From a bacterium (GTDB taxonomy: Bacteria > Armatimonadota > Fimbriimonadia > Fimbriimonadales > Fimbriimonadaceae), in the NCBI GenBank assembly GCA_013823945.1, contig PNMZ01000007.1, positions 1-64,000 on the forward strand: a stretch of 64,000 nucleotides of DNA. The letters run 5' to 3'. The notes under the pieces are model-generated. The model was given only the letters and a program-made list of their open reading frames with translations. It searched no databases and had not been told where the DNA came from. Numbering within the stretch: position 1 is the stretch's first letter; each line of letters begins with the position of its first letter. This document shows, piece after piece, positions 1 to 64,000 of this stretch. A program made the translations under genes and the position numbers.

Positions 1-7
1 TTGGGAG

Positions 8-1168
8 ATGATGTGGGGGAAGGAAGTTGACCTGGCGATGGGGGCAGGGGATGATTGGTCAGCGCGGGGGTGGGTGGCGGTTGATCCACCGATGGATGGG
101 ATTTTGATTGATGCGATGGCGGATCCGTTTTCGTTGACAGCGGATTGGGTGAAGCCAGAGACGGCTGCAGAACGGGCAGACATGTTGGGGAAGTTGAAAA
201 ATTGGCGGGAGGCAGCCCAGAAGGAGAAGAGCCGCGATGAGGGGTGGCCTGAAGAAGAGGTGAGTTCCCGGTTTGGGGTGGTGGTTGCGGCCTTGGTTTT
301 GGAGAGCCGGCTCTTAGCCTTGTCGGGAGATGAGGCAGGGGCTCGGAGTCGGGCTATAGAAACCTTGGTTGTTGCGCGGGAGGCGGTCGAGTCAGCTCCA
401 GGATTGGTGAAGGCGGATGTTTTTCCTTCCTATTTGATTGCAGCAGAGGCGATATCTCAGTTTCAGCTCAAGCCGGAGGAAGTCCGGGCAGTTCTGGAGC
501 AGTTGGACTTGAATCTAGTCGAAACGCTTGGTTATTCAATTGATGGCGAATTGAGTGAGTCCAAGTTGAGCGGCATTTTGGACAAGCTCAATGGGGGTCG
601 TGATGCGGCGGAGGTTTTGATGGCGGTTGATCCGATGGAACTGGGTGGGGAGACCGGCGTCCAGACTCAGTTACAGAAAGTGTTGGACGATGCGCGGTCG
701 GTTGTGAACATTGAGAAGTGTGCGAAATTGGCAAAGGAGCTTTATGAATCGAAATCTCCGGCAACTTTTGACGAGCTGCGGTCTAGGCGGGCGATATTGG
801 AGGAACGCGTTGTGGGGGCGTGGGGAACTGATATTTTGAGTCAGCGACCAGAGGAATGGGATTTGGTGTCGGTGGGGAAATCCGTTGGCGGATCAGATAA
901 TGCGGTGGGAGTCTTGGTTTTTGGGCAGATGGAGCGAAACTGGTTGACGAAAATTGAGAGTGCGTATATGACGCAGATGAATTTGGATGCAATACGGTTG
1001 TCATTAGGCGAAAAGTACGGGGTTGAGATGAAGTTGGTTGATCGTCTCACGGGCGAGGCTTATGTTGTTGACAAAGCGAATGGGGTTTTGCGAAGCAGTT
1101 TGGTGGAGGTTGATCCGCAGTTTATCTTTGTTAATCAGATTGTTCAGAATGGAGTGCCGCTACTGTAA
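8..1168 (+). CDS. hypothetical protein, possibly 5'-truncated by the window edge
   Basis: I do not recognise a family. The frame is open to the first bases of the window, so the ATG at position 8 may be internal; the only purine-rich stretch (GGGAG) abuts this ATG and is too close to act as a normal ribosome site. The 386-residue product is acidic and mostly helical in appearance, with no signal peptide or membrane segment in the visible part. The C-terminal 100 residues alternate beta-like and charged segments. It ends 84 bases before the aconitase start on the same strand and could share a transcript. Function unknown. Confidence 0.6.
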   Translation: MMWGKEVDLAMGAGDDWSARGWVAVDPPMDGILIDAMADPFSLTADWVKPETAAERADMLGKLKNWREAAQKEKSRDEGWPEEEVSSRFGVVVAALVLESRLLALSGDEAGARSRAIETLVVAREAVESAPGLVKADVFPSYLIAAEAISQFQLKPEEVRAVLEQLDLNLVETLGYSIDGELSESKLSGILDKLNGGRDAAEVLMAVDPMELGGETGVQTQLQKVLDDARSVVNIEKCAKLAKELYESKSPATFDELRSRRAILEERVVGAWGTDILSQRPEEWDLVSVGKSVGGSDNAVGVLVFGQMERNWLTKIESAYMTQMNLDAIRLSLGEKYGVEMKLVDRLTGEAYVVDKANGVLRSSLVEVDPQFIFVNQIVQNGVPLL

Positions 1169-1252
1169 TGGTTTGTTAGTCTGTCCCGTTTGGTAGGGGT
1201 CTGGCAGGTAACCTTTGGGGTACCGAAAATCCATTGGGACGCAACGCGAACT

Positions 1253-3889
1253 ATGAACAGCTTTAACACCAAAACCACGGCTTCACTTGGCGGTCAATCC
1301 GTCACATTTTTCAACATGAAGGCATTGGAGGGGGCAGGTTTTAATGTTGCGCGGTTGCCTTATGCGCACCGGGTTTTGCTTGAAAATTTGTTGCGCAGTG
1401 AGGACGGAGTGAACGTTCGCAAGGCGGACATTGAGGCGTTGTTGAATTGGGATGCAACGGCAACACCGGATGCTGAGATTGCCTTTACGCCGGCGCGGGT
1501 ATTGTTGCAGGATTTTACGGGGGTTCCATGTGTGGTGGACATGGCGAGTATGCGGGACGCGATGGCGGAGTTGGGGGGAGATCCGGAGAAGATCAATCCG
1601 TTGCAGCCGGTTGAGTTGGTCATTGACCACTCAGTTCAGATTGATAGTTACGGGAAAGATGCGAGTTTACAGATCAATTTGGACTTGGAATTTGAGCGAA
1701 ATAATGAGCGATATGAATTTTTGAAGTGGGGACAAGGTGCGCTTGAGAATTTTAAGGTGGTTCCGCCGAACACGGGGATTTGCCACCAAGTGAATTTGGA
1801 ATATTTGGCTCGTGTTGTGATGCAGGCGGATGGGGTGGCCTATCTGGATACGCTGGTGGGGACGGATAGCCACACGACGATGATCAACGGATTGGGAGTT
1901 TTGGGATGGGGAGTTGGGGGAATTGAAGCAGAAGCGGCGATGTTGGGTCAGCCGGTGAGCATGTTGATTCCTCAGGTGGTCGGCTTTAAGTTGACGGGCA
2001 AGCTGCCGGAAGGGGCGACCGCGACGGATCTGGTTTTAACCGTGACTGAAATGCTCCGCAAGCACGGAGTTGTCGGGAAATTTGTTGAGTTCTATGGTCC
2101 GGGGATTACAAATATGCCGCTGGCGGATCGGGCAACGATTGCGAACATGGCTCCCGAATATGGCGCGACTTGTGGTTTGTTCCCGGTGGACGAGGAAACG
2201 CTGCGGTACTTGATGGTGAGCGGCCGGGCCGAATCTCAAGTTGCTTTGGTTCGTGACTACTATGCGGCGCAAGGTTTGTTGCACACGGCGGATTCGGCAG
2301 AGGCGGAGTATAGCTCTCGGTTGGAGTTGGACATGGGTTCGGTCAAGCCGAGCGTAGCCGGTCCAAAGCGGCCCCAGGATCGAGCAGAGCTTAGCAAGGC
2401 GAAAGAGACGTTTTTTGAAGCTTTTCCGGATGCGACGGGATCTGCTGATGCGCTTTCGCACGGAAGCGTGGTGATTGCTTCGATCACGAGTTGCACAAAC
2501 ACGAGTAATCCCAGCGTGATGGTCGCGGCGGGATTGGTGGCTCGGAAGGCCCGCGCGCTTGGCATGACTCCGAAGCCGTGGGTTAAGACCTCTTTGGCAC
2601 CGGGAAGTCGGGTGGTCGAGCGGTATTTAGAAGCAGCCGGATTGCAGGAAGATTTGGATGCAATTGGGTTCAACATTGTGGGTTTTGGGTGTACGACATG
2701 CATTGGGAATTCCGGTCCCTTGCCGGATGAAGTTGCGGCGGTTGTTCGAGAGAAAGATTTGACCGTTGTCAGTGTTTTGAGTGGGAACCGGAACTTTGAG
2801 GGCCGGGTGAACCAGGATGTGAAGGCGAACTACTTGATGTCACCGCCGTTGGTCGTTGCGTACAGCTTTGCAGGAACGATTGACATTGATTTGGCTAATG
2901 ATCCGATTGCAACTGATCGCGACGGGAATGCGGTTTATTTGCGCGATGTTTGGCCGAGTCAACAGGAGATTGCGGATGTCGTGGAGCAGAACATCACCCG
3001 TGAGATGTTTACCAAGAGTTACGCCACAGTTTTTGAGGGTGATGACAAGTGGAAGGCGATCGAGGTTTCGGGAGGGCAGCGGTACGAGTGGGATGAGAAT
3101 TCGACTTATGTTAAGCAGGCTCCGTTCTTTGCCGGAATGCCGAAAGATGCACCGGATTCGGTTGAAGACTTGAATGGCCTGAAGTGTTTGGCAAAATTGG
3201 GGGATTCGGTGACGACGGATCACATTTCTCCGGCGGGATCGATCAAAGCGACTTCACCGGCAGGGACTTACTTGATTGAACGCGGGGTTTCTCCGCATTT
3301 GTTCAACAGCTATGGGGCGCGGCGTGGCAATGACGAAGTGATGGTTCGAGGAACGTTTGCAAATATTCGGTTGCGGAACCAGTTGGCACCGGGAACTGAG
3401 GGTGGGTTCACGACGAACTACTTATCGGGCGAAGTGACTTCGATTTATGACGCGGCGATTGATTATCAGAAAAATGGAATTGGATTGGTTGTCTTGGCGG
3501 GTAAGGAGTATGGGACTGGTTCGAGTCGTGACTGGGCGGCCAAGGGCACTCGGCTGTTGGGCGTGAAGGCAGTAATTGCGGAGAGCTTTGAGCGCATTCA
3601 CCGGTCGAATCTGATCGGGATGGGGGTTTTGCCGCTTCAGTATCAGGATGGTCAGACGGCAGAGTCACTGGGATTGACGGGAGAAGAAGAGTTCTCGGTG
3701 ATTGGTTTGAGCGCGGGCGTGGCGTCTAAGTTCTCGGGCGGGAAAATGTTGCATGTTCGGGCGACGACGGAAGACGGTCGGGTTACGGCTTTTGACGTAG
3801 TTTGCCGTTTGGATACACCGACAGAGATGGACTATTACCGCCACGGTGGGGTCTTGCAGTATGTTCTGCGGGGCTTGCTCAAAGGGTGA
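1253..3889 (+). CDS. acnA: aconitate hydratase A
   Basis: Cytosolic TCA-cycle enzyme interconverting citrate and isocitrate through a [4Fe-4S] cluster. The three cluster cysteines are visible at about 414 (TSCTNTSNP), 480 and 483 ([11 protein letters not shown]); the first two are 66 residues apart, the same spacing as C435 and C501 of E. coli AcnA. The C-terminal swivel domain has [13 protein letters not shown] and [13 protein letters not shown]. An upstream TTG at 1190 would add 21 non-homologous residues, so I chose the ATG at 1253, giving 878 residues, normal for the AcnA/IRP-type family. No strong ribosome site precedes it. DUF2200 and DUF554 genes follow closely on the same strand. Confidence 0.97.
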
Positions 3890-3898
3890 TGAGCTTGA

Positions 3899-4246
3899 AT
3901 GAGTCATCGCGTTTACAAGATGAGCTTCGCTGGGCTTTACCGAGCGTATCTGAACAAGGTTAAGCGGAAGGGTCGGACAAAGGAGGAGCTGGATGAGGTG
4001 ATCCGTTGGTTCACGGGTCACACTCAGGAGTCTTTGGATGCGGAATTGGTCAATGAGACGATCATTGAAGAGTTTGTAGCCGGGGCTCCGGCTTTGAATC
4101 CCAATCGGCTGTTGATCACGGGGGTTGTTTGCGGGGTTCGGGTCGAAGAAGTTGAGGAAGAATTGATGCGTGAACTCCGGTATATGGACAAGCTTGTGGA
4201 TGAACTCGCGAAGGGGAGAGTTATCGGAAAGATATTGCGGAGTTAA
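3899..4246 (+). CDS. DUF2200 family protein
   Basis: Small 115-residue protein of a widespread uncharacterised family. The N-terminus MSHRVYKMSFAGLY and the following GRTKEELDEVIRWFTG are the family hallmark. No membrane segment or signal is visible, so a cytoplasmic location is expected. It starts nine bases after the aconitase stop and is probably co-transcribed with it; that position gives no functional clue beyond shared expression. Biochemical role unknown. Confidence 0.85.
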   Translation: MSHRVYKMSFAGLYRAYLNKVKRKGRTKEELDEVIRWFTGHTQESLDAELVNETIIEEFVAGAPALNPNRLLITGVVCGVRVEEVEEELMRELRYMDKLVDELAKGRVIGKILRS

Positions 4247-4262
4247 ATGAGTTGAGACTTTG

Positions 4263-4988
4263 ATGAAAACTCTCTCATTTCGCGGTCTGGGAACAGTTCT
4301 CAATACCCTATTAGTTGTCATTGGTTCATTGATCGGGCTTGCGGTTGGGGGGAGTTTTCCAGATCGGGTTCAGGAGGTGGCGATTTTTGGGATTGGGTTG
4401 ATCACGATGGGGTTGGGAGTTCAGATGTTCTTGCGGACGAAGAATCCGTTGGTGACGGTCGGGGCGATTTGTTTGGGCGGCATCTTAGGGGCTTTGATGG
4501 GATTGGATTTTGGGGTTGAATCTCTGGCGGAGTGGGCGAGGGTGAGTTTGGGGGGTGATAGTCGGTTTAACGAGGGATTTGTTACCGCTTGTGTGCTGTT
4601 TTGCATTGGGCCGATGACATTGATGGGGTGTTTGCAGGATGCTTTGGAGCGAAAGATTGAGTTGTTGGGCTTAAAAAGTTTGCTGGATGGAGTGAGTTCG
4701 ATTTTTATGGCGGCGGCTTTGGGGGTCGGAGTTTTGGTTTCGGCGGTGTTTGTCTTAGTATTTCAAGGACTACTGACAGGTCTGGCGGGGTTTTTGTCCG
4801 GTTTTGCCAAGGATGAGGAGCTCGTTGGAGAATCGGTCGCTTGTGGCGGGGTGATCATGTTGGCGATTGGACTGAACATTACGGGGATCAGAGAGTTTTC
4901 AAGTGTTTTATTCTTGCCTTCACTTTTCTTGGCACCAGTGATGGCGGCAGGGAGCCGACGGGTATTGGCTCGTTTTTCAAAAGAGTAG
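4263..4988 (+). CDS. DUF554 integral membrane protein
   Basis: Polytopic inner-membrane protein of 241 residues with about six to seven hydrophobic segments. Features of the DUF554 family are the N-terminal GTVLNTLLVVIGSLIGL, the glycine-rich GIGLITMGLGVQMFL and the central FCIGPMTLMGCLQDAL. Family members are generally annotated as possible transporters but the substrate is not known. A TTG lies directly before the ATG at 4263; the ATG is the more likely start. It follows DUF2200 by 16 bases and is likely in the same transcript as acnA. Confidence 0.88.
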   Translation: MKTLSFRGLGTVLNTLLVVIGSLIGLAVGGSFPDRVQEVAIFGIGLITMGLGVQMFLRTKNPLVTVGAICLGGILGALMGLDFGVESLAEWARVSLGGDSRFNEGFVTACVLFCIGPMTLMGCLQDALERKIELLGLKSLLDGVSSIFMAAALGVGVLVSAVFVLVFQGLLTGLAGFLSGFAKDEELVGESVACGGVIMLAIGLNITGIREFSSVLFLPSLFLAPVMAAGSRRVLARFSKE

Positions 4989-5009
4989 TTTCTGAGAGTG
5001 GGGTTTGGC

Positions 5010-5015
5010 TAGACT
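5010..5015 (+). promoter_or_regulatory. candidate leaderless -10 box (TAGACT) for S9 peptidase
   Basis: TAGACT ends exactly seven bases before the ATG at 5023, no Shine-Dalgarno sequence is present and no -35 box is recognisable. The same TANNNT-N7-start layout recurs at four other genes here, as in Deinococcus-type leaderless promoters. Confidence 0.45.
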
Positions 5016-5022
5016 CTTAATC

Positions 5023-7089
5023 ATGCGCAGGTCTTTGCTTTTGGTGGGTTTGGTTTTGTCGAGTTTGGGGATTGCTCAGGATCGCTGGCCGTTGATGCCG
5101 GGATACAAAGAGATGCAAGCGGGGGCTGCCGCTGGACGAGATTGGAAGGTTTCGCAGTTGCGGGGGCAATGGGTGGGGAATACAAAGTATCGGTTTGAGG
5201 ACTTGGATGGGGCCAAAGAAGTTGATTTGGGCACGGGGGATGTGGACGTCTTGGATATTGAATTGGTCTGGCCAGAGCCGAAGCCGCAGAGGATGCCGGA
5301 GCGTGGTCGGCAATTTGAGACTGTTCAGTCTGCGGACAAAACAATGACGGCGACCTATCGCAATGGGAATGTGATTTTGACTCGGGGTGGGCAAGAGATT
5401 GCCGTGACGACAACAGGCAAGGGCACGGGGGGTGAAAAATTTGGAACCGGAAGTTGGGTTTACGGAGAAGAGCTATCACAGGTCGATGCGATGGGCTTTT
5501 CCCCGGACGGCAAATGGCTTTGGTATTACGGATTCAATGAGACGGGCGTACCGCTTTATTACATTGCGACGGATCAGTTGAAGCAGATTTCGGCCCTGGA
5601 TGTTGAGGCATATCCGAAACCAGGGACGGCGAATCCGAAGGTTGATCTGTATGTTTATTCAATTGAGACTGGTCAATCCAAAAAGGTTAAAGTCCGGGAT
5701 GGCGAGTTCGATAATGGGTTGGGGCACTATGTTTACGGGATGAGTTGGCTTGATGACAGTTCGGAGTTGTTGTATCACCGGATGGATCGACGGCAAAAGA
5801 TTCGGGAATTGGTTGCTTATGATCCGGTTAAGAATTCAGTCCGTTTGGTTGACCGTGAGGAAAATGCAGCGGCGTGGGTTGAGTTTGCTCCAGTTCGGGA
5901 TATGGTGAGTCGGCCTGCGCGCCAGAATCCAGTTTCTGGTCGAAATTTTCTGTTCATGAGCGAGTTGGACGGTTTTTGGAATATCTTTCGTATGGATGTT
6001 AAAGCTGGTCGCCGAACTCAGGTAACCAAGCATGAAGCAGATGTGGGGGGGATTCTCGGGATTTATCCTGAGAGTGATACGATGTATTACACGGTCGGAG
6101 ATGGAGATACGCCGTATCATCATCAGGTTTATCGCTCCAAGCTCGATGGGACAAATGCGGTTCGGTTAACCGACCCTAAATTCCACAACTCGGCCACCGT
6201 CAGTCCTGATGGGAGAGCCCTGGCAGTTGTATACCAAACTGACCGTGAGGCACCCCGATTGCGAATTATTGACCGAACGGGCAAAAATGTGAATAACCCG
6301 GTCGTCAAGTCGTTTTCAGCGCCTGCGGGGGACGCGCGTCAGGTGCGGTGGTTCAGCTTTCCGAGCTTGGATGGGACTGTGACTCTGTGGGGTAAGTATG
6401 AGCTACCGAGTAGTTATCGAGAAGGTCAGAAGTTGCCAATTTTGTTCTCGGTTTACGGGGGTCCGATTCCGGGCCGAGGTGCAGGGATGACTTTTGACAA
6501 ACCTGATCCAGTTTCGGAGGCTGGTTTTGCGATTGTTGATGTTTATGTGCGGGGTGGGAATGGTCGCGGTCGGGATTTTCGGAATGCGATTTATCGAAGG
6601 ATGGGGATTGTTGAGATTGATGATTTTGCGGCGGGAGCGATGGCTCTGCGGAAGATGCCTTGGGCGGACACGAGCCGGGTTGGGATTTATGGAACATCGT
6701 ACGGTGGATATTCCAGCGCGATGAGCGTTTTGCGGTATCCGGAATTGTTTCATGCAGGAAGCTCAAGCAGCATGGTGAGTGACTGGCGGCTCTATGATTC
6801 GACTTATACTGAGCGGTACATGGATTTGTTGGAAGAGAACTTGGCGGGTTATGATCGTGGGACTTGTATGACCTATGCGAAAGACTTGAAAGGCTGGTTG
6901 ATGCTCTACTTTGGAACGCTTGACAATAACACGCATCCGGCGAACACATATCAGCTGTCAAATGCCTTGCTAAAAGCGGGCAAATACCACGAATTGCAGG
7001 CGGGGGTTGACCAAGGACATACGGGTTTGAACTTCGCACGGATGATGGAGTTTTTTACAGAACGTTTGATCTTAAATCCGAAGAAGTGA
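5023..7089 (+). CDS. secreted S9-family prolyl oligopeptidase (DPP-IV-like)
   Basis: Exported serine peptidase that would cleave peptides, often after proline, in the periplasm. The 688-residue product starts with a signal peptide (RRSLLLVGLVLSSLGIAQ), followed by an N-terminal beta-propeller region (about 90-430) and a C-terminal alpha/beta-hydrolase domain. The catalytic triad is visible: Ser559 in GTSYGGYS, Asp634 in FGTLDNNTHP and His666 in DQGHTGL. The ATG at 5023 was chosen over the TTG at 5005 because it places the signal peptide at the N-terminus. It is transcribed from its own likely leaderless promoter. It resembles dipeptidyl peptidase IV more than acylaminoacyl peptidase, but exact specificity cannot be read from sequence. 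Confidence 0.92.
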   Translation: MRRSLLLVGLVLSSLGIAQDRWPLMPGYKEMQAGAAAGRDWKVSQLRGQWVGNTKYRFEDLDGAKEVDLGTGDVDVLDIELVWPEPKPQRMPERGRQFETVQSADKTMTATYRNGNVILTRGGQEIAVTTTGKGTGGEKFGTGSWVYGEELSQVDAMGFSPDGKWLWYYGFNETGVPLYYIATDQLKQISALDVEAYPKPGTANPKVDLYVYSIETGQSKKVKVRDGEFDNGLGHYVYGMSWLDDSSELLYHRMDRRQKIRELVAYDPVKNSVRLVDREENAAAWVEFAPVRDMVSRPARQNPVSGRNFLFMSELDGFWNIFRMDVKAGRRTQVTKHEADVGGILGIYPESDTMYYTVGDGDTPYHHQVYRSKLDGTNAVRLTDPKFHNSATVSPDGRALAVVYQTDREAPRLRIIDRTGKNVNNPVVKSFSAPAGDARQVRWFSFPSLDGTVTLWGKYELPSSYREGQKLPILFSVYGGPIPGRGAGMTFDKPDPVSEAGFAIVDVYVRGGNGRGRDFRNAIYRRMGIVEIDDFAAGAMALRKMPWADTSRVGIYGTSYGGYSSAMSVLRYPELFHAGSSSSMVSDWRLYDSTYTERYMDLLEENLAGYDRGTCMTYAKDLKGWLMLYFGTLDNNTHPANTYQLSNALLKAGKYHELQAGVDQGHTGLNFARMMEFFTERLILNPKK

Positions 7090-7092
7090 GTT

Positions 7093-8553
7093 TTAGACTG
7101 TGTTGTCTTGAATAAATTGTTCGGCTGACCGAAAGAGAATGCTTTTTCGGTCAGAGTTCATCTTTTCAAGTTGATTGACCATCATTCCCATGCGATTATT
7201 GCGGGTGAGCTGTTCGCGGTGATCGAGGATGAACTTCCAATAAAGGCCATCCCATGTATCGCACCAGTCTCCTCGGGCAAAGTTGGACATTTTGAGGATG
7301 TAGGCACTCCCAGAGATGTAGGGTTTGGTGGCGAAGGTTGGTCCATCGGCGAATTGGGACATTCCGTAGATATTGGGAGCCATGACCCAATCGGCGGAAT
7401 CGATGAAATGCTCCATAAACCATGAGTAGACCTCGTCAGGGTTTATGCCAGACATGAGCATGGGGGAACCGAGAACCATGAGGCGCTCGATGTGGTGACA
7501 CCAGCCGTGACGGATGACGGACTTAATTGTGTGATCGAGAGGAGGAAGCCCGGTGGTGCCGTCGTACCACGAGGGGGCCATTTTTCTGGCGGGGCCGAAA
7601 GGTTTGAACTCAGTTTGGTTCGATTCGTAATCTTGGGCAACGTGATAGATAAATTCACGCCATCCGATCAGTTGTCGGATAAACCCTTCTTTGCTGGCGA
7701 AGGGGGCGTCTGATTCGAGGATTCTTTGAATGATTTCGCCTGGGAGGAGGAGTCCACAATTGATGAGCGGACTGAGGAGGCTGTGCCAGAGTGTGTGGTT
7801 TTGATCGTGGATGGCGTCCTCGTATGGGCCGAAGTTATGGAGTCGGAACTCGATGAAATTTTCGAGTTCTTTGAGGGCTTGGGCCCGGGTGACGGGCCAG
7901 TCAAAGTTAGCGGCATTTCCGGGGTGATTTGGAAACAGTTCTTTTACGGTTGCGATGACATTTTGGGTTAGCTGATCGGGAGGGAACCGAGGGGTTGTGG
8001 GGGGTACGACTGATTTGGGAATTGATTTACGGTTGTCTTCATCGAAACTCCATTGTCCGCCGATGGGGTTATTGCTCTCGACAAGGATGTTGAGGCGGCG
8101 ACGTTGTTCGACATAGAAGTCGGCCATAAGGAGTCGGCGGTGGCTTTTGCGATACGTGAGCCAGGTTTCTCGTGGGGTAAGGAACGATGGGTTTGGGAGA
8201 ATCGTGAATTTGATTTCTGGGAGAGCGGAATGGAGAAGGGGGAGTAGGAAGGGATCGGCGGGATTATAGACCAGAAGTTCATTAATATTTTTAGACTGAA
8301 GGATTTGGGCAAGATGAGACGAGAAAGATTGTTGAGAAGGAGAGAGTTCTGAATAATAGATGGTTCGGTCTTTTAGTTTGAGGGCCTTGGCGTGGTGACG
8401 CATCGCGGAGAGGAAAAGGACGATTTTCTGTTGGTGATGGCGGGTCCGTGTGCAAAGTTCCCAGTCTTCGCACATGATGATGGGCGTCGATTTGGGGATG
8501 TCGGGGTGTTCGGGGAAGAGCTGATCTCCCAGGATGAGGGCGGCTTGCGGCAC
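7093..8553 (-). CDS. cryptochrome/photolyase-related protein, (6-4) photolyase clade, lacking Fe-S cysteines
   Basis: Flavoprotein of the prokaryotic (6-4) photolyase group (DPRP family), expected to repair UV photoproducts in DNA using light. Family marks are ALILGDQLFPEH near the N-terminus, VEQRRRLNILVE with GGQWSFDEDNRKS, and the C-terminal YGMSQFADGP and WDGLYWKFI. The [4Fe-4S]-type members have a CxxC plus a third Cys between the SxMS and LYW motifs; here that segment is short (SNFARGDWCDTWDGLYW) with one Cys, so no cluster is expected. Cluster-less members of this clade are known. The start is uncertain: I chose the GTG at 8553, just before the conserved N-terminus, over a TTG at 8646. 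It converges with the S9 peptidase gene. Confidence 0.87.
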   Translation of the reverse strand: MPQAALILGDQLFPEHPDIPKSTPIIMCEDWELCTRTRHHQQKIVLFLSAMRHHAKALKLKDRTIYYSELSPSQQSFSSHLAQILQSKNINELLVYNPADPFLLPLLHSALPEIKFTILPNPSFLTPRETWLTYRKSHRRLLMADFYVEQRRRLNILVESNNPIGGQWSFDEDNRKSIPKSVVPPTTPRFPPDQLTQNVIATVKELFPNHPGNAANFDWPVTRAQALKELENFIEFRLHNFGPYEDAIHDQNHTLWHSLLSPLINCGLLLPGEIIQRILESDAPFASKEGFIRQLIGWREFIYHVAQDYESNQTEFKPFGPARKMAPSWYDGTTGLPPLDHTIKSVIRHGWCHHIERLMVLGSPMLMSGINPDEVYSWFMEHFIDSADWVMAPNIYGMSQFADGPTFATKPYISGSAYILKMSNFARGDWCDTWDGLYWKFILDHREQLTRNNRMGMMVNQLEKMNSDRKSILFRSAEQFIQDNTV

Positions 8554-8727
8554 GAGTTGATCTACGGGTTGGATGACGGAAGGGTGAACCAAGATTAGAT
8601 GAATTGCGTTTGAGAGAAGATCCGAATATGCGTCAACCCCTCCCAACCCTCCCTAATCCCCGCCTTCGCGAGGATAGGCATGGGGAGAGACAATGCTCTG
8701 ATGTTCATTGTGGGCATATGAAAGTTC

Positions 8728-9972
8728 TTATATCACGATGAGGATGTCGCGGAAGCGAATGAGTGCGGCGATGACGGCGCGAGTGCGGATGATATCGCGG
8801 CTACCTCTGAAGTGGAGGCGGTGGACAGCATTGCCTTGGGGTGAAGCAATTCCAACGAAAACAAGTCCGCTCGCTTTGGGTGAAGGGGGTTCGTCGAGGG
8901 GGACGGCTCCCGCGACGCCGGTGATACTGATCGCGAAGTCAGTTTGGGCTAGTTCGCGGGCCCCGGTTGCCATTTCGATGGCAGTTGGTTCGGCGACGGT
9001 GCCGTGAGTTCGGAGGGTTTCCAGGTCTACACCCAGTTCGCGGTGTTTGCTTTCGGCGGAATAGGTGACGAATCCTGCGGGAAAGACTTTTGAACTGCCA
9101 TCGATGCTCGTGAATTCGGCCGCAAGGAGTCCACCAGTGCACGATTCAGCGGTTGCGATGGTTTGGCCACGTCGAGTCAATTCTTGGATGATCCATGCGG
9201 CGAGGGATTCTTCTCCCTCGGCGTAGATGGCGGAACCGAGGATGGTGTGGATTTGATCGGCAATAGGGTTGATGATCTTGTCAGCTTCCTCTGTCGTTGC
9301 CGCAGAAGTGGTGATGCGGAGATGGACTTCCCCAGTTTTGGCGTAAGGGGCAACGGTCGGGTTTTTAGCATCCATGAGGGAAGCCAGTTTTTCGCCGATG
9401 ATGGCTTCGGAGACCCCGACAACGCGTAGGGTTCGGCTGTGGAGAGGGTCACCGGAATGGATTTGGCCGAGGATTTCTTTGACCGGGCCGGCGAGCATGG
9501 GGCCGAATTCACTTTTTGGACCTGGGAGTGCGAAGATGTGGTGATTGTCTTTTTCCGTGTGAAGTCCGGGCGCGGTTCCGTTGGGGTTGGGAATTGGGGT
9601 TCCGGAGGGCGGCCTCTCGGCCTGGCGGAATTGGGATTCGGACATTTTAAGTCCGCGCTTACCATATTCTTCGATGAGGTGGGCTTTGATGGCTTCGTCA
9701 AGAGTGAGTTCCTCGCCGATTGACTGGGCGATGGCGAGTCGGGTGAGGTCGTCGGGTGTTGGTCCGAGTCCGCCGATGGTGAAGATAATTTCAGCGCGGG
9801 TGAGAGCGAGTTGGATGGCTTCGACGATGCGGGGGAGGTTATCGCCGACGGTTTGACGATGGGTGTGGGTGATGCCTTGGCGGGCGAGAAATTCTCCGAG
9901 CGTTGCAGCGTTCGTATCGGTGATTTGTCCGAGAAGAAGTTCGGTTCCAATGGAGATGATTTCCGCCCGCAT
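8728..9972 (-). CDS. cinA: CinA family protein (competence/damage-inducible; NMN amidase)
   Basis: 414-residue two-domain protein. The N-terminal domain (about 1-170, EIISIGTELLLGQITDTNA and FTIGGLGPTPDDLTR) is the molybdopterin-binding-like domain with ADP-ribose pyrophosphatase activity in studied homologues. The C-terminal domain (about 250-414, IATAESCTGGLLAAEFTSI and DFAISITGVAG) is the PncC-type nicotinamide mononucleotide deamidase. Together they recycle pyridine nucleotides. The frame extends upstream to 10215, but the ATG at 9972 gives the conserved N-terminus. It starts 13 bases downstream of the PrcB-like gene, so the two are probably one transcript. Confidence 0.95.
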   Translation of the reverse strand: MRAEIISIGTELLLGQITDTNAATLGEFLARQGITHTHRQTVGDNLPRIVEAIQLALTRAEIIFTIGGLGPTPDDLTRLAIAQSIGEELTLDEAIKAHLIEEYGKRGLKMSESQFRQAERPPSGTPIPNPNGTAPGLHTEKDNHHIFALPGPKSEFGPMLAGPVKEILGQIHSGDPLHSRTLRVVGVSEAIIGEKLASLMDAKNPTVAPYAKTGEVHLRITTSAATTEEADKIINPIADQIHTILGSAIYAEGEESLAAWIIQELTRRGQTIATAESCTGGLLAAEFTSIDGSSKVFPAGFVTYSAESKHRELGVDLETLRTHGTVAEPTAIEMATGARELAQTDFAISITGVAGAVPLDEPPSPKASGLVFVGIASPQGNAVHRLHFRGSRDIIRTRAVIAALIRFRDILIVI

Positions 9973-9985
9973 GGTTGGGGTGAGG

Positions 9986-10624
9986 TTACTCGCCGCCGCT
10001 TCGGGTTTGTTGGATGGGTGGGCAGATTTCGCCGCCCATTGCTGAGTTGTTTTGCTTGCCGGGGTTGAATCCGGAGTTAGATCGGCAGCAACATCCGCCA
10101 CAGGTGCATCGGCATTGTCCGTGGCCCGGGTTTCCGCCGGGATAGGTTGTAGTGGTGTAAGCGAAAGTTGATCGGAAGGTGTACGGGACGCGTTGTTTTT
10201 CGACAACGGTGACAACGTAGGGGCTGTTGGTCAGCCGTTGGACTTGAGAGTTGGCGGTTGGTTGGCTTATGACAACATCAACGGCGACTTCTGTCGCGCG
10301 TTCTTGTCGAATCATGCTGATGTATACGCCATGTCCAGATGTGAATTTTTTACCGGTGTGCACGACGATAAGATCTTGGCGGTTAAAATCTGCAAGTACG
10401 GGGGCGGGGGTGAAGCCTGGTTTGGGGTCTCCGGCCATTTGGGAGTATAGTTGTTGCCATTGTTGGGCGTTTGTGATGATGTCGGTTCTGGCTTCTTGGA
10501 TGCGGGATTGATTGCCTTGGGCGACGTTGCGGTATTGGATGGCTTTCCAGGGGGATTGCCCGGCAATTTGGGCACCAGCGGCTCCGGAGATGACGCAGAG
10601 GGCGAGAATGTGTCCTGCTTTCAT
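9986..10624 (-). CDS. exported protein with PrcB-type C-terminal domain and Cys-rich tail
   Basis: 212 residues beginning with a signal peptide (MKAGHILALCVISGAAGAQ). The central region (about 70-150, DLIVVHTGKKFTSGHGVYIS and LTNSPYVVTVVEK) matches the PrcB_C domain known from the Treponema protease-complex inhibitor PrcB. The last 46 residues are unusual: six cysteines packed in GQCRCTCGGCCC (about 171-180) followed by a Gly/Asn/Gln-rich end, which could bind metal or form disulfides. The ATG at 10624 was preferred because it starts the signal peptide. Placed just before cinA on the same strand; a functional link is not obvious. Confidence 0.75.
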   Translation of the reverse strand: MKAGHILALCVISGAAGAQIAGQSPWKAIQYRNVAQGNQSRIQEARTDIITNAQQWQQLYSQMAGDPKPGFTPAPVLADFNRQDLIVVHTGKKFTSGHGVYISMIRQERATEVAVDVVISQPTANSQVQRLTNSPYVVTVVEKQRVPYTFRSTFAYTTTTYPGGNPGHGQCRCTCGGCCCRSNSGFNPGKQNNSAMGGEICPPIQQTRSGGE

Positions 10625-10684
10625 GGCGGTTGTAGAGGTTAGACGTATTGAGGACGGGGTGATTACGCGTAAAAAAATGAATAT

Positions 10685-10770
10685 TGGTGCCGGGGGAGGG
10701 ACTCGAACCCTCATGAGTTTGAGCTCAACGGTGTTTGAGACCGCCGCGTCTACCATTCCGCCACCCCGGC
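10685..10770 (-). tRNA. tRNA-Leu (anticodon CAA)
   Basis: On the minus strand the acceptor GCCGGGG pairs with CCCCGGC, followed by discriminator A and an encoded CCA. The anticodon stem GCGGT/ACCGT encloses loop CTCAAAC, giving anticodon CAA (codon UUG). A long variable arm and the GGTTCGAGTCC T-arm are as expected for class II leucine tRNA. It lies between the PrcB-like gene and the pfkB-type kinase gene. Confidence 0.96.
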
Positions 10771-10840
10771 AGTAGGAGACACAATATTACTCTCTATTGG
10801 AAATTTAATTCTAGGACACTTCGGTTCATTGGAATGCCTC

Positions 10841-11791
10841 TTAGACGATTGGGTGGACAAAGGTTTTTTCGAGGAGATCGAGGATGGTTTGGCGACGGCC
10901 AATTTCTGATCCATCGGTGGTGGCGGTGGCAGCTCCCGCGGCATTGCCGTAGCGAAGCGCAGTGGGGAAATCATGTCCGGTGAGCCGGGCATGGAGGAAG
11001 GCTCCGATGAGAGAATCGCCGCTCCCGATAGTGGATTTCGGTTCGATTTGGAGCGGATCAGTTTCGAAGATACCGTCGGGGCAGGCCATGATTGCGCCTT
11101 GAGCACCCCTCGAAATCACGACCGTAGGATGGGTGTCGTCACCAGCATCAAGGGTTTCGCAAAGGTCGCGCGCGGCTTGGATGATGGCATCGCGGGAGCC
11201 GAAGAGTTGGCGGTTCAGGAGGCGTTCGGCTTCTCGGACGTTGGGTTTGATGAAGTCGGGTTTAGCTTCAAGGCCAGCTTGCATGGGAGGGCCGTCGGCA
11301 TCAAGCGCGAGTTTGGCTCCGCTGGATTTGGCAATTCGGCCAAGAATGGCGAAGGCTTCCAGGGGAATTCCTGGAGGAAGGGAGCCTCCGAGGGCGACCC
11401 AGGAGGCATGGGGTGCGAGTTCGGTCACTCTGGCGACGAGGGTTTGCCATTCTTCTTCGGTTACAGATGAACCTTTGGCATTGAAAGTAGTTGGTGGGCC
11501 ATCGCCAGATTCAATATTGAAATTAGTTCGAGTTTCGGCGGCGATTTCGATGCATTCATCGATGACACCTTGGCGATGCATGACGTGACGGATAAATGCT
11601 CCGGGGCCTCCACCAAGGAATCCGGTGGCGGTGGTGGAGGTTCCAAGTTCAGCCGCGATTCTGGAAAGGTTGATTCCTTTGCCGCCAGCGTCTGATTGAA
11701 CAGATTGAATACGGTTGGTATCGTGGGGTTTGAGACCGTTTGTCAGGAGGGTGTGGTCGAGGGCGGCGTTGAGGGTGACGGTGAGGATCAT
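10841..11791 (-). CDS. 1-phosphofructokinase family hexose-phosphate kinase (PfkB fold)
   Basis: 316-residue ribokinase-fold kinase of the FruK/LacC/PfkB-2 group, which phosphorylates fructose-1-phosphate, fructose-6-phosphate or tagatose-6-phosphate with ATP. The N-terminal MILTVTLNAALDHT and SDAGGKGINLSR are group-specific, and the catalytic/anion-hole motif GSGDSLIGAFL (about 255) is intact. It starts one base after the pfkA stop codon, so the two kinases are co-transcribed. The exact sugar cannot be decided from sequence; no PTS fructose genes are nearby, which weakens a FruK assignment. Confidence 0.88.
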   Translation of the reverse strand: MILTVTLNAALDHTLLTNGLKPHDTNRIQSVQSDAGGKGINLSRIAAELGTSTTATGFLGGGPGAFIRHVMHRQGVIDECIEIAAETRTNFNIESGDGPPTTFNAKGSSVTEEEWQTLVARVTELAPHASWVALGGSLPPGIPLEAFAILGRIAKSSGAKLALDADGPPMQAGLEAKPDFIKPNVREAERLLNRQLFGSRDAIIQAARDLCETLDAGDDTHPTVVISRGAQGAIMACPDGIFETDPLQIEPKSTIGSGDSLIGAFLHARLTGHDFPTALRYGNAAGAATATTDGSEIGRRQTILDLLEKTFVHPIV

Positions 11792-11792
11792 A

Positions 11793-12755
11793 TTAATTAG
11801 CCATCATGTCGACGAGGAGGAGCTTTTCGGGATCGATGGTGCGTTCGGTGCTCAGGACGTAGCTCAGGGGATTGTGGCAAAGATCGTTGCCGTCGACTCC
11901 GACCATTTCGCCGCTGAATCCGCTGATGAGTCGGTTGGCGGCATGGGCACCGAGGCGGAGGGCGAGGACTCGGTCGAAGGTGGTCGGTGATCCGCCCCGC
12001 TGCATGTGACCAAGTACTGACTCTCTGGCTTCGAACCCGGTGTTTTTGTGGACGAAATCTTTGACATCACCGGCGCGCGCGGCCCCTTCGGCAACGACGA
12101 TGATTGAGGAGCGTTTGCCGCGAACCCGGGCTTGTTTGAGGTTGTTACAGATTTCGAGGAGGGAGAAGGGGATTTCGGGGATGAGTACGGCTTCGGCACC
12201 TCCGGAAAGGGCAACTTCAAGTGCGATGAATCCGTTGGCTCGGCCCATGACTTCGACAACGAAGACACGCTCATGGGAGTAGGCGGTGTCGCGGATTTTG
12301 TCGACGGCTTGGAGGGCGGTGTTGACGGCGGTATCGAATCCGATACTGTAATCAGTTCCGGCAATGTCGTTATCGATGGAACCGGGGACACCCATGACGG
12401 GAAATGCAAATTCTTCGTGGATGGCTCGGGCTCCGGTGAGGGATCCATCTCCACCTATCACGACGAGGCCGTCGATTTCGTTGTCGCGTAGAACCTGGAT
12501 AGCTTGTTCGCGGCCGGCTCGTTCTCGAAATTCCGGGCAGCGTGCGGTGCGGAGGGTGGTTCCACCTTGGGAGATAATTCCACCGACGGACATAGAATTG
12601 AGGGTGATAAGTTCTTCGGAGATAATGCCACGATAGCCGTGAAGGAATCCAACGACTTCGACTTTGCGGGCTAATGCGGTGCGGACGACGCCGCGCACGG
12701 CGGCGTTCATTCCGGGGGCGTCGCCCCCGCTCGTGATGACGGCTATTTTTTTCAC
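11793..12755 (-). CDS. pfkA: ATP-dependent 6-phosphofructokinase
   Basis: 320-residue glycolytic enzyme phosphorylating fructose-6-phosphate. The N-terminal ITSGGDAPGMNAA, GGDGSLTGA (substrate/ATP loop) and the catalytic VPGSIDNDI are all present. Gly in GGDGS and Gly rather than Lys in PGSIDND indicate ATP rather than pyrophosphate as donor. The start is a GTG preceded by AGAGAG. The length matches bacterial PfkA. It leads an operon with a PfkB-fold kinase one base downstream. Confidence 0.95.
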   Translation of the reverse strand: MKKIAVITSGGDAPGMNAAVRGVVRTALARKVEVVGFLHGYRGIISEELITLNSMSVGGIISQGGTTLRTARCPEFRERAGREQAIQVLRDNEIDGLVVIGGDGSLTGARAIHEEFAFPVMGVPGSIDNDIAGTDYSIGFDTAVNTALQAVDKIRDTAYSHERVFVVEVMGRANGFIALEVALSGGAEAVLIPEIPFSLLEICNNLKQARVRGKRSSIIVVAEGAARAGDVKDFVHKNTGFEARESVLGHMQRGGSPTTFDRVLALRLGAHAANRLISGFSGEMVGVDGNDLCHNPLSYVLSTERTIDPEKLLLVDMMAN

Positions 12756-12833
12756 GCGGACTCTCTGAAGTTTTTGGAAAGGGGTTCTGTCCCGTGCTCT
12801 GCGCCGTTGCAGGTTTGGGTTTGGTTTTATGAA

Positions 12834-13166
12834 TTAGTTGACGGTTTGTCCGGTGGCGTAGTCGGCACTTTTACGTACCCACGTTGCGAATGTATCGTAA
12901 TTGTCGAGGACGTTTTTGGGGAGCTTGACGTATTCCCGCATAGGTTCTGCGGTTTCGCTAGCTCGGAAGGGTTCGGCTCCGTCGAGAGTGATGGCTTTAT
13001 CGTACTCGTTGGGAGAGAGTTTGAGACCGATTTCATCTTCGACGAGGAAGGCGAACATTTTTTCGCCGGAGTAGATGGCCATGCCTTCGAACATGCGTCT
13101 TGCTCGGACGTCCATGCCTTCGGCGGCTTTCATCATTTGTTCATAGCGGAGGGGCCGGTACACCAT
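12834..13166 (-). CDS. TfoX N-terminal domain protein
   Basis: 110-residue protein with the TfoX/Sxy N-terminal fold: MFEGMAIYSGEKMFAFLVED (about 26-45) is the diagnostic segment. In gamma-proteobacteria TfoX/Sxy regulates competence, but stand-alone N-domain proteins such as this are common elsewhere and uncharacterised. There is no C-terminal TfoX domain. It is a separate short gene upstream of pfkA, 78 bases away on the same strand; cinA and a dprA-like gene also occur in the window but not adjacent. Confidence 0.8.
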   Translation of the reverse strand: MVYRPLRYEQMMKAAEGMDVRARRMFEGMAIYSGEKMFAFLVEDEIGLKLSPNEYDKAITLDGAEPFRASETAEPMREYVKLPKNVLDNYDTFATWVRKSADYATGQTVN

Positions 13167-13313
13167 TTTAGATTTTGTCCTGATCCAATCATCGAGCGAG
13201 GGCTCAGTTGCGTCTCAGCTCACTGACAAGCGGGGATTCCCGAGGCTCTATGATACCTTGTACGGGGGGGATTGCGCAGATGGGGTGGTGAGTTTCTTTT
13301 AGGAGCAGGTAGA

Positions 13314-13360
13314 TAAAAAAATCACCGAGCTGACTCTTTAGAAGTCAGCCCGGTGATTTT
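13314..13360 (-). terminator. rho-independent terminator after the PEP-CTERM gene
   Basis: Inverted repeat 13321-13335 / 13343-13357 (ATCACCG..AGTCAGC arms, seven-base loop), followed on the minus strand by a run of seven T. It lies just past the stop of the PEP-CTERM gene. Confidence 0.85.
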
Positions 13361-13381
13361 GCTAGGGTGTTTGGTGGGGGA

Positions 13382-14290
13382 CTACTTTCGCTTTTTGCGA
13401 AGTGCGACGAAGGCGGCGAGGCCGAGGAGGGTCATGGTTGTTGGTTCCGGGACGGCTTCGAACGAAGTGATGTGTTGCCAGCTCGTTCCAGCTTGGTTAA
13501 CGAGATCGGAATTGGAGTTAAGAACGGTGTTGATTGATACAATTCTGGTTCCCCCGGAGACGATCATATTACCGTTCCCCAGGCGGGAGACTCCGCGCAA
13601 ACCAAGTGAACCGGAAGTGTCAAATCGGTTTGTTTGGTTGCCATTTGCATCAAATTGGTACAACCCGGTGGGAATTCCGAATCCTGCGGCCCAGACGGAG
13701 TTGCCCTCGGCGAACAACTGATGAGGATTATCGATACCAGTTACTCCGTCGGATGAGTGGAACTGTCCGGTTGCGTTGCCACTGAGGTCGAATTGGTCAA
13801 TGTCTTCAGTGTCCCAATTTCCGACCAGAAGTCTGTTGTTAAATTCGACGATACCAAACGTGTTTGTTGCTCCGGAGAAGTCCCCGACGAACATTCCTGC
13901 GGTTGAGTACCTTCGAATTGTTCCGGCTGTAGCTCCGTTACCCGTATTGTTATTGGCGACCCAAACTTCACCATTGATCAAAGCCATCGACCGTGGATCG
14001 TCTAGATCGGTAATTTTTGAGAGGTAGCTACCGTTTGTGTCGAATCGGAAGATTGCATCGGCGTTACGGTCATTTACCCAAATTTCGTTGTTTACTCTGA
14101 GGGCCATAACCGGCAGGTTGAAATCGTACGTTGTTGCACTGGCAGCATCGGTGATAAAGGAGCCGTTGATGATGCTGCCATTGTTTTGGTCAAGGAGGAC
14201 AACACGATCTTGACCAGAATCGACAATCATGAGTTGGGCTTGGGCGAGGGTTGCGGTTGCCACGAGGGCGAAGATGAGCAGTTTTTTCAC
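13382..14290 (-). CDS. PEP-CTERM sorting-domain protein, beta-propeller-like
   Basis: 302-residue secreted protein. It starts with a signal peptide (KKLLIFALVATATLAQAQ), continues with repeated WVANNN/WVNDR/VGNWD-type blades that look like an NHL or Vgb-type beta-propeller (about 25-270), and ends with a sorting tail VPEPTTMTLLG, a hydrophobic helix and RKKRK. PEP-CTERM proteins are exported and processed by an exosortase; none is encoded here. The GTG at 14290 with GGAGAG upstream is the likely start; the frame extends further but the extension is low-complexity. A strong terminator follows. The cargo function is unknown. Confidence 0.88.
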   Translation of the reverse strand: MKKLLIFALVATATLAQAQLMIVDSGQDRVVLLDQNNGSIINGSFITDAASATTYDFNLPVMALRVNNEIWVNDRNADAIFRFDTNGSYLSKITDLDDPRSMALINGEVWVANNNTGNGATAGTIRRYSTAGMFVGDFSGATNTFGIVEFNNRLLVGNWDTEDIDQFDLSGNATGQFHSSDGVTGIDNPHQLFAEGNSVWAAGFGIPTGLYQFDANGNQTNRFDTSGSLGLRGVSRLGNGNMIVSGGTRIVSINTVLNSNSDLVNQAGTSWQHITSFEAVPEPTTMTLLGLAAFVALRKKRK

Positions 14291-14411
14291 TTGTAGATGA
14301 CTCTCCGAAGAATGCCCGCGACGGTGCGGGTAAGGAAACTTAAGTTTGACAGCTAGGTCTGGTGGGTTTTGGGGATTTGCGCTTGAAACCCAGTAGAGAT
14401 ACTGGGATGAT

Positions 14412-15953
14412 TCAGAGCCCAAGTTTTGGCCAGAGGGAGTCGATTTTGGCGACGACGTCGGGGGACATGGTGATGAGTTTGGGGTAGTCGCGGGCGAAGC
14501 CGTTTTCGCCGGGCCATTTGTGAGTGCAGTCGAAGCCGATTTTGCCGCCAAAACCTTCGGCGACAGAGGCGTGGTCGAGTTGATCGACAGGTCCACGGGA
14601 GTGGAGGGTATCTCGACCGGGGTCGCAGTTTGCGCCGATTCGGAAAAGAACTTCCCCGAGATCGTGGACGTTGATATCTTCGTCGAAAACGTAGACGAAT
14701 TTGGTAAAGCTGAGCCCGCCGAGCCCCCAGATGGCGTTCATGACCTTGTAGGCGTGACCAGGATATTTCTTTTTGATCTTGACGAATGCAACGTTGTGGA
14801 AGGTGGCTTCGACGGGGAGGTTCATGTCCACGATCTCGGGGACGGTCAGTTGGATCATGGGGAGGAAGATGCGTTCGACGGCTTTGCCCATCCATCCGTC
14901 TTCCATGGGAGGTTGCCCGACGATGGTGGCGGGGTAGACGGGTTTTTCGCGCATAGTGACTGCAGTGACGTGAAGGACGGGAAATTGCCCGGCGAGGCTG
15001 TAGTAGCCGGTGTGGTCCCCGAACGGTCCTTCGAGTTGACGTTCGTTGGGATCGATGTAGCCTTCGATGACGAATTCGCAGTCGGCGGGGACTTTGACGT
15101 CTACGGTTTTGCATTTGACGGTTTGGACGCGTTCGCGGCGGAGGAATCCAGCGAACAGGATTTCATCAATTCCGGGGGGGAGGGGGGAGATGGCAGCGAA
15201 GTTATAGACGGGGTCTCCACCAAGGCAGACTGCGACTTCGATGCGTTTCTTTTGGGCACCAGCGTCTTCCATGTGACGCATTCCGGTTTTGTGCATTTGC
15301 CAATGCATGCCGCAGGTGTTTTTGTTATGGAGTTGGACGCGGTACATGCCAACGTTGCGCTTGCCGGTGTTGGGGTCGTGGGTGAAAACGAGGGGGAGGG
15401 TGATGAAGGGGCCACCGTCTTCGGGCCAGCAGGTGAGGATGGGAAGTTTGGTGAGGTCGATGTCGTCACCTTGGAGGACGATTTCTTGGCAGAGGGCGTT
15501 TTTGACTGGTTTGGGCGGAGCGTTTTTGAGTTCGAGGAGTTTAGGGAGGGATTTGAGGGCTTCGGCGGGGCCGTTGGGGATTTCTGGTTTGAGGAGGGCG
15601 GCGATGCGTTCGGCGTGCTCTTCGTAGTCATCACAAGAGAGGGCGAGAGACATGCGTTTGCGGGTGCCCATAGTATTGATTGCAACGGGGTAGGCGTAGG
15701 CGTGGGAGCCTTGGGGCCGAGAAATCGGATCAATGCTCGGGTTATTGAGGACGGCGGATTGGGGGTTGGGGGTTCCGAGTCGGTGGGGGGGGCCGACGGG
15801 GTTTTGGAAGAGGAGGGCGGGGCCCTGGGCTTTCATGACTCGGTCGGCGACTTCGGTGATTTCGAGGTAGGGCGAGAGGGGTTCGGTGATGACCTTGAGT
15901 TCGTTTTTGGCTTTGAGGGTGTCCAGGAAGTGTTGGTAGTCGCGGTAGGCCAT
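14412..15953 (-). CDS. UbiD family decarboxylase
   Basis: 513-residue prenylated-FMN-dependent decarboxylase, length typical of UbiD. The N-terminal MAYRDYQHFLDTL, ALLFQNPVG and the central NERQLEGPFGDHTGYY with VGQPPMED are signature regions for prFMN/metal binding and the catalytic Arg-Glu pair. In quinone biosynthesis UbiD removes the carboxylate of the prenylated ring; close paralogues act on other aromatic or alpha,beta-unsaturated acids, so the substrate is open. No ubiX or menaquinone genes are adjacent. It is a single gene with a TAGAAT box 13 bases before the ATG. Complex I elsewhere in the window implies a quinone is made. Confidence 0.92.
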   Translation of the reverse strand: MAYRDYQHFLDTLKAKNELKVITEPLSPYLEITEVADRVMKAQGPALLFQNPVGPPHRLGTPNPQSAVLNNPSIDPISRPQGSHAYAYPVAINTMGTRKRMSLALSCDDYEEHAERIAALLKPEIPNGPAEALKSLPKLLELKNAPPKPVKNALCQEIVLQGDDIDLTKLPILTCWPEDGGPFITLPLVFTHDPNTGKRNVGMYRVQLHNKNTCGMHWQMHKTGMRHMEDAGAQKKRIEVAVCLGGDPVYNFAAISPLPPGIDEILFAGFLRRERVQTVKCKTVDVKVPADCEFVIEGYIDPNERQLEGPFGDHTGYYSLAGQFPVLHVTAVTMREKPVYPATIVGQPPMEDGWMGKAVERIFLPMIQLTVPEIVDMNLPVEATFHNVAFVKIKKKYPGHAYKVMNAIWGLGGLSFTKFVYVFDEDINVHDLGEVLFRIGANCDPGRDTLHSRGPVDQLDHASVAEGFGGKIGFDCTHKWPGENGFARDYPKLITMSPDVVAKIDSLWPKLGL

Positions 15954-16019
15954 CAGTTGTTTTCTGATTCTACGCGGTTGGGGTTGGGGGAGTGTATAGG
16001 GGCCTGGGTTTGACCGGTG

Positions 16020-16763
16020 CTAGGGGGCTTGGTAGTGCCATTCGGTGGGGAAGATTTTGGCGAGGAAGTCGTGGAGCTCGGGGTGGTAGGTTTTGAGTTG
16101 GGAGCGGGTGCCGATTTCGTTGTGGATGCCGTTGGGGGGTGATGCGGTGCGGTTACAGTCGAAGTAGGTTTGTACGGCCTCGGCCCAGAATTCTTGGACG
16201 TTGGTCATAGCGTAGGTGTTTTGAAAGAGATTACGATCTTTGGCTTGCTGGAAGAGATTTTCGAGGGTTGGGAGGAAGGTTGGGTCGCTCTCGATCAGTC
16301 CAGTATCCATGATGGCGTGGGCGAATTCGTGGACGAGGATGCTTTCGCCTTTGTACCGGTCGGTGGGGTAGTGCAGGACATTTTCTTCGGCGCACGAGAC
16401 GACGGGGACGTGAATGGTTGCGCCCAGTCCTCGGGCGCGTTGATCCCAATTTGTGTTGGGGTCATCTTTGAGAAAGGCGTGTTCTGGGATTTGGGTAGTG
16501 ACTTCGTTTTGGCCCATAACGACGAGGCGGACTTTGTTTTTGACCATTTGCTCGCGGGCTTTGGGAACGCATTTGAGCATGGGGATGATGACGTCCCGGG
16601 CGCGAACGAGGGCTTGGTCGGGGACGGTTTCTGAACTCAGAATGGGGATGCCTCGGGCGCCGATGTGTTTTTTGTAGAAGGGGTCAAGATTGAGGCGTTT
16701 GACGAGCTGTTCGGGGGGTGGGGCGACTGGGTTTTGGGCGAGGAGGAGGATGGCGGCGATCAT
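16020..16763 (-). CDS. putative secreted zinc metallopeptidase (HExxH, gluzincin-type)
   Basis: 247 residues with a short hydrophobic N-terminus (MIAAILLLAQ) that may serve as signal. The zinc motif is HEFAH at 145-149, and a downstream helix NVQEFWAEAVQTYFD (187-200) supplies a plausible third ligand Glu, as in lethal-factor-like and related gluzincins. Conserved Cys pairs may form disulfides, consistent with export. Its start overlaps the upstream zinc-ribbon membrane protein gene by four bases (ATGA), so the two are translationally coupled. The specific peptidase family and substrate are not certain. Confidence 0.72.
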   Translation of the reverse strand: MIAAILLLAQNPVAPPPEQLVKRLNLDPFYKKHIGARGIPILSSETVPDQALVRARDVIIPMLKCVPKAREQMVKNKVRLVVMGQNEVTTQIPEHAFLKDDPNTNWDQRARGLGATIHVPVVSCAEENVLHYPTDRYKGESILVHEFAHAIMDTGLIESDPTFLPTLENLFQQAKDRNLFQNTYAMTNVQEFWAEAVQTYFDCNRTASPPNGIHNEIGTRSQLKTYHPELHDFLAKIFPTEWHYQAP

Positions 16764-17341
16764 CTGCGGGTGTTGCCGAGTCGGTCAAGGTAGTTGAGCT
16801 TGATGAGGCGTTCGGTTTCTGAGATGGCCCAGATGAGTCCACAGGAGATGGCCAGATCGAAGAGTTGGCTGATGACGGCGAGGACGCCGAAAAGGCCGAA
16901 GGCGATGATGGACATCGTTGAGCCGAGGAGTCCGAAGAGTCCGAATAGGACTTTGATTACACAGATCGTGCTGACAATGTTGCGGACGAATTCCCACCTC
17001 AGGAGGAGGCCGGTTCCGCAGAAAACAGTGACGAGGTTGAGGAAGATTCCGACAGAGGCGAGGATGAGGAATGTGCCGTCGGATTTTTGGATTGAGTAGA
17101 TGATGGTGGAGAGAATGTTGAGTCCAGCGGTGATGATCCAGAACCAGGCGAGCCCGTTGTAGATGCGCCAGACTTTTTCGGCAGGGAGTCCCGATCCTGC
17201 TTCGAGGCTATCGTCGGAGTGTTTGAAGTTCGTTTTTGTCGGAGCGGCGCGCAGGTTGGCGGGGATGGGGTTTTGACAGAATTGGCAGGTTTGGTTGGTG
17301 GCGGGGATAGTTTTTTGGCAGTTAGGACATTGGATGAGCAT
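16760..17341 (-). CDS. zinc-ribbon membrane protein, function unknown
   Basis: 193 residues. The N-terminus carries a zinc ribbon with C5, C8, C19 and C22 (CPNC...CQFC). After a linker come four to five hydrophobic segments (about 60-175), so it is an inner-membrane protein with a cytoplasmic zinc finger. Its stop overlaps the start of the metallopeptidase gene, indicating a two-gene operon. No known family beyond the general zinc-ribbon/membrane architecture. Confidence 0.75.
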   Translation of the reverse strand: MLIQCPNCQKTIPATNQTCQFCQNPIPANLRAAPTKTNFKHSDDSLEAGSGLPAEKVWRIYNGLAWFWIITAGLNILSTIIYSIQKSDGTFLILASVGIFLNLVTVFCGTGLLLRWEFVRNIVSTICVIKVLFGLFGLLGSTMSIIAFGLFGVLAVISQLFDLAISCGLIWAISETERLIKLNYLDRLGNTRR

Positions 17342-17427
17342 GGTTACGACAGGATTTTAGCGGGTTGAAGTGACTGTGAGCAAGATCAGAGGGAAATTTA
17401 ATCAAGTTCATGATCTTTTAAATGAGA

Positions 17428-17464
17428 TTCTCCCCACCCCTTCCCCTCCCCACCAGGGGAGGGA
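17428..17464. repeat. dispersed CCTCCCC/GGGGAGG hairpin repeat, distant copy
   Basis: CTCCCCACCCCTTCCCCTCC followed by CCACCAGGGGAGGGA; nearly identical to copies at 44166-44204 and 44346-44384. It lies in the 207-base gap between the zinc-ribbon gene and the TPR gene, which otherwise shows nothing I can identify. Confidence 0.8.
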
Positions 17465-17548
17465 TTTTGAGCTTAAGTCCCGTCTATTCTTTGTGCGCGT
17501 TTGCCACTCTATTGAATGTTGATGAGTGAGCCCGCGAGCTTGAACGGA

Positions 17549-19405
17549 CTAATTATTGTCGATGTGGTCGAGGGCGGCGACGAGGTCTTTAGTTTGTTCG
17601 GGGTCGGCGCCGGATTGCTTCATGGCTTCGCGAATTTGTCCGGTAATGCGGCGTGATTCGTCACGATTGCCGGCGTTTTTGGCGGCGGTGGCATAAGCGA
17701 CGGCGATGGGCAGGCTTTGGTTCATATTGCTGAACGCGATGGACATGATTTGGAAGGCTTCATCGGTTTTGCCTTGGGCCATGAGCGCATTGTTGAGCTC
17801 GATGTATGCGGGTTCGCAAGCGGGGAAGATTTCCAGGGTTCGGCGAGCGGCGGCTTCGGCATCGGCGTGCTCTTCGAGCTGGTTGTGGCAACTGGCGAGG
17901 AGAACCCACATTTTCCAGTAGTCGCCGAGCCACTGCTTGAGTGGTTTGAGGTCTTTGACGGCACCCTCAAAGTCTCCTGCTTCGGCTTTTTGAGAGGCAT
18001 CGCGGACGGCTTCAACGCGTTTGGGCTGTTCGATTTCCAGCATCCAGGCCATTGCATTTGCGGCGAGGTTGTGATCGGGGTTACTGCTGAGGATAGTGCG
18101 AAGGGTGTCGGGAACTTCAAATTCGCGATTGGCTTTGGCGAGGGTTTGGGCGTACTCCCAGAGAAGTTGGTGATCGGTCGGTGCGACGTCGATACAGTCT
18201 TCGTAGAAGTCCATAGCCCGGTCGATTTCGTCGGGGTTTTGGGCGAGGACAGGGGCGTAATATCGCTTGACGTAAGTGTTATCTTCGAGAGTCTCTAGGG
18301 CGGTGTCGAAGGCTTTGATGCCATCGGCTTCGCGGTTGTTGGCGAGGAGGCTCATCGCGTAGCGGGCGTGAGCTTTGGGGTTTTGGGGGTTGGCGCGGAT
18401 GACGTCGTTCCAGAGTTCGGGGACTTCGTGAACCCGACCAGTTTGGGCGAGGACATCGCTGAGGAGGTCGAGGCTCGGTTTGTCATCACCTTCCATTTCG
18501 ACGGCCTTGCGGAGATTGCGTTCGGCGTTGACGGGCATCCCAAGGACGAGTTGCATTCGGGCCAAACGGTGGATGATTGCCGGTTCTTCGGGAGCAAGGT
18601 TGGATGCCTTTTCGTAGGAGTTGGAGGCTTCTTGTCCGTTGCCGACGATTTCGTAGAATTCGCCGAGGGCGAACCATGCGCGGCTGTCTTCGGGTTCGAG
18701 TTCGGTGAGTTTTTTGAGGGTTGATTCGACGGTTTCGGCGTTGCCGACGCGGGTTTGGGCGCAGAGTCGACAGAGTTGGACGAGCACCATGTAGGGTGCT
18801 TCCCAGTCTCGGTCGGCTTCGACAGCAGACATGAGATTGTCGAAATAGGGCATGACATCCCAGGTGCTGACCATGTTGCCTTGGGCTTGTTCGATGAAGC
18901 GGACGGCGTCGTAGCCGGTGACGAAATTGATGAATGCTTCGGCATCGGTGGTGCCGAACAGTTCTTCGTCGGCGGGGAGGTCAGCTTCGGGAGCGTTGGA
19001 AGATTTGATGAGGAATTGGATAGCTCCGCGGAGGGCGTCGAAGAGGCCGCCGGGGAGGAATGTGAATTCTTCGGTTTGGTAGGGTTCTTCGGTGTTTTCT
19101 CTCCAGGATCGGATGGTGATGGTGCCGCCGCCGGATTTTTCGGTATAGAGGCCGTCGACGAGGGTGTCGATCTCGGCTTGGCCCTTGAATTGGGCGATCA
19201 TTTCGGCTTCGTTCAGAGTTTCTGCGGGGTTGATGAGGGCAACTTTGGGGAATCCGTCTTCTTGGACTTGGGCCATGTAGTTGGCGGCGGAGATTTCGGC
19301 TTGAGTGTGGTTGGCGCCGATTTCGACAATAAAGTTCGCGAATTGTCGGGCGAGTTCGGGTTTTGTGTTTGGCCCGGCGTTGAACGGCAGAACTGCGATT
19401 TGCAT
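17549..19405 (-). CDS. tetratricopeptide repeat protein
   Basis: 618 residues. The first 130 (MQIAVLPFNAGP...) resemble the N-terminal domain of adenylate-cyclase/TPR proteins that build a FlgO/TolB-like fold. From about 190 to the end the sequence is TPR repeats with the W/LG/Y/A/P pattern (AWFALGEFYEIVGNGQEASN, AYIELNNALMAQGKTDEAFQ). No signal peptide, so likely cytoplasmic and used for protein-protein contacts. The ATG at 19405 was preferred over an upstream start at 19474 because TACAAT sits seven bases before it and the extension is proline-rich and unconserved. Divergent from the caspase-like lipoprotein gene. Confidence 0.8.
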   Translation of the reverse strand: MQIAVLPFNAGPNTKPELARQFANFIVEIGANHTQAEISAANYMAQVQEDGFPKVALINPAETLNEAEMIAQFKGQAEIDTLVDGLYTEKSGGGTITIRSWRENTEEPYQTEEFTFLPGGLFDALRGAIQFLIKSSNAPEADLPADEELFGTTDAEAFINFVTGYDAVRFIEQAQGNMVSTWDVMPYFDNLMSAVEADRDWEAPYMVLVQLCRLCAQTRVGNAETVESTLKKLTELEPEDSRAWFALGEFYEIVGNGQEASNSYEKASNLAPEEPAIIHRLARMQLVLGMPVNAERNLRKAVEMEGDDKPSLDLLSDVLAQTGRVHEVPELWNDVIRANPQNPKAHARYAMSLLANNREADGIKAFDTALETLEDNTYVKRYYAPVLAQNPDEIDRAMDFYEDCIDVAPTDHQLLWEYAQTLAKANREFEVPDTLRTILSSNPDHNLAANAMAWMLEIEQPKRVEAVRDASQKAEAGDFEGAVKDLKPLKQWLGDYWKMWVLLASCHNQLEEHADAEAAARRTLEIFPACEPAYIELNNALMAQGKTDEAFQIMSIAFSNMNQSLPIAVAYATAAKNAGNRDESRRITGQIREAMKQSGADPEQTKDLVAALDHIDNN

Positions 19406-19412
19406 GGGTTGG

Positions 19413-19418
19413 ATTGTA
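19413..19418 (-). promoter_or_regulatory. candidate leaderless -10 box (TACAAT) for the TPR gene
   Basis: TACAAT on the minus strand is followed by seven bases (CCAACCC) and the ATG at 19405, with no ribosome site and no clear -35 box. Confidence 0.45.
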
Positions 19419-19507
19419 CCGGGTGGTTTGGGAGGGGTTGGGGGATGGTGGTTAAGGGTGCAATTGCATTTCACGGAGATTTCACGGTCAATGTATAGAG
19501 TAGTTGC

Positions 19508-21349
19508 ATGGCTCTACGCAATGCTTGGCTTTTCACGGTTTTGGGATTACTTTCTCTTGCCTGTGGTCTTTGGGGATGTGGTGGAAATTCGGGAGAGGAT
19601 GTGCAGTTACCCCCACCTCTTCCCTATGAAGTTCAGGAGGCTGCTATGCAAGCAGTTCGGGATGAGCTTTCGAGCTCGGGGATTTCGGTCGAAAACTTTA
19701 CAGATAAGGTTGACGCCTTTGTTGCTGCAATGCGGGCGACGGGGAAATTTAGTGAAGTCGGGTTTGAATCGGCGGAAAGTCAGTTGGTTTGGATGACCCT
19801 TTCGGATGGAGTTCAGTTTGTCATTCCGTTTGATCGCAATGCGGCAGGTTCTGCGCCGCCTGCCGCTGGCTTTGAAAATCTATCTGGTCGGGTCGCGAGT
19901 GGTTTTCCCGGAGCGAGCAAATCTGCCCTTCTATACACATTTGTGGACTCGCGATATTTAAATGCGACGGGGGCAGTGCGACCCTACTTAAGCGAACCGG
20001 GATATACACAAATTACCGAAGGATCAGGGTTCTTAGATGGCTCGCTTGATGACTTTGAGAAATTGCAGGATGTTGGTCTGCTTTACATTGATGGTCATGG
20101 GGTTGAGCTTTATCCGACGACTCCTTTGAACCCTGGGCGTAAGCAATGGCTTTATTTGGCGACTTCAACGGAGCCGAGTGCGGAGCTGAAAGAGACTTAT
20201 CAGGTTGACCTACAGACAAAGCGTTTGATAATCGGTTTTGAACCAAAGAATGGAAATACGATGATTTTGATGTCGCATTTGTATGTGCGGGATCATGTGA
20301 AGGTTGGGAACAAGAGCTTGGTTTTTATTAACACCTGTTATAACGGGAGATCAAATTTGATGGCGGATGCATTCATAGCCAATGGTGCTGGGACGGTTTT
20401 GGGTTGGAGTCGGCGAGTTCAGGATGACGATGCTTATGGATCTGGGCTATTCTTTTTTGACAGACTCATTGGTTTGAGGCAGTTGATTCCCAATGCGCAT
20501 AGTCCGACGAGCCCGAGTTGGCCGAGTTTAATTTCGGAAACGGTTTCTGCGATGCAGGTGACGAAGCGCCCCGGGTTGAATTATGAGTTCGATACCGACA
20601 AATTTGGGGCAAAGCTGCGAGTATTTTCGGCAAGTAATTCGCCGGCGATGATTCGGCCCTCGATTCATGCGTTGGCTTATGATTCGGAGCAAGCGACGAT
20701 CACCCTTTTTGGAAAGTTTGGCCCGAATCCGGGGGTTGTACTTGGGAATCCGGAGACAACAGGTGTGAATATGCCGATCAAGTTTTGGTCGGACAATGAG
20801 ATTCGGGTTGATTATGTGAGCGGTGTCACCGAAGTTTTGGTCGAGAATAGTTCGTTCAAGAGTAATCGGGCGACGGTGCAAACGGGCGAGTTTACGGTTG
20901 GTGAGGAGGTGATTCCGGCGGGGACTCAGCAGGCTCTTGTTTCGTTCATTGATATTCCGAAGAGTGCTTTAGCGCGTGGCGTATTGAGCGTGACTTTGAT
21001 CGTCAATGGGGTGGATAAGTGGAACTATGTCATTGGTTTTCCGGTTGCTTCGCAGGCCATTCCTCTTGCAAACACGAACTTCTCTCGATACCTTGCCCCT
21101 TCGGCGAACATTGTAACGAGTTTGGATGGAGGGATTTACAATTTCCCATCTATGGGTTACCCGCTGGTTTATGACAATGGCGATCGTTTGACGGTGGTGA
21201 TGTTCCGGTCCGGATTTGGCTCGATTAGCGGTTGGACGTTGGCAGATGCTCAGAATGCGGTTCGGGTTGGTACGGCAGGTCGCAAGGTTCGGTTCACGAA
21301 GTCATTATTTGAGCCACTGAATACGTCCTCGACGTTTGTTGCGCCATAA
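19508..21349 (+). CDS. lipoprotein with caspase-like (clan CD) His/Cys dyad and TIG-like domain
   Basis: 613 residues. A lipoprotein signal ends in the lipobox LWGC (Cys24), followed by a Gly/Asn/Ser linker. A putative caspase/gingipain-type fold spans about 130-350: LLYIDGHGVE supplies His197 and LVFINTCYNG supplies Cys277, followed by AFIANGAGTVLGW, the strand expected after the catalytic Cys. The next part (about 385-460, ITLFGKFGPNPG) resembles an IPT/TIG immunoglobulin-like domain, then an all-beta C-terminus. It would be a membrane-anchored cysteine peptidase or a CHAT-like relative. TATAGA lies eight bases before the ATG. Activity and substrates are unproven. Confidence 0.7.
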   Translation: MALRNAWLFTVLGLLSLACGLWGCGGNSGEDVQLPPPLPYEVQEAAMQAVRDELSSSGISVENFTDKVDAFVAAMRATGKFSEVGFESAESQLVWMTLSDGVQFVIPFDRNAAGSAPPAAGFENLSGRVASGFPGASKSALLYTFVDSRYLNATGAVRPYLSEPGYTQITEGSGFLDGSLDDFEKLQDVGLLYIDGHGVELYPTTPLNPGRKQWLYLATSTEPSAELKETYQVDLQTKRLIIGFEPKNGNTMILMSHLYVRDHVKVGNKSLVFINTCYNGRSNLMADAFIANGAGTVLGWSRRVQDDDAYGSGLFFFDRLIGLRQLIPNAHSPTSPSWPSLISETVSAMQVTKRPGLNYEFDTDKFGAKLRVFSASNSPAMIRPSIHALAYDSEQATITLFGKFGPNPGVVLGNPETTGVNMPIKFWSDNEIRVDYVSGVTEVLVENSSFKSNRATVQTGEFTVGEEVIPAGTQQALVSFIDIPKSALARGVLSVTLIVNGVDKWNYVIGFPVASQAIPLANTNFSRYLAPSANIVTSLDGGIYNFPSMGYPLVYDNGDRLTVVMFRSGFGSISGWTLADAQNAVRVGTAGRKVRFTKSLFEPLNTSSTFVAP

Positions 21350-21374
21350 CACGGCATTGCCGTCGGAACCACGG

Positions 21375-22403
21375 TTAGTCAAATGTGAGGACGATTTTGC
21401 CGGCTTCGCCGCGTTTCATGGTTTGGATGGCGGTTTCAAATTGGGTGAAGGGCATTTGGTGGGTGACGACGGCGGAGACGTCGAGGCCTTTTTCGTCGAG
21501 GAGCCAGATCATTTGATCCCAGGTTTCCCAGAGGCGGCGGCCGATGATGCCGTGGATGGAGAGACCTTTGAAGATGGCTTTGTTGAGCTCGATTGATTGT
21601 TGATTTTGGGCGTAGAGGCCAAGGAGGGAGATGCGTCCGCCGGGGTTGCAGTAGTTGACGGCGAGCTCGAGGGAAGTGGGGTGCCCGGACATTTCGAGAA
21701 CGGCATCGAATCCGTCGGGGGCGTGTTCGGCGAAGAGGGCGGGGATGTCGTCGGTGAGGGGGTTGAAGATGAGATCGGCTCCGGCGTTGATGCCGAGTTG
21801 GGTGCGGTAGGGTGAAATTTCGGTAGCGAAGACATTTTTTGCACCGAGACATTTGCAGATGGCGACGGCAAACAGACCGATGGGGCCGAGTCCGGTGATG
21901 AGGATGTTTTTCCCTTCGACGGGGCCATCCATGACGGTGTGGACGGCATTGCCGAGGGCATCGAGCATGCTCGCTACGTCTTTGGGGACGCTGGTCGGGA
22001 CGAGGCGGGCGTTCATCGCGGGGATAACGGCGTAGGGGGCGAATCCGCCGTCTATATCCACTCCGAGGAGTTGAGTGGTGCGGTCAACGTGTCCGAGTCC
22101 GTTGAGGTAGTCGGGCGAGGTGGGATCGACGACGTGAGATTCAGAGGCGACAAAATCACCGGGTTTTCGGTCGGTGACGTCAGGGGCGACTTCGAGAATG
22201 GTGCCGCAGAATTCGTGTCCAATAATGCGGGTGGGTTTGATCCGGTTGCTGGACCAGTCGTCCCAGTCGTAGATGTGAAGATCGGTGCCGCAGAGGGATG
22301 CGCGTTCGACTCGGATTTTGACGGTGCCGGGTTGGAGGGTAGGTTCGGGGACTTCGATGATTTCGAGTCCGGGTGCGGCCTGCGTCTTTGCAATCGCTTT
22401 CAC
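21375..22403 (-). CDS. tdh: L-threonine 3-dehydrogenase, lacking the structural-zinc lobe cysteines
   Basis: Oxidises L-threonine to 2-amino-3-ketobutyrate with NAD. The GTG start at 22403 gives 342 residues and aligns Cys38, His63 and Glu64 (catalytic zinc) to the same numbers as in E. coli Tdh; an upstream TTG would break this. Other matches are ICGTD-like SLCGTDLHIYDWDDWS, DALGNAVHT, GLGPIGL and the C-terminal RRLWETWDQM. The normal four-Cys structural zinc lobe after GD(R/F)V is replaced by a Cys-free loop (VVDPTSPDYLNGLGHVDRTT). No kbl gene is adjacent. The end-to-end similarity favours Tdh, but a related polyol dehydrogenase is possible. Confidence 0.88.
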   Translation of the reverse strand: MKAIAKTQAAPGLEIIEVPEPTLQPGTVKIRVERASLCGTDLHIYDWDDWSSNRIKPTRIIGHEFCGTILEVAPDVTDRKPGDFVASESHVVDPTSPDYLNGLGHVDRTTQLLGVDIDGGFAPYAVIPAMNARLVPTSVPKDVASMLDALGNAVHTVMDGPVEGKNILITGLGPIGLFAVAICKCLGAKNVFATEISPYRTQLGINAGADLIFNPLTDDIPALFAEHAPDGFDAVLEMSGHPTSLELAVNYCNPGGRISLLGLYAQNQQSIELNKAIFKGLSIHGIIGRRLWETWDQMIWLLDEKGLDVSAVVTHQMPFTQFETAIQTMKRGEAGKIVLTFD

Positions 22404-22515
22404 GGGTCGAAATTTACCTCTCGGCAATCGTTAACAATGGGTTAATCCTAGGCTTGTAGGATTGTTAAGGCCGCAATGCGGTTTGTAAATTGAAAACTCG
22501 TTCTCTTGCCATGCT

Positions 22516-22533
22516 AAACTTTCCGGAAAGTTT
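22516..22533. promoter_or_regulatory. perfect 18-bp palindrome, candidate operator
   Basis: AAACTTTCCGGAAAGTTT is its own reverse complement. It overlaps a possible -10 box (TAAACT at 22515-22520) and lies 36 bases before the ATG of the operon encoding the unknown KOW-like protein and the OmpR-type regulator. Confidence 0.55.
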
Positions 22534-22569
22534 GCTGCCGAATGGTGGCGGCAGGAAGGTTTAGAAAAA

Positions 22570-23697
22570 ATGGGCAGTGCATATACACCGGGATTGACAG
22601 TGAGTTCGGATACGGTAGTTGACCGTTTGCGTCGGTTACCGATTAAGGGTGAGGTGTTGGTCAAGGTGGGGGACAAGGTTGAGCACGACACAATTGTTGC
22701 TCGGGCTTTGTTGCCGGGTCCTTTGCAGACGATTCGACTGGCAGAAAAGCTGGGGATTGAGGCAAAGGAAGCTCCGAAAGAGTGCCGCTTTGCGGTGGGT
22801 GACCACGTTAACGAAGGGGATGTGGTTGCGGAGACGAAGGGTCTTTTTGGAAAGTTTTTTAAGCAGATTGTTTTGAGTGAGTTCACGGGAGAGGTTGAGT
22901 CAATCTCTGAAGTGACCGGAAATATTTTGGTTCGGGAGGCGGCGATCCCGGTTGACATGATGGCTTACATCCAGGGAGTGGTCGTGGATGTGATGTCGGA
23001 AGAGGGGGCAACGATCCAGACCCGTGGTGGAATGGTTCAGGGCATCTTTGGAATCGGCGGTGAGCGCAACGGAGTTATTCGAGTTGCGGTTGCGAATCAG
23101 GATGAAGTTCTTGATGAGGGTCACATCCAGGAATCTGACGCGGGGAAAATTCTTGTTGGTGGGGCAGGTGTCACGGCAGCGGCCTTGAAGAAAGTGAATG
23201 AAGTAGGCGTTGCGGGGGTTGTGGTCGGCGCGGTGAAAGATGTTGATTTGACCGAGCTTTTGGGTTATGAAATTGGGGTTGCGATCACGGGTCAGGAAGA
23301 TGTTGCGACGACCTTGGTGGTTACAGAAGGTTTTGGAAAGTTGAGCATGGCAGAGAGGACGTTCAAGCTGTTGCAGAGTCTGGAAGGACGATCTGCGAGT
23401 TTGAACGGGGCGACACAGATTCGCGCGGGGGTTATCCGTCCTGAAGTTATTGCTCCGGTGGAGCATGCGGCGGGCGATTTGCCTCCGGCGGCGAGCGGGA
23501 ACGAATTGAAGGTTGGGACTCCGATTCGCGTGATCCGCGAGCCGTACTTTGGTGCGCTTGCTACGGTTTCCGGTTTGCCGGCCCAGCTCCAGGTTGTGGA
23601 GTCGGGGGCGGAGGTTCGGGTTCTTGAGGCAAAGCTCGGCAATGGCGAAGTGGTCTGTGTGCCACGAGCCAACGTCGAGATCATTGCCACATCATGA
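22570..23697 (+). CDS. conserved protein of unknown function with hammerhead-like and KOW-like domains
   Basis: 375 residues, no signal or membrane segment. The N-terminal third has two VxxGDxVxxGxxxA-type turns (VKVGDKVEHDTIVARALLPG, VGDHVNEGDVVAETKG), typical of barrel-sandwich/biotinyl-like hairpins. The middle (about 150-270) is Gly/Val-rich (ILVGGAGVTAAALKKVNEVG). The C-terminal 60 residues (IREPYFGALATVSGLP to VPRANVEII) look like a KOW/SH3-type barrel. I cannot name a function. AGGAAGG precedes the start, after a small hairpin (22535-22554). Its stop overlaps the response regulator start by four bases (ATGA), so both proteins are made together. Confidence 0.72.
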   Translation: MGSAYTPGLTVSSDTVVDRLRRLPIKGEVLVKVGDKVEHDTIVARALLPGPLQTIRLAEKLGIEAKEAPKECRFAVGDHVNEGDVVAETKGLFGKFFKQIVLSEFTGEVESISEVTGNILVREAAIPVDMMAYIQGVVVDVMSEEGATIQTRGGMVQGIFGIGGERNGVIRVAVANQDEVLDEGHIQESDAGKILVGGAGVTAAALKKVNEVGVAGVVVGAVKDVDLTELLGYEIGVAITGQEDVATTLVVTEGFGKLSMAERTFKLLQSLEGRSASLNGATQIRAGVIRPEVIAPVEHAAGDLPPAASGNELKVGTPIRVIREPYFGALATVSGLPAQLQVVESGAEVRVLEAKLGNGEVVCVPRANVEIIATS

Positions 23698-24362
23698 AAA
23701 TCATCGTAGTTGACGACGAAGAAACGATTGTAGAAACAGTCGAAAATAAACTCCGGAAGGAGGGTTACACGGTCTTTACGGCCGGGACAGCAGAAGAGGG
23801 GATGCGGCTTTATCGGTTGATCAAGCCGGATCTCCTTTTGCTAGATATCATGTTGCCTCAACGCAGCGGGGTGGACTTGGCACGGGCGATTCGGAAGGAT
23901 AGCTCAGTTCCGGTGATTTTCTTAACGGCGAAAGCAAGCGAAGATGATCGCGTGAAGGGGCTTGAGATTGCGGATGATTACATTGTCAAGCCGTTCAGTT
24001 TGGCGGAAGTCGCGGCACGGGTGAAGTCGGTTTTGCGCCGGGCAACGGGGGAGACTCCGAATGAGATTTTGGAGAGTGGGAATTTGCGGATTGATCCCCG
24101 GACGCATGAGGCGTGGCTGGACGACAAGACCGTTCAATTGTCACCGAAGGAATTTGCGCTGTTGTATTTCTTGGTGCGGCACAAGGGACAGGTGTTTAGT
24201 CGAGAAATTCTGTTGGATCGGGTTTGGGGCCAGGACGCCTATGTGAGTGCGCGTACAGTGGACGTCCACGTGCGCTGGCTGCGTGAGCGGGTTGAGACCG
24301 AGCCGAGTCGTCCAGACAGGTTGCTCACGGTTCGGGGCGTGGGTTACAAGTTTATTGGTTGA
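23694..24362 (+). CDS. OmpR/PhoB-family response regulator
   Basis: 222-residue two-domain transcription factor. The receiver domain (1-120) has the acidic pair in VVDDEE, the phospho-acceptor Asp in LLLDIMLP, the conserved Thr/Ser in IFLTAKAS and Lys in YIVKPFS. One residue is missing in the segment GLEIADDY, where GLELGADDY is usual. The C-terminal winged helix (about 127-222) shows LSPKEFALLYFLVRHKGQVF and TVDVHVRWLRERVE. It binds DNA as a dimer and may recognise the upstream palindrome. No histidine kinase gene is adjacent, so it is an orphan here, coupled to an unknown protein. Confidence 0.93.
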   Translation: MKIIVVDDEETIVETVENKLRKEGYTVFTAGTAEEGMRLYRLIKPDLLLLDIMLPQRSGVDLARAIRKDSSVPVIFLTAKASEDDRVKGLEIADDYIVKPFSLAEVAARVKSVLRRATGETPNEILESGNLRIDPRTHEAWLDDKTVQLSPKEFALLYFLVRHKGQVFSREILLDRVWGQDAYVSARTVDVHVRWLRERVETEPSRPDRLLTVRGVGYKFIG

Positions 24363-24394
24363 AGGCTCGCCTGAATGACCAGCCTTCGCACCAC

Positions 24395-24703
24395 TTAGTC
24401 AGCTTTGTGTTTTGACCGTTTGCCGATGAGGCCTTGGTTTTCTCGTCGGCGTCGACGGAGGAGGAGTGCTTCTCGAGCGAGGTCGAGATGGTACAGGGCG
24501 GTGGCGTTTTCTTCGCAGGCAAGGTCGCGGCCTTGGAAGTCGAGGAGTTTTTCGACGATGGCGTCAATCACGTCTTCAATGCGACACCCGTTGACCCCGA
24601 CTTCGGCAGGATCCCCGTGTTGGAAAGTAATTTTGATGAAGTCGCTTTCGATGATGGCCATGTTGCCATCAATGTGGCGGAACTTTTCCATATTTTCGCT
24701 CAT
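24395..24703 (-). CDS. small protein resembling the phage Acb2/Tad1 cyclic-nucleotide sponge family
   Basis: 102 residues. The segment IKITFQHGDP, EVGVNGCRIEDVIDAI, LLDFQ, ACEENATALYHLDLA and RRRRRENQG follows the motif order (FQ-GP, GVNG-xxEDLL, GFQ, FACxENAxAL, LxxRTxxRxxxGVEG) that I recall from phage Acb2/Tad1-type proteins, which sequester signalling nucleotides of CBASS and Thoeris. The charged tail KRSKHK replaces the usual VEGTHK-like end. AGGAGA nine bases before the ATG is one of the best ribosome sites here. It lies between an orphan regulator and an alpha-mannosidase with no phage genes around, so the role may be cellular. Homology is by eye only. Confidence 0.55.
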   Translation of the reverse strand: MSENMEKFRHIDGNMAIIESDFIKITFQHGDPAEVGVNGCRIEDVIDAIVEKLLDFQGRDLACEENATALYHLDLAREALLLRRRRRENQGLIGKRSKHKAD

Positions 24704-24781
24704 GATGTGATTTCTCCTGACCAGATTGTGAAGCCTATCCCGGTTGAAATGCTGGGGGATAGGCCGAATCTATTTGTGGTT

Positions 24782-27700
24782 TTAATGTTCGAGAGCGACG
24801 GTGAGGATTTCGAAGGGGAGATAGCCAATATGAACCGCTCCGTCGGCAACTTCGAGTTCATGAAGGGGTTTTTCCTCCAGATCACAGAGCCATGCCCGTT
24901 TGACCGGTTCACTTGTGTGGAGGCTGGCGTGTCCTCGGGTGTTGTGGGCTTCGTAGAGTCGGATGATCCGGTGGTTGGATTTCTCGGCTTTTTTGACAGA
25001 TTCGACGATGAGATTCCGGGAACTCGTTTGGATGTACGGAGCCGATGGGTTGTCGTGCCCTTCGTGTTGGTCGATGGGGACGACGTGGCATGGCGCATTG
25101 ATGCTGTAGGCGGCTTCGATGACGTCGCTTTGCGGGACTTGGTCGAAGTGGGGAAGGAGGACATAGGTGAATTGGTGGATTCCCATGTCACAAGTTGGGT
25201 CGGGTGCTTTGGGTGATCTGAGGAGGCTGAGTCGGAGATCAGAATTGTGGATATCGTGTCCATATTTTCCGGTGTTGATGAGGGCACACCCGTGTCCTCC
25301 TTCGCTGAGATCGACCCATTTTTGGGCGCAGACTTCAAATTTAGCCGCTTCCCATGAGGTGTTTCGGTGGGTGGGTCGCTCGACGTGACCGTATTGGATT
25401 TCGCAGGTGGCTTTTGTTGTATTGACGTTGATTGGGAAGAGGACCTTGAGGAATTTGTGGGCTTCCCGCCAATCCACCCAGGTGTCGAATCGGATGCCGG
25501 GGGTTGGTCCAAGGCTGATCCTTTGCTTGATTGTGGAATTGCCGAACGTTTTGGTGAGTTCTACGGCGACCCGGACTGGACCCTTTTCTACGATTTCAAA
25601 TGATGTGCTTCTGGTGAGGTCTTGGACGGTTTCCTGGGCGTAGAGCTCGGTATCCCATGCATCCCAGAATGGGGGGCGGTCGTCGAGGATTTGGAAGAGG
25701 TTAGCGAGGCGACCAGGGATGATGAATTCAAGTGGGGTGTCATCTTGGCTGGTGATGCTGGTGATATTTCCGTTCGGGTCGAAGCGGACGATCCAGTCCT
25801 CATTTTCGAGTTTGCGATTGCTGACTTTGAGCCGGGGGAGATTGGGCGCAGGCTCGCTGCTGAATCCGGCGACGGCGACGCTATTGTGGGCGTTGCTCGG
25901 AGTGGGGAAAATCAGCTTGGATTCTCCAAATTGCTGGACCTGTTGAACAGGCAACACTTCGGAGCCGCAGATGATGCTTTGGATATTTTGGTCGGTCTGA
26001 TGGCTTGTTTCGGCTTGGGTTTCGAGGTTGGCTTGGTGGTACAGAGCAACGGGGTTGTCCAAATGACTTGATTTGAGTGATCCGGCTTGGCGTTTGATGC
26101 TTGACGTGATTACTTTTTGGGTGATCGTGACGGCTTCAGCATAGTCACGAGCTGCTTCGTCGTAAACCTCTTTGACCGACGAACCAGGAATGATGTCGTG
26201 AAATTGGTTGAGGAGGACGATTTTCCAGGCCCGTTCGAGGTCTGCGGCGGGATAGTTGGCTGGATATTCGGGATGGAACGTTGCGAGGAGTTCGGCATCT
26301 CGAAGGAGGAATTCGCATTTCCGGTTGTTGGCTTTGGTCTCTCCCTGACTCGTCAGCGTGCCCCGGTGGGCCTCGAGATAGAGTTCGCCCGACCATGTAA
26401 GTAGGTCACGACTTTCTTCCATGACGGTTTTGTAGAAGTCACGCATTTTGGATTTGGACTCGATCATGGGGAGTCCGGGAGCGAGGCGCGCTCGATTGAG
26501 GCGTTCAATGTGCCATTCGGTTGGGCCGCCCCCGCCGTCACCAAATCCGAAGAGATAGAGGGACTGGTCAGAACGCGCGTGATCGCGATGGTTTTTGACG
26601 GATTGGGCGATTTGTTTGGGGGAACAGTCGGCGATGTAGGTGTCGGCGGGGGGGAAATGGCTGAATATTTTTGAGCCGTCAATCCCTTGCCACCAAAAAG
26701 TGTTGTGGGGGATTTTGTTGATACTGTTCCAACTCAGCTTTTGAGTGGAAAAGGCAGAGATATTGAATTTTTGAAGGATTTGGGGGAGGGCGGCGCAGTA
26801 GCCAAAGACATCGGGGAGGAACATGTCGACGCAATTGACGCCAAGTTTTTCGCGGAAATATTGGCGACCATAGAGGAATTGCCGGACGAGGGATTCCCCG
26901 CCGGTGAGGTTACAGTCCGCTTCGACCCACATGGAGCCAACGGGTTCCCAATTGCCTGCCTTGATGGCTTTTTTGACTCGTTCAAAAAGCTGTGGGTGAT
27001 TGACTTCAAGCCACTCGTATTGGCTTGCCTGGCTGTGGGCATAGAGGTGGCCGGGATATCGCTCGGCGAGGCCGAGTTGAACGCTGGTTGTATGGGCCAT
27101 TTTGAGTTTGGTCACGCTGAGGGGCCAGAGCCAGGCGGTGTCGAGGTGAGCGTGCCCCATGGCGTAGAGGGTGTGTCCGGTTTCGGTGGTAATGCTGCCG
27201 AGGGCGTTTTTGATCAGCTTTCGGCAGTCGCGCCAAGTGCGGTGATTTTCTTCTTGGAAAGTGTTGCAGACTTCATTGAGAGTTCGGATGAGGAGGTGCC
27301 TCGCGGGGTCAGTTTCATCGAACGATTCAAGGAGATCGAGGGCGAACTCGGCATCGTAGAACAGAGGAAGCCGTTCTTCGTCAAGGAAGGCGACACTGAA
27401 TCCTTCGAATTTCTCCGGTTGGGGGGTGCGGGGTTTTTCCGGTCGAAATACGGTGGTTTCTTTGTTATGGGCGTATGTTTGGAGGAGGAGATCAATTTTG
27501 GGTTCGGCAGGGTTGAGGCGGAAGTATTCGTGGCCGAAGTCGAGGCCACCGACTTGGGTGTTGTTTTGCCAGATGGTTCCTTCGACATTCGGGTGGGTTT
27601 CCCACTTGAATTCAGGGTTGGGGCCGTAGACAAGGATGGGGGTTTGTCCTTCGGGGATGGTAGGAAGTTTGCCCGTGATGTGATACCAGCCTTCTTGATA

Positions 27701-27892
27701 GGCGGGGCCCCAGGTGTCGCCGATGGAAATGGGGCTGAAAGCTTTAGAATTTCTGGCGGTTGATTCGTCGGGAAATGCGGCAACGGCGAGAGAGGTGGGG
27801 AGCGGAGTGGGTTGGGAGATTAGGTTTTCGCGCAGTTGGAAATCGATGAATTGGCGAATGCGGCGCAGGGTGATCGACGTATGCTTTTCCAT
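24782..27892 (-). CDS. alpha-mannosidase, glycoside hydrolase family 38
   Basis: 1036-residue class II alpha-mannosidase that removes alpha-linked mannose from glycans or mannosylglycerate-type substrates. An N-terminal beta domain (1-235) precedes the catalytic (beta/alpha)7 domain: GHAHLDTAWLWPL at about 249 provides zinc ligands and FLPDVFGYCAALPQI at about 360 the nucleophile Asp. A helical middle domain and long C-terminal beta-sandwich domains (about 640-1036) complete the normal architecture. The ATG at 27892 was chosen over a frame extension to 28069, which lacks similarity. No signal peptide, so probably cytoplasmic. It is divergent from the dprA-like gene, sharing a 38-base intergenic region. 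Confidence 0.95.
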   Translation of the reverse strand: MEKHTSITLRRIRQFIDFQLRENLISQPTPLPTSLAVAAFPDESTARNSKAFSPISIGDTWGPAYQEGWYHITGKLPTIPEGQTPILVYGPNPEFKWETHPNVEGTIWQNNTQVGGLDFGHEYFRLNPAEPKIDLLLQTYAHNKETTVFRPEKPRTPQPEKFEGFSVAFLDEERLPLFYDAEFALDLLESFDETDPARHLLIRTLNEVCNTFQEENHRTWRDCRKLIKNALGSITTETGHTLYAMGHAHLDTAWLWPLSVTKLKMAHTTSVQLGLAERYPGHLYAHSQASQYEWLEVNHPQLFERVKKAIKAGNWEPVGSMWVEADCNLTGGESLVRQFLYGRQYFREKLGVNCVDMFLPDVFGYCAALPQILQKFNISAFSTQKLSWNSINKIPHNTFWWQGIDGSKIFSHFPPADTYIADCSPKQIAQSVKNHRDHARSDQSLYLFGFGDGGGGPTEWHIERLNRARLAPGLPMIESKSKMRDFYKTVMEESRDLLTWSGELYLEAHRGTLTSQGETKANNRKCEFLLRDAELLATFHPEYPANYPAADLERAWKIVLLNQFHDIIPGSSVKEVYDEAARDYAEAVTITQKVITSSIKRQAGSLKSSHLDNPVALYHQANLETQAETSHQTDQNIQSIICGSEVLPVQQVQQFGESKLIFPTPSNAHNSVAVAGFSSEPAPNLPRLKVSNRKLENEDWIVRFDPNGNITSITSQDDTPLEFIIPGRLANLFQILDDRPPFWDAWDTELYAQETVQDLTRSTSFEIVEKGPVRVAVELTKTFGNSTIKQRISLGPTPGIRFDTWVDWREAHKFLKVLFPINVNTTKATCEIQYGHVERPTHRNTSWEAAKFEVCAQKWVDLSEGGHGCALINTGKYGHDIHNSDLRLSLLRSPKAPDPTCDMGIHQFTYVLLPHFDQVPQSDVIEAAYSINAPCHVVPIDQHEGHDNPSAPYIQTSSRNLIVESVKKAEKSNHRIIRLYEAHNTRGHASLHTSEPVKRAWLCDLEEKPLHELEVADGAVHIGYLPFEILTVALEH

Positions 27893-27930
27893 GGGAGAAT
27901 GGGCGGGAGTATACAGGGTATGGTGAGAGA

Positions 27931-28974
27931 ATGCTGAAGGGAGATTGGCATGCTGGGGCTTGTTATATTGCAAGCTTGTACTTGGTGTCGTCGGAGTGGC
28001 GCGGAGCGCCGCCAAAACGGTGGCCCAAGGTTGCGGATGCGTTGATGCGAGCGGGGGATGCTGGCGCAATGGGGGCTACTGTAAATGGACTTCTTCGTGA
28101 GGAGGGGTTGTGGGAGGAAGCTGCATTGATGGATGAGCCGGGCCGTCTTGCTTGGGCGGAGGAATTGGTACGGTGTGGTCGTGTTCTGACTGTTTTTGAT
28201 GGTGCTTATCCAACGGGCTGGCTAGAAGGGCTCGGTTCGCTCGCTCCGCCGGCGGTGTGGCGTGAAGGAGCCGTGGGAGGAGATCGCATTGGTGTGGTTG
28301 GCTCGCGTGAGTTACCAGTTGATTACGGAGAGTGGTCAGAGGCACTGGGCGGTTGGTTGGTAAGCCGGGGACGGGGAGTTGTGACGGGCGGGGCGTGGGG
28401 TGCGGATCGGCGGGCTGGTCAGGGCGCATTTGACCGTGGAGGCGAAGAAGCGGTCGTTCATATTCTGCCTTATGGTTTAGAGTCTGGAGAGATGTCGCTC
28501 CGGGGGCTGGTTGGTTCTTTGGTATCGGTTTTTGATCCAAGGGCGCGATTCTCAGGGGCGCATGCGACAGTGCGGAATCGTCTCATTTATTCTTGGTCTC
28601 AGCGCACCATAGTTATGCACAGCCGCCTTGGAGTCGGAGGCACTTGGAATGGTGCTACGGATGCCCTGCGGCGCGGGTTGGGTCAAGTCATCGCAGTGTC
28701 GCAGGGCCGCGGACAATTTGGTGCGGAGGATGGTAGTTGTTGTTTAGGTGAGGCTCAATGGTGGGAGCCGGGTGAAGAAGGAAATCGAGGCTTGATTGCT
28801 CTGGGTGCAATTGAACTTGCGATGGATTTTGGTTGGTCGGATCAATTGGAGTTTTTGATACGAAAACCGCTTGAAAGAGGACAACTTGACCTGTTTGGAG
28901 CGACGGTTGTGCGCGAGCCGTTTGGGGGTTACCGGGTGGGCTTGCCTACAGGAAAGGGCGGAAGGGTCGCTTGA
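27931..28974 (+). CDS. DprA/Smf-like DNA-processing protein, divergent
   Basis: 347 residues with a Rossmann-like SMF domain (about 115-275): GVVGSRELP, VVTGGAWGADRRAGQGAF and RNRLIYSWSQRTIVMHSRLG, the last matching the family's RNRIIAGLS motif. DprA loads RecA onto incoming single-stranded DNA during transformation. The N-terminal ~110 residues are helical, as in other DprA proteins, but the sequence is divergent and the C-terminal winged helix is not evident. The 3' end overlaps the convergent ruvC gene by 46 bases. A repair/recombination role fits its position beside ruvC and mutL. Confidence 0.8.
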   Translation: MLKGDWHAGACYIASLYLVSSEWRGAPPKRWPKVADALMRAGDAGAMGATVNGLLREEGLWEEAALMDEPGRLAWAEELVRCGRVLTVFDGAYPTGWLEGLGSLAPPAVWREGAVGGDRIGVVGSRELPVDYGEWSEALGGWLVSRGRGVVTGGAWGADRRAGQGAFDRGGEEAVVHILPYGLESGEMSLRGLVGSLVSVFDPRARFSGAHATVRNRLIYSWSQRTIVMHSRLGVGGTWNGATDALRRGLGQVIAVSQGRGQFGAEDGSCCLGEAQWWEPGEEGNRGLIALGAIELAMDFGWSDQLEFLIRKPLERGQLDLFGATVVREPFGGYRVGLPTGKGGRVA

Positions 28975-29447
28975 GGCGTTGAGAGTGTGCGAAGAGCGTG
29001 GGTAATGGCGATTGCCAGGGCATCGGCGACGTCATCGGGCTTAGGGGTTGATTGGAGGCCGAGGAGCTTGGTGACCATGAATTGGATCTGTTTTTTCTCG
29101 GCGCGACCGGTACCGGTAATGGATTGTTTTATTTCGGGGGGTGAGTATTCGGTGTAGGGAAGTCCGGTTTCGGCGGTAGCGAGAAGAATGCACCCGAGGG
29201 CTTTGGCGACATCCATTGCGGTGGTTTGATTTTTGGTAAAAAGGAGTCGCTCGGTGGCGAGGGCGTCCGGTTTGTGAGTCGAGATTAAATCCTTGACTTC
29301 TCGGTGAATCAATTGGAGTCGGTCAGGGAGGGCAATGGGTGGGGTTTCGATCAGCCCGTAGGTAATGGCGGTCAGTTGGGATCCGTTCTTGCGGATGATT
29401 CCGTAGCCGACGCGACCGAATCCTGGATCAATGCCAAGAATGATCAC
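28929..29447 (-). CDS. ruvC: crossover junction endodeoxyribonuclease RuvC
   Basis: 172-residue Holliday-junction resolvase. Acidic catalytic residues are Asp7 (LGIDPGFGRVGYG), Glu66 (ATERLLF), Asp139 and Asp142 (KPDDVADALAIAI), matching E. coli D7, E66, D138 and D141. It starts inside the mutL stop codon (ATGA overlap 29444-29447), so mutL and ruvC are translationally coupled. Its last 15 codons are antiparallel to the end of the dprA-like gene. No ruvA or ruvB is nearby. Confidence 0.96.
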   Translation of the reverse strand: MIILGIDPGFGRVGYGIIRKNGSQLTAITYGLIETPPIALPDRLQLIHREVKDLISTHKPDALATERLLFTKNQTTAMDVAKALGCILLATAETGLPYTEYSPPEIKQSITGTGRAEKKQIQFMVTKLLGLQSTPKPDDVADALAIAITHALRTLSTPQATLPPFPVGKPTR

Positions 29448-31219
29448 CGCTTGAATCTCCGGCGGAGGTCACCCTTTGGCCATGTGATTGTGATGGGTCG
29501 TCCGTGGGGGCAAAGGTACGGGTTCTCGGTCAGAGCAAGATCTTCGATGAGCTTTTGCATTTCCGCATGGCCCAGGGGGTCTCCGGCTTTGATTGCCATT
29601 TTGCAGGAGCACATGATGTAGACATCGTCTCTTGTGGGAGTGTAGTTGGGCTGGGTGGCCCCTTCAGCAAGTTCATCAAGGAGGTCTTGAAGGACGGCGA
29701 GGGCGGATTTGCCTCGGCCGAGTGCGGGGATGGATCGCACTAGGAGAGAGTCTGCCCCGAAGAGTTCGACTTCAAATCCCATCAGTTCGAGTTCAGGGAG
29801 GTGATCTGTGAGAAGTGCGGCAACGCGGCGTTCGACGGGGAGGGTGACGGGCTCAAGGAGTCGCTGCCGTTCTATGGGCGTGGTGCCCCGGGTATTGCAT
29901 AACATTTCGTAGAGGATGCGTTCATGGGCGACGTGTTGGTCGATGATGAGAAGGCTGTCGTGGTTTTCGGCCAGGATGAAGGTTTGGTCGACTTGACCGA
30001 GGATCCTGAGGCCATGCAGGAGATCGGGGAGATGTTGGGAGTTGGGGTCGGATGTTTCGCGGTGTTGGGGGGCGGTTTGATGAGGACTCAGAGGGGATTG
30101 GGCGGCGATTGCGAAACTGGTCAGATCGAAGGGAATGCTTGATTGGGTGTGAGGGTTGAGGGCTTCGTTGACGGCGGAGATATCGGCGAGAGAAGGAACC
30201 ATGCCGTGGCTGAGGAGGGAGTCCTTGATTCCTCGGCGAACTGCGTCAAAAACTCCGCCTTCGCGGTGGAATTTGATTTCGGACTTGGTGGGTGAAACGT
30301 TGACGTCGATTTCGGCGGGATTGAGATCGATGAAAAGGACGGCGATAGGGTAGCGGCGGTCGGGGGTGAGGGAGCGGTAGGCCTGGTCGATGGCGGCGGT
30401 CAGAGTGCGGGAGCGAACGGAGCGACCATTGACGAACAGCCATTGCATGGCGCGGGTTGGTTTTGTGAGGTGAGGCGGGCTAATGAATCCTGAGACGGTG
30501 GCATAGCCGTTGCTCGTAGTGAATGGAACGAGCGCGCGGGCGAGCTCGGGGGACCAGACTTCGGCGAGTGCCGTGAGGGAATCTCTCGATCCTGAGGTAC
30601 GAACGAGGGTGGTGTCGTGGTGCAGGAGTCGAAAGGCAACATCCGGGCGGAGGATTGCGAATTTGTTGATTGTTTCGGCGATGAGATTGATCTCGGTGGT
30701 GTCGGTTTTGAGGAATTTGAGTCGTGCAGGGACGTTCGCAAAAAGATGTTCGACGGTGATCGTGGTGCCTTGTGGTCCAGATTCGGCGGGGCGAGGAGAG
30801 ATGCGTCCTTCTTCGACAAAAAGTATTGTTCGGGAGCCATCGGTTGGCGAGGTGGCGAGAGTGAGATGGGAGACGGAGGCGATTGAGGGGAGGGCTTCGC
30901 CACGGAAGCCGTAGCTGAGGATTTGGTTGAGATCTTCGGCGCAATTTATTTTGCTGGTGGCGTGGCGAAGGAGAGCGACTTGGGCTTCTTCGGGAGCCAT
31001 GCCGTGTCCGTTGTCGGCGACTTCGATGAGGGTTCGTCCGGCGTCGGCAAGTCGGATGGTGACTTGGGTGGCCCCTGCGTCGAGGGAGTTTTCGACGAGT
31101 TCTTTGATGGCGGAGGCGGGTCGTTCGATGACTTCCCCGGCGGCGATTTGGTTGATCGTGTGGTTATCGAGGAGCCGGATGGGCGGGAGGTGGGGAGGGG
31201 AGAGGGGGGCAGAACTCAT
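29444..31219 (-). CDS. mutL: DNA mismatch repair protein MutL with endonuclease motifs
   Basis: 591 residues. The N-terminal GHKL ATPase shows IAAGEVIERPASAIKELVEN, DNGHGM and GFRGEALPSI. The C-terminal dimerisation/endonuclease domain has a DQHA(x)2E(x)4E-type motif (DQHVAHERILYE, about 428, Val in place of Ala) plus CSCKMAIK and LCPHGRP (about 570), the metal-site motifs of nicking MutL proteins from bacteria without MutH. The ATG at 31219 with AAGGA six bases upstream is a better start than the ATG at 31234. No mutS is in the window. It is divergent from motA. Confidence 0.96.
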   Translation of the reverse strand: MSSAPLSPPHLPPIRLLDNHTINQIAAGEVIERPASAIKELVENSLDAGATQVTIRLADAGRTLIEVADNGHGMAPEEAQVALLRHATSKINCAEDLNQILSYGFRGEALPSIASVSHLTLATSPTDGSRTILFVEEGRISPRPAESGPQGTTITVEHLFANVPARLKFLKTDTTEINLIAETINKFAILRPDVAFRLLHHDTTLVRTSGSRDSLTALAEVWSPELARALVPFTTSNGYATVSGFISPPHLTKPTRAMQWLFVNGRSVRSRTLTAAIDQAYRSLTPDRRYPIAVLFIDLNPAEIDVNVSPTKSEIKFHREGGVFDAVRRGIKDSLLSHGMVPSLADISAVNEALNPHTQSSIPFDLTSFAIAAQSPLSPHQTAPQHRETSDPNSQHLPDLLHGLRILGQVDQTFILAENHDSLLIIDQHVAHERILYEMLCNTRGTTPIERQRLLEPVTLPVERRVAALLTDHLPELELMGFEVELFGADSLLVRSIPALGRGKSALAVLQDLLDELAEGATQPNYTPTRDDVYIMCSCKMAIKAGDPLGHAEMQKLIEDLALTENPYLCPHGRPITITWPKGDLRRRFKR

Positions 31220-31259
31220 CGCTTGTCCTTCCATACGGTTGAAACTGGAGAAACAGAGC

Positions 31260-31287
31260 TAAGTTTTTGAGGGAAGTGGGCCGAGAA
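31260..31287 (+). promoter_or_regulatory. candidate sigma-28 (FliA/SigD-type) promoter for motAB
   Basis: TAAG at 31260 and GCCGAGAA at 31280-31287 match the flagellar sigma consensus (TAAA, then about 15 bases, GCCGATAA) with one mismatch in each element and one extra spacer base. It lies 58 bases before the motA ATG. Confidence 0.45.
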
Positions 31288-31345
31288 TGAGGATGTGATT
31301 CCTCGCATTGTTGCGGGGAGTTGCGTTGAGCTAGGCCAAAGCATC

Positions 31346-32194
31346 ATGTTCGCATTCGTTGGAATCATCGTTGGAATCGTCTGTACGTTGTTGGGGTATG
31401 TGCTCCACCACGGGAAGATTGCGGTTCTGATCCAGCCCACTGAATTCATCATCATTTTCGGTGCGGCGCTGGGGATTTTCATTGGTTCGTTTGGAATGAA
31501 GACGTTCACGGCGACGATAAAAGCGGTCATTGGCTTGTTGAAGGCTCCGCCGACAAAGGAGCATTACGTTGAATTGCTCAAGATGATGTACGAATTATTT
31601 AACGTTGCGCGGAAAGAAGGGCTGCTTGGTTTGGAACAACATGTGGAAAAGCCCGATGAGAGTGCGATTATTTCAAAATATCCGAGCTTTTTGGGGAATC
31701 ACCACGCGGTGCATTTTATGTGCGATACGTTGAAGGTGATTTTGACCGGGGCGGTGGGGCCGCATGATTTGAGCGAAATGATGGAAATGGATTTGGAGAT
31801 TTCCCACGAAGAGGAGCATCGTCCGGCGGAGGCGCTGCAGACGGTTGGTGATGCAATGCCGGCGGTTGGGATTGTTGCGGCCGTTTTGGGGGTTATTATC
31901 ACGATGGGCAAGATCAACGAAGGGCCAGAGAAGATTGGAGCTTCGGTTGCGGCGGCCTTGGTGGGTACGTTCCTTGGGATTTTTGTCGGATACGTTGTTT
32001 GTGCGCCTTTGAGCAAGTCGATCTTGAACAAGATCGGGGCGGAGGGGATGTACATGAACTGCATTCGTCATGCTCTGTTTAGCTTTGCGCGGGGCGAATC
32101 ACCCATTACTTGCGTTGAGTTTGCGCGACGACAGATCGAGCCGGGCTTGCGCCCGGGATTTGTGGAGCTTGAAGAAGCGGTGAAGGCGGCTTAA
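31346..32194 (+). CDS. motA: flagellar motor stator protein MotA
   Basis: 282-residue inner-membrane protein forming, with MotB, the proton-conducting stator that drives flagellar rotation. The start MFAFVGIIVGIVCTLLGYVL is the first of four membrane helices; a frame extension to 31295 is not conserved. The cytoplasmic loop contains HRPAEALQTVGDAMPAVGIV, the charged and proline-containing torque-generating and channel region, and the last two helices contain AAVLGVIITM and GTFLGIFVGYVV. motB follows after 13 bases. A sigma-28-like promoter lies upstream. No other flagellar structural genes are within the window. Confidence 0.95.
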   Translation: MFAFVGIIVGIVCTLLGYVLHHGKIAVLIQPTEFIIIFGAALGIFIGSFGMKTFTATIKAVIGLLKAPPTKEHYVELLKMMYELFNVARKEGLLGLEQHVEKPDESAIISKYPSFLGNHHAVHFMCDTLKVILTGAVGPHDLSEMMEMDLEISHEEEHRPAEALQTVGDAMPAVGIVAAVLGVIITMGKINEGPEKIGASVAAALVGTFLGIFVGYVVCAPLSKSILNKIGAEGMYMNCIRHALFSFARGESPITCVEFARRQIEPGLRPGFVELEEAVKAA

Positions 32195-32207
32195 CGGAGA
32201 AAGGGCG

Positions 32208-33152
32208 ATGCAAGAAGGCACCCCGATTATTATCAAGAAGGTTAAGAAAGGCGGCCATGGTCACCATGGCGGGGCCTGGAAGGTTGCCTATGCTGACTTT
32301 GTTACGGCTATGATGGCGTTTTTTATGGTCATGTGGATTTTGGGGATGTCTCAGCCGGAAAAGGAAGCAATCGCGGCCTATTTTAGTGATCCAAGCGGCG
32401 TGACGAAGCAGGTGCCGATGTACCAGATTAGTCTGGGGCCGATGGACAAGATGATGGGTGAGAACAGTGGATCTGCAGATAGCCGGGACGAGGGAATTAT
32501 GCGCGACAAGGCCGAAATGGATAAGACCCAGGCCGAGCTGAACGAAGCTATTGAGGAAGACCCGGATTTGAAAGCTTTGGCGGCGAAGGGGGATTTGGAA
32601 GTGAGTCAGACATCTGAGGGGTTGGTGTTGGAGTTGATTGAGAATGAAGCGGGGGGCGAAGTGTTTTTTACAGTTGGAAGTTCAGGGGTGCGCGACCAGG
32701 CAAAAAAGGTGTTTGAAAAGTTGGCTCCGGTCCTGGCGGCAACGGGTCGTTTGATTAAAGTGGATGGACATACAGATGCGCGACCTTTTCCGGGGAGTGG
32801 TTATGACAATTTTGATTTGAGTGCCGAGCGGGCGAATGCGGTACGTCGGTTATTTTTGACGTATGGGGTCAAGAAGAGTCAGATCATTGGGGTTGAAGGG
32901 AAAGCGGATACCGACTTACGGAAGCCGGAGGATCCCTATCACTTTAGTAATCGGCGGGTGACGGTTCTGTTGCCGTACCGATTTATGCGGACGGCGACGC
33001 AGAAGATGCCTACCGACATTGCGGATGAGTCGGTTGAGGGCGTTTTCGTGAAACCGAAAGGACTCTCGCCGGTGGATGCGGTTGACCGGGCTTTTGGTGA
33101 GGCGGAGGCGAAGAAAAAGGCGGGAGAGAATGGTCATGATGGGGGCCATTAG
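32208..33152 (+). CDS. motB: flagellar motor stator protein MotB
   Basis: 314 residues. A basic, His-rich N-terminus (IIIKKVKKGGHGHHGG) leads into one membrane helix with the essential proton-binding Asp30 (AYADFVTAMMAFFMVMWI). A periplasmic linker/plug (about 55-150) precedes the OmpA-type peptidoglycan-binding domain (about 150-265; VDGHTDARPF, FDLSAERANAVRRLF, FSNRRVTVLL). The C-terminal 50 residues are a charged extension. GGAGA lies eight bases before the start. Together with MotA it anchors the stator to the cell wall. Confidence 0.96.
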   Translation: MQEGTPIIIKKVKKGGHGHHGGAWKVAYADFVTAMMAFFMVMWILGMSQPEKEAIAAYFSDPSGVTKQVPMYQISLGPMDKMMGENSGSADSRDEGIMRDKAEMDKTQAELNEAIEEDPDLKALAAKGDLEVSQTSEGLVLELIENEAGGEVFFTVGSSGVRDQAKKVFEKLAPVLAATGRLIKVDGHTDARPFPGSGYDNFDLSAERANAVRRLFLTYGVKKSQIIGVEGKADTDLRKPEDPYHFSNRRVTVLLPYRFMRTATQKMPTDIADESVEGVFVKPKGLSPVDAVDRAFGEAEAKKKAGENGHDGGH

Positions 33153-33248
33153 ACTGCTTGGTCTGGTTTAAATTTTGAATTTAGAATGATTGGTGCAAAA
33201 CTTTCTGCGCCGAAGTGTTGAGTTTAAGCGTCTGGACCGATAAGCAGC

Positions 33249-33524
33249 ATGGCGGTGATTGACGGCAACCTTTGGGAATACAACTTGGCAAGAGTGCGGG
33301 TTGTGGATGTGACAGATGATTATCGTTTAATGAAGCCGCCATTGCCGGGTGATTTGTATCCAGTTCTGGCGGAGGTGTGGGTGCCCAAGGTAATGCTTGA
33401 TGAGAAGATTTCGGATTTGAGGTTGGTGGATGGTTACCTTTATGATTGGCACGAGATGCCGGGCCAAGATGGATTTTGGTATGTGGGAGTTGTAGATCAG
33501 GTGATGCTGGTTGAGCAGAATTAG
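33249..33524 (+). CDS. small hypothetical protein
   Basis: 91-residue acidic protein rich in Val, Leu, Trp and Tyr (LWEYNLARVRVVDVTDDYR, DGFWYVGVVDQVMLVEQ), with an all-beta look and no signal or membrane segment. I do not recognise a family. It is supported as a gene by its position between motB and a clear terminator on the same strand. The ribosome site is weak. A flagellar link is suggested only by location. Confidence 0.55.
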   Translation: MAVIDGNLWEYNLARVRVVDVTDDYRLMKPPLPGDLYPVLAEVWVPKVMLDEKISDLRLVDGYLYDWHEMPGQDGFWYVGVVDQVMLVEQN

Positions 33525-33543
33525 CCAAGTAATGAAAAGAGAG

Positions 33544-33586
33544 GCCCCCGATTCCTGATTTGGAGATCGGGGGCTTTGGTTTTTTG
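33544..33586 (+). terminator. rho-independent terminator
   Basis: Stem GCCCCCGAT (33544-33552) / ATCGGGGGC (33566-33574), then TTTGGTTTTTT. It lies 20 bases after the small hypothetical gene and separates it from flgM, which reads towards it. Confidence 0.85.
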
Positions 33587-33609
33587 AGGGGTGTCTCGTT
33601 GTTTAAGTT

Positions 33610-33870
33610 TTATTCGGTGATGCGGTCGGCGATTCCTCGTCGGATCATGGCATCGGTGATGTCGGCTCCGGTGGGGTTGTATTCGCCCGCTTCAATTTTG
33701 GCTTTGAGTGCGGCGACCATTTCGTCTCGGTCGGGCATCTCATTGACTTTGGCGGTGATCTCTTCGATGAGATCTGCGTCGGTGAGTCGGATCACGGCGG
33801 CGTCCACTTTTTCTTTGGCGACGGGTGTTCCTTTCTTAATTTCTTCGATTTGTTGGGTTGATATTTTCAC
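33610..33870 (-). CDS. flgM: FlgM-like anti-sigma-28 factor
   Basis: 86 residues, unstructured-looking N-terminal half and two short helices ending in LKAKIEAGEYNPTGADITDA and RRGIADRI, the typical FlgM C-terminal pattern (VxxLKxxIxxGxYxxxxxxIA). FlgM holds the flagellar sigma factor inactive until the hook is complete. The start is a GTG preceded by GAGAGG. The leader carries a c-di-GMP-I type riboswitch. Its closeness to motAB, which bears a sigma-28-like promoter, supports the assignment. Confidence 0.82.
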   Translation of the reverse strand: MKISTQQIEEIKKGTPVAKEKVDAAVIRLTDADLIEEITAKVNEMPDRDEMVAALKAKIEAGEYNPTGADITDAMIRRGIADRITE

Positions 33871-33894
33871 GCTTTTGACCTCTCTGTTGAAACT

Positions 33895-33984
33895 GATTTC
33901 GATTTGGTAACCCGGCGGTCTCCTGGGAGATCCGTGGCTTTGCGTGATCTGGTTCGCACCAGTCGTGCCGTTTCACTCGAAGTC
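33895..33984 (-). promoter_or_regulatory. cyclic-di-GMP-I (GEMM-I) riboswitch in the flgM leader
   Basis: On the minus strand the conserved core reads GGCACGA, P2 hairpin CTGGT-GCGA-ACCAG with a GNRA tetraloop, then ACGCAAAGCCACGG, P3 hairpin TCTC-CCAG-GAGA, and CCGGGTTACC. These are the fixed elements of the GEMM-I aptamer (GNRA-capped P2, ACGCAAAGCC, GGGTTACC). P1 can form from GACTTCGAGT with the ATCGAAATC after the aptamer. The aptamer ends about 25 bases before the flgM GTG; no terminator hairpin is seen between, so control of translation is more likely. The ligand is inferred from the class. Confidence 0.82.
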
Positions 33985-34101
33985 TTTGCGTCCTGGTAAT
34001 GATTACGGGATGAAAACCGGAGAACTTTAGGGGCGGGGACGAGTTTTTTGAAAAAAAGTTGAGCGGGGGGCCTGGTGTAGAATGAGTGGAGAGAAACGAC
34101 G

Positions 34102-35298
34102 ATGATTCGATACCACCGATTGGGCGATCTACCGAAGAAGAAGCATATTCAGTTCCGGGATGAGGCGGGGAAATTGTACGCTGAGCAGTTGTTTAGTACG
34201 CATGGTTTTGATGGGCCGATGAGCACGATGTACCACATCAATTTGCCGACGGAGGTGAAGGCGTGGGAGGACATGGGAAGTGTGAAGCCGGTTTACTTGG
34301 ACGACGAGCCGTTGCGGCACCGTCACTTGAAGACGGCGGAAATGAAGCCAGAGGGGAATTTTGTGACGGGCCGGAAAGTCTTGATGGGTAATCAGGACTG
34401 CACTTGGGCGCAGGCTTTGGTCGCGGAGCCGATGCCTGAGAACCAGTTTTTTAAGAACACCGAAGCGGACGAAATTTTGTTCGTTCATGATGGTACGGGA
34501 ACCTTGGAGTCGATGTATGGTGATGTGGCGGTTCGACCGGGCGATTATGTGGTGGTGCCGAGGGGGACGATTTATCGGTTGAGTTTAGAAAGCTATCCGG
34601 TTCGGTTGGTTGTGATGGAGAGTTTTGGGCCGGTGAGTACGCCGAAGCGGTATAGGAATGCCTATGGTCAGATGTTGGAGCACGCTCCTTATAGTGAGCG
34701 TGATTTCCGGGCGCCTCATGAATTAAAGACTTATCGCGAGCGGGCGGATTATGAGGTGATTGTGCGGAGCCGGGGGCGGCACACGAAGTACACATATCCG
34801 TTCCATCCGTTTGACATTGTGGGTTGGGATGGGTTTGTTTATCCGGTAGCGTTTTCAATCCACGATTTTCAGCCCATTACGGGGGCGATTCATATGCCAC
34901 CGCCGATTCACCAGACGTTTGCCGCGCACGGTTTTGTGGTGTGTTCGTTCTGCCCGAGGGTTTTGGATTTCCATCCAGAGGCGATCAAGATTCCGTACAA
35001 CCACTCGAATGTTGACTCGGATGAGGTGCTTTATTACTGCAACGACAAGTTTGGGTCACGGAAAGGGATTCAAGAGGGTTCGATTACGTTGCACCCACTA
35101 GGGATTCCGCACGGGCCGCAGCCGGGGGCAGTAGAGGCAAGTATGCCGCACACGCATACGAATGAGCTTGCGGTGATGATGGATACATTCCGACCGTTGA
35201 AGTTGACGGCAGCGGCGGTGGGGATCGAGGATCCGAATTACTGGAAGAGTTGGCAGACGCCTACGGAAGGGAATGGGTTGGACGATCCGGGGCGGTAA
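34102..35298 (+). CDS. hmgA: homogentisate 1,2-dioxygenase
   Basis: 398-residue cupin-fold non-haem iron enzyme opening the homogentisate ring in tyrosine and phenylalanine breakdown. The conserved N-terminal part (YHRLGDLPKKKHIQFRD, EEL-like STHGFDGPMSTMYH) and the metal region PYNHSNVDSDEVLYY with HPLGIPHGPQPG provide candidate His/Glu/His ligands. It is somewhat shorter than the 430-450 residues of the eukaryotic and proteobacterial enzyme but matches the compact bacterial subgroup. GGAGA lies before the ATG. No other genes of the pathway (hpd, maiA, fahA) are adjacent. Confidence 0.88.
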   Translation: MIRYHRLGDLPKKKHIQFRDEAGKLYAEQLFSTHGFDGPMSTMYHINLPTEVKAWEDMGSVKPVYLDDEPLRHRHLKTAEMKPEGNFVTGRKVLMGNQDCTWAQALVAEPMPENQFFKNTEADEILFVHDGTGTLESMYGDVAVRPGDYVVVPRGTIYRLSLESYPVRLVVMESFGPVSTPKRYRNAYGQMLEHAPYSERDFRAPHELKTYRERADYEVIVRSRGRHTKYTYPFHPFDIVGWDGFVYPVAFSIHDFQPITGAIHMPPPIHQTFAAHGFVVCSFCPRVLDFHPEAIKIPYNHSNVDSDEVLYYCNDKFGSRKGIQEGSITLHPLGIPHGPQPGAVEASMPHTHTNELAVMMDTFRPLKLTAAAVGIEDPNYWKSWQTPTEGNGLDDPGR

Positions 35299-35392
35299 GG
35301 TCTCGATTTTCAATTTGACCTCTCGCTCAACCCTCCTCGATCAGGTGTAGGACAAGCTGTGTCCATCAAAATGGAGAGGGTCTCTTTTTGAG

Positions 35393-36802
35393 TTAGTACC
35401 GGGGTGGGATGTTGCGTCCGGAGCCGCCGCGGGAGGGGGTGAGGCCGAGGTCGCGGGGTTTGGAGAGTTCGAATTTGGGTTCCAGGTAGTCGTCGCGCCA
35501 CTTCATGGCGCGGATAATTTGGTATTCGAGCTTGGCGAGATCGCGGATTGATTTGATGTCGTAGCTGTAAGCGATGTTCTCGAGGATGGTGACGAGATCG
35601 CCGTATTTGCCCGTGTTGACTTTGCGGTCCATGAAGGTGGCCATTCCGGCTTCGGTGAGAATGAAGTCTTTGATGCGGGCGGTTGTAGGTTTGCCTTGGA
35701 AGTTGAAGGTGACGGTGTCGTTGGCAGGGTAGTACTGATCCATCGCGGTTTTGATTTGCGCGATGCGGAACGGTTCGCTCATCACTCCGGCGCGGACGAA
35801 GACGCTGGGATAGCGGCGGTTGGTGATGATTTCGGTGTTTGCGTCGGGGCCGATTTTCGGTTCACCGGTTTCGAGATTGAGAGCGACGAGTTCGCCTTTT
35901 GGGGTGACGTCGAGACCGTATTTTCGGAAATGGTTTTGGAAGTCGCCGGGGAATTGGGTCTTCATGCTGAGGAGGACTTGCCCAAGGGAGCCGGAACCGC
36001 CTTTGAGAGATGCGAATTGGATGAAACCGACGCTGACGAAGCCCGTGTCGTAAGTGTTGACACTTTCAAAACCGCCTTCGAGTGAGGAAACGGCGGAGAA
36101 TATCCGAAAAGATGAGTCATCGAGTCCGGCTTTGGTGAAGAGGGGACGGAGTTGTTTGAGACGGGGTCGAATGGGAGTGCCAGGATCCATGACACCTTCG
36201 CTAAATCGGTAGTAAGCATATTTGCGGCGGATGGGGACGTTGTCGTTGGCGGTATGGATGTAGTCGCCGAAATCGGTGAGGTATTGGCGTGGGGTAACGG
36301 CGGTGACAAAACGAGGAGGGTCTCCAGCGAGTTCAAGAAGATCGGCGGGGATGGGGCCGGGATCTGCGGCGGGTTTTAGAGTCGGGGCTGGGGCAGAGCC
36401 ATTTGTTTCTTCTTTGTTCTTGCTGTAGGCTTCGAGGGCGGCGGTGTATTCATCCCAGGAGTAGCGGCCCTCGATCCAGGCGTCCCATTGCTTTTGACGG
36501 TCGTTGAGGGCTTCGGGGGTTTTGCCGGGGACGACTTTTCCGGCGTTTCCGCGCGCGCGGAAGTAGTTGAGAAGCCAAGTTGACCCATCGGGGGTTTGGC
36601 GGGGAGCGTAGGGGCCATTGATTTCTGAACCGGGGAGGAAGGTAACGACATGGCGACCCGATTTACTCCAGAATTTCTTGATGGAGCTGATTTCCTGTTC
36701 GGTGAAGAGGGTGGTTTGAGGGCTGAAGAAACTGGGGACGGCCGTGATGGTAACGATGCTGGCAAGGGCCAGGGCGGTGATTTTGGGAGTAAGCGACGAC
36801 AT
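35393..36802 (-). CDS. secreted lysozyme-like protein, paralogue A
   Basis: 469 residues with an N-terminal signal/anchor (ITALALASIVTITAVPSFF). The N-terminal region (about 30-150) starts with LFTEQEISSIKKFWS and is shared with the next gene. The central domain (about 180-330) contains SAVSSLEGGFESVNTYDTG followed by SVGFIQFASLKGGSGSL and FRKYGLDV; Glu in EGGF is a candidate catalytic acid as in lysozyme-superfamily muramidases or chitosanases. The C-terminus is basic and Gly/Arg/Pro-rich. The neighbouring gene is a paralogue, so a duplication is evident. Enzymatic activity on peptidoglycan is inference; I cannot place it in a named family. Confidence 0.65.
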   Translation of the reverse strand: MSSLTPKITALALASIVTITAVPSFFSPQTTLFTEQEISSIKKFWSKSGRHVVTFLPGSEINGPYAPRQTPDGSTWLLNYFRARGNAGKVVPGKTPEALNDRQKQWDAWIEGRYSWDEYTAALEAYSKNKEETNGSAPAPTLKPAADPGPIPADLLELAGDPPRFVTAVTPRQYLTDFGDYIHTANDNVPIRRKYAYYRFSEGVMDPGTPIRPRLKQLRPLFTKAGLDDSSFRIFSAVSSLEGGFESVNTYDTGFVSVGFIQFASLKGGSGSLGQVLLSMKTQFPGDFQNHFRKYGLDVTPKGELVALNLETGEPKIGPDANTEIITNRRYPSVFVRAGVMSEPFRIAQIKTAMDQYYPANDTVTFNFQGKPTTARIKDFILTEAGMATFMDRKVNTGKYGDLVTILENIAYSYDIKSIRDLAKLEYQIIRAMKWRDDYLEPKFELSKPRDLGLTPSRGGSGRNIPPRY

Positions 36803-36870
36803 TCTGGTTCCTTCCTTTCAATATTGTAGTAGAAACGCCGGGCGAGGAAGAGGGTTACGGGAGAAAGTTT

Positions 36871-38427
36871 TTATCCGCCGGGGATGGTGATCGGACCGGC
36901 AGGGGCGGTGGGTGTGGGTTCTTTAGGAACAGCAGCGGGAGGCTGGGCTTTGGGGTCGGCAGGTTTTGGTTGGTTGGAAGCGACACGACCAGACTGGGTG
37001 GGGTCGAAGGGAGCCACAGATTCGTCGGGCGTTCGCTGGATTTCGTTGCGGCGACCGATGGATCCGGCTTGGGTTGGGTTTCCGGTTGGTGTTCCGGCGA
37101 TTTGATTGGCTGGTCTTCGGGGGCCAGTTTCGGTGGTCGGTTGAGAGAGGGTTGCAACGCTGAGGAAATCGTGCCGGTAAGCGAGACGAGTGATTGCGTC
37201 ACGTTCTAGACTGTTCAGTTCAGAAACAGATGTGATATTGTTCTCTCGGGCTAAGCTTGACAAAACGTCGGATGTTGGGTCAATTGAGCCTCGGTTGACC
37301 AATCGGTCCATAAGGGTGGCGATTCCGGCTTCGGTTTGGAAAAGTTGACTGATTGGTACAGAGAAAGATTTTCCGTTGAGGGTCACGGGAACTGAGAGAG
37401 CGAGAGGGTTGTAGGTGCGGGCGAGGAGCTTGATTTGAGCGGTTCGAAAATTGGTGCTGAGTTTGGCGGCGCGCTGAAAGACGGCGGTGAGTCGCTTATC
37501 TTGGACGATGACTCGGACGGCGTCGGAACCTGAGTTTTCGAATCCGCTCGTGGGATCAATGACGCTGAGACGCCCGTCGGGTGCAACATCAATGCCGTAT
37601 TTGCGGAAGTTTGTGCTGAACTCGGCGGGATGGGAGGAGCGGTAGTTTTGGAGGAGTTGAGCGAGGCTTCCTCGTCCGGTTGTGAGACTGGCGAATTGGA
37701 TGATTCCGATGGAGATTCCGCCCGTGTCGTAGGTGTTGATGGTGTCAAATCCGCCTTCGAGTTGAGCGACGGCAAGGAGGGGTTTGTGGAGGATTTCGGG
37801 GAGTTTGGCTTGGCGGGCGAGAACGGTGAGTTCGTTGGCGGTCGGAGGGGTGCTGCTGCTGACGACTCCGGTGGCACTGCGGAGGAACGGGTATTTGCGG
37901 GGGACGTCGACGCCTTCTTCGTAGATGGCGACGAATCCGTCGAAGCTAACGGTGATCTTTTGGGGTCGGTGGACGAGGAAGAAGGGCGGCGGATCACTTG
38001 CGAGGGCTTTGAGATCGGCGGGGGTGGGAGTGATGGGGCGACTGACGGGTCCCTCGTTGGGTGATTGGCTGAGATCGGCGTTCATCCAAGCGGCGACGGA
38101 CATGGCCCAGGCGTAGTCTTGGTTGTATTGGGTGTCGATGTAGGTGTCCCACTCTTTGTGGCGGGGTTGGCGGGCGACGGGGAGGCGGGTCGGGATGAGG
38201 GGTTGGCCCGGGTCGCGCTGTTTGTACATCTGGTGCAGCCATGCGGAGGCGGCGGGAGAATAGACCGGTTGGAACGGCTCGGAGGGGTTGAGATCTTCGG
38301 ATCGGTATCGGTCGGGTGAGTTCCAATATGCGACAAGGCGGGTGGATTCTTGCTCAGTGAAGATGCCAGCGGGCCGCTCGGCGGGAAGGTTGCCGAGAGT
38401 GATGGCGAGAATGATGCTAGAAACCAT
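36871..38427 (-). CDS. secreted lysozyme-like protein, paralogue B
   Basis: 518 residues, signal-like N-terminus (MVSSIILAITLGNLPAE), then IFTEQESTRLVAYWNSPDRY equivalent to paralogue A. The core motif AVAQLEGGFDTINTYDTG, SIGIIQFASLTTGRGSL and FRKYGIDV is conserved between the two proteins while the rest has diverged, pointing to a shared active or binding site. The last 90 residues are Pro/Thr/Gln-rich, a likely wall-spanning or disordered tail. It is 68 bases upstream of paralogue A and read in the same direction, and lies downstream of atpD-atpC. Function is inferred as cell-wall hydrolysis or binding. Confidence 0.65.
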   Translation of the reverse strand: MVSSIILAITLGNLPAERPAGIFTEQESTRLVAYWNSPDRYRSEDLNPSEPFQPVYSPAASAWLHQMYKQRDPGQPLIPTRLPVARQPRHKEWDTYIDTQYNQDYAWAMSVAAWMNADLSQSPNEGPVSRPITPTPADLKALASDPPPFFLVHRPQKITVSFDGFVAIYEEGVDVPRKYPFLRSATGVVSSSTPPTANELTVLARQAKLPEILHKPLLAVAQLEGGFDTINTYDTGGISIGIIQFASLTTGRGSLAQLLQNYRSSHPAEFSTNFRKYGIDVAPDGRLSVIDPTSGFENSGSDAVRVIVQDKRLTAVFQRAAKLSTNFRTAQIKLLARTYNPLALSVPVTLNGKSFSVPISQLFQTEAGIATLMDRLVNRGSIDPTSDVLSSLARENNITSVSELNSLERDAITRLAYRHDFLSVATLSQPTTETGPRRPANQIAGTPTGNPTQAGSIGRRNEIQRTPDESVAPFDPTQSGRVASNQPKPADPKAQPPAAVPKEPTPTAPAGPITIPGG

Positions 38428-38509
38428 GAGCGGTTATCCTTTTGGACGTTGTGACGGTGAGAAAGGTTAAGGGATTCCTGGGAAGCTGGTGGGATTCCCA
38501 GGATAGTTC

Positions 38510-38914
38510 TTACTTTTTGCGTGCAAGTTGGAGTCTTGCGGTGGCTTTTTCGACTTCGTGCATCGCTTCGGTGACCGTCATGCTGCTTGCTTCTCCGCGG
38601 AGGGCCTTTTTGGCTTCTTCGAGGTCGGCTTCGGCTTGGGCGAGGTCAACTTCGGATGAGCGGACGGCATCTTGGGCAAGGACGATGGCGGAAGTTCCGG
38701 AAGTTTCGAGGAAGCCTCCGGAAATGCTGACGAAGTGGAGTTGGTTTTTGGCGTCGGTGTATGTGATGAGGCCAGGTTTGAGGGCTACGAGCATGGGCTC
38801 ATGGTTGCTCCAAATTCCGAGATAGCCGTAAACGGCGGGGAAAGTGGATGCGCTGACTTCGTCTTCGAAGACAGTTCGGTCGGGAGCGACCACGGAGAGC
38901 TTGTAGGTTGCCAC
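38510..38914 (-). CDS. atpC: ATP synthase F1 subunit epsilon
   Basis: 134 residues. The N-terminal beta-sandwich starts YKLSVVAPDRTVFEDEVSAS and contains the signature GYLGIWSNHEPML; the C-terminal two-helix hairpin (about 90-134, Ala/Glu/Lys-rich) is the regulatory arm that can inhibit ATP hydrolysis. It follows atpD by six bases on the same strand. Normal length for bacterial epsilon. Confidence 0.95.
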   Translation of the reverse strand: MATYKLSVVAPDRTVFEDEVSASTFPAVYGYLGIWSNHEPMLVALKPGLITYTDAKNQLHFVSISGGFLETSGTSAIVLAQDAVRSSEVDLAQAEADLEEAKKALRGEASSMTVTEAMHEVEKATARLQLARKK

Positions 38915-38920
38915 TTTGGA

Positions 38921-40387
<1,467 letters not shown>

Positions 40388-40484
40388 TCAGGTTCGAAAA
40401 GGGGGTGGCGAACCGGGTGGGAGTATACCTATGGGTTTGTTGGACCCGGGCGGGTCCGGGGTTTGGTTTTTTGGGGAGTTTGGC

Positions 40485-40534
40485 GGTTTCCGTTTGGGGC
40501 AGACGAGGGCTTGGCCTTGGGCCAAACGGAAACC
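40485..40534. repeat. inverted repeat with 13-bp perfect arms
   Basis: GGTTTCCGTTTGG (40485-40497) and CCAAACGGAAACC (40522-40534) surround a 24-base GC-rich loop in the gap between atpD and the DUF1003 gene. No T-run follows on either strand, so it is not a standard terminator, though its place just after the DUF1003 stop would suit one. A second small hairpin (GGACCCG-GGC-GGGTCC-like) lies at 40442-40457. Confidence 0.6.
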
Positions 40535-40540
40535 AGGGGA

Positions 40541-41230
40541 TTAGGTTCGGTTTTGAATTTTTTGCAGGATTTCGAGTTGAGCCTCTTGGAAGTCCATGAG
40601 AGTGTGCATTTGTGAGCGGAGGAGGTGATCCATTTTTTCGTGGAGGGTGCGGATTTCCAGTTCGGATTTTAGGTTAACCATGTAATCGTTTTCGGAGCGT
40701 TGTCGGTCTTTGGCTTCTTTACGGTTCTGGCTCATCATGATGATGGGGGCTTGGAGGGCAGCGATGCAGCTGAGGACGAGGTTGAGGAGAATGAATGGGT
40801 AGGGATCGAAGTGCTGTTGGGTGAGAGCGACAGAATTGAAGATAATCCAGATCACCAGGATGCCGAGGAATGAAAGGATGAAGGCCCACGACCCGCCAAA
40901 CGATGCAACTTTGTCGGAAATTTTTTGGCCGACGGTCAGAGTTTCATCAATTGTTGCGGGGGAGACGGCGATGGTCTCTCGGTCGTGAAGGGTTTGGATG
41001 ACTCGTTTTTCGAGCGACGTGAGTTCGCGTTGATTATTTTTGAGTTGATAGGCGAATGATTCGGTGCGGGCAGATTCGAAGCATGCGAGGCAAATGTGGT
41101 CTTCTTCGTTAATTTGGGGGGTATGGAATTGGATGGATGTGCGAAGAGATTGGCTGAGGGCTGAGTAGGGAATTGTTTGGATTTCAGGTTGGGTTTGGTG
41201 ACAGATAGGGCAGGTTTGAGTGTTGGGCAT
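40541..41230 (-). CDS. DUF1003 membrane protein with N-terminal zinc-binding motif
   Basis: 229 residues. The N-terminus has CPIC (C7, C10) and CLAC (C47, C50), a probable zinc site. The DUF1003 part (about 90-215) contains KVASFGGSWAFILSFLGILV, two membrane helices, APIIMMSQNRKEAKDRQRSE and a cytoplasmic coiled-coil-like C-terminus (LEIRTLHEKMDHLL). DUF1003 proteins are widespread and of unknown role. Monocistronic and divergent from pspA. Confidence 0.88.
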   Translation of the reverse strand: MPNTQTCPICHQTQPEIQTIPYSALSQSLRTSIQFHTPQINEEDHICLACFESARTESFAYQLKNNQRELTSLEKRVIQTLHDRETIAVSPATIDETLTVGQKISDKVASFGGSWAFILSFLGILVIWIIFNSVALTQQHFDPYPFILLNLVLSCIAALQAPIIMMSQNRKEAKDRQRSENDYMVNLKSELEIRTLHEKMDHLLRSQMHTLMDFQEAQLEILQKIQNRT

Positions 41231-41357
41231 GGGCTTAATTTTGTTCCTCTACACGGTGTATCAGAGAAATGGGTTGATTGATTTGGAATTAGGTCAGATG
41301 TTTATGCCGAGGGCTTTGGTTCCGGGTCTGGTGCAACGTGGCATGGAACGTGACGTG

Positions 41358-41363
41358 TATAAT
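41358..41363 (+). promoter_or_regulatory. candidate -10 box (TATAAT) for the pspA-like gene
   Basis: A perfect TATAAT lies 35 bases before the start codon; no convincing -35 hexamer is found at 16-18 bases upstream. Confidence 0.35.
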
Positions 41364-41398
41364 TGCGACTGACCGAAATTGGTCTGGACTGAGCACTT

Positions 41399-42169
41399 AT
41401 GAAGCGATTTTTTGCATGGTTGCGCGCGCTGTTTGGCCGCACGATGGACAGCTTGGAGGATCCGGAGATTATGCTGGATCAGGCCCGCCGTGACATGCAG
41501 AGTACGTTGACGGCAAACCGGGAGAAGGCCGTTCAGGCGATCACTCAGCGGAATCGTTTGCAGCAGATGCTTGACGAAGCGACTAAGAAGTCGGCGCAAT
41601 TGGAAGCCCAGGCAAGCACAGCTTTGCGGCAGGGGAACCGGGAGTTGGCGAAGCAGTTTTTGCGCGAGAAGGCCAGCAATGATGCGACGCTTGAGACTTT
41701 GAAGACCACTCTCGCTCAGGCGGCGGAGACAGTTGACCAGGTCAAGGTTGCAATCAAGCGACAGGAAGAAGAGGTCAAGAAGAAAGCAGCGGAGGCTTTG
41801 GCATTGAAGGCGCAGTGGAAACAAGCGCAGATTCAAGAAAGTATCGGCAAGGCATTGGAAGGGCTGACCTTTGAGAACGAGTATGAGGGGAGCTTTGCTT
41901 CGGCTAGGGATAAGATTAAGGACAAGCAGGCTTCGGCAAATGCGCGTAACGAGATGATGGCGGGCTCAATTCAAGGGAAGATGATGGAGATGGAAGATGC
42001 CACAATGGACTACGCGGCGGAAGAAGAGCTAAAGAAGCTAGAAGAGAAGTTGGGCTTGGGTGCGCCGGAGATTCAGAACGTGGCGACGACTTCAACCGAC
42101 GATTTGGATGCGCAATTGGATCAGCTTGAGAAGCGGCTTGGGAATAGTTCGGACGGTTCGTCGAGCTAA
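41399..42169 (+). CDS. PspA/IM30 family membrane-remodelling protein
   Basis: 256 residues of ESCRT-III-like coiled coil that would bind stressed inner membranes. The N-terminal amphipathic helix region (MKRFFAWLRALFGRTMDSLE) followed by DPEIMLDQARRDM is the PspA/IM30 signature; heptad-rich helices occupy about 25-220, and the C-terminus (DDLDAQLDQLEKRLG) resembles the extra Vipp1/LiaH-type helix. No pspF, pspB or pspC is near and no sigma-54 site is convincing. A strong terminator follows. Confidence 0.93.
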   Translation: MKRFFAWLRALFGRTMDSLEDPEIMLDQARRDMQSTLTANREKAVQAITQRNRLQQMLDEATKKSAQLEAQASTALRQGNRELAKQFLREKASNDATLETLKTTLAQAAETVDQVKVAIKRQEEEVKKKAAEALALKAQWKQAQIQESIGKALEGLTFENEYEGSFASARDKIKDKQASANARNEMMAGSIQGKMMEMEDATMDYAAEEELKKLEEKLGLGAPEIQNVATTSTDDLDAQLDQLEKRLGNSSDGSSS

Positions 42170-42184
42170 AACTTTTAAGTTGCG

Positions 42185-42221
42185 AATGCCCTCAAACCAG
42201 TCTGGGTTGAGGGCATTTTTT
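42185..42221 (+). terminator. rho-independent terminator after the pspA-like gene
   Basis: Stem AATGCCCTCAAACC / GGGTTGAGGGCATT with a five-base loop, followed by T6. The convergent SDR gene ends directly beyond it. Confidence 0.88.
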
Positions 42222-42231
42222 ATCATAAGGA

Positions 42232-43098
42232 CTAATTTTTGAGCGTTGTGAATTCCACCATTCCCATTGCTTCGACCAGTTTTGCGTCGTGTTCCATATC
42301 CGACTTGTTGCGATCGGCAACTCCGAAATCGAGCCCGGCGGTCGTTCTGAAGGGTCGGGTGCCGGGGGCCAAATTGACCAGGTTTTGGAAGACCTCGACA
42401 ACGATGGCGGGATCGGTCGGGGCCTCGGAATTGGCAAAGATATCTTCGAAGTTCTTGGTCATTCCTACTAATGTTTGAGGAATGATTTCGGGATATGAGT
42501 TGATTCGATCCTGGTCACTTGGTTGCGGGGATTGTCCAAAGAGTTCAGTGGCGAAGGGGCCAGGTTCGACGACGGTGAAATCTATTCCACATTGGGCGAG
42601 TTCATTGCGGAGCCCTAATGTGTAGCCTTCCAAGGCCCACTTGCTGGCATGGTAGACGCCGAAGAATGGCAAGCCAAATCGTCCGGCAACGCTACTGACG
42701 TTAATGAAGAGTCCAGATCCTGCTTCCCTCATGGCAGGAAGGAAGGCGCGGGTCACTCTGTGAACTCCAACTACGTTGACATCAAGTTGACGTGTCAGGT
42801 CTTCGGGAGTGAATGCCTCGGTAACTCCGACGAACATTTGGCCAGCGTTGTTGATGACGACGTCAGGGGTTGCGATGGCAAGGATTGATTTGGCTGCATT
42901 GTTGACGCTTTCCTCGCTTGATACATCCATTTCGACCACGTGGATGTTAGGTAAAGCGGAGAGTTCTTCGGCGGCAGCTTTATTTTTTGAAGTGGTGTTT
43001 CGCATTGTCGCGAAGACGGTATGGCCATCGGCGGAGAATTTTTCGGCGGCAAGTTTGCCGAATCCGGAGCTGCACCCGGTAATTAGAATGTTCTTCAT
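42232..43098 (-). CDS. short-chain dehydrogenase/reductase (SDR), classical type
   Basis: 288-residue NAD(P)-dependent oxidoreductase. The cofactor motif TGCSSGFGK, NNAG (VVINNAGQMF), catalytic Ser in INVSSVAGRFG and YxxxK in YHASKWALEG are present. The C-terminal substrate loop FGQSPQPSDQDRINSYPE is variable. Sequence style resembles SDRs of the 17-beta-hydroxysteroid/retinol-type group with unknown small-molecule substrates. AAGGA precedes the ATG. It stands alone between pspA and apbE genes and ends 10 bases from the pspA terminator. Confidence 0.9.
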   Translation of the reverse strand: MKNILITGCSSGFGKLAAEKFSADGHTVFATMRNTTSKNKAAAEELSALPNIHVVEMDVSSEESVNNAAKSILAIATPDVVINNAGQMFVGVTEAFTPEDLTRQLDVNVVGVHRVTRAFLPAMREAGSGLFINVSSVAGRFGLPFFGVYHASKWALEGYTLGLRNELAQCGIDFTVVEPGPFATELFGQSPQPSDQDRINSYPEIIPQTLVGMTKNFEDIFANSEAPTDPAIVVEVFQNLVNLAPGTRPFRTTAGLDFGVADRNKSDMEHDAKLVEAMGMVEFTTLKN

Positions 43099-43238
43099 GG
43101 AGTTGTTTCCTTGGATAGATCATACTCGGCGTTCGATTTTGATCAAGTTATCTCCAAGTCATTTCATAGTTTCTTGATGATTCCTAGCGAGGATACGGTT
43201 CTTTGTGTTCAGTTGATTTCGATAAACTGAGTTGGGTT

Positions 43239-44126
43239 ATGATTGCTTTAGCGTTGGCGATGATGGGAGCGGTTCATTTGGAGCGGTTTACATTTACGGA
43301 GGTTCACATGGGGGGCGAGTTCCGGTTGACATTTTATGCAAATGATGCAGCAAAAGCGGAGCGGGCAGCGAAAGGGGCTTACGGGAGGATTGCCGAACTT
43401 GAGCAGATCATGAGCGATTATCGCCCGAGCAGCGAGGTTCGGGGATTGGTTTTTGGTGGGAGTCAGCCGGTCTCTCGGGAGCTGTTCGAGGTTTTGGCAA
43501 TGGCTCAGGAGATCAGCGTTCGAACGGATGGAGCGTTTGATGTGACGGCAGGGCCGGTGGTGAAGTTGTGGCGGAATGCACGTGCCACGGGGCGGTTGCC
43601 GGGAGCGATTGAATTGGCGCAAGCGCGGAGTTTGGTGGGTTGGCAGAACGTGAAGTTGGACGCGAAGTATCGTTCGGTGACAATTTCGCGGGACGGGGTA
43701 TTGATTGATTTGGGCGGGATTGCGAAGGGGTATGCGTGCGATGAGGCGGTGCGAATTTTGGGGAGTTATGGGGTGAAGTCGGCGATCGTGCAGGCTGGGG
43801 GTGATATTGTATTGGGCGATGCTCCGCCGGGGGCTGACGGCTGGCCGGTTCGGATTCCAGGAGAGGAAGAATCGCGGGTTTTGGCGAATTGTGCGGTGAG
43901 CACGAGCGGGGATACGGAGCAGTTTATTGAGGTTGATGGAGTGCGTTACTCGCACATTGTTGATCCCAGGACAGGGGTTGGGTTAACCAATCGGGTGATG
44001 GCAACGGTGATTGCGGATCGGGGATTGGTGAGTGATCCTTTGGCGACGGCATTTTGTGTGATGGGTCGGGCGGGGGTGAGTACGGCGCGGGATTTTGGGG
44101 TGAGCTTGGTTTTGTCGGTGGAATAG
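43239..44126 (+). CDS. apbE: FAD:protein FMN transferase
   Basis: 295-residue ApbE-family flavin transferase that attaches FMN covalently to a Thr/Ser of target proteins in the periplasm. The N-terminus is hydrophobic (MIALALAMMGAVHLE) and may be a signal. Motifs: IAELEQIMSDYRPSSEV, TDGAFDVTAGPVVKLW, VLIDLGGIAKGYACD (FAD-binding), GGDIVLGD and STSGDTEQF with HIVDPRTG, which provides metal ligands. The ATG at 43239 is preferred over a TTG at 43203. No Nqr/Rnf target genes are in the window, so the substrate protein is encoded elsewhere. Confidence 0.93.
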   Translation: MIALALAMMGAVHLERFTFTEVHMGGEFRLTFYANDAAKAERAAKGAYGRIAELEQIMSDYRPSSEVRGLVFGGSQPVSRELFEVLAMAQEISVRTDGAFDVTAGPVVKLWRNARATGRLPGAIELAQARSLVGWQNVKLDAKYRSVTISRDGVLIDLGGIAKGYACDEAVRILGSYGVKSAIVQAGGDIVLGDAPPGADGWPVRIPGEEESRVLANCAVSTSGDTEQFIEVDGVRYSHIVDPRTGVGLTNRVMATVIADRGLVSDPLATAFCVMGRAGVSTARDFGVSLVLSVE

Positions 44127-44165
44127 CGAATTTCCTTTTTGGCTTTTGAGATCATTTCAAATTGG

Positions 44166-44384
44166 TCTCCCCACCCCTTCCCCTCCCCATCAGGGGAGGG
44201 AGAATCGAATTGGATGAGTTTCTCAAGTCCTCCCCCAAAGGGGGAGGGGGAAACAAAAAGGATTTTCTAGTAGGGGCCCCTCCCTGAGTCCCTCCCCAGA
44301 GGGGAGGGGGAGCTTCATTTGTAGCAACAGTCGTGCCTGAGACCGTCTCCCCACCCCTTCCCCTCCCCATCAAGGGAAGGAGAG
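44166..44384. repeat. cluster of four CCTCCCC/GGGGAGG hairpin repeats
   Basis: Copies at 44166-44204 and 44346-44384 share TCTCCCCACCCCTTCCCCTC followed by CCCATCA and a G-rich arm; two shorter variants lie at 44228-44251 (CCTCCCCC-AAA-GGGGGAGG) and 44274-44312. All can fold into strong hairpins. The 276-base gap between apbE and the cyclophilin gene is filled by them. A near-identical copy lies at 17428-17464 and a probable relative inside the gene at 53600. Confidence 0.85.
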
Positions 44385-44402
44385 ACGAATAGGTCAATAG
44401 AA

Positions 44403-44957
44403 TTAATCAGCGAGAGGCCAGGTTGTGACGCTGACTTTTTCCATGATTGCGGGGTTTTCTTCGTGGGGATTGTCGCGATCATCCCGGGGGAGGGCGACGA
44501 TCGTTTCCACGACATCCATCCCCTCAATGACTTGACCGAAGACCGAGTATTGGCGATCGAGGTGAGGAGATGTACGGTGCATCAAGAAGAACTGTGACCC
44601 GGCACTGTTTGGATCGCTGGTGCGGGCGGCACTGAGGATTCCGGGAGTGTGGGGGATTTCATTGAATTCGGCGTTAATTGTGTAGCCAGGGCCGCCGGTG
44701 CCGTGCATGTGCCGGGGTTGATCCTTGGTATTGGGGTCACCGCCTTGGATCATGAAGCCGGGAATGACGCGGTGGAATCGGACTCCGTCATAGAAGCCTT
44801 CGGAGGCGAGCTTTTGGAAATTCTCGGCGTGTCCGGGGGCGTGTTCGGGGAAGAACTTGACGACGATTCGACCGTGGTTGGTCTGGATGACGGCGACATT
44901 GTCACCTTCGTTCGGGGCAGTTGCGCCAGGGGCAGCAGTTGGTTTGAGTTCGCTCAT
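44403..44957 (-). CDS. cyclophilin-type peptidyl-prolyl isomerase, copy 3 (no signal)
   Basis: 184 residues, a single cyclophilin domain that catalyses proline cis-trans isomerisation. Motifs: NFQKLASEGFYDGVRFHRVI with the catalytic Arg, GFMIQGGDP, SAGSQFFLMH and GQVIEGMDVV. It lacks a signal peptide and so is expected in the cytoplasm, unlike the first gene of the set. Third in a run of three cyclophilin genes (10-base gap to the second); it is followed by the hairpin repeat cluster. Confidence 0.93.
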   Translation of the reverse strand: MSELKPTAAPGATAPNEGDNVAVIQTNHGRIVVKFFPEHAPGHAENFQKLASEGFYDGVRFHRVIPGFMIQGGDPNTKDQPRHMHGTGGPGYTINAEFNEIPHTPGILSAARTSDPNSAGSQFFLMHRTSPHLDRQYSVFGQVIEGMDVVETIVALPRDDRDNPHEENPAIMEKVSVTTWPLAD

Positions 44958-44967
44958 TGTGTTTTAT

Positions 44968-45579
44968 TTAGTTGAGGGGCCACTTTTGGATTTTGAGATC
45001 GGTGAGGACGATGGCTTTGGCTGGTTCGACTTTGCCGTTAGCATTGGGGTCACCAGTTTTGACGATTTTGTCAACGACGTCCAGGCCCTCGATGACTTTT
45101 CCGAAAGCGGAGTATTGCCCGTCGAGGTGGGGGGAGTCTTTGTGCATGATGAAAAACTGCGAACCAGCACTGTTGGGGTTGCTGGATCGGGCCATGCTGA
45201 GGATTCCGCGCTTATGTTTGAGTTTGCTGAACTCAGCGTTTACGTTTTTGCGTGATCCGTCGGCGTTCGTTGGGCCGCCAGTTCCCCAGAGGTCGCTGAC
45301 TTCGAGTTTGCGGGAATTGGGGTCACCGCCTTGAACCATAAAGTTGGCGATACAGCGGTGGAACCGGGTTCCGTTGTAGAAGCCTTCATTAGAGAGGCCG
45401 ATGAAGTTCTTAACGTGATTGGGGGCGACTTGGGGGAAGAACATGATCACGATCTTCCCTTCAGTTGTGTTCATCACGGCGACTTCCTCTCCGGCTTGGG
45501 GAGTGATCGCGTCTTGATCGAAGGTGACCGGGATGAGTTCTTGCCCGGTCAAGACAGTTGCGAGGATTCCGGCGAGCAT
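44968..45579 (-). CDS. cyclophilin-type peptidyl-prolyl isomerase, copy 2
   Basis: 203 residues with a short hydrophobic N-terminus (MLAGILATVLTGQEL) that could be a signal peptide or anchor. The cyclophilin core shows GFYNGTRFHRCIANFMVQGG, SAGSQFFIMHKDS and GKVIEGLDVVDKI. A loop rich in Asp/Gly/Asn (DLWGTGGPTNADGSRKNVNA) differs from copy 3. Three bases separate it from the upstream lipoprotein cyclophilin, so the two are co-translated. Confidence 0.92.
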   Translation of the reverse strand: MLAGILATVLTGQELIPVTFDQDAITPQAGEEVAVMNTTEGKIVIMFFPQVAPNHVKNFIGLSNEGFYNGTRFHRCIANFMVQGGDPNSRKLEVSDLWGTGGPTNADGSRKNVNAEFSKLKHKRGILSMARSSNPNSAGSQFFIMHKDSPHLDGQYSAFGKVIEGLDVVDKIVKTGDPNANGKVEPAKAIVLTDLKIQKWPLN

Positions 45580-45582
45580 TTG

Positions 45583-46326
45583 TTACTTCACCGGCCACTT
45601 CGCGAGAGTAGCTTTCTTGAGGACGATTGCGTTCTTGGGTTCGACCGCTCCGTTGGCATTCGCGTCTCCCGTTTTGACGATTTCATCAACGACTTCGATC
45701 CCACTCACGATGCGCCCGAAGCTACTGTATTCATTATCAAGGAAGGTTGAGTCTTGGTGCATGAGGAAGAACTGACTGCTTGCGGAGTTCGGATCTTGGC
45801 TCCGAGCCGCACTGAGGACTCCTCGGGTGTGGCTCAGCTTGGTGTTGAATTCAGCTTCGACGTTGACTTCTTTTCCGCTTTCGTCGGTGTTGCCGCCGGT
45901 GCCCCAGCGCGGTGCAAGGTCGAGTTCTTTGGAGAGGGGGTCTCCACCTTGGATCATGAAACCGGGGATACATCGGTGGAATCGAGTTCCATCGTAGAAG
46001 CCTTTTTTCACGAGCATTTTGAAATTATCGACATGTTTGGGGGAGAGCTGGGGATAGAACATGACGACAATTTTCCCTTTTGCGGTTTCGAGGATAGCGA
46101 CTTCTTCTCCGTCGGCGGGTTTATCTGCAAGGGGGGCATCAGAGTCAGCCTTGGTGGTTGCATCGTCGGCGGGCGGTTCGGTTGTTTCCGGTGTTTGGGT
46201 TTTATCGGAATCCGTGGTTTGGGAAGTTTCGGGAGTGGCGACGGGTTCGGCTTCTTTGGCGCAACCCGTGAGAATGGCTCCGCTCATAAGGGCGGTGAGA
46301 GCCAAGAGGGGAAGAAGATTCTTCAT
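45583..46326 (-). CDS. cyclophilin-type peptidyl-prolyl isomerase, lipoprotein, copy 1
   Basis: 247 residues. A lipoprotein signal ends at LTGC (Cys22), followed by a 55-residue Thr/Asp/Glu/Ala-rich linker, then a cyclophilin domain (about 75-247; GFYDGTRFHRCIPGFMIQGG, SASSQFFLMHQDS, GRIVSGIEVVDEI). It would be tethered to a membrane, folding exported proteins. It leads a three-cyclophilin operon and has TAAAAT seven bases before its ATG. Confidence 0.93.
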   Translation of the reverse strand: MKNLLPLLALTALMSGAILTGCAKEAEPVATPETSQTTDSDKTQTPETTEPPADDATTKADSDAPLADKPADGEEVAILETAKGKIVVMFYPQLSPKHVDNFKMLVKKGFYDGTRFHRCIPGFMIQGGDPLSKELDLAPRWGTGGNTDESGKEVNVEAEFNTKLSHTRGVLSAARSQDPNSASSQFFLMHQDSTFLDNEYSSFGRIVSGIEVVDEIVKTGDANANGAVEPKNAIVLKKATLAKWPVK

Positions 46327-46333
46327 GCTCGTT

Positions 46334-46339
46334 ATTTTA
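46334..46339 (-). promoter_or_regulatory. candidate leaderless -10 box (TAAAAT) for the cyclophilin operon
   Basis: TAAAAT on the minus strand is separated from the ATG at 46326 by AACGAGC (seven bases). No ribosome site is visible. Confidence 0.45.
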
Positions 46340-46354
46340 GTAGGTTTTGACGTA

Positions 46355-46387
46355 AATCGGGCCGGACTTGAGGAGTCCGGCCCGATT
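46355..46387 (-). terminator. hairpin with 14-bp perfect arms, probable terminator of the carbonic anhydrase gene
   Basis: AATCGGGCCGGACT / AGTCCGGCCCGATT with a five-base loop, 32 bases after the carbonic anhydrase stop. Only a short T tract follows, so termination is plausible rather than certain. Confidence 0.6.
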
Positions 46388-46418
46388 GAAGAGATTCCCT
46401 GCTGATTTCTGAAGACAA

Positions 46419-47186
46419 TTAGTGAATTCGAACGAGGGTTTTGGCATCTCGGGGGGCAGTGAAGGTGACACGACCATCATCGAGATCGTAAGTTCCGCCG
46501 ACGACGCTGAATTTTGCTTCTTCAGAGAGTCGTCGAAGGAGAGGAGAGTGGGTGAAGACGTCAGAAATTGTGTTTTCGACATTGATGTTGATCGCTTTGT
46601 CGAGGATTGGTCCGGATGTTCGAGCGGCTTCGAGGACGCTAGGCAGGATTTTCTTGACGAGGGCGGTGATGTTGGCGTGTTCATCTCCGTGGTTTTCGGC
46701 GGGTTTTTCGGTATGGGAATCGGATTTGAGGTGGGACTCATAAGCTCCGACGGCGGCAGCTACAGCACCACAGCGCTCGTGCCCAAGGACAACGAGAAGG
46801 GGTGAATGGAGGTGTTCGGCGGCGTATTCGATGCTCGCGATGGTGAATTGATCCGCGACGTTGCCGGCGACACGGATGACGAAGAGGTCGCCGAGGCCTT
46901 GGTCAAACAGGATTTCGGGGCTGAGTCGTGAATCGGCGCAGGTGAGAACGATTGTGTGGGGGACTTGACCTTTGGCGACTTCGAGGCGTTTGTCGATATC
47001 TTGGTTGGGGTTGGTTTTGAGGCCCTGGCTGAACCGGGCGTTGCCTTCGACGATGCGGCGGAATGCATTTTCGGCGTAAGGGTTGAGCTTTGCGACCGTT
47101 TTGGCATTCGTTTGGGTTGTTGTGTTCGTTTTGGTTTCGTCGCTGGTCAGCGCGATGGTTAGAGCCATGGTGAGTGAGGCAATCAT
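46419..47186 (-). CDS. exported beta-class carbonic anhydrase
   Basis: 255-residue zinc enzyme interconverting CO2 and bicarbonate. Zinc ligands Cys83 (TCADSRLSP), His136 and Cys139 (LGHERCGAV) are intact, with the Asp85/Arg87 dyad. An N-terminal hydrophobic stretch (MIASLTMALTIALTS) and a Thr/Asn-rich linker suggest export to the periplasm. A 25-residue His/Glu-rich insertion (HLKSDSHTEKPAENHGDEH) follows the HxxC motif, as in periplasmic members. It is divergent from the M14 peptidase gene with 85 bases between starts. Confidence 0.93.
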   Translation of the reverse strand: MIASLTMALTIALTSDETKTNTTTQTNAKTVAKLNPYAENAFRRIVEGNARFSQGLKTNPNQDIDKRLEVAKGQVPHTIVLTCADSRLSPEILFDQGLGDLFVIRVAGNVADQFTIASIEYAAEHLHSPLLVVLGHERCGAVAAAVGAYESHLKSDSHTEKPAENHGDEHANITALVKKILPSVLEAARTSGPILDKAININVENTISDVFTHSPLLRRLSEEAKFSVVGGTYDLDDGRVTFTAPRDAKTLVRIH

Positions 47187-47258
47187 GGATTTGATTGTCG
47201 GTTTGGTAGAGGGGGGAAATGTATTGGAATTTGTGGTTTTGGTGGCAAAGGTGGTTGG

Positions 47259-47264
47259 TATTCT
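47259..47264 (+). promoter_or_regulatory. candidate leaderless -10 box (TATTCT) for the M14 peptidase
   Basis: TATTCT ends seven bases before the ATG at 47272; no ribosome site or -35 box is seen. It supports this start over longer frames reaching into the carbonic anhydrase gene. Confidence 0.45.
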
Positions 47265-47271
47265 CGGTGCA

Positions 47272-48933
47272 ATGAGTTCAGGGATTTTTGATCGGTACTT
47301 GCGGTACGCGGAAATTTTGGAGGTATTGGAAGGGTTTGCGCAGACACATCCGGGGTTTATTCGGCTGGGGAGTTTGGGGTTGAGTTATGAGGCGCGGGAG
47401 ATTCCGGTGGTGACGGTGACGGATTTTTCGACCGGGGAAGATTGTGACAAGCCGGCTTTGTGGTGCGACGGGAACATTCATGCGACGGAGGTGAGTGCTT
47501 CGAGTGCGGTTTTGAAAATCATTGACGGGTTGTTGAGAGATAAGCCGGAGCTTTTAAAAACTCATGCGTTTTATTTGGTGCCGAGGTTGAATCCTGATGG
47601 AGCAGAGTGGGCGTTGGCGGACACGCCGAAGCATATTAGGAGTTCGACGCGGCCTTATCCTTTTGATGAGGAGGATCCTTACGGTTTGGAGCGGGTGGAT
47701 ATTGATGGGGATGGTCGGATTTTGACGATGCGCTACGTTGATCCGAATGGTCGTTGGGCGGTTTGTGAGGATGAGCCGAGATTGATGCGGAAGCGGAAGC
47801 CCGGGGAGACGGGGGGCACCTATTACCGGATGTTGCCGGAGGGGACTTTTCATAACTGGGATGGGGTGACGATGCGGCCAAGGAAGATCAAAGAGGGGCT
47901 GGACATGAACCGGAATTGGCCGAGTGGGTGGCGGGGTGAGCATGAACAGCACGGAGCGGGGCCGTTCCCAACAAGTGAAGCGGAGGTGAGGGCGGCGGTG
48001 GAGTTCATCACTTCGCATCCGAACATTTGCGGGGGGATTACTTATCACACGTTTAGCGGGGTGATTTTGCGGATTCCGGGCCGGGGGCCGGACGATGATT
48101 TGCCGCCCGAGGATCTTTGGGCGATGAAGGAGCTGGGGAAGAAAGGGACGGAGATGAGTGGATATCCGTGCATTTCAGTGTTTCACGACTTCAAGTATCA
48201 CCCGAAGGAGGTGATCACGGGGGTGTTTGATGATTGGCTTTATGACCACTTGGGGGTTTATGGGTGGACGGTGGAGATTTGGAGTCCCCAGGTACAGGCA
48301 GGGATCAAGGAGCATAAGCCGATTGAGTGGTTCCGCGACCATCCGATTGAAGATGACATTGCATTGCTCAAGTGGAGCGATGAGGTTTTAGACGGAAAGG
48401 GTTATGAGGATTGGCGGGTGTTTGAGCATCCGCAGTTGGGTTCGGTGGAGATTGGGGGTTGGGATGCGCAGTATGCGTTCCGGAATCCGCCGCCGTTTTT
48501 GCTGGAGAAGGAGATCACGCCGCTGGCGGAATGGGCGGTCTGGATGGCGGGGACGTTGCCTTGTTTGGCGGTTCGGGATGTGATTGTTGAGCCGATGGGC
48601 GATGTTTCGCGGGTGCGGTTTGTGGTTCAGAACACGGGGTATTTGCCGACAACGGTGACGGAACATGCGGCGCAGAAGAAGATTGTTCGGGGGGTTGTCG
48701 GCGAGATTTCTTGTGTTGGTGTGGATGGGCTGGGTTGGTTGAAGGGGGGATTGGTGCGCCAGGATGGGGGTCAGTTGAAGGGGTATTCGCATGTTCCTTC
48801 GATGACTTTTGGCTGGCACGCGGATTCGACGGATGATGTAGCGGTGTTTGAGTGGGTGGTTAGTCCGGGTCGTTATGAGTTGGAGGCTTGGCATCCTCGG
48901 GCGGGTCGGGTTCGGGCGGAGGTGGTGGTTTAG
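47272..48933 (+). CDS. M14-family zinc carboxypeptidase
   Basis: 553 residues. Zinc ligands are His70 and Glu73 (DGNIHATEVSAS) and His259 (TYHTFSG); the catalytic Glu is Glu335 in GWTVEIWSP. NPDGAEWAL and LDMNRNWPSGW are substrate-site motifs. The C-terminal 120 residues are a beta-rich domain. Without a signal peptide at the chosen start it appears cytoplasmic; a frame extension to 47083 would add a hydrophobic stretch but would overlap the divergent carbonic anhydrase gene and is less likely. Its last four bases overlap the convergent restriction endonuclease gene. Confidence 0.9.
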   Translation: MSSGIFDRYLRYAEILEVLEGFAQTHPGFIRLGSLGLSYEAREIPVVTVTDFSTGEDCDKPALWCDGNIHATEVSASSAVLKIIDGLLRDKPELLKTHAFYLVPRLNPDGAEWALADTPKHIRSSTRPYPFDEEDPYGLERVDIDGDGRILTMRYVDPNGRWAVCEDEPRLMRKRKPGETGGTYYRMLPEGTFHNWDGVTMRPRKIKEGLDMNRNWPSGWRGEHEQHGAGPFPTSEAEVRAAVEFITSHPNICGGITYHTFSGVILRIPGRGPDDDLPPEDLWAMKELGKKGTEMSGYPCISVFHDFKYHPKEVITGVFDDWLYDHLGVYGWTVEIWSPQVQAGIKEHKPIEWFRDHPIEDDIALLKWSDEVLDGKGYEDWRVFEHPQLGSVEIGGWDAQYAFRNPPPFLLEKEITPLAEWAVWMAGTLPCLAVRDVIVEPMGDVSRVRFVVQNTGYLPTTVTEHAAQKKIVRGVVGEISCVGVDGLGWLKGGLVRQDGGQLKGYSHVPSMTFGWHADSTDDVAVFEWVVSPGRYELEAWHPRAGRVRAEVVV

Positions 48934-49775
48934 ATTGCGAGATCAAATGGAAGATCGGAGATATCTTTCAGTCTTTTACCATTTATCATAATTTCAATGA
49001 GTTCAGCGGCGTCGGGGAAATTTTGGCACGCAACCTGAAGCTCTGGTAACGCAAAGTGATAAACCATATCAATTTCTCCGGTCCCCAAAGCTAGTGAAGC
49101 AATACGGGCTGGCACTGGCTCACCGGTCACAACAACAATATGTGGAAGTGACCCCTTTCGGTTTTTCACTAAGTTCAACCCTTCTGATCTAGCATTTTGA
49201 GCCCGATCAGACCTAAGTGTCCACTTGCAAGAAATTGAGGCGTGCAGAAGTTTTTGAGATGTATTTACAGACCTCAATGGAGTGAGATTTGAGGTGGTGG
49301 TATCGACGATTAGTTCGGAACCATTTATGAATTCATCATTTTCTGGACTTCGTGATACGACAATGTCTGGCTTTATAAAGTAGTCATTTCCAAGTGCTGT
49401 AGCTAATTCAGCATTTTCTCGCGCGGCACGATCAAGTGCATCAAGATGGACAAACTGCTCAAAATCACTAATTGTCAATCTCTTGCCTGTTACTTGATCG
49501 ATGTGCCAAACTCCGGGACGCAAGTTGCTAAGTGCAGGGAAGGTAGCTTCCGTGAATTGTTGGACAATTTGCTCAAATTGATTCCCTGAGCTTTGACCAG
49601 GTAGTCGATTGGCAATTGAACTCCTTTTAAGTTGTTCAAGAATTGACTTTGCGATATCGATAGAAATGCGACTTGCTTTATCAGCATTCGTTGGTACACC
49701 ACTTTGATTCGTAAACAGAATTGAGTTGATTAGAGTTGCATGAAACTGTTTACGGGCAGTTGAAATCAAGCTCAT
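48930..49775 (-). CDS. type II restriction endonuclease, NgoMIV family (predicted GCCGGC)
   Basis: 281 residues, very close to NgoMIV along its whole length: NANADK-type start, NRLPGQSSGNQFEQI (Glu68), KPDIVVSRS (Asp137), HASISCKWTLRSDRAQNARS (Ser182-Cys-Lys184) and LALGTGEIDMVYHFALPELQ to GKRLKDISDLPFDLAI. NgoMIV uses equivalent Glu70, Asp140 and SxK184-187 residues and cuts GCCGGC, so the same site is predicted. Its start overlaps the methyltransferase stop by four bases (ATGA). The pair is AT-richer than the surroundings and lacks their G-over-C skew, pointing to horizontal acquisition. Confidence 0.93.
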   Translation of the reverse strand: MSLISTARKQFHATLINSILFTNQSGVPTNADKASRISIDIAKSILEQLKRSSIANRLPGQSSGNQFEQIVQQFTEATFPALSNLRPGVWHIDQVTGKRLTISDFEQFVHLDALDRAARENAELATALGNDYFIKPDIVVSRSPENDEFINGSELIVDTTTSNLTPLRSVNTSQKLLHASISCKWTLRSDRAQNARSEGLNLVKNRKGSLPHIVVVTGEPVPARIASLALGTGEIDMVYHFALPELQVACQNFPDAAELIEIMINGKRLKDISDLPFDLAI

Positions 49776-50722
49776 ACGGATATAACCTTTGGAATGCTTG
49801 ATTCCATAGCTCGATATATTTGCCGGCCGACAGCTTCGGCTACAGGTGGCGGGAAAGCATTGCCGATCTGTCTATATTGAGCAGTTTTACCGCCAGAGAA
49901 TTCCCAATCATCGGGGAATCCCTGTAATCGGGCAGTCATCCTCACTGTCAGTTTGGGAAATGGATTACCAGGCTCGGGAGCTGAGTTTGCAATACCGCTT
50001 CCGTCAATCCCGAGAATAGCCCAAGCTTTTCGTGCCCGAGTTGGTCCAAGATCAGGACCGCCATGCCTTTTACTTCCGCCGACTAGCGTTGGCGCTATTG
50101 TCTTTGCATTTTTGGAATAAGTGCTTGTTGGAGTCCATCCACGTTCCGTAAGTAAATCTACTGTTTCCGAATAAACAGTTTTTGAATTGATTATTGGCAT
50201 TGGCCAAGCGAAGTTTTCTAGATCCCTTGATCTCAGCCCGAGAATGACCACTCTTGGTCTCAGTTGTGGAACATTGAAGTCAGACGAATGCAGGAGTTTG
50301 AATATGGTGAAATATCCTAGCTTTTCAAAGTGAGTGGCGATTTCGTTTCTAAACTCTTCAAACTTAGGATCGAGAAGTCCTCGGACATTCTCAATCATTA
50401 CGGCTCGAGGCTTTGCATCCGAGATAATCTGATAGGCACATGGGAATAGATTTCGGTCGTCGGCTTTGCCCAATTGTTTGCCAGCGATGCTGAATGGTGG
50501 GCAAGGGAGACCACCAGCAAGTAAGTCGATGCCTCGATATGAGTTTGCGGAAAAGCCGTCAATGCTCTGACAGAAAACACTCCAGTTAGGTCGATTCTTG
50601 ACAAGCGTTGCGGCGGCATGCGGGTCGATTTCCACAACCGCTTCGTGGGAGTAACCCGCTCTTTCCAACCCTAGAGCCTGGCCTCCTCCTCCTGCACATA
50701 ATTCCACTGACGTCAACACCAT
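49772..50722 (-). CDS. DNA (cytosine-5-)-methyltransferase of the restriction pair
   Basis: 316-residue C5 methyltransferase. Motif I ELCAGGGGQALGLERAGY, motif IV with catalytic Cys (GGLPCPPFSIAGKQLG), motif VI ENVRGLL, motif VIII QLRPRVVILGLR, and motifs IX-X (RMTARLQGFPDDW, QYRQIGNAFPPPVAEA) are in order. The target recognition region (about 195-245) is short, matching M.NgoMIV-type enzymes, so it should protect GCCGGC. It precedes and is translationally coupled to the endonuclease, which lets protection appear first. An AACCAC-TC-GTGGTT inverted repeat lies just upstream and TACACT five bases before the ATG. Confidence 0.94.
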   Translation of the reverse strand: MVLTSVELCAGGGGQALGLERAGYSHEAVVEIDPHAAATLVKNRPNWSVFCQSIDGFSANSYRGIDLLAGGLPCPPFSIAGKQLGKADDRNLFPCAYQIISDAKPRAVMIENVRGLLDPKFEEFRNEIATHFEKLGYFTIFKLLHSSDFNVPQLRPRVVILGLRSRDLENFAWPMPIINSKTVYSETVDLLTERGWTPTSTYSKNAKTIAPTLVGGSKRHGGPDLGPTRARKAWAILGIDGSGIANSAPEPGNPFPKLTVRMTARLQGFPDDWEFSGGKTAQYRQIGNAFPPPVAEAVGRQIYRAMESSIPKVISV

Positions 50723-50786
50723 TCAAAAGTGTAGACGAACCACGAGTGGTTTTGATGTTTCAAATTCCCCAAATAATCCACATTAC

Positions 50787-51698
50787 CTAGAAATCGTCGG
50801 CCCAGCGGTAGGCGTTGAGGAGTTTGATTTCGCCTTCTTTTCCGCCTTGGGATTTTCCGTGTTCCATTCCCATGATCATGTCTTTGGATTTGCGGGAGAT
50901 GTGTTTGAAGATGTTTTGGTAGTTCATTTCTCCGGTCAGCGGTTCTTGGCGGCCGGGGTTGTCGCCTTGTTGGAAGTAGGCGATTTCTGACCAGGCGGCG
51001 TCGATGTTGGGGATGATGTTGCCTTCGGTGATTTGCTGGTGATACATATCGAAGAGGATTTTGCAGGCGGGGGAGTCGACGGCCTTACAGATTTGAAATG
51101 CTTGAGGGATTTTGGTGAGGAACATTCCGGCGTGGTCGCGGGGGTTGAGGGGTTCAAGAACCATGACGAGATTTTCTGGCGCGAAGACTTCGGCCATGGT
51201 TTTGAGGCAGTCGATGACGTTGGCGGTTTGGTAATCCCAGGCGAGGCCGAGGTGGTAGGGGCCTGGGACGACGGTCATCCAGGTGACGCCGACGCGTTTG
51301 GCGACTTGGACGGCGGCTTCGGCTTTTTTGCGGAGGTTGGCGCGGTTTTCATCGCCGCCGAGGGCGTAGACGGGTTTTGACCATTCGGCATCGGCGACGA
51401 AGACGCCCATTTGGATGCCGAGGTCGCGCATGGTTTGTCCGAGTTTTTCTTGGGTTTGGGGGTCTCGGCCCATCATGCCGTTATCTTCCCAGGCGGTGAA
51501 TCCTTGGTCGGCGCAGAACTTGAGTTGGTCGAAGAGGTCTTTTCCTGCGTGGTTTTCGAACATGCCGAAGTGGGGGGCGTACTTGAGTTTGAATTTGGTG
51601 GATTGGGGCATGGTCGTGTTGGAGAATCCGATCCCGGTGGCGAGTCCTGTGGCGAGGGTGGCGGAAGCTTTGAGGACGTCACGTCGGGTGGGGTTCAT
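50787..51698 (-). CDS. Tat-exported hydroxypyruvate isomerase-like TIM-barrel protein
   Basis: 303 residues. A twin-arginine signal (NPTRRDVLKASATLATGLAT) precedes an AP-endonuclease-2-type TIM barrel. Signature parts: KYAPHFGMFENHAG, FTAWEDNGMMGR, VLEPLNPRDHAGMFL with a metal-binding Glu, and ILFDMYHQQITEGN with the Asp/His ligands. Hydroxypyruvate isomerases interconvert hydroxypyruvate and tartronate semialdehyde, but exported family members often have unknown sugar substrates. It lies 47 bases downstream of an LD-carboxypeptidase with its own Tat signal; the two may form an operon. Confidence 0.83.
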   Translation of the reverse strand: MNPTRRDVLKASATLATGLATGIGFSNTTMPQSTKFKLKYAPHFGMFENHAGKDLFDQLKFCADQGFTAWEDNGMMGRDPQTQEKLGQTMRDLGIQMGVFVADAEWSKPVYALGGDENRANLRKKAEAAVQVAKRVGVTWMTVVPGPYHLGLAWDYQTANVIDCLKTMAEVFAPENLVMVLEPLNPRDHAGMFLTKIPQAFQICKAVDSPACKILFDMYHQQITEGNIIPNIDAAWSEIAYFQQGDNPGRQEPLTGEMNYQNIFKHISRKSKDMIMGMEHGKSQGGKEGEIKLLNAYRWADDF

Positions 51699-51745
51699 TT
51701 GGGTGTGAGTTTAGCGGGGATTGGGGTTGGAGGGCAAGGGGTTGT

Positions 51746-52792
51746 TTAGGTGTTTTGATTGTTGGAGATGCTGATGATGAGGGAGTTGGTATCTAGGGTG
51801 GCGGTGGTGCCGATAGGAATTGTCCATTTGGGGCGGACGTGACCGATGGCGGCTCCGGTCATGACGGGGATTCCGAGGAGGCCGAGTCGCTCGTTGAGAA
51901 CATCTTTGACAAGCCACTCGTTGGGTTCGGGTTCTTCTGGGTCGCAGTTGGTGAATTGCCCGCAAATGATTCCGGCGGCGTTGCGGAGTGATCCAGAGTT
52001 GATGAGTTGGGTGAGCATCCGGTCAATTTTGTAAGGGTCTTCGCGGATATCTTCGATGAAGACGATTTTCCCAGCCCCTTGGAGTTGGTGGGGGGTGCCG
52101 CACATTGCGCTGAGGAGGGCGAGGTTTCCACCGGTGAGGGGGCCAGTGGCGATGCCTTTGGTGATGGCTTGGAGGGTGTATTGATCGCCCTCGCCGGTGG
52201 GATTTTTGAATTCGTACTGGGTTGGGGTTCCAAAGAGGAAGGCTTTGAGGTTTGCGTCAGAGTATTCGGACGGTGTGCTGGCGACTACGGGGCCGTGGTA
52301 GGTGATCAGGTTGGATGCTTGGTTGATGGCGATAAGGAGGGCGGTGATATCGCTGTATCCGCAAAGGATTTTAGGGTTTTGACGGATGAGGTTGTAGTTG
52401 ATCTGGAGGAGGAGCCGGGTGCACCCGTAGCCGCCACGTACGGGGAACACGGCTTTGATTTCAGGGTTTTTGAACGCCCAGTGGAGATCGTCGAGACGTT
52501 CTTGATCGGTGCCGCCGAGGTAAGCCCAGGTGCGCATGAGGTTGGGGGCATCGACAGGGACGAGGCCGAGAGATTCGATGCGGGAACGGAATGCCGTGAG
52601 GTCTTCAGCGGCACCGACGGGGGATGCGGGGGCGATGAGGGCGACTTGATCGCCCGGCTTGAGGGATTGGGGTGAGATGTGTTTGTCAGATTGTGGCTGA
52701 GGCATGGTTGTGGTTGTGGCCCGGGCCACTTTGGGGAGAACGACGGATGATGCAGTTGCGAGGCCAAGAGCAAGAAGTTGGCGGCGGGTCAC
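51746..52792 (-). CDS. Tat-exported LD-carboxypeptidase (S66, muramoyltetrapeptide carboxypeptidase)
   Basis: 348 residues. The N-terminus MTRRQLLALGLATASSVVLP is a twin-arginine signal. The S66 domain follows: VALIAPASPVG, AVFPVRGGYGCTRLLL, the nucleophile Ser in LCGYSDITALL, and C-terminal FIEDIREDPYKIDRML with Glu and AAIGHVRPKWTIPIG with the catalytic His. The enzyme trims the terminal D-amino acid from L,D-tetrapeptides in peptidoglycan recycling; here it would act outside the cytoplasm, unlike E. coli LdcA. Eight bases separate it from the upstream membrane-protein gene. Confidence 0.92.
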   Translation of the reverse strand: MTRRQLLALGLATASSVVLPKVARATTTTMPQPQSDKHISPQSLKPGDQVALIAPASPVGAAEDLTAFRSRIESLGLVPVDAPNLMRTWAYLGGTDQERLDDLHWAFKNPEIKAVFPVRGGYGCTRLLLQINYNLIRQNPKILCGYSDITALLIAINQASNLITYHGPVVASTPSEYSDANLKAFLFGTPTQYEFKNPTGEGDQYTLQAITKGIATGPLTGGNLALLSAMCGTPHQLQGAGKIVFIEDIREDPYKIDRMLTQLINSGSLRNAAGIICGQFTNCDPEEPEPNEWLVKDVLNERLGLLGIPVMTGAAIGHVRPKWTIPIGTTATLDTNSLIISISNNQNT

Positions 52793-52800
52793 TTATCGAA

Positions 52801-53517
52801 TTATGATGCTAATTTTCGGATTGTTTCTCCGAGATAAAGAATACATTTGATTTGCTCGGCGGTGGGTTCTTGGCAGTAGAACGTGACAGTAGATTTGTTG
52901 CTGAGGTGGCTGATTCGATTTTCACCGACTTGGGGGGCGTGGGTTTCGAGCGAGAAGAGACTGGATGCGGCCGATGCGAGGTGGGAGTGTGATAAGTTGC
53001 CGAGTTTTTGGGCGGAGTAGGTGGCGAGGAGGTACTTGTGATGTTTTGAAGCGGCGATTTGGGTGACGTTGTTTCGGTCAATGATCGTGAGGGTCTCCCT
53101 GGCGGTTTGGGCATCAAATTTTTTCGTCATCCGCTGGGCAAAGGACTCGAGTTTATTGAGGATTTTTCGGGCAAATTTATCGGTGAAAACTTTGTGAGCG
53201 GAGTCGGAAATGAGGATGAATTGCTGGTCATTGGAGGTTTTGATGGGCGATTCCCAGACGAGGGTCGGGGTGCTTGACTCGGAGCTGTGGTCGCTGTTAT
53301 AGGCAAGGGTGAAATCGGGGCCGTGGGCGATCCATTTGATGTCGCCTTTTTCTGGCGTTTCTATTCTGAGGCCCCGAGATTTGAGGGCAGACTCTACGGC
53401 GGCGCGCTCTTTCTCGAGTTTGGCATGATACTCTTGGGCTTTAGGGATGAGGAGGAGAATGCTGAATAGAATGATGCCCGCGATGATTCCGAGGATGATG
53501 ATCGTGGTTGGTTCCAC
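52801..53517 (-). CDS. single-pass membrane protein, function unknown
   Basis: 238 residues. One N-terminal membrane helix (IIILGIIAGIILFSILLLI) is followed by a charged coiled-coil segment (EYHAKLEKERAAVESALKSR) and a soluble domain with no family I recognise. The start is a GTG immediately preceded by TAGAAT. Placed eight bases before the LD-carboxypeptidase gene on the same strand, it probably heads a three-gene operon. Possible role in envelope function is inferred from position only. Confidence 0.72.
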   Translation of the reverse strand: MEPTTIIILGIIAGIILFSILLLIPKAQEYHAKLEKERAAVESALKSRGLRIETPEKGDIKWIAHGPDFTLAYNSDHSSESSTPTLVWESPIKTSNDQQFILISDSAHKVFTDKFARKILNKLESFAQRMTKKFDAQTARETLTIIDRNNVTQIAASKHHKYLLATYSAQKLGNLSHSHLASAASSLFSLETHAPQVGENRISHLSNKSTVTFYCQEPTAEQIKCILYLGETIRKLAS

Positions 53518-53586
53518 ATTCTAATTATTGGTGCATTGGGTCAGCAATTTAGCTGTTGGAAATTCGGGGAGGTTTTTGGAAGTTGG

Positions 53587-53592
53587 TATTGT
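53587..53592 (+). promoter_or_regulatory. candidate leaderless -10 box (TATTGT) for the pyroglutamyl peptidase-like gene
   Basis: TATTGT ends seven bases before the ATG at 53600, without ribosome site or -35 box. Confidence 0.4.
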
Positions 53593-53599
53593 GTAGTTG

Positions 53600-54223
53600 A
53601 TGAATCGGGTTTTGGTGACGGGGTTTGGAGCATTCCGGGATATTGAAGCGAATCCAAGTCAGTGGTTGGCGGAGCGCGTCCTTAACTATGATCCTGTGCT
53701 TGATTTGCCGCTGAATGAGGACAGGTTGACCCCTCCCATTTTCAATGGGGAGGGAAAGAACGAACCGAACTCCATTCGAGTTCGGGTTCTCGAGGTGAGT
53801 TATGCAGCGGTAGATGAGTTTGTTGCAGAGTTGGATAGGGAGAGTTTTGATGCTTGGCTAATGATGGGAGTGCATGGATCGGCAGAGCGAATGCATTTGG
53901 AATGCGTGGCGCGGAATTGGTGCCGTGTTGGCGCGGATGTCCGAGGGGAGGTGCGTGGTCCGGGGATGATTGATCCTTCGTTGCCGGGCCAATTGCATGG
54001 GAATTTATTTGCCGGACGGTGGGAGGGGGTGACGATTGATGCGGGCGGTTACTTGTGTAATTATTTGTTTTTTCGTGGGGTGTCGCGGTTTCCGGCGAAG
54101 CGGATCGGGTTTTTACATGTGCCTCGGGCGGAGGTGATGGGATTGGAGGATCAGTGGGTGATTGTTCGAGGGATGATAGATGAGCTGACAACGAACATAG
54201 ATTCCGGGTCAAGCCCTGAATGA
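53600..54223 (+). CDS. pyroglutamyl-peptidase I-like cysteine peptidase (C15) with an internal insertion
   Basis: 207 residues. The family core is visible: VLVTGFGAFRDIEANPSQWL, then MMGVHGSAERMHLECVARNW with the catalytic Glu, DAGGYLCNYLFF with the catalytic Cys, and GFLHVPRAEV with the catalytic His. Such enzymes remove N-terminal pyroglutamate from peptides in the cytoplasm. About 28 extra residues lie between NPSQWLAERVLNYD and SIRVRVLEVSY; the DNA there (53730-53754) forms a CCCCTCCC-type hairpin like the dispersed repeats. A TTG directly precedes the ATG; the ATG was chosen. Confidence 0.87.
   Translation: MNRVLVTGFGAFRDIEANPSQWLAERVLNYDPVLDLPLNEDRLTPPIFNGEGKNEPNSIRVRVLEVSYAAVDEFVAELDRESFDAWLMMGVHGSAERMHLECVARNWCRVGADVRGEVRGPGMIDPSLPGQLHGNLFAGRWEGVTIDAGGYLCNYLFFRGVSRFPAKRIGFLHVPRAEVMGLEDQWVIVRGMIDELTTNIDSGSSPE
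53730..53754. repeat. CCCCTCCC/GGGGAGGG hairpin inside the C15 peptidase gene
   Basis: CCCCTCCCATT-TTC-AATGGGGAGGG with one mismatch in the arms; resembles the dispersed hairpins at 17428 and 44166. It lies in a segment encoding residues absent from typical family members and keeps the frame open. Confidence 0.65.
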
Positions 54224-54233
54224 CAATTGGCCG

Positions 54234-55088
54234 CTAGGCATTTACTGCGTCAAGGAATTTTTTGGCGTTGGCGTAGGATGTTGGAACGCCGACGAGGGGA
54301 TCGAGTTCGGCTTCGTATTCGAGGTTGACCCAGCCTGAGAAATTGGCAGACTTGAGGGCTTGGAGGGATGCTTCTAGGTTGACGGTGCCTTCGCCAATGA
54401 TGGTTCCGGCGAATTCTGTGCCGTCAATGCCTTTGTAATGTCCACCGGGTTCCTTGATGAAATCTTTGAAATGGCACATATAGGCGTTGGGAGCGACTTC
54501 GGCGACGCCTTCGTGTCCTGGTTGGTTCACGAGGAGGAAGTTCCCGGTGTCTGGGTTAGCGCCAAGGGCAGAGTGTCCGGTTTTGGCGCGGACTTGGGCG
54601 ATGATGTCATTGATTTGATCACCCCGGCCAGCGAGTTTGCCGTGGTTTTCGAGGGCAAGGCGAACGCGTTGGGAGTGAGCGTAATCGGCAGCTTCGGCGA
54701 GGCCGTCGACAATCCAGGCGAAGGCTTGTTCTTGGGTGAACGTGGAATCGGAGTAGACATCTCCGGCGAAGACTCGGACGGTGTTGGTTTGGAAGTGGAG
54801 GGCTTCGTCCACGCCCCGTTTGATGATGGCAACGCCTTCCGCGCGTTCTTCGGGGGTGGCTTTAGCGAAGTTGTTGGCGACGCTAAAGACACCGCACGTG
54901 AGTCCAGTAGCTTTGAGGGCAGCGAGGGCGATTTTGCGTTCGGCTTCCCAATCGGTGTAGAAGAAGTCGAGGAGTTCAACCCCGGGGGCACCGAGATTTG
55001 CGGCTTCATGAATGAACGATTCGAGATTGAGTTTGCCGGCTTTGACAGCGGCGACGTAACTGTACATCGAGATACCGAGATGCATCAT
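54234..55088 (-). CDS. sugar phosphate isomerase/epimerase, TIM-barrel
   Basis: 284 residues of the AP-endonuclease-2-type TIM barrel (IolE/xylose-isomerase-like). Key parts: LGISMYSYVAA, APGVELLDFFYTDW with a metal Glu, VRLALENHGKLAG with a metal Glu-Asn-His, GANPDTGNFLL with Asp, CHFKDF and GWVNLEYEAELD. No signal peptide, so cytoplasmic. The frame extends to 55259 but the ATG at 55088 fits the family start. It begins two bases after the nuoN stop and so may be the last gene of the nuo operon. The sugar substrate is unknown. Confidence 0.85.
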   Translation of the reverse strand: MMHLGISMYSYVAAVKAGKLNLESFIHEAANLGAPGVELLDFFYTDWEAERKIALAALKATGLTCGVFSVANNFAKATPEERAEGVAIIKRGVDEALHFQTNTVRVFAGDVYSDSTFTQEQAFAWIVDGLAEAADYAHSQRVRLALENHGKLAGRGDQINDIIAQVRAKTGHSALGANPDTGNFLLVNQPGHEGVAEVAPNAYMCHFKDFIKEPGGHYKGIDGTEFAGTIIGEGTVNLEASLQALKSANFSGWVNLEYEAELDPLVGVPTSYANAKKFLDAVNA

Positions 55089-55090
55089 GG

Positions 55091-56638
55091 TTAGCGGACT
55101 TCCTGGTTGACTTCGGTGGGGATAGGAACGGCGATTGCGGGAGTGTCTTGAACGTCGGGTTCGAGTTGAATGACGGACATGGTGTCTCGACCGGCGGTTG
55201 ACCCGGAGTTGATGAGCGGTGATGCCATGAATGCGATGCCAAGAACTCCGATTACACAAATTGCTCCGGTGAGTTTAAGCCCAGGATTGAGGTGGGCGAA
55301 ATCGGTTTGCAGGGCGGGTTCATCATCCACGAACGCGGCTTTGGCGATTTGCCAATAGTAGAAGGTGGAGATGACGCTGTTGATAGCGAGGGTGATGGCG
55401 AGGACGGGGAGTCCGGCGGCGAGGGCATCATTGAAGATAGCGAGCTTCCCAAAGAAGCCTCCGGTGGGAGGGACACCAATGAGTGAAACGAGACAGATGA
55501 ACAGGACGCCAGCGGCGTACGGGGCTTTTCGCCACATGCCGTTGAGGTCTTGGGTTCGGGTTCCTTCTTTGCCATCTTTGGCGGTGATGCTGATCATCGC
55601 GAAGGCTCCAATTGTCATCGCGGTGTAGGTAACGAAGTAGAAAATGACACTTGCGAGAGGAATCTCTACGGGCATTTTGAGGTGGGCGAGGATTCCCACG
55701 AGGAGGTATCCGGCGTGGGCGACGCTGGAGTAGCCGAGGGCTCGCTTGACGTCCTTTTGGACGAGAGCTACGAGGTTACCGACCGTCATCGTTGCAATAG
55801 CGATTCCGGTGAGAGCGGGGAACCAGAAATTTTGAAGGGCATCAGCAGCGGTGAGTACTCGGATGAGTGCACCCATTGCGGCGACCTTACTGATAATGCT
55901 CATGAAGGCGGTGACGTTGGTGGGGGCACCTTGATAGACATCGGGAGTCCATTGGTGGAAAGGAACGAGGGCGGCTTTGAATCCGAGACCAACGAGCATA
56001 AGGGCGATGGCGAACACGGCCATGACGAATGTGCTGTCGGTGGCATAGAGGGCAATTTTGAATCCTTCGAGGTCGAGGGTTCCCGAGGCACCGTAGATGA
56101 ATGCGATTCCGTAAAGCAGGAATGCCGAAGCGAATGCGCCGAGGAGGAAGTATTTGAGGGCAGATTCTTCGGATCGTTGGTCACCACGGGCCATTCCCGA
56201 GAGGCAGTAGAGGGCGATGGAGAGGACTTCCAGGCCGACGAAAAGCATGAGAAGGTTTTGGGTGCCAACCATGATCATGGCTCCGCCGAGAGACCAGAGA
56301 GCGAGGGGATAGAATTCGCCGAAGGCGATGCGGCGTTGCCGGAGATAGCCTTCGCTGAACAGGAAGCAAAGGGCAGTTGCGCCGAGCATAACCAGTTGGA
56401 GGAGTACGGCGAGTTGATCTCGGAAGACCATGTTAGCGATGGTTGTGGTTGGTTCGGCACCGAGTTGTCCCAGGAGGAGGACAAATGCGGCGGTGAGACC
56501 AGCAAGGGAGAGGCCAACGATCAGGTTGTTGTTTTGTTTGGGGCGGAACATCTCGACCAGGAGTCCAATGATCCCGGTGACGAAGACGATGATGGTGGGC
56601 ATAAGGACGCCCCAATCGATGGTCGGTATTTGAATCAT
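55091..56638 (-). CDS. nuoN: NADH-quinone oxidoreductase subunit N
   Basis: 515-residue proton-pumping membrane subunit of complex I with about 14 helices. Conserved pump elements include the Glu in LFVGLEVLSIALYCLSG, a Lys helix in LGFKAALVPFHQWTPDVYQG and the Lys-containing QKDVKRALGYSSVAHAG. The Pro-rich VSLIGVPPTGGFFGKLAIF is normal for NuoN. Its start overlaps the upstream URO-D-like gene stop (ATGA at 56635-56638). Confidence 0.96.
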   Translation of the reverse strand: MIQIPTIDWGVLMPTIIVFVTGIIGLLVEMFRPKQNNNLIVGLSLAGLTAAFVLLLGQLGAEPTTTIANMVFRDQLAVLLQLVMLGATALCFLFSEGYLRQRRIAFGEFYPLALWSLGGAMIMVGTQNLLMLFVGLEVLSIALYCLSGMARGDQRSEESALKYFLLGAFASAFLLYGIAFIYGASGTLDLEGFKIALYATDSTFVMAVFAIALMLVGLGFKAALVPFHQWTPDVYQGAPTNVTAFMSIISKVAAMGALIRVLTAADALQNFWFPALTGIAIATMTVGNLVALVQKDVKRALGYSSVAHAGYLLVGILAHLKMPVEIPLASVIFYFVTYTAMTIGAFAMISITAKDGKEGTRTQDLNGMWRKAPYAAGVLFICLVSLIGVPPTGGFFGKLAIFNDALAAGLPVLAITLAINSVISTFYYWQIAKAAFVDDEPALQTDFAHLNPGLKLTGAICVIGVLGIAFMASPLINSGSTAGRDTMSVIQLEPDVQDTPAIAVPIPTEVNQEVR

Positions 56639-57273
56639 GATTTGGCGTTTGCCTCCTGTGTGTGCCGCATCTGTTCAAATGCGGAGTTTGAAAATTGGAT
56701 ATGGGCTTCGGAGTGGTTTGCGGCGAGGGCACCGGTGCGGAGTTCGGCGACTCGGGCGGGTGTCCAGCCGGATTCGGTTTGCCAGGCGAATGCGTGGGCG
56801 GGAAGGTCACTGACGAAGTCGATGTAGGGTTCGGACGTTCCGGCGATAGCTATGAGATTGAACCGAGCGTCGGTGATTGCAGCGAGGATTTCTCGGTCCC
56901 GTTCGAGGAAAAACCCTCCGTACTGCATGGGGGTTGAGACGTCGGGCGAGGCTCCTTCGATGAGATAGCAGATGCCATCGGCTCCGGCGTGGAGGGCATC
57001 ATTGATGGCGACTTGAGTTGTGGCGACGAGGCGATCGAGGGTTTGATTACCGGCCTCGGGGTCTGATTCAAGTTCGTTGAAGATGTCGAGATCTTGCTTG
57101 AGAGCAACGGTGAGGGGAGAGGGAATGACCGCAAGGACGGCTTGGTCGGGATTGGATGCGAGGGTTGCGACGATTCGGTCAAGGGGAACGAGGAGAGCAT
57201 CCTGACCAATTGTGGGGGATTGATCAGGTGTTCCGCCTCGGGCGACGGTGACAAGTCGTTCACGTGAGGTCAT
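56635..57273 (-). CDS. URO-D-like short protein embedded in the nuo operon
   Basis: 212 residues, no signal or membrane helix. The order of motifs suggests a shortened uroporphyrinogen decarboxylase/corrinoid-methyltransferase-like barrel: RERLVTVARGGTPDQSP at the start, INDALHAGADGICYLIEGAS, GGFFLERDREIL, and the C-terminal HAFAWQTESGWTPARVAELR. The usual URO-D has about 340 residues, so parts of the barrel are missing. It overlaps nuoM and nuoN by four bases on either side, so its synthesis is coupled to complex I. Similarity is by eye and weak; the function is not known. Confidence 0.6.
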   Translation of the reverse strand: MTSRERLVTVARGGTPDQSPTIGQDALLVPLDRIVATLASNPDQAVLAVIPSPLTVALKQDLDIFNELESDPEAGNQTLDRLVATTQVAINDALHAGADGICYLIEGASPDVSTPMQYGGFFLERDREILAAITDARFNLIAIAGTSEPYIDFVSDLPAHAFAWQTESGWTPARVAELRTGALAANHSEAHIQFSNSAFEQMRHTQEANAKS

Positions 57274-58967
57274 CGTTTAGGTTGAATTGAGGTAGCAGAG
57301 TCGCCTTGGGCATAGTAGTCAGCGGCGGCAACGACTTCGAATCCGGCAGAGGTGTCAATGTCTCCGGTTGTGGTTCGGGCGTTGATGTTGACAAGGTTGC
57401 CCTGGGCGTCAATTTCGTGATTTGGGTTGTTCCAAGCGGGTCGTTGACCAGCAGGATTAATTGCCATCATACGGGTGGCATTGATGGATTTCTCCATGGG
57501 CTTGAGGAAGGTGTTGGGGTAGATACCGCCCCAGAAGATGAAGACGATGAAGACGCCAACGAGTCCGATTTCCCACGGCTTGAGATCTTTGAGGCGGGCG
57601 AGCTTGGGGTTGAGTGGGCCATAGAACACCTGTCGGAACATGTGGAGCAGGTATGCGGCAGCCAGGATGACACCAATTCCGGCGATCACGGGGTAGGCAA
57701 GGGTGAGCCCATATTGTCCGTTCGCGGCGGTCATGAATCCTCCGTAAAGGGCGAGGAATTCACCGATGAAGCCGTTCATCCCTGGAAGGCCAACGCTGGA
57801 AAGCATGACGATCAGGAACAGCGCGCTAAAGATGGGCATTTGAGCTTTGAGTCCACCGTAATCTTTGAATGCGCGGGTGTGAGTGCGCTCGTAAATAAGA
57901 CCGATGAGGAGGAAGAGGGCTCCGGTGCTGATTCCGTGGTTGAGTTGTTGGTAGGCACCGCCCATCATTCCGGCTTGGTTGAGGGAGAAGACGCCGAAGA
58001 CAACGAATCCCATGTGCGCGACGGAGGAATAGGCGACGAGTTTTTTGACGTCGGGCTGGACAGCGGCGACGACGGCACCGTAGATGATTCCGATTACGGC
58101 GAGGGTCATGATGGGGAGAACTGCGGCTTGGGTTGCCTCGGGGAAGAGCGGGAGTGAGAACCGGAGGAGGCCGTAGGTTCCCATTTTCAGGAGGACGCCG
58201 GCAAGGATTACGGAGCCAGCGGTGGGGGCTTCGGTGTGGGCGTCGGGAAGCCAAGTGTGGAAGGGGAACATCGGACACTTGACGAGCAGAGCTACGGTAA
58301 ACGCCCAGAAGATTAGGGTTTGGAGGTTGCCGGTGTTCTGCCAGAATTCGCCGGAAGCGACGAGCGCCTGGATTGCCGTGATGTCGAAGGTCATGACCCC
58401 GGTGAGAGCTTCGTGTTGCTTGGCGAGGGTGATCATGCCGAGGAGCATGAAGATGGAAGCGGCGAAGGTGTAGATGAAGAATTTGATCGCCGCGTAGTTG
58501 CGGTTGGAGCCGCCCCAGACGTAGATCATGATCGCCATTGGGATGAGGGTTGCTTCAAAGAATGTATAGAAAAGGATGAGGTCGAGGCTAACGAAGACGC
58601 CGAGCATTGCGGCTTCGAGGAGAAGCATCATGGCGAAGTAGATGCGTGGGCGTTTATCGATATAGAAGCTGAAGATTGCCGCGAGCAGGGTCAGCAGGGT
58701 GGTCATGAGGAAAAGCCAGATGCTGATTCCATCAATACCGACTTTGTACTTGATGCCCCAGGCGGGGATCCAAGGTGCGGCTTCGACCATTTGGAAATTG
58801 AACTGATTTGAGCTGAAAAGCGCAAGAACGCCGAGAGAAGCGAGGAATGCCGAGCTGGTGAAGACGATGGTGAGCCATTTAATGGCTTTGGGGTAGCGCT
58901 CGGGGACGAGGAAGAGTAGGATCATCCCGACGATGGGGATGAGGATGGTGGTGGTGATGGTGCCCAT
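57270..58967 (-). CDS. nuoM: NADH-quinone oxidoreductase subunit M
   Basis: 565-residue antiporter-like complex I subunit with about 14 membrane helices. Key parts are FFEATLIPMAIMIYVWG with the essential Glu, ALLVKCPMFPFHTWLPDAHTEAPTAGSVILAG with Lys and His, and VKKLVAYSSVAHMGFV. The C-terminal 60 residues (after the last helix) are a hydrophilic tail rich in Asn and Thr, longer than usual. Its start shares one base with the nuoL stop. Confidence 0.97.
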   Translation of the reverse strand: MGTITTTILIPIVGMILLFLVPERYPKAIKWLTIVFTSSAFLASLGVLALFSSNQFNFQMVEAAPWIPAWGIKYKVGIDGISIWLFLMTTLLTLLAAIFSFYIDKRPRIYFAMMLLLEAAMLGVFVSLDLILFYTFFEATLIPMAIMIYVWGGSNRNYAAIKFFIYTFAASIFMLLGMITLAKQHEALTGVMTFDITAIQALVASGEFWQNTGNLQTLIFWAFTVALLVKCPMFPFHTWLPDAHTEAPTAGSVILAGVLLKMGTYGLLRFSLPLFPEATQAAVLPIMTLAVIGIIYGAVVAAVQPDVKKLVAYSSVAHMGFVVFGVFSLNQAGMMGGAYQQLNHGISTGALFLLIGLIYERTHTRAFKDYGGLKAQMPIFSALFLIVMLSSVGLPGMNGFIGEFLALYGGFMTAANGQYGLTLAYPVIAGIGVILAAAYLLHMFRQVFYGPLNPKLARLKDLKPWEIGLVGVFIVFIFWGGIYPNTFLKPMEKSINATRMMAINPAGQRPAWNNPNHEIDAQGNLVNINARTTTGDIDTSAGFEVVAAADYYAQGDSATSIQPKR

Positions 58968-61177
58968 TAGTTGCCTCCTCCGGTTGTGGTGATGGCGTAA
59001 ACGAAGTAGACGATGAGGGCGGCGATTCCGACCTGCATTATGGTGGCGTAGCCGCGAACAAACCCGGTTTGGAATATTCGGAGGAGGTTGCCAAATCCGG
59101 CGGTAATGGTTCCGAGTCCGTTTACGATGCCATCCACGAGGGATTTATCGACTTTCCAGGAGAGGATTCCGATGGCGTTTCCACCTTTGATGGAGCCCTG
59201 GGTGAAGAGTTTGTCGATGCCGAAATGGTTGGCGGCAGCTTTTCGCCAGGCTTTCCATTTGGATGTGTCCATCCCGTCGTCTTCGGGAAGTTTCTTACCG
59301 TAGATGCGCCAGCCCCCGAACACACCGATGGCGAATGCGGCGGTTGCGCCCCAGAAGATGGGTTTGGCCAGGGTTTTTTGGACGAAGTACATGATGGACT
59401 TCGGCGCTTCGTGATGGTGAACGACGACGCCGGCGGAGTGGAGCCAATCGGCGAGGTTGACACCGAAGAAGAGCCAGCCGCCACCGATGATACTGAGGGC
59501 AGCGAGAACCACGAGAGGGATAAACATTGTTGGGGGAACTTCGTGGGGTTCGTGGGTTTCGTCGAGGTCGTGGTGATGCTCGTGGGGGGTGAGGGCGGCT
59601 CGGTCGGCCATTTCGGCATCGGTGTAGAAGAAACCGTGGACGTCGGGGCCGTGGTGATCATCGTGGGCATGATCATCGTGATGGTGGTCATCATGGTGAT
59701 GATCATGTCCGTGGTCGCCATCGGCATGGGCGGGGATGAGTCGCCATCGTTCGTCGCCGCTAAAGAAGGTCATGTAAGTCATGCGGGACATGTAGAGGGC
59801 GGTGAGGACGGCTACGAGGAGGGCGACACCGAAAACGATTTGTCCGATGGGGAGTCCGTACCAGGTCAGGGTTGAAGCAAAGGATTCGATGAGAATTTCT
59901 TCTTTTGAGAAGGCACCGCTCATGAAAGGAAGTCCGGCGATGGCCATCCATCCAACGAGCATGGTTGCTCCGGTGATGGGGAGGTACTTGAGGAGTTTTC
60001 CGTAGTTCCTCATGTCTTGGTTATGGGCCATGGCGTGGATGACGGCTCCGGAACCAAGGAAGAGGAGTGCTTTGAAGAATGCGTGGGTGGCGACATGGAA
60101 AAGCCCAACCCAATAGGCACCGACTCCGCAAGCGATGAACATGTAGCCGAGTTGGGAGACGGTGGAATAAGCGAGGACTTTTTTGATATCGGTTTGTCCG
60201 AAGGCGATAAGAGCCCCGAGGAGGGCAGTGATGGCTCCGAAGATTGCGACAACGGCTCCTGCGGTGGGGGAAAGTGCGAAGAATTCGCTCATCCGGTTGA
60301 GGAGGAAAACCCCGGAGGTGACCATTGTGGCAGCGTGGATCAGAGCCGAGACGGGGGTTGGGCCAGCCATCGCATCGGGGAGCCAGATATAGAGGGGGAA
60401 CTGGGCGGATTTGCCCATAGCTCCGATGAAGAGGAGGATACAGGCGGTGGTCAGTACCCACGGATTGAATTCGCTGGCGATTCGAGCGGCGTTGGGAAGC
60501 AGGACATCGTAGCTGAGCCAGCGGGGTTCGGTGCCATCTTTGCCGAGCACAACTGCGGCCATGAAGGCGAGGGTGAACATCCCGAGAGTGAGTCCCCAGT
60601 CACCGACGCGGTTGACGATGAAGGCTTTGTTGGAAGCGAAGCTGTTGGCTTTATCTTTGTACCAAAAGCCGATGAGAAGGTAGGAGCAGACACCGACGCC
60701 TTCCCAGCCGAGAAAGAGAAGGGCGAGGTTATTGCCGAGCACTAAGATGAGCATGGCGGCGACAAAGAGATTGAGATAGGTGAAGAACCGAGGGAAGTCG
60801 GGTTCTTCTGCCATGTATCCAGTGGCATAGAGATGGATCAAAGAGCCGATTCCGGTAATGATCAGCACCATGGTCATGCTGAGGGCATCGACGCGGACTT
60901 CAAATGGAATGGAGAGATTACCGACGGTGATCCATTCAAAGAGGGTGAGGATGATTGACCGTTCGCCGGACGGGATTTTGGCGAGCGCGATCGTCATTTG
61001 TGCGGCGAGGGCGAAAGCGGCTGCGATGGGGAGGACGGCGATTCCGCCCATAACTTGGCGACCGAGTTTTGGCCCAAGGTTATCAATGACGATTTTTCCC
61101 GCGAATGCTTGGATGAGGAAGCCGAAGACGGGCAGGGCGAGTACCCACCAGATATTCTTGAAAAGTTCTTGTTCCAT
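58967..61177 (-). CDS. nuoL: NADH-quinone oxidoreductase subunit L, with His-rich loop
   Basis: 736-residue complex I pump subunit. The conserved TM5/TM7 region (WEGVGVCSYLLIGFWY, GKSAQFPLYIWLPDAMAGPTPVSALIHAATMV) and DIKKVLAYSTVSQLGYMFIA are present. Between helices near residues 482-513 the protein has a striking loop with about 15 histidines alternating with Asp (DHGHDHHHDDHHHDDHAHDD), and another HEHHH near 535. NuoL from other groups often has a shorter His-poor loop here. The C-terminal lateral helix region (about 600-736) appears complete. Confidence 0.97.
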   Translation of the reverse strand: MEQELFKNIWWVLALPVFGFLIQAFAGKIVIDNLGPKLGRQVMGGIAVLPIAAAFALAAQMTIALAKIPSGERSIILTLFEWITVGNLSIPFEVRVDALSMTMVLIITGIGSLIHLYATGYMAEEPDFPRFFTYLNLFVAAMLILVLGNNLALLFLGWEGVGVCSYLLIGFWYKDKANSFASNKAFIVNRVGDWGLTLGMFTLAFMAAVVLGKDGTEPRWLSYDVLLPNAARIASEFNPWVLTTACILLFIGAMGKSAQFPLYIWLPDAMAGPTPVSALIHAATMVTSGVFLLNRMSEFFALSPTAGAVVAIFGAITALLGALIAFGQTDIKKVLAYSTVSQLGYMFIACGVGAYWVGLFHVATHAFFKALLFLGSGAVIHAMAHNQDMRNYGKLLKYLPITGATMLVGWMAIAGLPFMSGAFSKEEILIESFASTLTWYGLPIGQIVFGVALLVAVLTALYMSRMTYMTFFSGDERWRLIPAHADGDHGHDHHHDDHHHDDHAHDDHHGPDVHGFFYTDAEMADRAALTPHEHHHDLDETHEPHEVPPTMFIPLVVLAALSIIGGGWLFFGVNLADWLHSAGVVVHHHEAPKSIMYFVQKTLAKPIFWGATAAFAIGVFGGWRIYGKKLPEDDGMDTSKWKAWRKAAANHFGIDKLFTQGSIKGGNAIGILSWKVDKSLVDGIVNGLGTITAGFGNLLRIFQTGFVRGYATIMQVGIAALIVYFVYAITTTGGGN

Positions 61178-61189
61178 GGTCTGTTCTGG

Positions 61190-61570
61190 TTAGCCTCGCA
61201 TTGTGTTCATGTCGTCGACATCGACGTTGTTTCGATATCTAAAGATGGCCATGATGATGCCGAGTCCGACAGCAACTTCGGCGGCGGCGATTGCCATGAC
61301 GACGATGACCATGGCTTGTCCGGCCATGGCGGATTCAAAAGCGTTGTTGGCTTGAACGTGAGAGTTGGGGTAAGCGGCGAAGGCCAGGAAGGAAAGGTTG
61401 ACGGCATTGAGCATCAATTCGATGCACATGAAGACGATGACGGGGTTTTTTCGGATGAGTACTCCGATACTGCCGAGGGCAAACATGGCAAGGCTGAGGG
61501 TGAGGAAGTGTCCGAGCGGGATGTCTTCGTAGACGGCACCAGCGAGGGGGAGATTGAGGAATGTGTTCAT
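61190..61570 (-). CDS. nuoK: NADH-quinone oxidoreductase subunit K
   Basis: 126-residue, three-helix complex I subunit with the quinone-side channel Glu residues: NPVIVFMCIELMLNAVNLSF and AAAEVAVGLGIIMAIFR. It starts with about 25 residues more than E. coli NuoK before the first helix (PLGHFLTLSLAMFALG), giving an alternative start possibility inside the frame. It lies three bases from nuoJ and 12 bases before nuoL. Confidence 0.95.
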   Translation of the reverse strand: MNTFLNLPLAGAVYEDIPLGHFLTLSLAMFALGSIGVLIRKNPVIVFMCIELMLNAVNLSFLAFAAYPNSHVQANNAFESAMAGQAMVIVVMAIAAAEVAVGLGIIMAIFRYRNNVDVDDMNTMRG

Positions 61571-61573
61571 GGC

Positions 61574-62089
61574 TTAGAATTTCCTCTTGGCGAGCATGAT
61601 CGAGCCGACGATTCCGACGAGGAGGAGAATGGAGATGATTTCGAATGGCCAGACGTAGGTGGTGAAGAACGAACGACCGATGGCTTGGGGTGAGCCATAG
61701 GAACGATCCATTTCACCGCCAAAGCTTTGCATAGTGGGATTGATGACAAGAGCCCAGATGAGTCCGCAGATGACGATGGCACTGAGAAGTCCAAAGATGA
61801 ACCGTCGGTCTTGGAACAGGGATTTATCTTCCTCGGGGGTTTGATCTTTGAGGATCATGATGACGAAGAGGAACAGAACCATGATGGCTCCGGCGTAGAC
61901 CATGATTTGGCTGATGCCGATCATCTGGTTGCCGAGCATGAAGTAGATGAGACCGAGGGTGAAGAAGTTGGCGACAAGGGCGAGGGCAGCGCGGACAGGG
62001 GACTTGAGAAATACGACGCCAAGAGCACCGAGAATGGCGATGGCGGACAGGAGGTAGAACGCGACCTGGTTGAGCAGGGTCGAGCTCAT
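61574..62089 (-). CDS. nuoJ: NADH-quinone oxidoreductase subunit J
   Basis: 171 residues with five membrane helices. The VFLKSPVRAALALVANFFTL and FMLGNQMIGISQIMVYAGAIMVLFLFVIM segments carry the conserved NuoJ helix-3 pi-bulge region. GAGGAGG precedes the ATG. The usual upstream neighbour nuoI is missing; only 93 bases separate it from nuoH, with no gene in them. Confidence 0.95.
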   Translation of the reverse strand: MSSTLLNQVAFYLLSAIAILGALGVVFLKSPVRAALALVANFFTLGLIYFMLGNQMIGISQIMVYAGAIMVLFLFVIMILKDQTPEEDKSLFQDRRFIFGLLSAIVICGLIWALVINPTMQSFGGEMDRSYGSPQAIGRSFFTTYVWPFEIISILLLVGIVGSIMLAKRKF

Positions 62090-62182
62090 TGTTTTCGCGT
62101 GCCTCCTCGGGCGTTCAGTTGTTTCGTTCTCATTTTGTTATTCCGCGACCATCCCAGTTTGGTCGTGGGTTTTTGAAATCGG

Positions 62183-63544
62183 TTAGGGGGATTTGGGGGT
62201 TGATGGGTCAACCATGGCAACGGATCGCCTTCCGGCTTCGGGATTGACCATTGTGACGGTGCGTTTGGTGGTGGCAGGGGCTCCTTTCTTGCTAACGGTG
62301 AGGATGTTCAGGTAGATGATGTAGCCGATGACCATGGCTCCGATTGCGGCGGCCCATCCGCCAGCGACTCCGTAGAGTTCTGTACCGATGACCCAGAGTC
62401 CGACGACAATGAAGTTAGCGACACTGAGGGGGAGGAGTGATTTCCAGCCCAGGTTCATCAATTGGTCGTAGCGGAGTCTTGGAAGGGTTGCCCGGAGCCA
62501 AATGAAGAATGTGATTCCACCGAAACACTTGCCAAGGAAAACCAGGGGAGCGAGCCAGTAGTTTGCGTTGCTGAGGAACTTAAAGATTCCGGCTCCAGTG
62601 GCGTCGTGCAAGGCCATCCAGTTGACGGGGAGGATGTTGTATCCGCCCAGGAAGAGAGTGGCGAAAACACCGGAGAAAACGAACATTGCGGCGTATTCAC
62701 CCATAAAGAAGACCGCGAACTTCATTGAGCTGTACTCTGTGTGATAGCCAGCAATGAGTTCATTTTCTGCTTCGGGAAGGTCGAATGGTGCGCGGTTGGT
62801 TTCGGCGACGAGGGCGATTAGGAAGATGACTGCGCTAATGAAGCCGAATGGGGTGAGGATGAACCAGTTTTGTGCCCAGGGCACAGCGCCCCAGAGAGGG
62901 CCTTCTTGGATGGCGACGACGTTGGTGAGCTTCATGCTTCCGACGGCCATTACGATTGCCGCGACGGACATGGCCATGGCAAGTTCGTAGCTGATCAATT
63001 GTGCGGAGGCACGGAGGCCGCCCATGAGTGAATACTTGTTGTTGGATGCATAGCCGGCAAGGACAAGTCCATAGGCACCGAGGGAGGAAATTGCAAGAAC
63101 GTAGAGAACGCCGATTTCGACATCGGCAATGGGAGTCAGGATCCCGTAGAGACCGGTGCTTGGCCCCCAGGGGAGGGTGGCTCCGAGGGCGAATGCGGGG
63201 AAGAGGGCAATGGCGGGAGCGATGAAGTAGAGTTTGCGGTCTACGTCGGAGGGGGTGATGTCCTCTTTGAAAAAGAGCTTGACTCCGTCGAGGAGGGGTT
63301 GGATTAACCCGAATGTCCGGACTTTTTTTCCGGCGAGTCCTTTGAGGGGGAAATTGTCGGGGAATGTGATGGTTCCGGATCGGTTTGGCCCGATTCGGTC
63401 TTGCATCCAGGAGAGAAGACGGCGTTCCCACCAGATGAGAGGCGGGACGAGGGCGAGGACGGCACCGACGACGAAAATGACTCGGATGAGCCCCAACAGG
63501 AGGGGGTTATTTTCGTTTAGTTGGAAGAACCACTCTGCTACCAC
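62183..63544 (-). CDS. nuoH: NADH-quinone oxidoreductase subunit H
   Basis: 453 residues, longer than the common 320-350. NuoH forms the quinone chamber; conserved parts are WWERRLLSWMQDRIGPNRSG, LQPLLDGVKLFFKED, NRAPFDLPEAENELIAGYHT and WLRATLPRLRYDQLMNLGWK. About 60 extra C-terminal residues include an additional hydrophobic segment (VAGGWAAAIGAMVIGYIIYL) and a basic/Thr-rich tail. It follows nuoG by 34 bases. Confidence 0.96.
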   Translation of the reverse strand: MVAEWFFQLNENNPLLLGLIRVIFVVGAVLALVPPLIWWERRLLSWMQDRIGPNRSGTITFPDNFPLKGLAGKKVRTFGLIQPLLDGVKLFFKEDITPSDVDRKLYFIAPAIALFPAFALGATLPWGPSTGLYGILTPIADVEIGVLYVLAISSLGAYGLVLAGYASNNKYSLMGGLRASAQLISYELAMAMSVAAIVMAVGSMKLTNVVAIQEGPLWGAVPWAQNWFILTPFGFISAVIFLIALVAETNRAPFDLPEAENELIAGYHTEYSSMKFAVFFMGEYAAMFVFSGVFATLFLGGYNILPVNWMALHDATGAGIFKFLSNANYWLAPLVFLGKCFGGITFFIWLRATLPRLRYDQLMNLGWKSLLPLSVANFIVVGLWVIGTELYGVAGGWAAAIGAMVIGYIIYLNILTVSKKGAPATTKRTVTMVNPEAGRRSVAMVDPSTPKSP

Positions 63545-63578
63545 GTTGACCTCACTTTACCCGCCGAGTTTCGCCTGA

Positions 63579-64000
63579 CTAGGCGAGTTTCGGGAAGCTC
63601 CCGGCGAAAGCCTGTTGGTCGAAGGGTTTGTTGCTTTGGGGTAGGAGGAAACCAGCTTTAGGGAGTTGGCTGTAAGTTGCCCCTTGGAAATCAGGATTTT
63701 GCTTGGCGATTTCATCCATGATCTCGGATGGATTGAAAGCTGGGGTTCCAGGTTTGATGCGAAGTTGGAGCTCGGTAAAGATCCGCCAAGGGGCTTTGGA
63801 TTCCCCGGGAGTTGGGAGGATTTGAGCCATACGTTGAACTCGGAATTCAGAGCTGGTGTATGTGCCGTCTTGTTCGGCGGGGAGGGCCATCGGAAGGATG
63901 TGGGTTGCATAGGATGCGGCAGTTCCTGGTATGGCGGTGATGAGGATCAGATTTTCAACGGATTCAAGTGCGGATTCAGCGAGTTCTCGGAATGGCGTTT
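63579..64000 (-). CDS. nuoG: NADH-quinone oxidoreductase subunit G, C-terminal part (cut by window edge)
   Basis: The frame is open to the window edge, giving about 140 C-terminal residues. The region ASYATHILPMALPAEQDGTY, SSEFRVQRM, PTPGESKAPWRIFTELQLR matches the end of the molybdopterin-oxidoreductase-like domain of NuoG (usual VLPAAxxxEKxGTFxNxEGRVQ). NuoG carries Fe-S clusters in its N-terminal part, outside this window. It heads the visible nuo cluster and precedes nuoH. Confidence 0.85.
   Translation of the reverse strand, partial: TPFRELAESALESVENLILITAIPGTAASYATHILPMALPAEQDGTYTSSEFRVQRMAQILPTPGESKAPWRIFTELQLRIKPGTPAFNPSEIMDEIAKQNPDFQGATYSQLPKAGFLLPQSNKPFDQQAFAGSFPKLA

Follow-up and report, generated by a model that had tools for sequence, protein, structure and literature searches.

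A predicted c-di-GMP-I riboswitch in the leader of the anti-sigma factor gene flgM in Armatimonadota

The flgM gene, its leader and its promoter

The window, by which we mean the whole 64,000-nucleotide stretch of a Fimbriimonadaceae contig (Armatimonadota) that was analysed, encodes an anti-sigma-28 factor, FlgM, of 86 amino acids with a GTG start codon (33610..33870, minus strand). The protein matches the FlgM profile PF04316 with 35.7 bits (1e-8) against a curated cut-off of 25, and the alignments include the conserved C-terminal region. We found no other FlgM in a scan of the genome. The product is predicted to inhibit sigma-28, whose gene is present in the genome (TIGR02479, 236.7 bits, over the cut-off), as are flagellin genes, and motA and motB adjoin flgM in the window (31295-33152). 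Named relatives of this FlgM come nearly all from Armatimonadota, mostly from Fimbriimonadaceae and Fimbriimonadales, and the nearest belongs to Armatimonadetes bacterium Uphvl-Ar1 (CP021423.1), with 98% identity.

The flgM leader contains a c-di-GMP-I aptamer. A cmscan search of the whole window with Rfam 15 gave a match to RF01051 (c-di-GMP-I, GEMM-I) at 33903..33979 on the minus strand, with 40.7 bits against a gathering threshold of 35 (E 1.6e-4), a margin of 5.7 bits that is modest if taken alone. In a scan of the whole genome (3.16 Mb), this copy is the sole RF01051 match (E 1.9e-6). The variant RF03168 (c-di-GMP-I-UAU) reached 39.7 bits in a local scan, against a gathering threshold of 65.9, and is not claimed. 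The aptamer core, which is kept upstream of flgM in 137 leaders, consists of a P2 helix with a GCGA tetraloop, a shortened P3 (UCUC CCAG GAGA) without the usual longer receptor arm, and the ACGCAAAGCC and GGGUUACC junctions. An alignment to RF01051 and a tally over the 137 leaders show that the window has the conserved binding core, namely the GG before GCA (G20 of Vc2), ACGCAAAGCC and the CC at the 3' end. Two other aptamers (L039, at 1986-2061, and L203) have UC in place of this CC (GGUUAUC and GGUUGUC), a change that involves the expected contact site for the second guanine of the ligand.

The core is flanked by the two strands of a P1 helix, GACUUCGA (5' strand, 33977..33984, minus strand) and UCGAAAUC (3' strand, 33895..33902, minus strand), which form seven of eight pairs with a single C.A mismatch. 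The P1 helix ends 24 nt before the GTG. An earlier note, made from the letters alone, had read this leader as that of flgM and as holding a full GEMM-I core with a GNRA-capped P2, both junctions and a possible P1, ending about 25 bases ahead of the start codon. All of these parts were recovered, the covariance model that the note had named as the check scores above its gathering threshold, and the span that it marked, 33895-33984, is exactly the aptamer together with both P1 strands. Directly upstream of P1, GGACGCAAA (33985-33993, minus strand) duplicates the core motif ACGCAAA; this duplication is not found in all relatives and perhaps arose by chance.

Farther upstream lies a candidate sigma-28-like promoter, TAAAGTTC-N11-TCCCGTAA (34003..34029, minus strand), the -10 element of which ends about 23 nt before the aptamer. 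Its motif-scan score of 16 compares with a mean of 13.1 for dinucleotide shuffles of the same locus and equals the pooled 95th percentile of 16, so that the match is marginal by score alone and is supported by its position. Sigma-28-like promoters are found upstream of many of the aptamers and are clearest in family f2 (TAAAGAAA-N12-GCCGATAA). The score reaches the 99th percentile of the shuffles at 19 of 50 loci, and the -10 end lies a median of 23.5 nt from the aptamer.

Conservation of the aptamer–flgM pairing

We found RF01051 matches in 50 of 61 genomes (the window's own and 60 relatives), one per genome. The DNA of all 50 was inspected, and a FlgM-like open reading frame lies downstream of the aptamer in every one of them (50/50). 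Across the class, 90 of 113 genomes contain a total of 94 matches, and 91 of the 94 are directly upstream of flgM; a chance match to RF01051 was rejected for this reason. The three others (L051, L052 and L053) are upstream of other, unclassified open reading frames. Elsewhere in the phylum, 46 aptamer–flgM pairs were confirmed with the FlgM profile; these cases were chosen from phylum tables for FlgM adjacency and therefore show breadth, not rate. The leader is thus kept far beyond close relatives, which was the second point on which the earlier note had staked its reading. A leader with an aptamer and an Armatimonadota-type flgM is also found in an entry titled Methanoregulaceae archaeon (L118, JADZEW010000031.1), which is likely a misnamed bin.

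The pairing is not universal. Six genomes with flgM and no RF01051 match were inspected, and four of them (G013, G027, G031 and G040) do carry an aptamer that the strict filter had not picked up. In two genera of the window's family, flgM stands without an aptamer (L133 in G010; L137 in G036, a genome of 1.5 Mb), and the aptamer seems to have been lost there.

Many further RF01051 matches outside the class lie upstream of genes other than flgM. Some of these c-di-GMP-I aptamers, often several per genome, are located before terminator-like hairpins and non-flgM genes (L240, L241, L068, L069 and others). Platforms of both kinds, transcriptional and translational, are thus probably in use in the phylum.

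Shine-Dalgarno pairing and the proposed switch

We investigated pairing in the leaders with a partner-swap permutation, which sets how strongly two strands of one leader pair against the pairing energy of strands exchanged between leaders. The two P1 strands covary: over 123 non-redundant leaders, a strand pairs with its own partner at -10.57 kcal/mol and with swapped partners at -7.65 kcal/mol (p 0.0002). The Shine-Dalgarno sequence also has a preferred partner. In the 23 leaders that share the window's type, it pairs with the P1 5' strand at -12.32 versus -9.48 kcal/mol for swapped strands (p 0.0002), and with the P1 3' strand no better than swapped (p 0.16). In family f2, in family f5 and outside the class, it is the P1 3' strand that matches the Shine-Dalgarno sequence (p 0.0008, 0.03 and 0.004, respectively), and no match to the 5' strand was found in the same test. 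The predicted masking strand is lineage-dependent: the window's genus and its neighbours would use the 5' strand, other families and classes the 3' strand. In none of these groups did pairing of the Shine-Dalgarno sequence with the aptamer core (P3) or with far-upstream sequence gain over swapped partners, and control regions were not significant; the aptamer core (P3) was rejected as a masking site because it pairs no better than swapped partners do. In type B, a set of 38 non-redundant leaders from the window's family, the test found no Shine-Dalgarno-masking partner, and therefore one mechanism does not fit all leaders. Wherever the P1 helix and the Shine-Dalgarno helix are both strong, they have at least 3 nt in common (20/20, 14/14, 5/5 and 32/32), in counts that rest on short windows and so favour overlap.

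The predicted fold of the window's leader has the same arrangement. In the minimum free energy fold, the Shine-Dalgarno sequence GAGGUC (33877..33882, minus strand) is paired with GACUUC (33979-33984), the half of the P1 5' strand that doubles as an anti-Shine-Dalgarno sequence. The upstream ACGC (33988..33991, minus strand) is predicted to pair with GCGU (33869-33872) and so to cover the start codon's first two bases. This masked fold has an energy of -38.4 kcal/mol (z -2.0), and nearest-neighbour energies put the open state at a disadvantage of 7.3 kcal/mol. Thus, ligand binding, tertiary contacts or the order of co-transcriptional folding must pay for the difference.

We propose that a c-di-GMP-I riboswitch in the leader of the flgM mRNA works as a translational ON switch, a reading to which we give a probability of roughly 0.7. 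In the ligand-free state, GAGGUC and the start codon would be covered by ACGC and GACUUC at the 5' end of the transcript, little FlgM would be made, sigma-28 would be free and the late flagellar genes would be on. Binding of c-di-GMP would stabilise the aptamer and P1 (GACUUCGA with UCGAAAUC) and consume the GACUUC strand. The Shine-Dalgarno sequence would then be freed, FlgM would be made and sigma-28 would be kept inactive. The direction follows from the pairing: P1 and Shine-Dalgarno masking are mutually exclusive, and a ligand-stabilised P1 should therefore unmask the Shine-Dalgarno sequence. The same exclusivity backs the translational control that the earlier note had suggested. Beyond that note, the sequences point to a likely ON direction, a sigma-28-type promoter, a phylum-wide spread and two alternative masking designs.

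High c-di-GMP does not usually go with raised motility gene expression. A genuine c-di-GMP-I riboswitch of the opposite sense, in which the ligand lowers FlgM and sigma-28 activity goes up at high c-di-GMP, would run against this relation, and we consider it unlikely, since the Shine-Dalgarno sequence in the window's type, in f2, in f5 and outside the class pairs with a P1 strand that ligand should occupy. Precedent speaks for an OFF switch: Vc2, the best known member acting on translation, is one and masks a distant ribosome-binding site (PMC9262584), and the class I switches of C. difficile are OFF (PMC6200980). The type B leaders, with no masking partner found, are also compatible with it.

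Less probable still is an aptamer that binds c-di-GMP and has its main effect on termination of transcription or on the stability of the mRNA, with Shine-Dalgarno pairing as a secondary feature. Class I relatives acting by termination are known (Cd1, pilM), and several non-flgM aptamers in the phylum, L240 for example, have a terminator-like hairpin immediately after them. However, the leader from aptamer to start is just 24-32 nt long and contains the Shine-Dalgarno covariation. The stretch from the aptamer to the GTG in the window has no terminator-like hairpin, and a terminator-type platform was rejected because a hairpin with a T run is absent between aptamer and start.

The identity of the ligand can be predicted from one base. 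G20 of Vc2 selects among dinucleotides (PMC9262584), favouring c-di-GMP over cGAMP, and the window has G at the equivalent position, as do 134 of 137 leaders. Together with the 11 GGDEF domains encoded in the genome, this makes c-di-GMP the expected ligand of the flgM leader. Recognition of 3',3'-cGAMP, which GEMM-Ib members sense (PMC8835794), or of another dinucleotide is very improbable in the face of this G and these domains, and a cGAMP aptamer was rejected for the window, which has G where cGAMP-selective GEMM-Ib members have A, although three relatives do carry A there. These three flgM aptamers (L055 and L056, at 1501-1575, and L175) have the change linked to cGAMP recognition; L054, a relative in the same genus, has G at that position and matches RF03167.

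If the proposed ON switch is transcribed from the sigma-28-type promoter, both c-di-GMP and negative feedback by sigma-28 would govern FlgM. We lean slightly towards the view that this is an ancestral, phylum-wide circuit of Armatimonadota: an ON riboswitch on an anti-sigma mRNA that is itself transcribed by sigma-28, in which the masking strand would have changed sides on P1 in the course of evolution while the logic was kept.

Relation to known c-di-GMP and FlgM regulation

The aptamer class is known, its target appears to be new and the pairing is conserved phylum-wide. In the open-access literature, we found no description of a c-di-GMP riboswitch wired to flgM, or of riboswitches in Armatimonadetes with such wiring. 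Vc2 of Vibrio cholerae is reported to be a P1-dependent translational OFF switch of the same aptamer class (PMC9262584), and in both cases competition with P1 would govern translation. The flgM leader differs in that the partner of its Shine-Dalgarno sequence is a P1 strand, predicting an ON switch, and in that its target is an anti-sigma factor. In Clostridioides difficile, the c-di-GMP-I riboswitch Cdi-1-3 (Cd1) also controls flagellar expression and the flagellar sigma factor (SigD). It turns off the flgB operon, the 23 kb early flagellar operon, by transcription termination (PMC6200980), lowering the whole operon, whereas the flgM leader targets a single anti-sigma gene, whose expression is predicted to rise. 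Related logic is known from Streptomyces and Rubrobacter, in which the c-di-GMP-binding anti-sigma protein RsiG acts on the FliA-family sigma factor WhiG (PMC8325347). There too, c-di-GMP acts on a FliA-family sigma factor through an anti-sigma factor, and high c-di-GMP silences the sigma factor. In that system the protein RsiG itself binds c-di-GMP, whereas in the flgM case the sensor would be an RNA on the anti-sigma mRNA and FlgM stands in the place of RsiG. Synthesis of FlgM is also controlled post-transcriptionally in Escherichia coli, where the small RNAs OmrA and OmrB act on flgM (PMC7549644); these act in trans, with no small-molecule sensor in the leader.

If the proposed switch is correct, it would be a direct and protein-free link by which c-di-GMP reaches the flagellar sigma factor, and one that has survived the deep splits within a phylum in which regulation has hardly been studied. 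It would also be a simple test case of a riboswitch that rewires its expression platform with its logic unchanged. As the leader holds the sole c-di-GMP-I switch in the window's genome, its single target would tell the use of the sensor in that cell.

We also found a gene that fuses a sigma factor (regions 2, 3 and 4) to a C-terminal GGDEF domain (L160:4861-6141, plus strand; in the window's own genome, G000:C1:873360-874637), which suggests a second link between c-di-GMP and a sigma factor. The signature motif of its GGDEF domain looks degenerate (GSTGF). The gene lies beside a pilC-like gene, about 9 kb from the sigma-28 gene, and 40 of 41 genomes from the order carry a near full-length fusion. 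The fusion is broken into two pieces, with a stop, in the nearest relative genome (G006:C1:2834290-2835566), perhaps through an assembly error or as a decaying gene.
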